Shown here piece after piece: positions 1-41,861 of a DNA stretch of 41,861 bases. The translations under genes and the position numbers were made by a program. Each line of letters begins with the position of its first letter. Position 1 is the first letter of the stretch. Source of the stretch: Melioribacteraceae bacterium (lineage in GTDB: Bacteria > Bacteroidota > Ignavibacteria > Ignavibacteriales > Melioribacteraceae); NCBI GenBank assembly GCA_027013735.1, contig JALWGH010000125.1, positions 1-41,861 on the forward strand. The letters are read 5' to 3'. Below the pieces are notes generated by a model. It ran no database searches. It saw only the letters and a program-made list of their open reading frames with translations, and was not told the origin of the DNA.

Positions 1-1
1 A

Positions 2-133
2 TTTTTGGCCGGCTCGTTTGTGTTGTCCACCGCCGTTGGCGGGGCAGCAAAAATCGTGACAAAACGTTTAATTAAATTGAAAACCATTAGGAATCTTTTG
101 CCACCAGTTTTAAACTTGTTCCCCCTATTTTAA
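2..133 (+). CDS. C-terminal fragment of a truncated ORF of unknown function (possible membrane or amphipathic protein)
   Basis: Frame 2 is open from the window edge to TAA at 131-133: FLAGSFVLSTAVGGAAKIVTKRLIKLKTIRNLLPPVLNLFPLF. Only 43 aa are visible. Confidence 0.35.
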   Translation, partial: FLAGSFVLSTAVGGAAKIVTKRLIKLKTIRNLLPPVLNLFPLF

Positions 134-372
134 AACTGTAAAAAAAAATAATTCCCCTAAAATTTGCTATTAGTCAAAATAAGTTCTATTATTACGTATT
201 AAAATTTTGTAAGTACTTGGTTTACGCCATTCTCATTAGTTAACCCGGTTGTTTCCCCGTAAACATTCCCCGGTACTAACCTGAAGTTCGCGCACCAATT
301 TCTGAGATGCTTCAACTTAGAATAGGCGGATGACAAAGTACCCATTTAGTAACACAATCAAAAGGAAAAACT

Positions 373-573
373 ATGGAAACCGGAAAGGTCAAATGGTTTA
401 ACGGAACAAAAGGCTACGGCTTTATCACGAGAGATAATGGCGAAGATATCTTTGTTCATTACAGTTCAATCGAGAGCGATGGCTTTAAGACGTTAAACGA
501 AGGCGACGAAGTAGAATTCGAAGTCGAAGAAGGCGCAAAAGGTTTGCAAGCTACACACGTATCTGTAAAATAA
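373..573 (+). CDS. cspA: Cold-shock domain protein (CspA family)
   Basis: [51 protein letters not shown] has RNP1 (KGYGFI) and RNP2 (DIFVHY) motifs. AAAAGGAAA lies upstream of the ATG. Confidence 0.97.
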
Positions 574-598
574 GGAAGAGCTTGAAACACGCTTTAGA

Positions 599-626
599 CC
601 CCGCTTTTAAGCGGGGTTTTTTATTT
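599..626 (+). terminator. Rho-independent terminator after cspA
   Basis: CCCCGC TTTTAA GCGGGG followed by TTTTTTATTTT. The stem is 6 bp and perfect with a U-tract on the + strand. Confidence 0.9.
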
Positions 627-1050
627 TAGTCAAGCATTTTTTCAAGAGTGGAAATCAAATCGTTTTGTTCCGCGGTTTTTAAGGATTTTAGCAAATCTTT
701 GCTTGCTGAAATCAGGAACTCGGAATGCTCTTCGCAAATGTTTTCTCCTTTGGAAGTAAGTGTAAGGGCAACAGCTCTTCTGTCTTTGTCCGAGTGAAAT
801 CTTTTTAAAAGCTTTTTGCCCTCCAACTTGTCAACTATTGCGGTAAGATTATTTTTGGGGATTGAAAGAGCCGTGGAGATTTCTTTCATAATGCAGTAAT
901 CGTGATCGCCAACGTAAAAAAGCACTTGCGATTCGAGAACGGAAAGTTCGACCCCTTTTTGGTCTAAAAATTCTTTTTCCTTTTTTGAAAATTTGGAAAC
1001 GAGTTTTTCAAGCTGCTCTTTTAATTTGGATGCCTTGCTTTTTGCCATTT
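626..1050 (-). CDS. MarR-family transcriptional regulator
   Basis: Winged-helix MarR pattern (SIPKNNLTAIVDKLEGKKLLKRFHSDKDRRAVALTLTSKGENI). Start placed at internal Met (MAKSKASK, codon 1048-1050) because AAAGGAG precedes it; the ORF track extends to 1090. Confidence 0.88.
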
Positions 1051-1207
1051 TATTTCTCCTTTTGAATATTTCAAAAACTGAACTATTCAAAAATAAAAAG
1101 GAATTTTAAAGAGGACAAATGTTTTTGACTTCTCAAAGTTTGAACCTAAATTTGCAACTCTTTTTTACAGGAACTAAATTTAACAAACCAAAATAAAAGT
1201 TAAAGAA

Positions 1208-1912
1208 ATGTTATTACCCGGAGCAATTAAACAAGTAGATTTTTTCTTAAAGAATGTTGATGTTAAAGAAAAAAATGTGCTTGTGTTAGGGAGCGGAGCC
1301 GAAGAGGCTGCTGTTAAAATGTTAAACAACGGGGCAGTCTCGGTTGAGATTGTTGTTGAAGATTACGAGCAATTCCTTCAGTCGAGGTTAAACTTGGAAA
1401 GCGTGGCGGAAATTGAAGTCAAATTAATGGAGTTCCAATCCCTTGATTACAAAGCATCCGAATTTGATTTTGTTTTTGCGCAAGCGTCAATCTCCGTTGA
1501 GGGGAGGAATAAAATAGTAAAGGAAATCCGCCGTGTGCTTAAAAAGGAAGGAATCTTTTGCAGCGGCGAAATTGTGAAATTACAAAAAGATGTTCCCGCG
1601 TTTGTCCGCAATATGTTCGAAAGCTCTGGACTTGAACCTCTCTTTTCCGGTGAAGTTCAAGGTTATTACGAGCAAAGGAAATTTGAATTGCTGAAGACAA
1701 AAGATTTGTCCTTTACACTAAAGGAGTATTATTCGGGCATTGTTAAAAAATCCGAGGAAGCCGAAAAGGATTTAACCCCGAAAGAAAAATCGTATTACAA
1801 AAAATTACTAAACAGAGTTCATCACGAGTCAAATGTTTATTTGAAATTAGGCGGGGCAAAGTTTATCTGCTTTCAGGTGTTTCTGCTTAAAAACAACAAG
1901 GAAAATCAGTAA
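1208..1912 (+). CDS. Class I SAM-dependent methyltransferase-like protein
   Basis: Rossmann-type glycine motif VLVLGSGAEEAA and later FDFVFAQASI...EIRRVLKKEGIF, as in UbiE/MenG-like methyltransferases. TAA overlaps the rlmD ATG (TAATG). Confidence 0.65.
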   Translation: MLLPGAIKQVDFFLKNVDVKEKNVLVLGSGAEEAAVKMLNNGAVSVEIVVEDYEQFLQSRLNLESVAEIEVKLMEFQSLDYKASEFDFVFAQASISVEGRNKIVKEIRRVLKKEGIFCSGEIVKLQKDVPAFVRNMFESSGLEPLFSGEVQGYYEQRKFELLKTKDLSFTLKEYYSGIVKKSEEAEKDLTPKEKSYYKKLLNRVHHESNVYLKLGGAKFICFQVFLLKNNKENQ

Positions 1913-3348
1913 TGAAAAAAGGCGAAATTGTTAGTCTGGAAATAGAAGATTACGCATTCGAGGGCAAGGGAATCGCTAAGATTGAACAAGGCGAAGGGAA
2001 AAAATTTGTCGTCTTTGTTCACGGCGCTTACCCGGGGGACAAGGTTGAAGCACGGATTGTTAAAAAGAAAAAAAGTTTTGCGGAAGCCAAAACAATCAAT
2101 ATTATTAGGGCTTCGGACAAAAGAACACAGGCAAAATGCAAGTATTTCGGCGTTTGCGGAGGGTGCAAACAACAAGATTTAAAATACGAATGGCAATTGA
2201 ACTACAAAGCCCGGCAAGTAAAGGACGCTTTCGAAAGAATTGCAGGCATTACTGAATTTGAAATGCAAGAGATTTTACCGAGCGAAAATATTTTCCGTTA
2301 CAGAAACAAAATGGAATTTTCCTTTGCAGACAAAAGATGGTTGACGAAAGAAGAATTGGAAAGTCAAGAAGAAATCACGGACAGAAATTTTGCTCTCGGT
2401 CTTCACATCCCGCGGATATTTGACAAAGTGGTTGATATTGACGAGTGTTTTCTGCAACCAGAAGTAAACGACAATATTCTCAATTTGACCCGCGATTTTT
2501 TTAAGTCCCGGAGTGTCTCCATTTACTCAACCAAAACACACACAGGCTTCTTGAGAAATCTGGTAATTAGAAATTCCGCACACACAAACGACTTAATGGT
2601 AAACATTGTTACCTCTGCAGAAGACGATGAGTTAATGGGCAAATACGCCGAAACTCTCGTGAAGGAAATTCCGGCAATTACGACCATCGTCAATAATATC
2701 AACACCAAAAAAGCACAGGTCGCTGTTGGGGACTATGAAAAGACACTTTACGGCAACGGTTACATTTACGATTTTATTGGCGACAATAAATACAGGGTGA
2801 GCGCTAATTCGTTTTTCCAAACAAACACGTTGCAAGCCGAAAAGCTTTACGCAACGGCGTTGGAGTTTGCCGGACTTGCCGGCGACGAATTTGTTTACGA
2901 TCTCTATTCCGGTGCCGGAACTATTACACTGTTTTTTGCAAACTACGCCGAAGCTCTGTTCGGCTTTGAGAGCGTGCAATCGGCTGTGGACGACGCAAAA
3001 GAAAACGCGGTAATGAATTCGAAAACAAATGCGGAATTTTTTACGGCTGATTTGAACAAATCGTTTTTACCCGTGGTAGAAAAACTTTCTTTACCTTTGC
3101 CGGATGTTTTAATTGCCGACCCGCCGCGCTCGGGGATGAACCCGAAAACGGTTAAAGATATTTTGAAATTGGCGCCGGAGAAAATTGTTTACATTTCTTG
3201 CAACCCGGCTACGCAGGCAAGGGACGTGAAGCTGTTAGTTGAAAATGACGATTACGAGTTAATTAAAATTCGACCGGTGGACATGTTTCCTCACACGTTT
3301 CACATTGAAAATGTTGCATTGCTCAAGAAGAAAGGGAAAACGGTTTAA
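1912..3348 (+). CDS. rlmD: 23S rRNA (uracil-C5)-methyltransferase, RlmD/TrmA family
   Basis: N-terminal TRAM-like region, [13 protein letters not shown] Fe-S cysteines, [15 protein letters not shown] motif, [10 protein letters not shown], and [11 protein letters not shown] catalytic motif. Confidence 0.92.
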
Positions 3349-5531
3349 CCTTCGTGAAATCTTTCGAAGACAAGTTCCATTATTTTTTTACCCGCCTCGG
3401 GTAAAGGCGTGCCCGGACCAAAAATAGCCGAAACTCCGGCTTTAAAAAGGAAGTCGTAATCCTGCGGCGGAATCACACCCCCGACAATTACAATAATGTC
3501 GCCCCTGCCGTGTTTTTTAAGTTCTTCGATTAAAGCCGGGACAAGCGTTTTGTGTCCGGCGGCAAGTGAACTTACGCCGACAACGTGCACGTCGTTTTCA
3601 ATTGCCTGTTTTGCCGTCTCTTCGGGAGTTTGGAAAAGCGGGCCGAGGTCAACGTCAAATCCCATGTCCGCGTAGGCTGTAGCAACAACCTTTGCTCCGC
3701 GATCGTGTCCGTCCTGCCCCATTTTAGCGACTAAAATTCTTGGTCGCCTGCCTTCTTCCTCGGCAAATTTATCTGTCAAGTTTTTTACTTCTTCCATTTC
3801 TTTCTCCTTTTCTTTTCCGAACTCACCGATGTAAACCCCCGAAACAATTTTGGTAGAAGCCTTGAATCGTCCGCTTACTTTTTCGATTGCGTAGGAAATT
3901 TCTCCGAGCGTAGCCCTTTTTCGCGCCGCTTCCACTGCCAACGCAAGCAGGTTTCCTTTGCCCGTTTCGACCGATTCGGTAATTGCATTTAGCGCCCGTT
4001 GAACTTCGTCGTTGTTCCTTCTTTTTTTAATTTCATTTAATCTTTTGATTTGATTCGTTCTTACGGCGCGGTTGTCAATTTCGAGTATTTCAATTGGTTC
4101 TTCCTTTTCGGGCTTGAATTTATTGACTCCGACGATTGTCTCCTTGCCGGAATCAATTAGAGCTTGTCTCCTCGCGGCTGCTTCTTCCACTCTCAATTTC
4201 GGGATTCCCGCTTCGATTGCTTTGGTCATTCCGCCATAAGATTCGATTTCCAAAATGTGCTCCCAGGTCTTTTTCAGTAATGCGTCAGTCAAATATTCAA
4301 CAAAGTACGAACCGCCCCACGGGTCGATTACTTTTGTGAGGTCGGTTTCTTCCTGAAGGTAGAGCTGTGTGTTACGTGCAATGCGCGCGGAAAAATCCGT
4401 GGGCAGAGCAATTGCTTCGTCGAGTGAATTTGTGTGTAAGGATTGCGTGTGTCCCGTTACGGCGGCAAGCGCTTCGATGCAAGTACGCGCAACGTTGTTA
4501 AACGGGTCTTGCTCGGTCAAGCTCCAGCCGGAAGTTTGCGTGTGCGCCCGCAGGGACATTGACTTCGGATTTTTCGGATTGAAAGTTTTCATTAAACTTG
4601 CCCAAATCATTCTCGCGGCACGCATCTTTGCAACTTCAATAAAGTAATTCATTCCGACGCCCCAAAAGAAAGAAATCCTCGGTGCAAAAGAATCGATGTC
4701 CAGTCCGGCGTCAATTCCAACGCGTACGTATTCCAAGCCGTCCGAGAGAGTGTAAGCCATTTCAAGGTCGGCGGTGGCTCCGGCTTCCTGCAGGTGGTAA
4801 CCGGAAACACTAATGCTGTTGAACTTCGGCATGTTTTCCGAAGTAAACTTAAAAATATCCGCAATTATTCGCATGCTTGTTTCAGGCGGGTAAATGTAAG
4901 TGTTGCGTACCATGTATTCTTTTAAAATGTCATTCTGGATTGTGCCTGATAATTGTGCGGGACTTACACCTTGTTCTTCCGCGGCAACAATGTAGAAAGC
5001 CATTACCGGAAGCACTGCGCCGTTCATCGTCATTGAAACGGAAATTTCGCCGAGAGGAATCCCGTCGAAGAGAATTTTCATGTCCTCAACCGTGTCGATG
5101 GCAACGCCTGCTTTACCTACGTCTCCCACAACGCGCGGGTGGTCGGAATCGTAACCGCGGTGGGTGGGGAGGTCGAAAGCAACGGACAAGCCCTTTTGCC
5201 CTTGAGCAAGATTCCTTTTGTAAAAAGCATTGCTCTCCTCTGCGGTGGAGAAACCTGCGTACTGGCGTATTGTCCAAGGACGCACAACGTACATTGTAGC
5301 GTAAGGACCTTTAAGGAACGGGGGAATACCGGGAAGGTAGTCAATGTGTTCAATGTTTTTAGTGTCTTCCGATGTGTAAAGAGGCTTGATTGGAATTCGT
5401 TCCAAAGTTTGCAAGGCAAAGTCTTTGGGACTTTTGCCTGTCTCCTTAATGAATTTCTCTTCCCATTCTTTCCTGCTGATTTTTACCGAGCGTTTTTTGA
5501 ATTTTATTTTTGTAAAATCGGGTTGTTTCAT
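3345..5531 (-). CDS. scpA: Methylmalonyl-CoA mutase, large (catalytic, B12-binding) subunit
   Basis: [52 protein letters not shown]-terminal B12-binding motif [36 protein letters not shown]. Confidence 0.97.
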
Positions 5532-5701
5532 TTTCTTAATTTTCCTTAATCATTTTGTTACCTTTTGTTCTTGCCTTGGAGCAAGTTTAAATTTCGAGGT
5601 AAATAAACACTTATTTTAATTATGTTAAAAATCACTCTTCATTTAAACCTTGGAACTCTCCCCCTGTTCAAACCACGTTGAAAATTACAGGTCAACAGAA
5701 T

Positions 5702-5726
5702 CCCCCTCTCTTTGTAAGAGAGGGGG
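5702..5726. repeat. Perfect 9-bp inverted repeat (CCCCCTCTC-N7-GAGAGGGGG)
   Basis: Read directly: ccccctctc tttgtaa gagaggggg, followed by atatagggggtgag. Lies between the two mutase subunit genes. Confidence 0.85.
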
Positions 5727-5790
5727 ATATAGGGGGTGAGTTATTAATAAAATATTTTTCTAATTAACCTTAATTTCTCCTTTCTTATTT

Positions 5791-7704
5791 TCAAATAAGT
5801 ATTTTATTTAAAATAATTTTGTAAACCTCAATCGCATTTATTCCCGGGTAAATCGAAAAAATATTTTTTCCGAAGTCTGTTTCTTCAGTCGTGTAAACAA
5901 AAACAGGGTAATCGTTTTTTCCCGAAAGTTTTTCAATAAATGATTTTGCTTTTGAATCTTCGTTGCTTAAAATAACCACAGCATCAGAGCGGGAGGTAAT
6001 TGTTTTTTCAGTTGAAGAGAATTCGGTAACTTCAAATCCTGCGGCTTCAAAAAGACTTTTTACAAAGTCGGACTTTTTCTTTAGCACAAGGGGATTATCG
6101 TGAATTAAAAGGGCGACAGTAACTTTTTTATTTCTCTGTTGCTCAATCTCTTCCGCACGGATTCTTACTTCCTCAAACGTTTCGGCTAACCTGAATTGTT
6201 TTAACGGACGAGCGGTAATTGTTTCTTCCAAATTGTCCTGAAATTTTTGTAACAAATCATTTAACTCTTCCTCAAAAGTTTTTCTTTTGGGATTTTTTTT
6301 GCCGTAGGAATTGCGTTCATTTGTGTGTGCGTAATCGCTTGATTTTTCTTTAGGGTTGGCGTATTTGTTAATCCCGATTAGCACCTTCTTTTGGGCCTCG
6401 ATGTTTTCAACCTCTTTTTGGGCATTTGCTTCAATATTTTCCTGAACAAATCCTTTTTGCAACGCCTTGATTATTCCTCCTTGGCGTTGAATCTCTTGGA
6501 AAAACCCCCAGCTTTTTTCTGCCAACTCGTTCGTCAAATTTTCAACGAAGAACGCTCCGCCTGCCGGATCGATTATTTGATTTAAATGCGATTCTTCCTT
6601 TAGAATTAAATGAACATTGCGCGCAATGCGTTCGCCCAAATCGGAAGGAGAGCCAAACAGAAAATCGAACGGAGCAATTTCAATTGAATCTGCGCCGCCT
6701 GCAATTGCGGAGAATGCCTCCGTAGTTACACGCAGCATATTTACGTAAGGGTCAAATTTTGTGAAGTTAAATTCGGAGGTAACCGCTTTAATGAAAACGT
6801 TGAATTCTATTCCGTACTCGTCAAGGACGTTCTGCCACAACATTCTAAATGCGCGCAGTTTTGCAATCTCCTTGAAAAAGGACGAACCTGTTGAAAAAGT
6901 AAAGAGGGAAAGTTTTACAACTTCCTCGGGTGCAATTTTTTTTTCTGCGAGCGTGTTAATGTATTCAACTGCTTCGGAAAGGGCAATTGCAATTTCCTGT
7001 ACGGCATTAGCTCCGCCGTTTGAATAGGGGACTGAAGAAATGTCAATTGCTTTAAGTTGTGATTTCCTTTGCAAAGTTTTTTTTACTTGTTTTTCCAGAA
7101 GGAGCAACTCGTTTTCAAGAGTACCGTGAATAGCTAAACTTCCAATGGGATTGGAAAGAACACCGCCTTTAATTTTTTGAAAATCAATGCTGTTCTTGTC
7201 GGCAAATTTTTCGAGTGAAGTAAAAAGAGAAAGAGCAGTCTCCCCTGCATTAAAAAAAACAGGAATGGAAGTAAGGTTTATTCCGGCAAGAGCTTCTTTT
7301 AAGTCATCGTAGTTTTCTATTGCTGTGTTTTTGCCTGTGTCAATTGTGCCGGAGTTCATTCCGTTTTCAATAAGTGATTCTAACTTACGGTTAATTTCTT
7401 CAGCCGAACTTCCGTAAATTTTTTGTGTAGTGAGCCAGCCGTTTGCAACGTTTCCCGATGCTGTTGAGCCTCTTAAAAAAGGAATAAAACCCGGGTAGCT
7501 CTCTTTGATTTCAGGCTCAACATCTTCCTCAAAATAGAGAGGCTTTAGTTTTATTCCTTCGGCTAAAAAACTGAATAAAATTTCTTTGGATTTCCCTTTT
7601 AATTCTTTTTCTACAAGCTGTTCCCAATCTTTAATTTTAGGCGCGGGAAAGAGTTTTTTTAACTCGAGATTTTTAGGTAATGCAGAGCTTCTGCTTTTTT
7701 CCAT
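5791..7704 (-). CDS. mutA: Methylmalonyl-CoA mutase, small subunit
   Basis: PGFIPFLRGSTASGNVANGWLTTQKIYGSSAEEIN and IIDPAGGAFFVENLTNELAEKSW match the mutase fold. The degenerate C-terminal domain lacks the DxHxxG B12 motif, typical of the small subunit. Confidence 0.9.
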   Translation of the reverse strand: MEKSRSSALPKNLELKKLFPAPKIKDWEQLVEKELKGKSKEILFSFLAEGIKLKPLYFEEDVEPEIKESYPGFIPFLRGSTASGNVANGWLTTQKIYGSSAEEINRKLESLIENGMNSGTIDTGKNTAIENYDDLKEALAGINLTSIPVFFNAGETALSLFTSLEKFADKNSIDFQKIKGGVLSNPIGSLAIHGTLENELLLLEKQVKKTLQRKSQLKAIDISSVPYSNGGANAVQEIAIALSEAVEYINTLAEKKIAPEEVVKLSLFTFSTGSSFFKEIAKLRAFRMLWQNVLDEYGIEFNVFIKAVTSEFNFTKFDPYVNMLRVTTEAFSAIAGGADSIEIAPFDFLFGSPSDLGERIARNVHLILKEESHLNQIIDPAGGAFFVENLTNELAEKSWGFFQEIQRQGGIIKALQKGFVQENIEANAQKEVENIEAQKKVLIGINKYANPKEKSSDYAHTNERNSYGKKNPKRKTFEEELNDLLQKFQDNLEETITARPLKQFRLAETFEEVRIRAEEIEQQRNKKVTVALLIHDNPLVLKKKSDFVKSLFEAAGFEVTEFSSTEKTITSRSDAVVILSNEDSKAKSFIEKLSGKNDYPVFVYTTEETDFGKNIFSIYPGINAIEVYKIILNKILI

Positions 7705-7791
7705 TATTTTTATTAAATTTATTTTTTATTAAATATTATTAAGTTACTTTTAAAATTAGCAAAAATAAAGAAATTAAGAGGAGAAAAAGTT

Positions 7792-8931
7792 TTGCCTCTT
7801 ACAACCAAGTTTGCTCCTCCGGAAAGAGCCACGGACGAGGAGCTTAAGAAGCAAATAACGTTAATTCGGAAAAAAAGTTTTACTAAAAAATTTCTGGATG
7901 CGATCCCGTTGTTTGTAACGGTACTTAATAAGTATCGTCAGTTTGTTTTCGTAAATAAGACATTTCTGATATTTGCTGGGGTTGAAAAGGAGGAAGAAGT
8001 ATTAGGGCTAAGACCGGGAGAGGCGGTGAATTGTATTCATGCACACGAAAATGAAGCCGGATGCGGAACAACGGAATTTTGCCGTTATTGCGGCGCGGTT
8101 AATTCTATTTTGGAAGCGCAAAAGGGAAAGGCAAACGAGAAGGAATGTTTGATAACTCAGACAAATCACAATGTATTGGATTTGTTAGTCTGGTCAGCTC
8201 CTTTTCAAGTTGAAGATGAGCAATTTGTCATTTTTGCTATTCGGGATATTCAACACGAAAAGAGACGTAGAGCTCTCGAAAGAATTTTTTTCCACGATGT
8301 TCTCAATACTGCCGGTAGCCTGAGAGGTTTCAGTACCTTATTACAAGAAGCCGAGGATGAAGAGGAAATTAAGGAATACGGTAGGTTTATTTACGAAGTT
8401 ACCGATAAACTTATTGAAGAGATTCAGGCTCAAAAGGATTTGCTTGCCGCTGAGAACGATGATTTGCAGGTACAAGAACGCGACATTTCCACTACCGATT
8501 TACTTAACGAGATTAAAAATCAGTTTAAAGAACAGCAAATTGCACTCGGTAAGAAAATTGTTATTGACCCCGAGAGTGTCAGAACACTTTTTATAAGTGA
8601 CAAGGTACTTGTTCGTAGAATAATTTCTAATTTACTCAAGAATGCTTTGGAGGCAATCAATACGGGCGAAACCGTTACAATGGGCGTGAACCTTACTGAC
8701 GAAGGCGTTGATTTTTATGTTCATAATCCCGGGTATATGCCTTTGGAAGTGCAGACTCAAGTTTTTAACCGTTCCTTTTCGACAAAGGGAGTTAACCGCG
8801 GTTTGGGTACTTACAGTGTTAGGCTGCTGACTGAAAAATACTTAAAAGGTAAAGCCTATTTTGAAACAGACAAGCAAAAAGGTACAACATTCCACGTCGT
8901 TTTTCCTTACAACAATAAAAGTGAAGAATGA
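7792..8931 (+). CDS. PAS-domain sensor histidine kinase with Cys4 cluster in the PAS domain
   Basis: TTG start. PAS region FVTVLNKYRQFVFVNKTFLIFAGV; C-x9-C-x5-C-x2-C (CIHAHENEAGCGTTEFCRYC); H-box FFHDVLNTAGSLRGF; N-box NLLKNALEAI; RSFSTKGVNRGLGTYSVRLLTEKYLKG G2 region. Confidence 0.88.
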   Translation: MPLTTKFAPPERATDEELKKQITLIRKKSFTKKFLDAIPLFVTVLNKYRQFVFVNKTFLIFAGVEKEEEVLGLRPGEAVNCIHAHENEAGCGTTEFCRYCGAVNSILEAQKGKANEKECLITQTNHNVLDLLVWSAPFQVEDEQFVIFAIRDIQHEKRRRALERIFFHDVLNTAGSLRGFSTLLQEAEDEEEIKEYGRFIYEVTDKLIEEIQAQKDLLAAENDDLQVQERDISTTDLLNEIKNQFKEQQIALGKKIVIDPESVRTLFISDKVLVRRIISNLLKNALEAINTGETVTMGVNLTDEGVDFYVHNPGYMPLEVQTQVFNRSFSTKGVNRGLGTYSVRLLTEKYLKGKAYFETDKQKGTTFHVVFPYNNKSEE

Positions 8932-9272
8932 ACATTCAAGTAATCGGCACAAAGAAGTGCAAAGATACACAGAAAGCGGAAAGGTTTTTTAAAGAGAGAA
9001 GAATCCCTTTTCAGTTTAGGGACTTAACCGTTAAAGGTTTGTCAAAAGGTGAACTCGAAAATATTAAACGTGTGATTCCGGTTGACGATTTAATTGACAG
9101 AGAAGGAAAGCAATTTAAAAAGAGAAATTTGGAGTTCATGGTTCTTGACGTTGAAGAAGAAATTTTAGAAGATCCGTTATTGCTGAAAACACCAATTGTT
9201 CGTAACGGCAGAAAGGCTACGGTTGGTTACCGTCCCGAAGAATGGAAAGAATGGATTAAAGAGGAAGGGTAA
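8928..9272 (+). CDS. ArsC/Spx-family thioredoxin-like protein (arsenate reductase-like)
   Basis: MNIQVIGTKKCKDTQKAERFFKERRIPFQFRDL with single active-site Cys; LLLKTPIVRNGRKATVGYRPEEWKEW. ATGA overlap with the kinase. Confidence 0.85.
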   Translation: MNIQVIGTKKCKDTQKAERFFKERRIPFQFRDLTVKGLSKGELENIKRVIPVDDLIDREGKQFKKRNLEFMVLDVEEEILEDPLLLKTPIVRNGRKATVGYRPEEWKEWIKEEG

Positions 9273-9293
9273 AACATTTTTGTTTTTAATATT

Positions 9294-9336
9294 GTAGGGA
9301 CAGCTCATGAGCCGTCCCCAAGCGAGCTGTCCCTAC
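9294..9336. repeat. Perfect 13-bp inverted repeat (GTAGGGACAGCTC-N17-GAGCTGTCCCTAC)
   Basis: Read directly; lies between convergent genes ending at 9272 (+) and 9365 (-). Confidence 0.9.
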
Positions 9337-9364
9337 GACCAAGTTGTTTTAAATCATTTAATTG

Positions 9365-10636
9365 TTAAATCCCCTTGTATTTCAGCCACTTTACGACCTC
9401 CGACCATTTAGGCTTTTTGCCCGTTCGTAAAATTCCCACGCGGTAAATTTTTCCAGCAATTGGGAACACGGCAAGGATTGTCAAGATGTTTACAACTATT
9501 GAAACAATAAATTTCCAAAGGGGTACATCGACTAGCGTCATTTTTGCCGGCATTACGATTATTGAAAAGAAAGGAGCCATTGAAGAAATTTCCCCGATGA
9601 GACTGTTGGGGTTTTCCATTAAAGCCATTGCAATAAAAAACGGAATTAAAATCAAAAGCATAATCGGCCAAATGCCCGACTGTGCGTCCTGCGCGTTTTC
9701 AAATATCGAGCCCACCATTGCAAAGAGTCCGAGAAAAGTAAGCAATCCCAAGAAATAGTTAATCAATAGGTAAACTATTTGCCCGATTGAAATTTCAAAT
9801 ACAATTTCCGGCGGAAGCGCAAATAGTGAAGTTGTAATTATTAAAATAACAGGGGAAAGCCAGATAGCCATTTGTGCAACTCCGATTATCGCCGAGCCGA
9901 GTATTTTGCCTGCCATTAATTCTTTCGCATTTACGGAGGAAAGAATCACTTCAACAATCCGGTTGTTCTTTTCTTCCATTACAGACTGCATCGTCAATTG
10001 TCCTATCATTAGCAGGCTCAAATAGAGCAGGAACGTGAAAAGGTAAGCCAGTATTAGGTTTCCGTAGCCTGCTTTTTGAATTCCCGTTTTCTCGGAAACT
10101 TTCATCCCTGTAAAATCAATTCCGCTCCGCGCAAACTTTAAATCTTCGGGCGAAAGATTTTTGCCTTCAAAGTAAATGTCCACAAGCGCTTTGTTAATCG
10201 GCTTGCTTAATTTTTCCCTTAACTTAAAGTTGTTAGGAGTCTTGGAATAGTAGCGCACCTTTTTTTCTTTCAGAGAATTGGAGGGAATGAAAATTATCCC
10301 CGTCAATTTTTCTTTTAAAATTTCTTTCTTTCTCGCATTCACGAGCGAATCTATTTTACCGCTTTCAATTGTAGCGAAAGAAAATTTAAAATTGTTACTT
10401 TTCAGATTTTTGTTGGAAGAAAAATCCTTCTCCAATTGTTGCGTAACAGTCGCTTTGTCGGAAACCACAAGAATGTTTTTTGCATTTCCTTCATCCACAT
10501 TGAAAAGCACGGCTTGCAAACCGATGATGAGAAACATCAACAACGGCAGTGCAATTGTAGTGTAAACAAAAGTTTTGGAAAGCAGGCGTTCGCGCACTTC
10601 CCTTTTAATCAGCGCAATAATTTTTTGGTTAAGCAT
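9365..10636 (-). CDS. ABC-2 type transporter permease (NatB-like)
   Basis: N-terminal TM, large extracellular domain, then 6 TM-like segments with the MEEKNNRIVEVILSSVNAKELMAGKILG motif. Start placed at MLNQKIIALIKREV (10634-10636), preceded by AGGAGG; the ORF track extends to 10678. Confidence 0.9.
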   Translation of the reverse strand: MLNQKIIALIKREVRERLLSKTFVYTTIALPLLMFLIIGLQAVLFNVDEGNAKNILVVSDKATVTQQLEKDFSSNKNLKSNNFKFSFATIESGKIDSLVNARKKEILKEKLTGIIFIPSNSLKEKKVRYYSKTPNNFKLREKLSKPINKALVDIYFEGKNLSPEDLKFARSGIDFTGMKVSEKTGIQKAGYGNLILAYLFTFLLYLSLLMIGQLTMQSVMEEKNNRIVEVILSSVNAKELMAGKILGSAIIGVAQMAIWLSPVILIITTSLFALPPEIVFEISIGQIVYLLINYFLGLLTFLGLFAMVGSIFENAQDAQSGIWPIMLLILIPFFIAMALMENPNSLIGEISSMAPFFSIIVMPAKMTLVDVPLWKFIVSIVVNILTILAVFPIAGKIYRVGILRTGKKPKWSEVVKWLKYKGI

Positions 10637-11552
10637 TCGGCACCTCCTTTCCTTTTTCGTTTCCGGCAAGTTCCACAAATATTTCGTGCAACGAAATGTC
10701 GTTAGCGTTAAACTGCTTAATTGTTATTCCTCTTTCGACCAACAATTTCAACAACTCCTGAGTTTGCCCGGGAGATTTTACTCGTATTCCCGTGCTGTTA
10801 CCGAAGTCCGTGATTTTTTCGACGATAGGATGATTGTGCAGAAATGAAATGTCTCCCTCGAACGTCAACGAAACATTTCTCTGAGCGTATTGTTTCTTAA
10901 TTTCGCTTAACGCCCCTTGCAAAATTATTTTTCCTTCGTCAATCATTGCGAGGTGGTCAACCATTTTTTCTGCGTAGTCCATTAAGTGAGTGGAAAAAAT
11001 AATTACCTTCCCTTCTTCTTTTTTCTCAAGAATTATTTCACGCAGTAAATCTGTGTTTATCGGGTCTAAGCCGGCAAAGGGTTCGTCGAGCACAAGAAAA
11101 TCGGGGTCGTGGAGAATTGTGGCAATGAACTGAACCTTTTGCTGATTGCCTTTTGACAGGTCTTCGATTTTTGAAAGCCGTCTGTCGTAAAGGTCGAATT
11201 TTTTCAAGTAATGGATTGCCTTGTCCTGTATGGCTTTACCGGACTTACCCTTGATTTCGGCAAAGAATAGCAGCGTGTCCCACACTCTCATTTTTTTGTA
11301 AAGCCCGCGCTCCTCAGGCAAATAGCCTACGCTGTCGCGGAATTCACGTCCCACTTTATTCCCGCGGAAAAACACCTCGCCCGAATCGGGTAAGTAAATG
11401 TTGAGTAACATTCGTATTGTTGTTGTTTTACCTGCGCCGTTTCTGCCGATTATTCCGAAGACGGAATTTTCAGGTACGGCAAAAGAGGCGTTGTCAACGG
11501 CAGTTAAGCCGTCGAATCTTTTCGTCAAATTTTTTACTTCTAATGCGTACAT
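10629..11552 (-). CDS. ABC transporter ATP-binding protein (NatA-like)
   Basis: Walker A GRNGAGKTTT, signature LSKGNQQK, Walker B FLVLDEPFAGLDP, H-loop STHLMD. Confidence 0.96.
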   Translation of the reverse strand: MYALEVKNLTKRFDGLTAVDNASFAVPENSVFGIIGRNGAGKTTTIRMLLNIYLPDSGEVFFRGNKVGREFRDSVGYLPEERGLYKKMRVWDTLLFFAEIKGKSGKAIQDKAIHYLKKFDLYDRRLSKIEDLSKGNQQKVQFIATILHDPDFLVLDEPFAGLDPINTDLLREIILEKKEEGKVIIFSTHLMDYAEKMVDHLAMIDEGKIILQGALSEIKKQYAQRNVSLTFEGDISFLHNHPIVEKITDFGNSTGIRVKSPGQTQELLKLLVERGITIKQFNANDISLHEIFVELAGNEKGKEVPNA

Positions 11553-11566
11553 TGTCCTCCCTGATT

Positions 11567-13297
11567 TTATTTGATTTTCTTAGCATTAAATTCTTTACCG
11601 TTTTGAAAAAGCAGCAGTCCCGTTACTCCTCCGCTTTTGTCTTTTTTGAATTCAATTTGGGCGTTCACCACTTTGTAATAAAATTTTGTTTTACTCATCG
11701 GAAAAATCTCGAATTCCGGTTGTCCCGTTGCCTTTGCAAAAAGCCGGTTGTTTTTTGCTCTTACTAAAATATTAAAATTGGGCATCAGTTCATATTCACC
11801 TGTGTAGGATTGTAGTTCTTTTGCAGTGGGCATTTCTTTGTTGGCGGAAAGATTCACGCCGAGCTTCTTTAATATTTTTACACCGTTCTGATTGCCCGGA
11901 TTAAGCTCAACGGATTTTTTGTAATTTCCAATTGCAGCGGCTGTGTCCCCCTTTGCCAAAAGGGCTTCGCCCATGCTGTCGTAAACGTTCGAGGATTTTG
12001 GAAACGAGGAAATATTCAACTTAAAAATTTTAATTGCGTCGTCAATTCTTTTTTGTTTCAGCAGCCAATAGCCGAGGTAATTCAGTTCGTCTTCGGAAAA
12101 ATCAAACACATCCGGTTCTTGAGCTTTAAGTTGTTTGTACTCCGAAACTGCTGAGTCAATCCCCTCGTCACGGATTATTTCGTAGAGGTAATCTTTAATC
12201 GGCTTTTTGGGTAAAACGGGTTGCCCGCCGTGCAAAAGCATGTGAATATTTTGAGCCATCGAAACAAGTTTTGTAGTGCCCGTGTTGTTGAAAAGCAGAA
12301 CAAGATTTCCGGAGCTTGTGTCTCTTGAGATGATTGTGTTGAAACCGTTTATTCCTCCCGTGTGCCAAATAATTGCGAAAGAGTCCCCGTCAGGGAAAAC
12401 CGTTTTGTAAACAAACCACCCGAAACCGTAACCGAATTTGTTCGGTGTAAACATTTCCTTTTTTGATTGTTCGGACAGGATTTTGTTGCCGTAAAGTGCT
12501 TTGTCCCATTTAACCATGTCCTTAACCGTTGAGTACATATTGCCAGCGCCGAGAGCATTCGGCATGTAAATGTACGGGTCTTTGAAAAGCTCGAAGCCTG
12601 CTTTAATGTAACCGCTTGCCATTTTCTTAACCGGTTTTTCTTCTTTACTTTCGATTCCGGTGTTGTTCATTCCGAGCGGCGTTAAGATTTTTTCTTTCAA
12701 AACTTCCCCGTAAGACTTGCCGGTTATCCTTTCGATGATTGCCCCGAGCAGATAGTAGCCGGTGTTGTTGTAACTGAATTTTGTGCCGGGCTCAAACTCC
12801 AAATCCCCGCTGCAGAAATGTTTAATGAAATAATTTTCGTCGTAGTGATTTCTTAGCGAGTCGCTCCAAACATTAGGCAGGGAGGTGTAAGAAGGGATTC
12901 CGGAAGTGTGATTCAGTAATTCCCTGATTGTAACTTTTTCGCCGGTATCTTTTCTGTAATCTTTTAAGTAATCGGTAATTTTGCCGTCGAGGAAAATTTT
13001 ACCTTCTTCCGACAGTTGCAAAATCATTGCGGCAGTGAATTGTTTGGTTATCGAACCGATCCGGAATTTTGTGTCCGGCGTGTTCGAAACATCCCATTCG
13101 TAATTGGCAAAGCCGTAGCCTTTCGAAAGAATTACTTCCCCGTTTCTTTCAATCAGTGCGATGCCGTTAAAATAACCGAATTCGTTGTAACGTTGTAAAA
13201 GATTGTCAAGCTCGGTTTTCAGGTCTTGAGGAAAATTACTCGCAGGCGAGAGCAAAAACAAAAAAAGTAAAAACAGTTGTAATTTTTTAAGTCTCAT
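11567..13297 (-). CDS. Serine hydrolase (beta-lactamase/class C PBP fold) with C-terminal TPR and extension
   Basis: SITKQFTAAMILQLSEEGKI (SxxK), YNNTGYYLLG (YxN), HTGGINGF; C-terminal TPR SNVYDSMGEALLAKGDTAAAIGNYKKSVELNPGN; N-terminal signal peptide. Confidence 0.93.
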   Translation of the reverse strand: MRLKKLQLFLLFLFLLSPASNFPQDLKTELDNLLQRYNEFGYFNGIALIERNGEVILSKGYGFANYEWDVSNTPDTKFRIGSITKQFTAAMILQLSEEGKIFLDGKITDYLKDYRKDTGEKVTIRELLNHTSGIPSYTSLPNVWSDSLRNHYDENYFIKHFCSGDLEFEPGTKFSYNNTGYYLLGAIIERITGKSYGEVLKEKILTPLGMNNTGIESKEEKPVKKMASGYIKAGFELFKDPYIYMPNALGAGNMYSTVKDMVKWDKALYGNKILSEQSKKEMFTPNKFGYGFGWFVYKTVFPDGDSFAIIWHTGGINGFNTIISRDTSSGNLVLLFNNTGTTKLVSMAQNIHMLLHGGQPVLPKKPIKDYLYEIIRDEGIDSAVSEYKQLKAQEPDVFDFSEDELNYLGYWLLKQKRIDDAIKIFKLNISSFPKSSNVYDSMGEALLAKGDTAAAIGNYKKSVELNPGNQNGVKILKKLGVNLSANKEMPTAKELQSYTGEYELMPNFNILVRAKNNRLFAKATGQPEFEIFPMSKTKFYYKVVNAQIEFKKDKSGGVTGLLLFQNGKEFNAKKIK

Positions 13298-13517
13298 TTT
13301 TCACTCCGGGTTTTATTTTTAGACGAATTGATTTCGACGAGGTTCGGGTTGCAATTTGTGACGCTTTAATGCCGATGATAGCTCCGCAGGAAGGACAAAG
13401 TAAAATATTAGCATTGAACGCTGTCCCCGAATAATAGACGGAAATTACTTTTTGCAAATGTTCTTTGCAATCGGGGCAGAAGTAATTTTGGTTCTCTATT
13501 TTCACCGTTTTACTCAT
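13287..13517 (-). CDS. Small zinc-ribbon protein
   Basis: FCPDCKEHLQKV...LLCPSCGAIIG has two CxxC pairs. The 3' end overlaps the serine hydrolase start by 11 bp. Confidence 0.6.
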   Translation of the reverse strand: MSKTVKIENQNYFCPDCKEHLQKVISVYYSGTAFNANILLCPSCGAIIGIKASQIATRTSSKSIRLKIKPGVKNET

Positions 13518-13600
13518 ACAAATAAATTACACACAAAACAAAATTTTATTCGATTTCGGAATGGAGTTTTTAATTCCTGAAAAAATATTTTCGTAAGCTT

Positions 13601-13670
13601 CGATACCTTCGGCATCGGTTTATCTTTTCATTATTTTTTTTTCTACATACTTTCGACCCCCTTGGGGTCG
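13601..13670 (+). repeat. Composite palindromic module, copy A
   Basis: CGATACC-TTC-GGCATCG (13601-13617), T-rich spacer, then CGACCCC-CTT-GGGGTCG (13654-13670). Confidence 0.8.
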
Positions 13671-13692
13671 GTAAATTGTTGGCAAGCTGTAG

Positions 13693-13714
13693 CGCGGATT
13701 GCTTGCAATCTGCG
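13693..13714. repeat. 9-bp palindrome CGCGGATTG-CTTG-CAATCTGCG (one G-T wobble)
   Basis: Read directly from the sequence. Confidence 0.75.
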
Positions 13715-13773
13715 TAAGGGTTTAGTTTTTGTTACGTTGGATTAAGGGGCGACAAGTTTGAGAAGAAAAAACT

Positions 13774-13934
13774 GTCATTGCGAGCGGAATGAAATGGAGC
13801 GAAGCAATCTGTATTCTTAAAAAGCCAATGTTGAATAAACGACGGATTGCTTCACCGCTCCTGACGTCGCGGTTCGCAATGACGGGATGAACGACAGATT
13901 GCTTTATCCCGACAAGTCGGGATTCGCAATGACG
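13774..13934. repeat. Inverted-repeat (MITE-like/interspersed) element with one left arm and two tandem right arms
   Basis: Left arm GTCATTGCGAG...GAAGCAATCTGT (13774-13812); right arms GACGGATTGCTTC...GGTTCGCAATGACG (13841-13884) and GACAGATTGCTTTATCCCGACAAGTCGGGATTCGCAATGACG (13893-13934). Confidence 0.8.
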
Positions 13935-13945
13935 TTTTTCATTAA

Positions 13946-14011
13946 CCCACGGCTTCAGCCGTGGGGCAGCAAGACAATCAACCCCGTACAGCCAGAACCG
14001 TTTCAACGGTT
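13946..14011. repeat. Pair of REP-like hairpins sharing a TTCA loop
   Basis: CCCACGGC-TTCA-GCCGTGGG (13946-13965) and AACCGT-TTCA-ACGGTT (13996-14011). Confidence 0.8.
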
Positions 14012-14076
14012 TCCCCACACCGAAAAAACAAACCACTCTAAAATCTGTTTTGAGAAGCCAACAAAACTAATTCCTT

Positions 14077-14150
14077 CGATACCTTCGGCATCGTTTTTTG
14101 TTTTACTTTATTCTTTTTCTACTGACATTCGTCCTCCTTTATTGTCGGGA
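14077..14150 (+). repeat. Composite palindromic module, copy B (3' hairpin degenerate)
   Basis: CGATACC-TTC-GGCATCG (14077-14093), T-rich spacer and TTTTTCTAC..ACATTCG at the same spacing as copy A (offset 476). Confidence 0.75.
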
Positions 14151-14311
14151 TCTGAAAGATTTTTAATACCTAATTGTAGTGAATGTTGGTTGGCATTTCA
14201 ATAATTTAAAGGGTTCAGGCTGGTTTCAACCAAACAGGAAATTCCCGAGAATCAAATGCTTACACTTTTCCAAATCCACCCCTCCAATTATCCAAGTATC
14301 CAAGAGAAATG

Positions 14312-14324
14312 CTACCGAAGGTGG
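14312..14324 (-). repeat. Opposite-orientation hairpin with the same ACCTTCGG core
   Basis: + strand CTACC-GAA-GGTGG; minus strand CCACC-TTC-GGTAG. Confidence 0.55.
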
Positions 14325-14424
14325 AACAAATAACAAAAGCGGATAATAGAAAGGTTCGTGGTGTAATTCCCTTCCCCTCGAGTTTTTTTCTTATATTTGC
14401 AAAAAGAAAATTGGAAAGGTTTCC

Positions 14425-14940
14425 GTGAAAAATAAAAGCGTTTTGTTTTTTTTAGCCTCGGAAGATTTCAACGAAGTTGAATTTAATACCGTCAAAAGCG
14501 CGGTGGAAAGGGCAAACTTTAATCTCTTTATTGCTTCGGATGCTTTTTCCCTTTGTACGGGGGACAAGGGTTTGAAAATTCGCCCCGATGTTTCCGCTTA
14601 CAACATGAAGGCAATAAATTTTGGCGGACTTGTTATTATTGGCGGCGAGGGTATTAGAAAATATTGGAATAATAAAAATTTGTTAAAGCTGGTTAACGGT
14701 TTTGTAGCTCAAAGAAAGCCCGTCGGGGCAATTTGCATGGCGCCGGTGGTCCTTGCCAGGGCGGGAGTGTTAAAGGAAAAGAAAGCGGTTTGTTACCCAC
14801 CCGTTAAAGCCGAGCTGGAAAAAGAAGGCGTTGAATTTAGAGATGAACCTGTTGTAATGGAAGGTAATATTGTTACCGCAAGAGATTATTTGTCGGCGGA
14901 AGAATTTGCCGGTTCAATGATTTACCTCCTCAAAAAATAA
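14425..14940 (+). CDS. DJ-1/PfpI family protein
   Basis: VLFFLASEDFNEVEFNTVKSAVERANF...GGLVIIGGEGIRKYW...KPVGAICMAPVVLARAGVL. The ICMAP nucleophile elbow is present. GTG start. Confidence 0.9.
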   Translation: MKNKSVLFFLASEDFNEVEFNTVKSAVERANFNLFIASDAFSLCTGDKGLKIRPDVSAYNMKAINFGGLVIIGGEGIRKYWNNKNLLKLVNGFVAQRKPVGAICMAPVVLARAGVLKEKKAVCYPPVKAELEKEGVEFRDEPVVMEGNIVTARDYLSAEEFAGSMIYLLKK

Positions 14941-14948
14941 TTCCCGAA

Positions 14949-16880
14949 ATGAAAATGGAAGAAAATAAATACTGCGTTAGTTTGACTAATCCGCAAAGAT
15001 TTCCCACACGCGTTGTTAATATCGGCGATGTCCCAATGGGTGGGAACTACCCAATCAGAATCCAATCGATGACGACGACCGACACAATGGACACGAACAG
15101 CACGGTTGAACAAATCATTAGGATGGTTGATGCGGGCTGCGAATATGTGCGCATCACGGCGCCGAGTATTAACGAAGCCCGGAACTTGCGAAACATTAAA
15201 AAAAAAATGAACCGCCGCGGCTACAATGTTCCTTTGATTGCCGACATTCATTTTACGCCCAACGCTGCTGCCGAGGCGGCAAGAATAGTTGAAAAGATCC
15301 GGATTAACCCGGGCAATTTTGTTGACAAAAAGAAGTTCGAAACGCTCGAATATTCCGACAAGGAATACGAAGAAGAGCTCGAAAAAATAAGGGAAAAGTT
15401 CGTTCCGCTGATTAATATTTGCAAAGAACACGGCACGGCAATGCGGATTGGGGCAAATCACGGTTCCCTTTCCGACAGAATAATGAGCCGCTTCGGCGAC
15501 ACTCCGATGGGAATGGTCGAATCCGCGCTTGAGTTTGTGCGGATTGCGCGGGAAGAAAATTTTCACGAGATTGTCCTTTCGATGAAAGCAAGCAATCCCA
15601 AAGTAATGATTCAGGCTTACAGGCTTTTGGTAAATAAAATGATTGCCGAAGGAATGAACTACCCCTTGCATTTGGGCGTTACCGAAGCGGGGGAAGGCGA
15701 GGACGGAAGAATTAAATCCGCTTTGGGAATCGGCGCTTTGCTCGAGGACGGACTCGGCGACACTATTCGCGTTTCCCTCACCGAGCCACCGGAAAACGAA
15801 ATACCCGTTGCCAAAATGTTAATCTCAAGATATTCGGAGTACAAGCAGACAAGTGGGATCCCACCTCTTGAAGAAGTTCCGTTTAACCCCTTTGAATATG
15901 AAAGAAGGAAGACGTTTCCTGTCGGTAACATCGGAGGGAAAGAAGTTCCGAGAGTAGTAATTGATTTGCGAGGAAAGGAAGTAAACGAGGAGGAAATTAA
16001 AAGAGCCGGCTACGTTTACTCTTTGGCAAAAGGGAGGTGGCAAGCCTCGGACTTGGCAGCGGATTTTATTTTTACGGACGCTGAAGTTCCCAAAATCAAT
16101 TTGCCTGAAAGTTTGACGATTGTGAGTAAGAATAATGTCCCGCAAATCGGTGAGGGAAGCATTCCGTATTTTAAATTGAAAGAAATTTCAGACAACAAAA
16201 TTAAAAATGTAGAACACGCTTTTGTGGAAATTTCTTTGTCTGATGTTTTTGGAAATGATTTTGAAAAAATTGCAAACAACCGTAAAATTGTTTTTGTAGC
16301 TTCCTCAAAATCGGAACATCCGATGATTGAACTAAGGCGTTTGTTTTTCGAATTGAAAAAAAGGCAAATTGAGAATCCGGTTCTGATTAAAATCGACTAC
16401 GGAACGCAGGGCTTTGAAAAGTTGCAATTGTTTGCGTCAACTGACTTTGGCGCTCTATTTACCGACGGCTTTGGCGACGGAATTTGGATTGTTTCGAATA
16501 ATCCCGGATGCAATGTTGAAAAATTAAACTCCCTTTCGTTTGGAATCTTGCAGGCTGCGCGAGTGCGAATTTCGAAAACGGAGTACATTGCTTGTCCCTC
16601 CTGCGGCAGAACACTTTTTGACTTGGTTGAAGTAACGCAAAAAATCCGCAAAAGAACGGAACACTTGAAAGGCATTAAAATAGGAATAATGGGCTGCATT
16701 GTAAATGGTCCCGGGGAAATGGCAGACGCCGATTACGGTTACGTCGGCACGGGAGTGGGAAAAGTTTCACTCTACCGGGGCAAGGAAGTTGTGAAACGAA
16801 ACGTTCCTTCCGAAAAAGCTGTGGATGAATTAATTGAATTGATTAAACAAGACGGGAATTGGCGAGAAAGGGAAGAGTAA
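14949..16880 (+). CDS. ispG: 4-hydroxy-3-methylbut-2-enyl diphosphate synthase, long form with inserted middle domain
   Basis: GGNYPIRIQSMTTTDTMDTNSTVEQIIRMVDAGCEYVRITAPS; C-terminal 4Fe-4S region ACPSCGRTLFDL...GIMGCIVNGPGEMADADYGYVG; 643 aa. Confidence 0.97.
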   Translation: MKMEENKYCVSLTNPQRFPTRVVNIGDVPMGGNYPIRIQSMTTTDTMDTNSTVEQIIRMVDAGCEYVRITAPSINEARNLRNIKKKMNRRGYNVPLIADIHFTPNAAAEAARIVEKIRINPGNFVDKKKFETLEYSDKEYEEELEKIREKFVPLINICKEHGTAMRIGANHGSLSDRIMSRFGDTPMGMVESALEFVRIAREENFHEIVLSMKASNPKVMIQAYRLLVNKMIAEGMNYPLHLGVTEAGEGEDGRIKSALGIGALLEDGLGDTIRVSLTEPPENEIPVAKMLISRYSEYKQTSGIPPLEEVPFNPFEYERRKTFPVGNIGGKEVPRVVIDLRGKEVNEEEIKRAGYVYSLAKGRWQASDLAADFIFTDAEVPKINLPESLTIVSKNNVPQIGEGSIPYFKLKEISDNKIKNVEHAFVEISLSDVFGNDFEKIANNRKIVFVASSKSEHPMIELRRLFFELKKRQIENPVLIKIDYGTQGFEKLQLFASTDFGALFTDGFGDGIWIVSNNPGCNVEKLNSLSFGILQAARVRISKTEYIACPSCGRTLFDLVEVTQKIRKRTEHLKGIKIGIMGCIVNGPGEMADADYGYVGTGVGKVSLYRGKEVVKRNVPSEKAVDELIELIKQDGNWREREE

Positions 16881-16904
16881 GTTTTGCATTTGTGAACTTT
16901 GGAA

Positions 16905-16943
16905 AACAAAAAAGGGATGCTTACTTGCATCCCTTTCTTTTTG
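16905..16943. terminator. Bidirectional Rho-independent terminator between convergent ispG and the OM-protein gene
   Basis: AAAGGGATGC-TTACTT-GCATCCCTTT (16911-16936) with T-rich tracts on both sides (CTTTTTGG on +, TTTTTTG on -). Confidence 0.88.
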
Positions 16944-16958
16944 GGGGTTTGGTTAAAA

Positions 16959-18404
16959 TTAAAATCTAAAGCGCGAGCCTAAAGAAATCCCGACTTTCTT
17001 AGCCGAATTAAGTGAGAGTAAGCTATTCAGATTTGCTGCGGCAAAGTCAATTGAAAGCGCGCCGGTGTCAAGTCCGAAGCCGAATCCCCAATTGAAACCT
17101 TCGACTCCGCCGAAAGAAAAGCCGCTACGAATTGGAAACCAATCCGCAGGTTTCCACTCGAATCCTAATGAGAAACGGGGCGTTTTCGAGTTGTTAATCT
17201 CGTTGTTAAATCCTTGATTTAATCCTGCGACAATGAGCATTTTGCCGGGGAAATCTCCTTCGAGGAAATTATCCAAGCGGAATGCTGCGCCCAATCTCAA
17301 AGCTGTGGGGAGTGGGGAGGAAAATGGACTTCCGTATTTCCCTTCACCTTTGAAACTATTGCCAAGTGAATCTAACTGAGCGGAATCAATTTTTGTAAGT
17401 GTGAATTGCCCTGTGGATGAATAAGTTACTATTTCATTTTCCCAATTTACTTTCCCGATGTCCGTAAGTGCAATGCCGAAAGACCAAACGCTGTCAAGCT
17501 TGGCTGAAAAACCAATGTCGAAACCTACGCCGCTACCTGCCGGAGTTGGGAAAGGACCAATGTTTGCGTTTTTGGTTGTGTCTCCTTCAAAATTCCACAC
17601 AATTCCAAAATCGGGAGAAACGGCAATGTTGGCTTCGGAACTATTGTCCAACAAAATGCTGTGATCTTCCAAAGTTTCAATGGTTGTGTTCATTTTGCTA
17701 ATTTCGGCATGAGCGTAGCCCTTTACAAACTTTAGGCTAAATCCCACGCTCAAATTTTCAAAAACATCGGGTATTAAATCTGTAATGTCATGTGCGTAGC
17801 TAAAAGAATAAGTCCGCAGGTACGAAGCCTTCAAGTCCAAATCATTGAAATCAAATTTTTTCCCAACCGGGTTTCCGTTCAAAGCAAAGTCGAAAAGTTG
17901 AATTGGTAAAGTAACTTTCATGCCGAATTGGTCGTAAATTCCAAAGCCGAAAGAACCTACATCTTTGCCGGCATTAACCGAAAAAGAAAGAATAGGAATG
18001 GAAAAGCCCGTTCGAATTTGCGAGCCGTCTTTGAATAAATCAATAAATTTCTGTTTGTCCGCATCGTTCAAAAGTTTCCCTTTCGTTTCGCCATTAATAT
18101 CAACGCCGGTAAAGAAGTAACTGAACTCGTCGATGTTTAGGAAATCGTTTCCAACTGAAAAGTTCCAATTCGGGATTGGGAATAAAGTGGAGATTTCTAC
18201 GGTGTGTCCCGAGGGGATAGCAAGATTAGCGGGGTTTATTCCTATTGTGTAAACTCCTTGTGACGAAACAGTGTAAGTGTTACCCAATGCCGTAGCTCGC
18301 GGGTTAAACAATCCTGATGAGCCCCACGATTGAGCGAAACTTAAGGAACTAACCAAGAAAAACAAAAGCATATATTTTAGCGTTTTCATTTCCTTCTCTC
18401 CCAA
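16959..18404 (-). CDS. Outer-membrane beta-barrel-like protein (DUF5723-like)
   Basis: Signal peptide MKTLKYMLLFFLVSSLSFAQ; NPRATALGNTYTVSSQGVYTIGINPANLA; alternating amphipathic strands; terminal aromatic GSRFRF. Confidence 0.75.
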   Translation of the reverse strand: MGEKEMKTLKYMLLFFLVSSLSFAQSWGSSGLFNPRATALGNTYTVSSQGVYTIGINPANLAIPSGHTVEISTLFPIPNWNFSVGNDFLNIDEFSYFFTGVDINGETKGKLLNDADKQKFIDLFKDGSQIRTGFSIPILSFSVNAGKDVGSFGFGIYDQFGMKVTLPIQLFDFALNGNPVGKKFDFNDLDLKASYLRTYSFSYAHDITDLIPDVFENLSVGFSLKFVKGYAHAEISKMNTTIETLEDHSILLDNSSEANIAVSPDFGIVWNFEGDTTKNANIGPFPTPAGSGVGFDIGFSAKLDSVWSFGIALTDIGKVNWENEIVTYSSTGQFTLTKIDSAQLDSLGNSFKGEGKYGSPFSSPLPTALRLGAAFRLDNFLEGDFPGKMLIVAGLNQGFNNEINNSKTPRFSLGFEWKPADWFPIRSGFSFGGVEGFNWGFGFGLDTGALSIDFAAANLNSLLSLNSAKKVGISLGSRFRF

Positions 18405-18406
18405 TT

Positions 18407-20464
18407 TTAATTGTTAACTCTGTAATTAATTGTACCGTACATCTTAACCGAAATCCAATCTGTGTTACGGAAATTTACAGGATTATTGTTATTTGGCGGA
18501 GGAGTGGAAAGTTTTAAGCTCATAATTATTTTTATTCCTCCAAGCAAGAAATGCTTTGCTTGTTCTCCTGTTAATTTTATCATTTGCTTGTTGTAGCCGG
18601 ATTCCGCAGCAAATCCGTCGTTGTCCACAGTTGGAGCGGGAATTACTAAAGAATCGGCGGAACTGCCTTGAGGAGGCAGGGAGAAAAGGAAGTTGTTCGT
18701 TGAATCCAAAACAGAGCCTTTGAACACAATGCTGACGGGGATTTTGTTTTTCGTTTCTAAATAAACTACTCCATAATTAATTGCGTCAATCATATCAACA
18801 TCGGCGTCTTTGTTTTTGTCAATGGTTACGGTGTCCTTGAATGCTCCGCCTTTTATTCCTATTTCAAGCGGGACTTTTATTTCGGCGTTTCCGTAAATTG
18901 AATCATATTTGGATACGCTGCCTGTTTCGTAGTAAGGATTAACAACAGCATTGCCTCCAAAGACGAAATGGTCGGGAAGGTTACTTAGAAAGCTGTTCAT
19001 AAAATCTTTTAATCCGTAATCCTTAAGATTGATTACCGTTGTGCCCGGAGAATTAATTAGCACATTTTTTAAGCTCATATTTTGCGTCTGTGAGCCGTTT
19101 GTGGCTTCCAAGTCCCCGTTCAAGAGTAATTTAATATTAGCGCTGGAAGTAAGGGAAAGTGAAATATCCGGGTCTCCCAAATTGATTTCCTTGTACTGGA
19201 ATTTATCTTTAAAGTCTCCCAAATCAAGATCAAAAGTGGAATTGGAAATTTCGAATTTTGTAGGTTTAATTTTACCTGAAACCGAACGGATAATAATTTT
19301 GCTAAAGTCTATCTGAACGCTGATGCTGTCGTCTTTGGAAAGTACTCGTGGCTGGTCGGAAGCCAGAGCGGTAACCGTAGCGGAATAGCTGAGTTCATTT
19401 GTTGCCTGTCCTGAGGAACCGGTAATAGACCAACCGCTTAGAGAAGGTTCGCTGATTGATTTATTACTTTCCTTTCTTCCCAATAAGAGGGAAACGGTGT
19501 AAGGATTCCCGTCAGTTTTTTTAAGATTGTCAATTTTTAAATCGAGTTGAATATCCAAATCCAAATTATTGTTAAAAGTAATGTTGAACGAACCCGAGTC
19601 AAACACAGCTTCTTGTAAGTATGTGGAATCATCCATTGTAACCGTGCCTGTTTTGGTAAACGGATCCTGCGCAGGCAAGACAGCTTCTACACGTGAAATA
19701 GAAAGATTCGTTAAACTTACGGTTATGCGTGTACCGGCATCTGCGGGGATTTGTACCTGTTGACCGTGGCTGCCGGGTGTGTAAAGTGTCCCGATGTAAA
19801 AAAGACTGTCTTCAATTGTTTTTCCAGTAAGGTCGAAAGAAATTTCCGTGCTGTCTTGCGGTTGCAAGTTGACAGGCGAACTTTTGGGACGGTTAGCAAC
19901 AATTGTTCCGCTGACAGCGTTTTTAATTGTAATTCCTTGCAGTTGAATATCTACGGGAAGTAGATTGACAATTTTAACTTTCATTTGTCCGGATTCAAGT
20001 GTCACGGATTTGAACTGTGGAATTTTTTTGAAAGGCACGTTTACGTCCCCGACGTTTTCGGGGAAGATCATTGTCGAACCACTCGAAACTCCGCTTGCCC
20101 AATCCTCAACCCATAGTCCTATTTCTACAGGTTGAGGGTTGTTGATTCTAACAGAACCAATAGCCTTGGAAAAATGAGTGGAAAATCTGTCGAAAGTGAG
20201 TTTGTCCCCAACAGTAAAAGTAGAAATATTCTGTTTTTGTGAATAGTAAAGTAATCCCAGCGTAGCCGGATCTTTGGAGACATTTAAAGTTGAATCGTCT
20301 TTCAAAGCATCATCAATTGAAAAAGTTGTGTCATTAATGGGAAAATTCAATGTAACGTCGTAGCGAGGAGGCGCAACATTTTCGGGTAAATCAACGCAGC
20401 CGTTCCATACCAACATAGATAGAATCGTTACCGATAGTAGCCCTTTAATCGTCTTGGATTTCAT
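18407..20464 (-). CDS. Predicted large secreted lipoprotein of unknown function
   Basis: 685 aa with signal peptide and lipobox-like region (LSMLVWNGC|VDLPENVAPPRYDVTLNFPIND). 3 bp separate it from the downstream OM-protein gene. Confidence 0.7.
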   Translation of the reverse strand: MKSKTIKGLLSVTILSMLVWNGCVDLPENVAPPRYDVTLNFPINDTTFSIDDALKDDSTLNVSKDPATLGLLYYSQKQNISTFTVGDKLTFDRFSTHFSKAIGSVRINNPQPVEIGLWVEDWASGVSSGSTMIFPENVGDVNVPFKKIPQFKSVTLESGQMKVKIVNLLPVDIQLQGITIKNAVSGTIVANRPKSSPVNLQPQDSTEISFDLTGKTIEDSLFYIGTLYTPGSHGQQVQIPADAGTRITVSLTNLSISRVEAVLPAQDPFTKTGTVTMDDSTYLQEAVFDSGSFNITFNNNLDLDIQLDLKIDNLKKTDGNPYTVSLLLGRKESNKSISEPSLSGWSITGSSGQATNELSYSATVTALASDQPRVLSKDDSISVQIDFSKIIIRSVSGKIKPTKFEISNSTFDLDLGDFKDKFQYKEINLGDPDISLSLTSSANIKLLLNGDLEATNGSQTQNMSLKNVLINSPGTTVINLKDYGLKDFMNSFLSNLPDHFVFGGNAVVNPYYETGSVSKYDSIYGNAEIKVPLEIGIKGGAFKDTVTIDKNKDADVDMIDAINYGVVYLETKNKIPVSIVFKGSVLDSTNNFLFSLPPQGSSADSLVIPAPTVDNDGFAAESGYNKQMIKLTGEQAKHFLLGGIKIIMSLKLSTPPPNNNNPVNFRNTDWISVKMYGTINYRVNN

Positions 20465-20479
20465 GACATATCCCCAATA

Positions 20480-20518
20480 GTTTTTTAAAATAAAAAACCG
20501 GAGTCGTCAGTGCGGTTT
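20480..20518 (-). terminator. Rho-independent terminator after the T9SS-sorted protein gene
   Basis: Minus strand AAACCG-N12-CGGTTT followed by TTTATTTTAAAA, downstream of the stop at 20538. Confidence 0.6.
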
Positions 20519-20537
20519 AATTTACAAAAATTTTCTG

Positions 20538-21488
20538 TTATTTGACAAGAGTCATTTTCTTTGTCAGCAGAATATTGTTCGTTTTAAGAGTGTAGAAATA
20601 AATTCCCGAACTCAATTTTGAAGCGTCAAAGGTAACTTGGTAATTGCCTGCATCCTGATGTTTGGAAACCAAATTGGCAACTTCAACACCGAGAACATTG
20701 TAAACCTTGAGTTCAACATTACCTGCTTTAGGAATTGAATATCTAATAACGGTAGTGGGATTGAACGGGTTCGGGTAATTTTGCTCAAGCGCATATTTGG
20801 TAGGCATTCCTTCCAAGTTTTCCAGACCTACTCCGCTGGCGCTGGAAATGTGCCCGCGTCCACCTCCGAATTTCGAAAGGTGGATTGCTTTAAATTTTAC
20901 GGTGTCGGGTGTATTTTCAGTTGTTATTCCTTCGGGGATCCAACCTGTCTGGCCTACGTAAGCAAAACCCAAATCGTTTGCAACCATTCCGAGAATATTA
21001 ATGAAATTTAGGAAAGCCTGACTTTTTGGTATGGCAAAGGAAACGTATTTGCCGTCGTTGAAATAGTAATGCCCGTGGTGAGGTTGACCGTTTTCAAAGA
21101 CTTCTACTTTTAAAGCAAGGAACAATGTGTCGCCAAAAACATTTACGTAACGCTTAGTACTCAAATCCAAACTGTCAAGCGTTATTTCGAGGAAAATGTC
21201 ACTGTTTAATGCTCCTCTGTCAATTTTAAATACTGCTCCGGTAATTGCGTCGTAAGCCGGCTGCAAGACCGATGCTTCGCCCGGAAGCGTGTAGGGAGGC
21301 ACAACGTAGCCTTGCCCCTCATTGAAACTTCCCGAATCTGCAGTGGTCGTCATCCAAGCGTAACCACCGAACGAGAAAGTTTTTTTGTACCGCACTTTGA
21401 AAACATAATCGATCTTATGCTGAGCATAAGAATCAGAGAAAAATAAAAAGGCGGTTAAAATCAGAAATCCTGTCAATATTTTTTTCAT
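20538..21488 (-). CDS. Secreted protein with type IX secretion (Por) C-terminal sorting domain
   Basis: Signal peptide at N-terminus; C-terminus KYALEQNYPNPFNPTTVIRYSIPKAGNVELKVYNVLGVEVANLVSKHQDAGNYQVTFDASKLSSGIYFYTLKTNNILLTKKMTLVK. Confidence 0.93.
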   Translation of the reverse strand: MKKILTGFLILTAFLFFSDSYAQHKIDYVFKVRYKKTFSFGGYAWMTTTADSGSFNEGQGYVVPPYTLPGEASVLQPAYDAITGAVFKIDRGALNSDIFLEITLDSLDLSTKRYVNVFGDTLFLALKVEVFENGQPHHGHYYFNDGKYVSFAIPKSQAFLNFINILGMVANDLGFAYVGQTGWIPEGITTENTPDTVKFKAIHLSKFGGGRGHISSASGVGLENLEGMPTKYALEQNYPNPFNPTTVIRYSIPKAGNVELKVYNVLGVEVANLVSKHQDAGNYQVTFDASKLSSGIYFYTLKTNNILLTKKMTLVK

Positions 21489-21596
21489 TTTTTGTTTCCT
21501 CCAAATAATTGAATAATTTTGGCTTCAATATACGATTATTAAATAACTTGTCAAGTGAGATAGGTCAGAATGTTATCTTTGTCACAGAGGGAGGTT

Positions 21597-24500
21597 TTAA
21601 ACAATTTGGCTAATAATGTCTTCTATTTCCTGAGCTCTTTCAGGTTTGCGTCCGTAAACGAAATACATATCAATCTTTCCCTTACCTTTGGCTTCTACTT
21701 TGCCACGGTATTCGCATTCGTAATAATCTCGGATGAGCATGTAAGTAAATGCAGAGACATTTATTTTACCCGGTTCGCCGGAGCTTTCCATTCGGCTGGC
21801 AATGTTGACGGTATCTCCCCAAATGTCGTAAGTGAATTTTTTCAAACCTACGACTCCGGCAACAACTTGTCCCGAGTGTAAGCCAACGCGCATCTCCCAC
21901 TTTATTGCGGAATTTTCGTTTCTCTGTTTAATGTAATCCTGCATTGCAATTGCAGCTTCTACGGCTAAGATTGCGTGGTGTTCTCTTTCCTCCGGCAATC
22001 CACAGGCAGCCATGTAGGAATCTCCGATTGTCTTCATTTTTTCCAAACCGTATTTGGAGATGATTTTGTCGAAAGCTGCAAAAATATCGTTCAGCTCATT
22101 TACGAGTTTGTCTGCCGGCAGGACGGAGGCAGTCCAAGTAAAACCTTTGAAATCTGTAAAGAGAATAGTAACGTTTTTGTATTCTCGCGGTTCAACTTTC
22201 CCGTTTTCTTTTAACTCTTCTACGGCGGAAGTGGGCAGAATGTTTTGTAGCAACTCATCGGATTTGTTTTTCTCATCTTCCAATTCTTTTGTACGCATTC
22301 GGACCATATTGGCAAGTTCAATGTTGCGTTTTTTAACTTGCTCCGTTTTGTAAATGTAAAACAGGTAAGTTGAGACAATCAAGAAGATTACTACTAACGT
22401 GTAAAACCACCAAGTTGTGTAAAAAGGCGGAGAAATTACAAAACTAATCTCGAGCGGTTTTACGCTCCAAATACCATCGGCATTTCTTGCCTTAATAATT
22501 AAATGGTAATTGTTTGGCGGTAAAAACGGAAAAGAAATGTGATTCCCTTCGGTTTGCGTCCACGAAGTATCCCGCAAGCCTAAGATTTTGTATTTGTAAA
22601 TGAGTTTGTCGTGTGCATTAAAACTGATTGCTGTGAAAGAGAAAAATAAGTTGTTCTGATTGTAGTCCAATTCAAAATTGTGACCGAGGGAATCCATATT
22701 TGCAATTTTGTTATTGATTTTTATCCCTGTCAAGTAAATTGGCGGCGGGAATTTGTTCGGTTTGTTTAACGGATTAAAGGAAACCACGCCTCCTTGTGTT
22801 CCGAACCAAAGATTACCTTTTTCGTCCTTGAAAGAAGCGCCTTGATTAATTTCGTTGTTTGGCAAGCCATCATCATTGGTAAAAACTCTTATTGCATCGG
22901 CACCTAATTGATCCCACATTGTGTAGTCTATTCTGTCAATTCCGCGCTGAGTTCCAACGTAAAGGTATTTTCCTTCTTCAAGAATTGTGTAGCAAGTGGG
23001 ATGCGAGAGTCCGTCCTTGGTTGTGTACTGTTTAAAATTTTCTCCGTCGAATTTTACAAGTCCGTTGCCTTCCAGACCAAACCAGTAATCACCGAATCTG
23101 TCTTCTATTATTGAGAACACAGCGCCTTTTGGAAAGCCGTTATCTTGATTGTAGGTAATGAATTTTTTTCCGTCGTAAAAAGTTACGCCGCCAACATCCG
23201 AGCCGAACCAGAGATTACCTTTTGAATCCTCGTAGATTGAGTAAATCCACTCGGGGGCTAAGCCGTCTTCCTTTGTGTATTTAATGAATTTTTTTCCGTC
23301 ATACTCGGTTACGCCACCTTCGCCTCCCGCCCAAATATGCCCGCGAGAGTCTTTAATTACTGCAAAAATACTATTGCCTGCCAATCCGTTTTCGGAATTG
23401 TAAACGGTAAAATTTTTGCCGTCATATTTGTCCAAGCCGTTTAGTGTTCCCAGCCAAACAACATTCTTGTCGAAAAGAATTGAAGAAATGCTGTTGCTCG
23501 ACAACCCGTCCGTTGTATTTAGAACTTTTATTTTTCCCTTGTCGAGAATGTTAATCCCGTAACCGAACGGAGCGAACCAATAACGTCCTTGCGGGTCTTG
23601 GTTAATGGCGTAAACAACGTTGTCGGAAAGTCCTTCTTTTTTTGTTAATGTTTTAACTCTCTCGGCATTAATTCTAATTAATCCGTTTTGAGTGCCGAAC
23701 CAAAGATCTCCGCGGCGGTCTTCTAATCCAGTAAAAACAAAAGCACTGGGTAAGCCGTTTTTTTCGGTGTAATCAATTACTTCTTTCCCGTTGAATTCCC
23801 CGATGCCGCCCCCTTCGTAGCTGACCCAAAGGTTGTGGTATTTGTCTTCCAAAATTGATTTAATTGGAAAGTTTTTAAATCCTTCTCCGCAAGAAAAATT
23901 CTTGAATTTTGTGCCATCGTAAATAGAAAGCCCGTGAGAAGTCCCGACTATTATTCTGCCTCTGTAATCCAAAGCAAGCGAGTAAGTGCTGTCGCAGAGC
24001 AATCCGTCTTTGGAAGTAAATCGGACGAATGAATTCCCGTCCCTTTTAATTAAGCCGTTGCCAAGTGTGGCAAACCAAAGGTTGCCGTCTCTATCTTTAC
24101 AAATGTCCAAAACCTTGTTTGACGGAAAACCGTTTGACTTGTCAAAGGAAGTAAATTTATTATTAAAAAAACGAACAACACCTTTTTCAAATGTCCCTAA
24201 CCAGATAGCGCCCGTATTATCTTCGGCAACGGCAAAAATAAAATCGTCCGGCAAGCCGTTTTGCTTCGTGTAATTAGTGAATTTTTTCCCGTCGTAAATA
24301 CTAACGCCCGCAATAGTTGCAATCCAAATATTGCCTTTGCTGTCTTGAAAAAGATTGTTTACGTGAGGAGCAACCAAGCCATCGCCCGGCATGAAAATTT
24401 GAAATTTTCCACCGTCGTATTTTGCCAAACCGCCTTCGGTGCCAATCCACAAATAACCTTGTTTATCTTGAAGGATTGCGTAAACGGAACTTTGCGGAAG

Positions 24501-24605
24501 TCCGTTGTTTGTGGTGTACTCCTTAAGAAAAAGTCGTTGCCCGAAAGCATTAAGCGAAAGTAAAAAAAAGAGTAGCAGCGATATTTTTATTTTGGCTTGC
24601 GTCAC
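21597..24605 (-). CDS. Two-component-regulator-type beta-propeller / Y_Y_Y / TM / class III adenylate cyclase fusion
   Basis: Roughly 13-14 propeller repeats of the type DGL...V(Y/F)AI.ED..G..W.GT..G(L/V)..(Y/F)DG..F; Y_Y_Y-like domain; TM WWFYTLVVIFLIVSTYLFYIY; cyclase domain FTDFKGFT, EKMKTIGDSYMAACG, YDIWGDTVNIASRMES. Confidence 0.95.
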   Translation of the reverse strand: MTQAKIKISLLLFFLLSLNAFGQRLFLKEYTTNNGLPQSSVYAILQDKQGYLWIGTEGGLAKYDGGKFQIFMPGDGLVAPHVNNLFQDSKGNIWIATIAGVSIYDGKKFTNYTKQNGLPDDFIFAVAEDNTGAIWLGTFEKGVVRFFNNKFTSFDKSNGFPSNKVLDICKDRDGNLWFATLGNGLIKRDGNSFVRFTSKDGLLCDSTYSLALDYRGRIIVGTSHGLSIYDGTKFKNFSCGEGFKNFPIKSILEDKYHNLWVSYEGGGIGEFNGKEVIDYTEKNGLPSAFVFTGLEDRRGDLWFGTQNGLIRINAERVKTLTKKEGLSDNVVYAINQDPQGRYWFAPFGYGINILDKGKIKVLNTTDGLSSNSISSILFDKNVVWLGTLNGLDKYDGKNFTVYNSENGLAGNSIFAVIKDSRGHIWAGGEGGVTEYDGKKFIKYTKEDGLAPEWIYSIYEDSKGNLWFGSDVGGVTFYDGKKFITYNQDNGFPKGAVFSIIEDRFGDYWFGLEGNGLVKFDGENFKQYTTKDGLSHPTCYTILEEGKYLYVGTQRGIDRIDYTMWDQLGADAIRVFTNDDGLPNNEINQGASFKDEKGNLWFGTQGGVVSFNPLNKPNKFPPPIYLTGIKINNKIANMDSLGHNFELDYNQNNLFFSFTAISFNAHDKLIYKYKILGLRDTSWTQTEGNHISFPFLPPNNYHLIIKARNADGIWSVKPLEISFVISPPFYTTWWFYTLVVIFLIVSTYLFYIYKTEQVKKRNIELANMVRMRTKELEDEKNKSDELLQNILPTSAVEELKENGKVEPREYKNVTILFTDFKGFTWTASVLPADKLVNELNDIFAAFDKIISKYGLEKMKTIGDSYMAACGLPEEREHHAILAVEAAIAMQDYIKQRNENSAIKWEMRVGLHSGQVVAGVVGLKKFTYDIWGDTVNIASRMESSGEPGKINVSAFTYMLIRDYYECEYRGKVEAKGKGKIDMYFVYGRKPERAQEIEDIISQIV

Positions 24606-24640
24606 TTTTCGGTGATAATTTAAATTATCGAAATTAAAAT

Positions 24641-24964
24641 TTAATTTATTTTATCTTCTTTATCAAAATTAGCGTAGCCAAAATTCTGCTGCTGTTCAAG
24701 TTTTATTTCACCAAATCGTGCTTCGTATTTTTCAATATTGTCGCGCAGAGCGTTTAACAGCATCTTGGCATGTTGCGGAGTGGTAATAATTCGTGCGTGA
24801 ACTTTTGCTTTTGGTAAGCCGGGCACAACGCGTGTGAAATCAATAATAAATTCCGCAGGGCTGTGTGTGATGATTGCAAGATTTGAATAAATACCTTCGG
24901 CTTCTTTCTCATTTAATTCGATGTTAATTTGTTGTTGGTTCGAAGGGTTATCTTTGTTCTCCAT
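24641..24964 (-). CDS. DUF3467 family protein
   Basis: INIELNEKEAEGIYSNLAIITHSPAEFIIDFTRVVPGLPKAKVHARIITTPQHAKMLLNALRDNIEKYEARFGEI. Confidence 0.88.
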   Translation of the reverse strand: MENKDNPSNQQQINIELNEKEAEGIYSNLAIITHSPAEFIIDFTRVVPGLPKAKVHARIITTPQHAKMLLNALRDNIEKYEARFGEIKLEQQQNFGYANFDKEDKIN

Positions 24965-24979
24965 TGTTTCCTCCTAAAT

Positions 24980-25011
24980 ATTAAAAAGCCCATAGAAAAT
25001 TCTATGGGCTT
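24980..25011 (-). terminator. Rho-independent terminator after the TPR lipoprotein gene
   Basis: AAGCCCATAGAA-AA-TTCTATGGGCTT (24986-25011); on the minus strand followed by TTTAA; 21 bp past the stop at 25033. Confidence 0.85.
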
Positions 25012-25032
25012 ACAAAAATCCAATGTGTAATA

Positions 25033-26196
25033 CTACTTTCTAAGTGCATCGGCTTTATTAAATGCTTCCTTGGATTTGTCATTCATTCCGAGGTTTGCGT
25101 AAACCTTGCCCAAAAGTTCCCAAACCGCAGCTTCGTTCGGTTTGAGTTTTAAGTACTCTTCCAAGTAGGGATAAGCAAGTTTGTATTTCTCTTTGTATGC
25201 GTCGCTATCTTCACCTTTTGCGAGGGCTTCTTCATTCATCGAAGCTCCCCATTTCACATAAGTAACGGCAAGGTTGTAAATGGCATTTTCGTATTTGGGG
25301 TCAATCTCCAAAGCTTTTTTAAATTGCTCTGCTGCCTCGGCGTATTTGTTTGCTCCCAATAGTAGAACGCCGTAATTGTATCTGTAATATTTGTTATTGG
25401 GTTCCTGTTCAACTCCGGCTTTGAAAGCGTCCATTGCAACGGAAATTTTGTTTGCTTTAATGTAAGCGTTTGAAAGCAAAAGGAGAATGTCGCTGTTGGA
25501 AGGATATTTTTTACGTCCTTCTTCAAGATACGAAATGCAGGTGTCGAAATTTTTCATTGCTGCAATGCTGTCCGCTTTGTCTTTTGAAGTGTAGAATTTA
25601 TTTAATTCTTCAACACCTTTATTAAAATAAATTTGACCGAGTCTTATGTAAACATCCGGTGAGTTTTTTAGACTTTTTAATTTTAACAAAGGATCGATTG
25701 CGCTATCGGGCTTCTCGGCACTTAGATAGGCAAACGCAAGGTTTTGGTAGTTTGCTGCGGAGTCAGGTTCGCAAAGAGCTGCGTTCTTGAAAAAATTAAT
25801 TGCTTTCGTGAAATTAACATCCGCCTGTTTTTTGTCTGCTGCTTTTGCCGCCTTATTAAAGAATTGTACTCCCTTGTTGAAATTTTGTGCCCAATGATAT
25901 TTGCGTGCGTCTTTGATTTTTTTCTCAAATTTTTTGCTTATTTCAAGAGATTTGTTGAAGCTTTCAACCATTTTCTGGAAGTTGCCTTCCTCGCCGTAAA
26001 CATAGCCTAACAAATAATAACCTTCGTCGCTCTTGGGATTTTTCTTTACTTCTTTCAAAAGAGATGCTTTCGCCTTCGGCAAATTTTTCTGTTGGATGTA
26101 AAGCTTTGCGCTGGTCATTTCAGTTGACTGGCACTGGAAAGCTAAAAATCCAACCGCCATTGTCATAATAAGCAAATAGCTTAAATACTTTTTCAT
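25033..26196 (-). CDS. TPR-repeat (lipo)protein
   Basis: Signal peptide then several TPR units (SDEGYYLLGYVYGEEGNFQKMVESFNKSLEI; NKYYRYNYGVLLLGANKYAEAAEQFKKALEIDPKYENAIYNLAVTYVKWG). Confidence 0.88.
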   Translation of the reverse strand: MKKYLSYLLIMTMAVGFLAFQCQSTEMTSAKLYIQQKNLPKAKASLLKEVKKNPKSDEGYYLLGYVYGEEGNFQKMVESFNKSLEISKKFEKKIKDARKYHWAQNFNKGVQFFNKAAKAADKKQADVNFTKAINFFKNAALCEPDSAANYQNLAFAYLSAEKPDSAIDPLLKLKSLKNSPDVYIRLGQIYFNKGVEELNKFYTSKDKADSIAAMKNFDTCISYLEEGRKKYPSNSDILLLLSNAYIKANKISVAMDAFKAGVEQEPNNKYYRYNYGVLLLGANKYAEAAEQFKKALEIDPKYENAIYNLAVTYVKWGASMNEEALAKGEDSDAYKEKYKLAYPYLEEYLKLKPNEAAVWELLGKVYANLGMNDKSKEAFNKADALRK

Positions 26197-26423
26197 GTTT
26201 TCTCCTAAGTTAAATTATTTATTGAAATAATAATTTTATTTATCTAACAAAAATAATCATTTTAACTCTCTTTAGTCAAGGAATTCGTTTGCCTCTTTTA
26301 TTTTGATTCCTCTTTCAATAACTTTCCGACTTGTATTTTGGAATATTCCGAGATTAAAGAAACAATTATTAAAAACTCATTGTAGAAATCCTTTAATTTT
26401 TACAAAAATAAATTGGGGAATAA

Positions 26424-27404
26424 ATGGAAATCACCGAACTTAATGAAAAGATCAAGGAAGAAAGCCAGTTTATTGACGACCTTGTAGGCGAAATTGGGAA
26501 ATCCATTGTCGGACAAAAAGACATGGTTGAGCGGCTCCTGCTCGGTTTGCTCGGCGACGGACACATCTTGTTGGAAGGCGTGCCCGGTTTGGCTAAAACG
26601 CTTGCAATTAAAACTCTTGCGGCAGCTACCGACGCAAAATTCCAGAGAATTCAGTTCACACCGGATTTGCTCCCTGCAGACTTAATCGGAACAATGATTT
26701 ACAACCAGCGTGAAGGAAAGTTTACGATTAAGAAAGGTCCGATTTTTGCAAACTTTATTCTTGCCGACGAAATTAACCGTGCGCCGGCAAAAGTGCAAAG
26801 CGCTTTGCTGGAAGCAATGCAGGAACGTCAGGTTACAATAGGGGAAGAAACATTTAAATTACACGAACCGTTCTTGGTGCTTGCCACACAAAACCCTATT
26901 GAACAGGAAGGAACTTACCCTTTGCCCGAAGCGCAGGTGGACAGGTTCATGCTTAAGGTTAAAATCACTTACCCGGAAAAGGACGAAGAATTATTGATTA
27001 TGAGACGTAACATTTCGGGCGACCCCGAAATTAAGCCTGTCGTTAAGCCTGAGCAAATATTAAAAGCGCGTGAGCTTGTTCGCAACGTTTACATGGACGA
27101 AAAAATTGAGCGGTACATTTTGGACATTGTTTTTGCAACAAGGCAGCCAAAAGAATACGGGCTCGAAAAATTAATCGACTTGATTCAATACGGCGCTTCG
27201 CCGAGAGCTACAATCAATTTGGCAATAGGCGCAAGAGCAATGGCGTTCATCCGCAGGCGCGGTTACGTTATTCCCGAAGACGTGCGCGCTATTTGCATGG
27301 ACGTGCTTCGTCACCGTATTGCCGTTACTTACGAAGCCGAAGCCGAAGAAATTACGTCGGAAAATATTATTAGCGAAATCCTGAACACCGTTGAAGTGCC
27401 CTAA
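26424..27404 (+). CDS. moxR: MoxR-family AAA ATPase
   Basis: GHILLEGVPGLAKTLAIKTLA, DEINRAPAKVQSALLEAMQERQVTIGEE, ATQNPIEQEGTYPLPEAQVDRFMLK. Confidence 0.97.
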   Translation: MEITELNEKIKEESQFIDDLVGEIGKSIVGQKDMVERLLLGLLGDGHILLEGVPGLAKTLAIKTLAAATDAKFQRIQFTPDLLPADLIGTMIYNQREGKFTIKKGPIFANFILADEINRAPAKVQSALLEAMQERQVTIGEETFKLHEPFLVLATQNPIEQEGTYPLPEAQVDRFMLKVKITYPEKDEELLIMRRNISGDPEIKPVVKPEQILKARELVRNVYMDEKIERYILDIVFATRQPKEYGLEKLIDLIQYGASPRATINLAIGARAMAFIRRRGYVIPEDVRAICMDVLRHRIAVTYEAEAEEITSENIISEILNTVEVP

Positions 27405-27416
27405 TAGTTTGCCCGG

Positions 27417-28298
27417 TTGAATATGACAACAAAAGAATTATTAAAACAGGTACGTGAAATTGAGCTTAAGACCCGTGGTTTGGTCAACGAGGTTTTCTCC
27501 GGCGAATACCATTCCGTCTTCAAAGGCAGGGGGATGGAATTCTCCGAAGTGCGTGAATATCAAATAGGGGACGACATCCGCTCAATAGACTGGAACGTTA
27601 CCGCGCGTTTCGGGCATCCTTACGTTAAAATATTTGAGGAGGAACGCGAGCTTACGTTAATGCTGCTTGTGGATATGAGCGGCTCGCAGATGTTCGGAAC
27701 TTTTGAGAAGACCAAACAACAAATTGCCGCGGAGCTGAGCGCAATCCTTGCTTTTTCCGCAATGAAGAATAACGACAAAGTGGGACTGATTTTGTTTACG
27801 GACAGAATTGAAAAATTCGTTCCACCGAAAAAAGGCAAAAGCCACGTGCTCCGTTTAATCCGGGACATCCTTTCCTTTACGCCCGAAGGCAACAGAACGG
27901 ACATTAAGAGTGCACTGGAATATTTCAACGGCGCTGTTAAAAAAAGAAGTATTGCATTTTTAATCTCCGATTTTATTGACGAAGGTTACGAGAAGATTTT
28001 GAAAACCGTCGGCAGAAAACACGACTTAATCGGAGTGGTTTTGAAAGACCCGCGCGAGGCGGAAATTGACGGCTTCGGACTTGTGAAATTCAAGGATTTG
28101 GAAACGGGAGAGGTGCGTTGGATTGACACAAGCGCTAAGGAAATTACGGAATATTACAGAAACAAAATTACAGAAATGGAAAACTTAAGGAACTCGCTTT
28201 TTATTTCCGGCGGTTTGGACAAAATAGAAATTCACACGAACGAGTCGTACATTATGCCGTTGATTAAATTTTTCAAAGAGAGAGAAAAAAGATGGTAA
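27417..28298 (+). CDS. DUF58 domain protein (VWA-like)
   Basis: GRGMEFSEVREYQIGDDIRSIDWNVTARFGHPYVKIFEEERELTLMLLVDMSGSQMFG. Confidence 0.95.
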   Translation: MNMTTKELLKQVREIELKTRGLVNEVFSGEYHSVFKGRGMEFSEVREYQIGDDIRSIDWNVTARFGHPYVKIFEEERELTLMLLVDMSGSQMFGTFEKTKQQIAAELSAILAFSAMKNNDKVGLILFTDRIEKFVPPKKGKSHVLRLIRDILSFTPEGNRTDIKSALEYFNGAVKKRSIAFLISDFIDEGYEKILKTVGRKHDLIGVVLKDPREAEIDGFGLVKFKDLETGEVRWIDTSAKEITEYYRNKITEMENLRNSLFISGGLDKIEIHTNESYIMPLIKFFKEREKRW

Positions 28299-29230
28299 GG
28301 GTTTTAACACTGATATTATTGGTTCTCCCGCGTTTGTTGTTTGCCCAGACGATTGAGGTCGAAGCAAAAACCGATTCTTCCCTTTACCTTGTCGGTGATT
28401 ACATTCATTACAAAATAGATTTAAAGTACGACAAAAATATTAAAGTTTATTTCCCGTCGGTAAAGGATTCCGTTAAAGATGCGGAGTTCATTTCCCAAGC
28501 GCCGGTTAAGCGCGACGAAAGCGACGGTAAGGTAATAGAAGAAAGAGATTTTGTCTTTTCGAAATACGATTCCGGCGCAGTGGTTTTTCCGCCGCTGCCT
28601 ATTTACTACACGATTGGCGCGGATACGACGAAATCGGTAATCCGCACAAACGAGGTTAAGGTTACTGTCCAAACAATAAATGTTGACCCGCAGGGAAGAA
28701 TCCAAGACGTAAAACCACCGGTTACCGTGCCTTATCCGTGGTGGTGGATTTTGTTGGCTGTCCTTGGCGTGATTGCCGTTGCAGCCCTTGCCTATTGGCT
28801 TTGGAGGCGCAGGCAGTTCAAAGATGTTGAAAAGAAAATAGTCAAGAAAGTTGTTGTCCCGCCGGATAAATTGGCATTGCAAAGACTCCGCGAGTTGGAA
28901 GAAAAGAAACTTTGGCAGCAGGGGAAAATCAAGGAATATCATTCCGAAATTACCGAAATCATTCGCAGGTATTTTGAGGACAGGTTCAAAATTCTTGCAA
29001 TGGAATCCACTTCTTCGGAAATAATTGAGCAACTTGCTAAAGTTGACGAAGCGGGAAAAATTCTTGACATCACCCGGCATTTCTTGAGTAATGCCGATAT
29101 GGTTAAGTTTGCAAAGTTCGAGCCGATGCCTTCGGTAAACGAGGAGATGATGAAACAAGCGGTGGAAATTGTTAAATCCACTCCTGTTAAAGAAGCGGAA
29201 GTAAAAACGGAGGAGGCAGGCGATGTTTAA
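28292..29230 (+). CDS. Membrane protein of the Bat cluster (BatD/DUF4381-like)
   Basis: N-terminal signal, beta-rich periplasmic region, single TM (WWWILLAVLGVIAVAALAYWLW), cytosolic helical tail; overlaps DUF58 and batA genes. Confidence 0.65.
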   Translation: MVRVLTLILLVLPRLLFAQTIEVEAKTDSSLYLVGDYIHYKIDLKYDKNIKVYFPSVKDSVKDAEFISQAPVKRDESDGKVIEERDFVFSKYDSGAVVFPPLPIYYTIGADTTKSVIRTNEVKVTVQTINVDPQGRIQDVKPPVTVPYPWWWILLAVLGVIAVAALAYWLWRRRQFKDVEKKIVKKVVVPPDKLALQRLRELEEKKLWQQGKIKEYHSEITEIIRRYFEDRFKILAMESTSSEIIEQLAKVDEAGKILDITRHFLSNADMVKFAKFEPMPSVNEEMMKQAVEIVKSTPVKEAEVKTEEAGDV

Positions 29231-30218
29231 GAATATCTCGTTTGCTTATCCGTATTTACTTTACCTGCTGTTGATTATTCCTGTCTTTGTTTACTTCTAC
29301 ATCAGGAAATTCAAAAGCGGGACGCCGGAAATTCATTTCCCGTCACTCGGGATTTTCAAGGAGACGAAAAAATCTTTAAGGGAAAGACTCGTGCATCTTC
29401 CTTTTACTTTGAAGATGCTTTCGTTGGCGTTACTAATTGTCGCGGCAGCTCGCCCGCAAACTTTCTCAACGAGCGAAAACGTTTACACCGAAGGTATTAA
29501 TATTGTAATGCTGCTTGACATTTCCGGCAGTATGCTTGCCGAAGATTTAAAACCCAACAGATTGGAAGCGGCTAAAAAAGTAATTGACGAATTTATTCAG
29601 GGCAGGAAGTCCGACAAAATCGGGCTGGTGATTTTTGCGCGAGAGAGCTTTACACAATGCCCGCTAACCATTGACTATTCCGTTTTACGGGAACTGCTAA
29701 AAGAAATTAAAAGCGGAATGCTCGAAGACGGTACCGCAATAGGAATTGCAATTGCGAACGGCATCAATAGATTAAAAGACGCGAAGGGCAAAAGCAAAGT
29801 AATGATTCTGCTTACCGACGGCGTTAACAATGCCGGTGAAATTGACCCGATTACAGCGGCGCAAATTGCCAAGGATTACGGCATCAGGATTTACACGGTT
29901 GGCGTTGGAACAAGGGGAAAAGCTCCTTACCCGTTCATGACCCCTTTCGGCAAGCAATACCAAATGGTGCCGGTGGAGATTGACGAAAACACGTTGCGTC
30001 AAATTGCAAAGATTACGGGAGGTAAATATTTCCGCGCTACGAACAACGCCAAGCTGAGAGAGATTTACAAAGAGATTGACAAAATGGAAAAGACTCGCGT
30101 TAAGGTTACTTCCTACAAACACGCTTCGGAAAAGTTTTACACTTACGCGGGCGTTGGACTTTTGTTGTTGCTTTTGGAAATTTTACTTTCGAATTCTTAT
30201 TTGAAAACTTTACCTTAA
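29223..30218 (+). CDS. batA: BatA-like VWA-domain membrane protein
   Basis: MIDAS DISGSMLAEDLKPNRLEAAK; TM segments flank the VWA domain; LTDGVNNAGEIDP. Confidence 0.92.
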   Translation: MFKNISFAYPYLLYLLLIIPVFVYFYIRKFKSGTPEIHFPSLGIFKETKKSLRERLVHLPFTLKMLSLALLIVAAARPQTFSTSENVYTEGINIVMLLDISGSMLAEDLKPNRLEAAKKVIDEFIQGRKSDKIGLVIFARESFTQCPLTIDYSVLRELLKEIKSGMLEDGTAIGIAIANGINRLKDAKGKSKVMILLTDGVNNAGEIDPITAAQIAKDYGIRIYTVGVGTRGKAPYPFMTPFGKQYQMVPVEIDENTLRQIAKITGGKYFRATNNAKLREIYKEIDKMEKTRVKVTSYKHASEKFYTYAGVGLLLLLLEILLSNSYLKTLP

Positions 30219-30228
30219 AGGGAAAAGA

Positions 30229-31263
30229 ATGTTCAGGTTTCAGCATAGCGAATATTTAATGTTGCTTTACATCCTGCCGTTTTTGGCGGCACTCTATTGG
30301 TACGCTTCTTACCGCCGTTCCAAAAAACTGAAGGAGTTTGCACGTCAAAAAATGTCCGGCGTTCTTTACCCGAAGTTTAGCGCCAAAAAAAGATTGGTAA
30401 AGTTTTCGTTGAAATTTTTAGCCGTTACGCTGATTATTTTTGCACTTGCCAATCCGCAGTTGGGCTCGAAGATTGAAGAAGTTAAGCAAGTGGGAATTGA
30501 CGTTTACATTTGTCTCGATGTTTCCCTGAGTATGCAGGCGGAGGATATTAAACCGAACCGCTTGGAGAAGGCGAAGTACGAAATTTCGAAGTTGATTGAC
30601 AGGCTGAGGGGAGACAGGCTCGGATTGATTGTTTTTGCAGGCAACGCTTATGTGCAAATTCCTTTAACAACGGATTACGCCGCAGCGCACTTGCTTTTGA
30701 ATGCCGTTGACGTTAATTCCGTGCCCGAACCGGGAACGGCAATTGCCTCTGCAATTAAGCTCGCAATAGATTCATTCAAAAAAGACGCCGAGACACAAAA
30801 GGCAATTGTTGTAATTACCGACGGCGAAGACCACCAAGGAGATTTGAAGCCGGTAATTGAAGAAGCAAAGAAAAAAGGAATTTTAATTTACACAATCGGG
30901 CTTGGTTCGCCCGCCGGTGTGCCTATTCCGATTTACAATTCCGCAGGGCAAAAAATCGGTTACAAAAAAGACCGCCACGGTAATGTTGTTTTAACGAAAC
31001 TCGATGAGGCGACGCTTAAGGAAATTGCGGATGAAAGCGGAGGTAAATATTTCCGTGGCACTAACACCGAAGACGAGCTTGAAAAGATTTACAACGACCT
31101 TGCGCACTTGAAACAAACGGAATTCGGAGCTACGCGAATTACCGATTACGAAGACAGATTTTACTACCCGCTGATTTTGGCTATTTTACTTCTCATTGTG
31201 GAGAATTTAATCCCAGGAACAAAATCGGAAATTCTTAGTAAATTACTTGCAAAAAATGAATAA
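30229..31263 (+). CDS. batB: BatB-like VWA-domain membrane protein
   Basis: MIDAS CLDVSLSMQAEDIKPNRLEKAK; VITDGEDHQGD; TM segments at both ends. Confidence 0.92.
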   Translation: MFRFQHSEYLMLLYILPFLAALYWYASYRRSKKLKEFARQKMSGVLYPKFSAKKRLVKFSLKFLAVTLIIFALANPQLGSKIEEVKQVGIDVYICLDVSLSMQAEDIKPNRLEKAKYEISKLIDRLRGDRLGLIVFAGNAYVQIPLTTDYAAAHLLLNAVDVNSVPEPGTAIASAIKLAIDSFKKDAETQKAIVVITDGEDHQGDLKPVIEEAKKKGILIYTIGLGSPAGVPIPIYNSAGQKIGYKKDRHGNVVLTKLDEATLKEIADESGGKYFRGTNTEDELEKIYNDLAHLKQTEFGATRITDYEDRFYYPLILAILLLIVENLIPGTKSEILSKLLAKNE

Positions 31264-31269
31264 TTTGTA

Positions 31270-32034
31270 TTGAATACGATGCCGGACGCTAAAGAAAAAA
31301 TAAATTTTAAAATGAGTTTAAGAAACTTAAGTTTTGTGATTTGCCTAAGTTTGTTTTCCCTTTTATTTACAGGGCTGTCGTTTGGTCAATCTGCAAGGAG
31401 CCTTGTAAATAAAGGGGTAGATGACTATAAGCAGGGAAAGTACTCGGATGCGGAAGTAAATTTCAAAAAAAGTTTGGACGAGGATTTCGATTCCTTTGCC
31501 GGACATTTCGACCTTGGCGATGCGTTGTACAAACAGGGAAGGTACAACGAAGCGCTCAAGGAATACAAAAATGCTTTAAGCTACGCCGAAACAAAAGAGC
31601 AAAAAGCAAAAGTTTTTCACAACGTTGGCAATGCGTTGCTGAAGTCGAAAAAAATTAAAGAAAGCATCGGCGCTTACGCAAATGCTTTGAAGCTAAATCC
31701 CAACGACATGCAGACGAAATACAATCTTTCTTATGCGTTGAGGATGTTGAAAAAACAGAAGAATAAACAAAAGAACAAACAGAACAAAAACCAGAACAAG
31801 AAGAACAAACAACAGAAAAAACAGCAAAACCAGAATCAGCAGAATAAGAACAAACAACAAAAACAAAAGCAACAACAGCAAAAGCAGAACAAACAGCAAC
31901 AAAAAAGACAGCAGCTAAATAAAGCTCAGGCTAAAAGAATTCTTGACGCTTTGAAAAACAAGGAAGCAAAACTTCAGAAAAAATTGAGAAAAAGAAAAAG
32001 CGGTAAGAAAGTAAAAACGGACAAGGATTGGTAA
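31270..32034 (+). CDS. batC: BatC-like TPR protein with K/N/Q-rich tract
   Basis: Position between batB and batD; TPRs; low-complexity KKQKNKQKNKQNKNQNKKNKQQKK... The listed TTG start is uncertain; MSLRNLSFVICLSLFSLLFTGLSFGQSA (ATG at 31312) gives a clean signal peptide. Confidence 0.82.
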   Translation: MNTMPDAKEKINFKMSLRNLSFVICLSLFSLLFTGLSFGQSARSLVNKGVDDYKQGKYSDAEVNFKKSLDEDFDSFAGHFDLGDALYKQGRYNEALKEYKNALSYAETKEQKAKVFHNVGNALLKSKKIKESIGAYANALKLNPNDMQTKYNLSYALRMLKKQKNKQKNKQNKNQNKKNKQQKKQQNQNQQNKNKQQKQKQQQQKQNKQQQKRQQLNKAQAKRILDALKNKEAKLQKKLRKRKSGKKVKTDKDW

Positions 32035-32040
32035 TAATAG

Positions 32041-33897
32041 ATGGGAAGAGTCTTGTTAAATAATATCCGGAAAATTTTTTATTTCTTTTTGGCATTTGCA
32101 TTTTTTAATGTTGCCAGCCTTCGGGCTCAGGTGTTTAAGGTATCGGCGGACAAAACCACTGTAGGACTTGGCGAAACTTTTCAGATTTACTTTGAGTTTG
32201 ACGCGCCCGACATGAATTCGGTTAGCGGATTTCACGCTCCTGCTTTCAAAGGGTTTACAATTCTTGGCGGACCTAATCAATCCACAAGCATGCAGATTAT
32301 TAACGGACAGATGTCTTCCAGCGTTACTTATTCCTATGTTTTAACACCGCAAAAGTTAGGCTCGTTTACTATCGGCACGGCGTCTGTTAAATACAAGGGC
32401 AAAACTTACAAAACAAAACCGTTGACAATTAAAGTTGTGAAAGGGAAAGCAAAGGCTTTGCCTAAACCGGCTCCGCCTACGCAAAATGGAATTGACGAAC
32501 AGGAAATTGCAAAGAATGTTTTCATTCGTGCCATCCCCAACAAAACAACTGTTTACCAAGGGGAACAATTAACGGTCGTGTACAAGCTTTACACGCGTTT
32601 GAATATTTCTTCTCCGTCGCTTACAAAGCTGCCAACGTACGAAGGCTTTTGGGCGGAAGATCTCGACATGCCGAATACGATTAATTTTCACATCGAAATG
32701 TACAAAGGGCAAAGGTACAGGGTTGCCGACATTAAAAAGGCTGCGCTCTTTGCAACAAAATCCGGCAAGTTGAAAGTAACTCCGTTCGAGTTGAAAATTC
32801 CGGTTCTAATCAGACGCCGTAACAGAAACCGCAGTTTGTTCGATGACTTTTTTAATGACCCGTTCTTTTCCCGTACGGAAACTTACAACTACAATGCAAA
32901 ATCGAACAGTTTGACCATTAACGTTTTACCTTTGCCCGTAAAAGGTGTTCCGCCCTCGTTCAAGGGCGCTGTGGGGCACTTTAACATCTCGGCAAAAATA
33001 AATAAGAACAACGTTAAGGTAAATAATCCTGTTTCCCTGAAGTTGAAGATTTGGGGAGAAGGAAACATTAACTTAATTGATGTTCCCGAAGTTAAACTTC
33101 CGGCAGGCTTCGAAGAATACGAACCGAAAGTTACAACCAAGGTAAACAAAAAAGATATTGTCAGCGGTTACAAATCCATTGAGTATTTGATTGTGCCGAG
33201 AATTCCCGGACGGAAGGTAATTCCCCCGGTAGAGTTTTCCTACTTTGACCCGGCAAAGAAAAAGTACATTACTTTACGCACTCCCAAGTTTGAAATAAAC
33301 GTAACCGGCAGTGCTTCGATGGCAGAGAACATGCCAGCCGGTTTCAGCAAAGAAGACATCAAGCTTTTAAATAAAGACATCCGCTTCATTAAAGTTTCGG
33401 GTTTCGAGTTCGTCAAAAAAAGTGACGTGCGCGGAATTCCCGCTTGGTTTTATTGGTCGTTGATTGTGCCGTTATTACTGCTTTTTGTGGCTGTCGGCGT
33501 TAAAAAGCATCACGACAAAATCAGCGGGAACGTCGAGCTTTCACGTTCATTAAAAGCAGAGAAGTTGGCGCGCAAGAGATTGAAGAATGCCAAAAAAGCT
33601 CTCGATTCAAAAAGCGCTACTCTTTTTTACGAAGAGATTGCAAAAGCGCTCTACGGTTACCTTGGCGACAAGCTTCACATTAACATGTCCGAATTTACTT
33701 TGGAAAAGGTTGAAAAGAAATTGAACACTGCCGGTATTGAAGAAGAGCTGATTAAGAAAGTTCGCGAGATTGCCGACAAGTGCGAGTATGCGAGGTTTGC
33801 TCCTTCAAAAGATGAAGCGGCTGAAGAAAAACTTTACAATGAAACGCTTGAGTTGATTTCCACGCTGGAAAAGAAAATTAAAAAGTTTAAGAAATAA
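32041..33897 (+). CDS. batD: BatD family oxygen-tolerance protein
   Basis: N-terminal signal, VFKVSADKTTVGLGETFQIYFEFD, GFTILGGPNQSTSMQIINGQMSSSVTYSYVLTPQKLGSFTIG, TM near C-terminus. Confidence 0.93.
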   Translation: MGRVLLNNIRKIFYFFLAFAFFNVASLRAQVFKVSADKTTVGLGETFQIYFEFDAPDMNSVSGFHAPAFKGFTILGGPNQSTSMQIINGQMSSSVTYSYVLTPQKLGSFTIGTASVKYKGKTYKTKPLTIKVVKGKAKALPKPAPPTQNGIDEQEIAKNVFIRAIPNKTTVYQGEQLTVVYKLYTRLNISSPSLTKLPTYEGFWAEDLDMPNTINFHIEMYKGQRYRVADIKKAALFATKSGKLKVTPFELKIPVLIRRRNRNRSLFDDFFNDPFFSRTETYNYNAKSNSLTINVLPLPVKGVPPSFKGAVGHFNISAKINKNNVKVNNPVSLKLKIWGEGNINLIDVPEVKLPAGFEEYEPKVTTKVNKKDIVSGYKSIEYLIVPRIPGRKVIPPVEFSYFDPAKKKYITLRTPKFEINVTGSASMAENMPAGFSKEDIKLLNKDIRFIKVSGFEFVKKSDVRGIPAWFYWSLIVPLLLLFVAVGVKKHHDKISGNVELSRSLKAEKLARKRLKNAKKALDSKSATLFYEEIAKALYGYLGDKLHINMSEFTLEKVEKKLNTAGIEEELIKKVREIADKCEYARFAPSKDEAAEEKLYNETLELISTLEKKIKKFKK

Positions 33898-33905
33898 GAC
33901 AATAA

Positions 33906-34685
33906 TTGAAAATGAAAAAAAGAAGTTTGCTTTTTAGCTTGGTATTATTGCTTGTTCTCCTTGTTGGAGCCACGAACTCCTTTGCCTACAGGTTCGAGGA
34001 TGTGATTAAGAAAGGAAACGAGCTTTACAAAAACGGGCAGTTCGAAAAAGCAATCGCCGAATACAAAAGTATTTTAGACCAAGGTTACGAAAGCGCGGGA
34101 ATTTATTACAACCTTGGAAATTGTTACTACAAACTCGGCAAATTAGGTTACGCAATTCTTTACTACGAAAAGGCATTAAAATTAAACCCGGACGACGAGG
34201 ATATTAATTACAATCTGAAAATTGCACGTGCACATACGGTTGACAAAATAAAGGAAGTTCCCCAAATATTTCTTGTCGAATGGTGGGACGGACTTCTTGC
34301 CGCGTTAACGTTAAAAGGCTGGGCAATGCTTGCTTCGATTCTTTTTGTGCTTTTTGTCCTTGCTGTAGGATTTTATTATTTGTCGAACAATTTGGACTTA
34401 CGCCGTTTCTCGTTTATTGCCGGCTCATTTTTAATTACATTGTTTGTGATTAATGTTTTCGTTTTAATTGCAAAGTACGACCGCGAAACAAAAACTCAAT
34501 ACGGCGTGGTGGTTACGAATGTTGTAACCGTAAAACAATCCCCGGACGAAAAATCCTCGGACGCGTTTATCGTTCACGAGGGATTAAAATTCAAAATTGA
34601 AGACTCGTTGGACAATTGGGTTAAAGTTCACCTTTCCGACGGTAAAGTGGGCTGGATGCCAAAGGGAGTGTTCGAAATAATTTAG
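33906..34685 (+). CDS. batE: BatE-like TPR and SH3-like domain membrane protein
   Basis: TPR KGNELYKNGQFEKAIAEYKSILDQGYESAGIYYNLGNCYYKLGKLGYAILYYEKALKLNPDDEDINYNL; two TMs; C-terminal SH3-like VTVKQSPDEKSSDAFIVHEGLKFKIEDSLDNWVKVHLSDGKVGWMPKGVFE. Confidence 0.9.
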   Translation: MKMKKRSLLFSLVLLLVLLVGATNSFAYRFEDVIKKGNELYKNGQFEKAIAEYKSILDQGYESAGIYYNLGNCYYKLGKLGYAILYYEKALKLNPDDEDINYNLKIARAHTVDKIKEVPQIFLVEWWDGLLAALTLKGWAMLASILFVLFVLAVGFYYLSNNLDLRRFSFIAGSFLITLFVINVFVLIAKYDRETKTQYGVVVTNVVTVKQSPDEKSSDAFIVHEGLKFKIEDSLDNWVKVHLSDGKVGWMPKGVFEII

Positions 34686-34756
34686 TTTATCGCTTAAAAA
34701 GATAATAGGGAACAGAGACACTTAAGACTCGTTACGTGAGACTTAAAACTTATTCA

Positions 34757-35000
34757 GTGGAAAGTTGAAAATGGAAAGTGGAAAGTTAGGATGCAATATT
34801 TTCTGCGTCCTCTGCGCAAAACCTTTGCGTTCTTTGCGTGGAAAAACAAGAAACGGTTAAACGAGAAATACAGATTTTCAGATAACAGATAACAGAGAAC
34901 AGTGAACAGAGAGAAATGATTGTTGCTTTGAATTTGTCAGTTAATACTTGTAATCATTCCATCCAACAATCCAAAAATCCAATCATCCAAAAGTATTATT
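34757..35000. repeat. Intergenic block of several short degenerate tandem repeat families
   Basis: GGAAAGT(T/G)-type units 34757-34790; TGCGTYCTYTGCG direct repeat 34803-34840; ATAACAGATAACAGAGAACAGTGAACAGAG about 34876-34912; (A)ATCCAA units about 34958-34992. Confidence 0.7.
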
Positions 35001-35090
35001 TAAAAGCACCCGATATTTTTTTGGGAATATTACACTCCCTTTTAATAAATTACGAGTTCGAAAATTAGTTTTAAATTAACGGAGAAATTT

Positions 35091-35657
35091 ATGGCTGATA
35101 CTTCAGACTTCAGAAACGGATTGATTATCAAATTCAAGAACGATCTTTACACGATTGTGGAATTTCAACACGTTAAGCCGGGCAAGGGCGGAGCGTTTGT
35201 AAGAACAACGTTGAAGAATCTCAGAACCGGCAGAGTGTTGGACAACACTTTCCGCTCGGGCGAGTCGGTTGAAGTGGTTCGTGTTGAAAGAAGAAAGTAC
35301 CAGTACCTTTACAAAGAGTCCGGCGGTTTTGTCCTAATGGACAACGAGACCTACGAACAAATCACCGTGCCGGAAGATATGTTTGGCGAAGGTAAAAAGT
35401 TTCTTAAAGAAGGCGAGGAAGTTGAATTGCTTGTTGACGATGACGAAAACATTGTTACAACGGAACTTCCGATTTTCGTTACTTTGAAAGTAATAGAAAC
35501 CGAACCCGGGTTCAAAGGCGACACGGCGACGAACGTGTTGAAACCTGCAAAAGTTGAAACCGGTGCTACGGTTCAGGTACCGCTGTTCATTAACGAAGGC
35601 GACTTGCTTAAAATAGATACCCGTACAGGGCAGTACGTAGAAAGAGTAAAAAGTTAG
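35091..35657 (+). CDS. efp: Translation elongation factor P
   Basis: [50 protein letters not shown]...; C-terminal [24 protein letters not shown]. Confidence 0.98.
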
Positions 35658-35665
35658 GGGTTAAT

Positions 35666-36139
35666 ATGGATTTAAACTTAATTAAAAGACTTATTAAAGT
35701 TGTTGAGAAATCCGACATCACCGAATTTTCCATTTCCGAAGGGGATGTCAAAATTAAAATTTCCAAAAACAACGGTCAGGTTTCGCAAGTGGTTACAAGC
35801 GTTCCCGTTCAGGCTCAGGCTCCCGTTGCAGCGCCGCAACCTGCAGCGCCGAAACCGGCGGAAGCTCAACCTGCGGCTGAAAAGCAGCAGGACGAAAATC
35901 TGCACGAAGTTCGTTCTCCCATTGTCGGAACGTTTTACCGCGCACCCGCGCCTGATGCCGACCCGTACGTTAAAGTGGGCGACCACGTAAGTCCGGGCAC
36001 CGTGCTTTGCATTGTGGAGGCAATGAAACTGATGAACGAAATCGAATCTGATGTTTCCGGCACGGTGGAACAAATCTTAGTTGAAAATGCCACTCCTGTG
36101 GAATACAACCAACCGTTATTTGTAATTAGAACAGATTAA
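35666..36139 (+). CDS. accB: Acetyl-CoA carboxylase biotin carboxyl carrier protein
   Basis: P/A-rich linker; biotinylation motif [15 protein letters not shown]. Confidence 0.97.
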
Positions 36140-36154
36140 AATCCGGGGTTAGTT

Positions 36155-37495
36155 TTGTTTAGAAAAATATTGATCGCAAACAGAGGCGAGATTGCCTTAA
36201 GAATAATCAGAACTTGTAAGGAATTGGGCATACCCACCGTTGCGGTTTATTCCGAAGCGGATGCGGATGCGCTTCACACGGTATTTGCCGACGAAGCCGT
36301 TTGCATTGGACCTCCTTCCAGTATGGAAAGCTATTTGAAAATTCCCAGCATAATTGCCGCTGCGCAAGTAACGGGTGCGGATGCAATCCATCCCGGCTAC
36401 GGCTTTTTGGCGGAGAATGCCGAGTTCTCCGAGATTTGTGCCGATTCCGATATTAAGTTTATTGGTCCTTCGCCTACAATGATTAACCAAATGGGCGACA
36501 AAGCTTTTGCAAAGGAAACGATGAAGAAAGTTGGCGTTCCCGTTGTGCCGGGTTCGGACGGAGTGGTAGAAGACGTTCAAACGGCAAAAAGGATTGCCGC
36601 GGAAATCGGCTACCCTGTGATGTTGAAAGCCTCGGCGGGCGGCGGCGGAAAGGGAATGCGCATCGTTCGCGAGGAATCGGAAATGGAAAAGGCTTTCCAA
36701 ACCGCATCCACGGAAGCAAAGGCGGCTTTTAACAACGGCGCTTTGTACCTCGAAAAGTTTATTGAAAACCCGCGCCACATTGAGATTCAAATAGTCGGGG
36801 ACAGCCACGGCAACGTTTACGCTTACGGCGAAAGGGATTGCACCGTTCAGCGCCGTCACCAAAAACTTATTGAAGAATCACCCTCGCCGGTTATTACGGA
36901 CGAAATCCGCAAAAAGATGAACGAGGCTGCAATTTTGGGCGCGCAGGCGGTTAACTACGAAGGCGCCGGAACCATTGAGTTTGTTGTGGACAAGGACTTG
37001 AATTTTTATTTCATTGAAATGAACACGAGGATTCAGGTTGAGCATCCTGTTACGGAAATGATTCAAAACGTTGATTTGATTAAACAACAAATTGTTGTTG
37101 CTGCCGGCGAAAAAGTACCCGATTTGCCGACGGATAAATTATTGGGACACGCAATTGAATTTAGAATTAATGCGGAAGATCCGGAGAAAGACTTCAGACC
37201 TTCGCCGGGGCACATTGATTATCTGCATTTTCCCGGAGGTTTCGGTGTGCGTATTGATTCCCACATTTACAACGATTATTTAATTCCGCCCTATTACGAT
37301 TCCCTTATTGCAAAGATGATTGTTTGGGGAGTGGACAGAGACCACGCAATAGCCCGCGCTAAAAGGGCTTTCGAGGAATTTAATGTTGAGGGAATCAAAA
37401 CGACAATTCCTTTCCACGAAAAAGTTTTACGGAACGAGAATTTCCTCTCCGGCGATTATGATACTTCTTTTATTGACAAGCATTTTAAAATTTAG
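36155..37495 (+). CDS. accC: Acetyl-CoA carboxylase biotin carboxylase subunit
   Basis: [60 protein letters not shown] start. Confidence 0.98.
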
Positions 37496-37507
37496 CGAGG
37501 TGAGAAT

Positions 37508-37888
37508 ATGAACATACCTGATAATTTAAAGTACACGAAAGATCACGAATGGCTGAAAGTTGAAGGCAACACGGGCTTAATTGGAATTACCGATTTTGCC
37601 CAGAGCGAACTTGGCGATATTGTCTTTGTTGACGTTGACCCTGAAATTACGGAAGTAAAAGCAGGCGAAGCATTTGGAACGTTGGAAGCCGTTAAAACCG
37701 TTAGCGATCTCTTTTCTCCGGTTAGCGGAAAAGTCTTGGAAATCAATCCCAAGTTGGAAGACGAACCGCAGTTGATTAACGAAGATCCTTACGGCGAAGG
37801 CTGGATTATTAAAGTTGAAATTTCCGATGCAAGCGAATTGGACAACCTGCTCGACAGCAATGCTTACAAGGCATTAATCGGTCAATGA
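37508..37888 (+). CDS. gcvH: Glycine cleavage system H protein
   Basis: [38 protein letters not shown]; lipoylation site [18 protein letters not shown]. Confidence 0.97.
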
Positions 37889-38889
37889 GAATACTTTACA
37901 TCGCCGGTTTAAACCGGATGGTATTATTTAACAAGTTAATACCAAAAGCCTTAAGAGAAATTGGCTTTGAAGTTGTTGAGTTCGATTGGAACTCCGTACT
38001 AAAATTTAACAAAGTGTTAAACATCCTTCCACGAAAAAAGGTGGAGGAGAAAATAAACAGTGAGCTTCTGAAAAAAGCAAAGTCTGTTAAACCGGACTTT
38101 GCTTTTGTTTTAAAAGGCGAACCTATTTTCAAAGAGACATTGGTGCAAATCAAGAAAGAAACGGGAGCCTTACTGCTCAATTGGTTTGGCGACGACCCGT
38201 GGGAGTTTCCTGTTTTTTCGGGACCTGTTTCCAAATATTACGATTTCTTTTTTACCTACGACCCTTACTCCGTTAGCCTTTACAGGGATGCCGGACACAA
38301 GCACGCTTACCATTTGCCTTACGGATATGATGAGGAAGTTACCCGGGAGTTAAGTCTTACAAAACGGGAAGAGAAAAAATATTCCTGTGACGTTGCTTTC
38401 ATTGGAAGCCATTACCCCAAAAGGAATGAATTACTCCGGGAAATTAAAAATAAATTCGATTTGAAAATCTGGGGGCGCGGCTGGAAAGGCACGGATTGTC
38501 AGGATGTTTACCAAGGCAGTGCGCTTTACGGCTTGAATATGTTGAAGGCAATGAAGGCGACCAAGGTTTTGCTCAATATTCACAAGGGTTTCGGCGAGGG
38601 GGTTGAAGCATCGGGCAAAGGATTAAACCTTCGCGTAATGGAAGGTGCGGCTGTTGGGGCTTTCCAACTTTCGAATTTTCAGGAGGACATTCCGAAGCGA
38701 TTTGTGCCGGGCAGGGAAATTGAACTTTTCGAAACTTGGGATGAAGCGGTTGAAAAAATCGGCTACTTTCTTGAACACACAAATGAACGGGAGGCAATAG
38801 GAAAAGCCGCGCGCAAACGACTTGAAAAAGACCACACGCTCAGGCAAAGAATGCAGGAGATGTTTGAAATTATTGAGAAAGAAAGGTAA
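37885..38889 (+). CDS. CgeB-like glycosyltransferase-family protein
   Basis: [10 protein letters not shown]..., [69 protein letters not shown]. Overlaps the gcvH stop by 4 bp. Confidence 0.72.
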
Positions 38890-40421
38890 TGGACGCAATT
38901 GCAATTTTGGATTTCGGCTCGCAGTACACACAGCTTATTGCGCGAAGAATCCGCGAGGCAAATGTTTATTCTAAAATATTTCCGTACAACGTTAGCTTCG
39001 AAGAGTTAGAGGAGTTTAAGCCGAAAGGGATTATTCTTTCCGGCGGACCGATGAGTGTTTACGACGAAGACGTTCCTTCTCTTGACGAACGGATTTTCGA
39101 ACTTGATGTGCCGATTTTAGGAATTTGTTACGGAATGCAATTGCTTGCAAAGGTTTTCGGCGGTAAAATAGAACCCGCAAAAAGCAGGGAATACGGAAAG
39201 GCGAATATTAATATTCTCGGCTATTCCGAGTTGTTAAAGAACGTAAAAAACAATTCGGTAGTTTGGATGAGTCACGGCGACCTAATTACAAAAGCGCCCG
39301 ATGATTTTGACGTTAATGCTTCAACGGAGGAAACGCCCGTTGCCGCAATGAGCAATAAACTTGCGGGGATTTACGGTGTGCAGTTTCATCCCGAAGTGAA
39401 GCACACCGAAGAAGGCGGAAAAATAATTGGAAATTTTTTGTTCGAAATTTGTGAATGCAAACCGGATTGGACGCCGGAAAATTTCATTGAAAAGTCAATC
39501 AAAGAAATAAGGGAAAAGGTCGGCGACTCAAAAGCAATTTTGGCTTTAAGCGGTGGGGTGGATTCTTCCGTTGCTGCCGTGCTTTTGGACAAAGCGATTG
39601 GCGAAAATTTGTTTTGCGTTCACGTGGACAACGGACTGATGAGAAAAGACGAGAGCAGAAAAATCGTCGAACTTTTCAAGGAAAAAATGAAATTGAACCT
39701 TTCCCTTGTGGACGCTTCGGAACTTTTCCTCTCACGGTTAAGCGGCGTAACCGACCCGGAAGAAAAAAGAAAAATAATCGGCGCAACGTTTATTGAAGTA
39801 TTTGAGAAAGAAGCTTCAAAAGTTGAGGGTGTCGAGTTCCTTGTTCAGGGAACGCTTTATCCCGACGTGATTGAATCGGTGCCCGTCAAAGGTGCTTCGG
39901 TTACAATTAAATCGCACCACAACGTTGGCGGACTGCCGGAAAAAATGAACTTGAAATTAATTGAGCCGTTCAGAGAATTATTCAAAGACGAAGTCCGTGA
40001 AATTGGAAAAAAATTAGGCTTGCCCGATGAATTGTTAAAGAGACATCCGTTCCCGGGACCGGGGTTGGCGGTAAGAATTCTTGGTGAAGTTACTCCCGAG
40101 AGATTGCGAATTCTTCGGGACGCCGATGAAATTTTTATTTCCGAAATTAAACGCTACGGCATTTACGATGAAATTTGGCAGGCTTTCTCTGTTTTGTTAC
40201 CCGTGCAAACCGTTGGTGTAATGGGGGACTTCCGCACTTACGAAAATGTTCTTGCGCTTAGAGCCGTTACTTCGGCAGATGGAATGACTGCCGACTGGTA
40301 CAGAATGGACGGTGAAATATTAGCTGCCGTCTCGAATAAAATTATTAGAAACGTTAAAGGAATTAACAGGGTTGTTTACGATGTTAGTTCCAAACCACCG
40401 GCAACAATTGAATGGGAGTAG
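38889..40421 (+). CDS. guaA: GMP synthase (glutamine-hydrolysing)
   Basis: [84 protein letters not shown]. Confidence 0.98.
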
Positions 40422-41320
40422 TTGGAATGGACGAAGTTCGTAAAAAATTAGACCTTGCCGAAAAATTTGAAAACGAGAACAAACTTCTGCATGCTCTTCA
40501 AATTTACAAATCGTTAGCGGAAGGTGAAGAGCCTTCTGTAATTGCGCTGATGCGTTTGGCTTTGCTTTACGAAAAAATGGGAAGAACCGAACTTGGCGCG
40601 CAGACGCTCGAAAAATTTCTTGAAAACCATCCCGACGAAGCGCGGGTTAGAAGATTTTATCTCCAGTACTTAATTAAACAGCAAAAGTACCAAGAAGCAA
40701 TTGAAGCGGCAAATCTTATTTCCAAAGAAGACGACCCGACGGTTTACACACTGGTGGGGCTTGCCTATTATTATTTGAACGAGTACAAAATTGCAAAAAT
40801 AAATTTTGAAGAGTACATTAACTCAAATGACAAGAGTCTCCTGCCGGAGGCGTATTTCTACATCGCAAGTTGTAATTTCAAAATGGCGGAGTTGGACGAA
40901 GCGCTGAAATACATTAAAAAATCGGAAAAACTTTTCGGCTTGAATCCCGAGCTTTACCTTGTAAAAGGAATGACTTACTACGCAAAGAAAATGTATTTCC
41001 ACGCTTTCGACGCCCTCCAGCAAGCGGAACTTTTGGACAAAGGGAATTTCCTGATTAAAGAGTTGAAGGCAAAGGTTTTGTTTGAGCTTGGGGATTACGC
41101 CAAAGCTAAAAAAGTCCTTTACGAAATTTTGGAAAGCGGGAAAGAAAATGCCGAATATTTTACTCTGCTCGGTTTGGTTAATTTGAGATTGGAAAACAAA
41201 CAGGAAGCGAGAAAATATTTTAAGAAGGCTTTGGTGTTAAACCCCGAGGACAATCAGGCTAAAGAAGGTTTGCAAAAATGCAGGAAAAGGAAAAATGAAA
41301 ATCAAGGACCTACCTCTTGA
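40412..41320 (+). CDS. TPR-repeat protein
   Basis: Multiple TPR-like units ending [43 protein letters not shown]. The start may be 40412 or the ATG at 40427. Confidence 0.85.
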
Positions 41321-41861
41321 CGACAGACCTCGTGAAAAGCTTTTATTGAAAGGAGTAAAAAGTCTTTCCGAATCCGAGTTGATTGCAATTTTACTCCGCA
41401 CCGGTTCAAAAGGTAAAAGTGTTTTGACCCTTGCCAAAGAATTGTTCCGTAAAAATAATAACAGTCTTGCAATGCTTGCCACCAAAACCGTTTCAGAACT
41501 GCAAAAGGAAACGGGGATTGGCAAAGACAAAGCCGCCACTCTTGCCGCTGCGTTCGAGCTGGCGCGTAGGTTAAGCTATTCCGACAAATTACGTTCGGCA
41601 AAGAAAATCACTTCGCCGGAAGACGTAGCAGATATTTTCATCCCGATTTTGCGAGACGAAGTAAAAGAAAAATTCATTGTCGTCTGTCTTAACTCGGCTA
41701 ACAGAATAATTAAGTACGAAGAAATTTCGACAGGGAATTTGAACTCTTCTTTGGTACATCCGCGGGAAGTTTTTAAGGTGGCAATTGACAATCTTGCTGC
41801 AAATATTATTCTTGTGCACAATCACCCCAGCGGGAATCCCGAACCGAGCAGGGAAGACATT
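41295..41861 (+). CDS. radC: RadC family (JAMM/MPN+) protein, truncated by window end
   Basis: [43 protein letters not shown]...NIILVHNHPSGNPEPSREDI; HxH of the JAMM motif present; open to the window end; absent from the ORF track. Confidence 0.94.
   Translation, partial: MKIKDLPLDDRPREKLLLKGVKSLSESELIAILLRTGSKGKSVLTLAKELFRKNNNSLAMLATKTVSELQKETGIGKDKAATLAAAFELARRLSYSDKLRSAKKITSPEDVADIFIPILRDEVKEKFIVVCLNSANRIIKYEEISTGNLNSSLVHPREVFKVAIDNLAANIILVHNHPSGNPEPSREDI

Follow-up and report, generated by a model that had tools for sequence, protein, structure and literature searches.

The hairpin-rich gap at positions 13598-14139 of the window (the whole 41,861-nucleotide stretch of Melioribacteraceae DNA analysed here) is a mosaic of sharply bounded, dispersed repeat modules belonging to at least three families in the same 3.12 Mb genome. 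We consider it likely that these are non-coding mobile repeats, that one of them, module C, is half of a REPIN-like element mobilised in trans by an IS200-like Y1 (HUH) protein encoded at C91 of the genome, and that modules A and B belong to other families. The gap lies between a zinc-ribbon-like ORF on the minus strand (13287..13517; weak DZR / DUF7479 matches) and a DJ-1/PfpI family gene on the plus strand (14425..14940; TIGR01382, E 9e-30, under its cut-off). A reading of the letters alone, hereafter the sequence-only reading, had called 13590-14340 a palindrome hotspot. Counting perfect palindromes with a stem of at least 6 bp, a loop of at most 8 and at least 3 G/C, we found five versus 0.66 expected, a number reached in 0 of 500 dinucleotide shuffles, and the stretch is the densest 750 bp of the window for perfect palindromes. 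The verified stems lie at 13654-13670 (7 bp), 13697-13710 (the 6-bp core of a stem claimed at 13693-13714), 13906-13923 (8 bp), 13946-13965 (9 bp) and 13996-14011 (7 bp), and the long-range terminal inverted repeat at 13774-13934 (GTCATTGCGA/TCGCAATGAC) is genuine. Of the other stems listed, those at 13601-13617 and 14077-14093 share an identical 17-mer, CGATACCTTCGGCATCG, whose stem has one A.C mismatch, and that at 14312-14324 is a chance-level, non-repeated 5 bp. The latter lies in the unique plus-strand spacer that leads up to DJ-1 (14140..14424), and our search of the genome returned no strong second copy of 14112-14430. No credible ORF had been seen across the hairpins; the two ORFs that span the cluster gave zero matches in a Pfam search, and a coding role is rejected on that ground.

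Boundaries were obtained by searching pieces of this interval against the window's own genome and stacking the matches genome-wide, and copy counts come from genome searches together with 71 contigs (821 kb) that were picked for carrying repeats. Module A (13598..13714, on the plus strand like all modules described here) consists of the hairpin CGATACCTTCGGCATCG (13601-13617), a T-rich linker, the hairpin CGACCCCcttGGGGTCG (13654-13670) and a GATTGC-GCAATC hairpin (13693-13714). Its edges in the pile-up are sharp, with a start at 13598 and ends at 13670 and 13714, and outside a larger 460-bp element it has 35 copies, mostly at 74-87% identity. A second, partial copy at 14068..14137 (pile-up start 14068, ends 14134-14139) is 80% identical to 13598-13663. 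At L173:17582-18040 (G000:C198) we observed a non-coding element of ∼460 bp that encloses one module A and has imperfect terminal inverted repeats; its long copies number ∼13, at 89-97%. Module B (13771..13884) consists of two ATTGC-[tip]-GCAAT hairpin arms in inverted orientation, bearing the terminal repeat given above, and is followed by an extra right arm with the tip ATCCCGACAAGTCGGGAT (13887..13937), which forms a separate pile-up with those boundaries. It has 62 merged copies, with identity of up to 92% over nearly the full query, and the 821 kb hold 107 arms in which a constant ATTGC/GCAAT base carries about six interchangeable tips; arms were seen at 13771-13937 in the window and also at L123, L126, L133, L137 and other loci. 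We found the outer pattern of module B in 70 of 396 Bacteroidota genomes, with 218 occurrences in G122 and none in the reversed control. A literature search of partial coverage found no description of a repeat with its core sequence.

Module C (13939..14048; 22 copies) is a REP-like hairpin pair that forms the left half of a REPIN-like element. A TTAA head (13942..13945) stands directly 5' of hairpin H1, CCCACGGCTTCAGCCGTGGG (13946..13965; TTCA centre, 9-bp perfect stem), and is followed further on by hairpin H2, AACCGTTTCAACGGTT (13996..14011; TTCA centre, 7-bp perfect stem). Full-length copies in the genome read TTAA-H1-H2-spacer-H2'-H1'-TTAA, with inverted hairpins and a TTYA centre, and the H1-to-H2 centre distance is 46-49 nt in nearly all pairs listed. 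Across the 71 repeat-bearing contigs TTYA hairpins number 89 versus 6 in the reversed sequence. The same contigs hold other TTYA hairpin families to which no Y1 gene is assigned, namely CCACGGGTTTCAACCCGTGG (8), GCCGTCGGATTTATCCGACGGC with variants (∼12) and CCGTTTGCTTCAGCAAACGG (4). Searches of the genome with modules A, B and C thus showed all three to be multi-copy, which disposes of the possibility, raised with the sequence-only reading, that each hairpin is single-copy.

That reading had proposed REP-like elements mobilised in trans by a RAYT whose gene is absent from the window. A Y1_Tnp search of the genome found two genes, both outside the window. The first (C91:687-1133; 148 aa) is a single-copy IS200-like Y1 (HUH) gene that is preceded by H1-H2 and followed by a complete H1-H2-H2'-H1', and these are module C hairpins. 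Because the gene is flanked by them on both sides, an in-trans Y1 mobiliser is plausible for module C, and to this extent the proposal stands. The protein is not a class-2 RAYT, since it scores 28.8 bits against the NCBIfam REP model NF047646 (cut-off 80), and TTAA takes the place of GTRG. Against the IS200 model NF033573 (cut-off 55) it scores 54.2 and the protein of the second gene, at C169, 69.3; the family scores of the C91 protein favour IS200 over REP transposases. An AlphaFold2 model of a C91 relative (pLDDT 90.9) is nearest to the IS608/ISDra2 TnpA proteins and next to the REP transposase 4er8. The C91 protein carries the motifs EHVH and YIKTQEEHH, and Y---Q--HH is present in 103 of 105 relatives. 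Judged by length, HUH motif and Y---Q--HH, all read from sequence, it matches TnpA_Y1 subclass 1.2, for which the table of Quentin et al. (2018) gives a median of 148 aa, the motif YIKNQKEHH and REP 'no', and which was described as being without typical terminal structures (PMC6006769). The C91 and C169 genes are ∼36% identical, and near-identical repetition of a whole element was thus not seen. At L031:1150-1490 (G000:C169) the second gene is preceded by GCTCC...GGAGC hairpins that look like a separate family, and an automatic scan found no clear matching hairpin pair around it. For modules A and B the proposed mobilisation found no counterpart: no mobiliser was identified for either, and the C169 gene was rejected as a candidate because its flanks bear these different hairpins of the GCTCC-GGAGC type.

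Of 30 Y1 genes from relatives in the order, 21 are flanked upstream and downstream by matching hairpins, versus 0 of 28 DJ-1 controls. A wider set of 105 Y1 relatives, partly overlapping the order set, was chosen by protein similarity alone from named genomes of several phyla and a phylum sample; here a hairpin lies within 300 bp in 101 cases, on both sides in 68, and the two sides match in 59. Control windows shifted by 1 kb had both-side hairpins in 0 of 87 cases, although these windows are probably mostly coding and the DJ-1 set is the better position control. The hairpin centre is TTTA, TAAA, TTCA or TGAA in 306 of ∼340 flanking hairpins, and the nearest upstream and downstream hairpins are inverted relative to each other in 47 of 60 loci. 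In Y1 loci closely related to C91 the 5' foot ATTAAC is conserved at 75-95% per position (T94, A90, A95, C95%), and no conserved 3' counterpart was found in these loci. Several genomes of the order also carry dispersed hairpin copies, the multi-genome counts from flank queries being lower bounds (best 12 candidates per genome). Outside the order, 400 kb sampled from G376 gave 8 hairpins versus 3 reversed, two of them flanking the gene, with few dispersed copies, and a gene-less genome gave 1 versus 0 reversed. A high dispersed copy number is established for the window's own order only.

An H1 pattern in which 15 bases are fixed and four pairs are free matches 35 of 116 genomes, and the reversed pattern gave two single matches. 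Each of the four free pairs varies on both sides across the 53 distinct H1 sequences; double-changed cells number 71 versus 27.4 when shuffled, and the pairing is lost once the partners are slid out of register. The pattern was found in 14 of the 19 genomes that encode a close Y1 relative versus 21 of 97 others (p = 2e-5, in a comparison that ignores shared ancestry and uses a threshold for close relatives, E <= 1e-45, picked after seeing the data). Its association with any Y1 match is weaker (p = 0.02, again ignoring shared ancestry). Some genomes that bear the hairpin (G015, G102 and G106) have no detected Y1 relative, and the exact H1 pattern is absent from five that do have a close one. 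Hairpin distance tracks protein distance (Mantel r 0.38, 0/2000), a correlation in which co-evolution and common descent are not separated.

The sequence-only reading had also placed the clusters between genes and regarded the spot as a landing pad for several element families, and both points agree with what we found. ORFs of at least 120 aa hold the midpoint of 5 of the 119 copies of A, B and C, and of 1 of the 22 copies of module C, while such ORFs make up 83% of those contigs. Module B lies within 600 bp of module C in 21 of 62 copies versus 0.6 expected, and A co-occurs with B in 14 of 35 versus 1.0 expected; these expectations assume random placement genome-wide and ignore gene avoidance, which overstates the excess somewhat, but we do not think by factors as large as those seen. 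The modules may share spots because elements of this kind can settle in, or favour, the same non-coding sites; composites would then be copied as blocks, as the recurrence of B-C-A' at C129:10044-10407 (minus strand, 87-93% identity) suggests. A comparison of the orthologous gap, proposed with the sequence-only reading, found the modules absent upstream of DJ-1 from 29 of 29 loci in relatives. Most relatives that possess DJ-1 as well as dnaG have the two as divergent neighbours, 120-245 bp apart from start to start, with one at 741. Here dnaG is on C255, with a copy of module A in its upstream gap (L166:4578-4883); since the two are neighbours in most relatives and split here, the cluster coincides with a break in synteny. 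G001, a genome of the same genus, likewise has dnaG displaced but carries no repeats beside it, so that the break may predate the repeats. The G001 contig stops ∼40 bp upstream of DJ-1, and no clean pair of empty and filled sites was found for module C. It is conceivable, if unlikely, that the clustering of the repeats, as distinct from their spread, came about by recombination, with the repeats marking a rearrangement breakpoint and building up through unequal exchange, and not by targeted insertion. The splitting of the dnaG / DJ-1 pair at this very place, the module A copy adjoining dnaG and the duplication of B-C-A' as a block would all fit, whereas the displaced dnaG of G001 suggests that the break may be the older event, and the spread of the families is left unexplained. 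Such a history is compatible with the main reading of the interval as a mosaic of mobile repeats.

Two further explanations concern what the repeats are. It is highly improbable that the palindromes act as RNA, either as terminators or as structured RNA, and are retained on that account. Their stems do covary, as RNA stems would, and the nearest Rfam match, Acido-Lenti-1 (RF01687; minus strand, 13965-13915), covers H1 and its flank at 29.1 bits versus a gathering threshold of 37. However, the cluster is not conserved as a unit, as its absence from the 29 DJ-1 loci shows, the hairpins are seen in either orientation and on the upstream as well as the downstream side of Y1 genes, and 20 Y1 loci gave no Rfam match above threshold. 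One conserved structured RNA, the finding that the sequence-only reading had named as fatal to itself, is rejected because the Rfam match is sub-threshold and the interval is not conserved at the site. We also think it quite unlikely that the subclass 1.2 genes and their hairpins are ordinary low-copy insertion sequences of the IS200 type, with the solo hairpins as decayed ends. In favour of this view, the closest family and fold are those of IS200/IS605 TnpA, subterminal hairpins are carried by IS200 elements, and in G376, the one gene-bearing genome examined from beyond the order, hairpins hardly occur away from the gene. Yet the ends of IS200/IS605 elements are read on one strand, whereas the nearest flanking hairpins of most Y1 loci are inverted, and solo H1-H2 pairs here outnumber the gene by well over ten to one. 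Subclass 1.2 also departs from IS200 in having 1.7 copies per genome at 36% mean identity between copies, versus 99% for IS200 (Quentin et al., PMC6006769).

Under the preferred reading, in which module C is mobilised by the C91 protein, the anatomy suggests that C hairpins would fold as single strands and be recognised by this protein. We infer that it may bind and cleave the hairpins and rejoin them in trans, and that H1-H2-H2'-H1' units would be copied or moved in trans, as has been proposed for REPINs. The earlier guess at the kind of element was largely right. To a broader proposition we give about even credence, namely that subclass 1.2 Y1/HUH proteins (Bacteroidota, Verrucomicrobiota, Acidobacteriota and others) form a second, independent REP system of IS200-type enzymes, parallel to class-2 RAYT/GTRG, which in trans maintains and spreads pairs of hairpins with TTYA loops (REPINs, with a TTAA head in the window's relatives). 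What is new is that the C hairpins are linked to an IS200-like protein group reported without REP partners, and single-strand DNA endonucleases of an orphan group thereby gain a concrete predicted substrate with a defined hairpin, loop and head. If the proposition is true, the REP/RAYT arrangement, which is credited to class-2 proteins, would have arisen or persisted outside them as well, and the change of an insertion sequence into a domesticated repeat system could be compared in two lineages.

Among known systems, the REP, REPIN and BIME sequences with their TnpA_REP (RAYT) proteins in E. coli, Stenotrophomonas and Pseudomonas (PMC2817692, PMC3116915, PMC8266576) resemble module C in being many-copy, short intergenic hairpins, in the inverted flanks around a single-copy Y1 gene, in a 5' head (GTRG in REPs, TTAA(C) here) that is conserved at the foot of the hairpin while the 3' side varies, and in stems that vary and stay palindromic. 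They differ in the protein, a class-2 TnpA_REP with an NP-type Y motif versus an IS200-like class 1 protein with Y---Q--HH, in the GTRG versus TTAA head, in phylum, and in that C hairpins come as H1+H2 pairs. The TTTA/TTCA loop is a further likeness: some class-2 proteins have been found experimentally to read the loop, that of Marinomonas reading TTTA (PMC8266576), and the Haemophilus REPs listed in PMC2817692 have CTTCAG/CTTTAG centres. Acido-Lenti-1, which aligns over its whole model, shares with module C a short hairpin followed by UAAU; it differs in scoring under its gathering cut-off and in having no match in the 20 other Y1 loci, and this 'RNA' may itself be a related DNA hairpin. TnpA_Y1 subclass 1.2 (PMC6006769) is like C91 in its 148 aa, [DE]H[IV]H, Y---Q--HH, low copy number and presence in Bacteroidota; the survey gives REP 'no' for it and mentions no typical terminal structures, whereas nearly all the genes examined here are hairpin-flanked. 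The IS200/IS605 elements (IS608, ISDra2) are the closest to C91 in fold and sequence family, and their recognition of single-strand hairpins, predicted also for the C91 protein, counts as a likeness; unlike them, the system described here has single, divergent gene copies, inverted hairpin flanks and many solo hairpin pairs.
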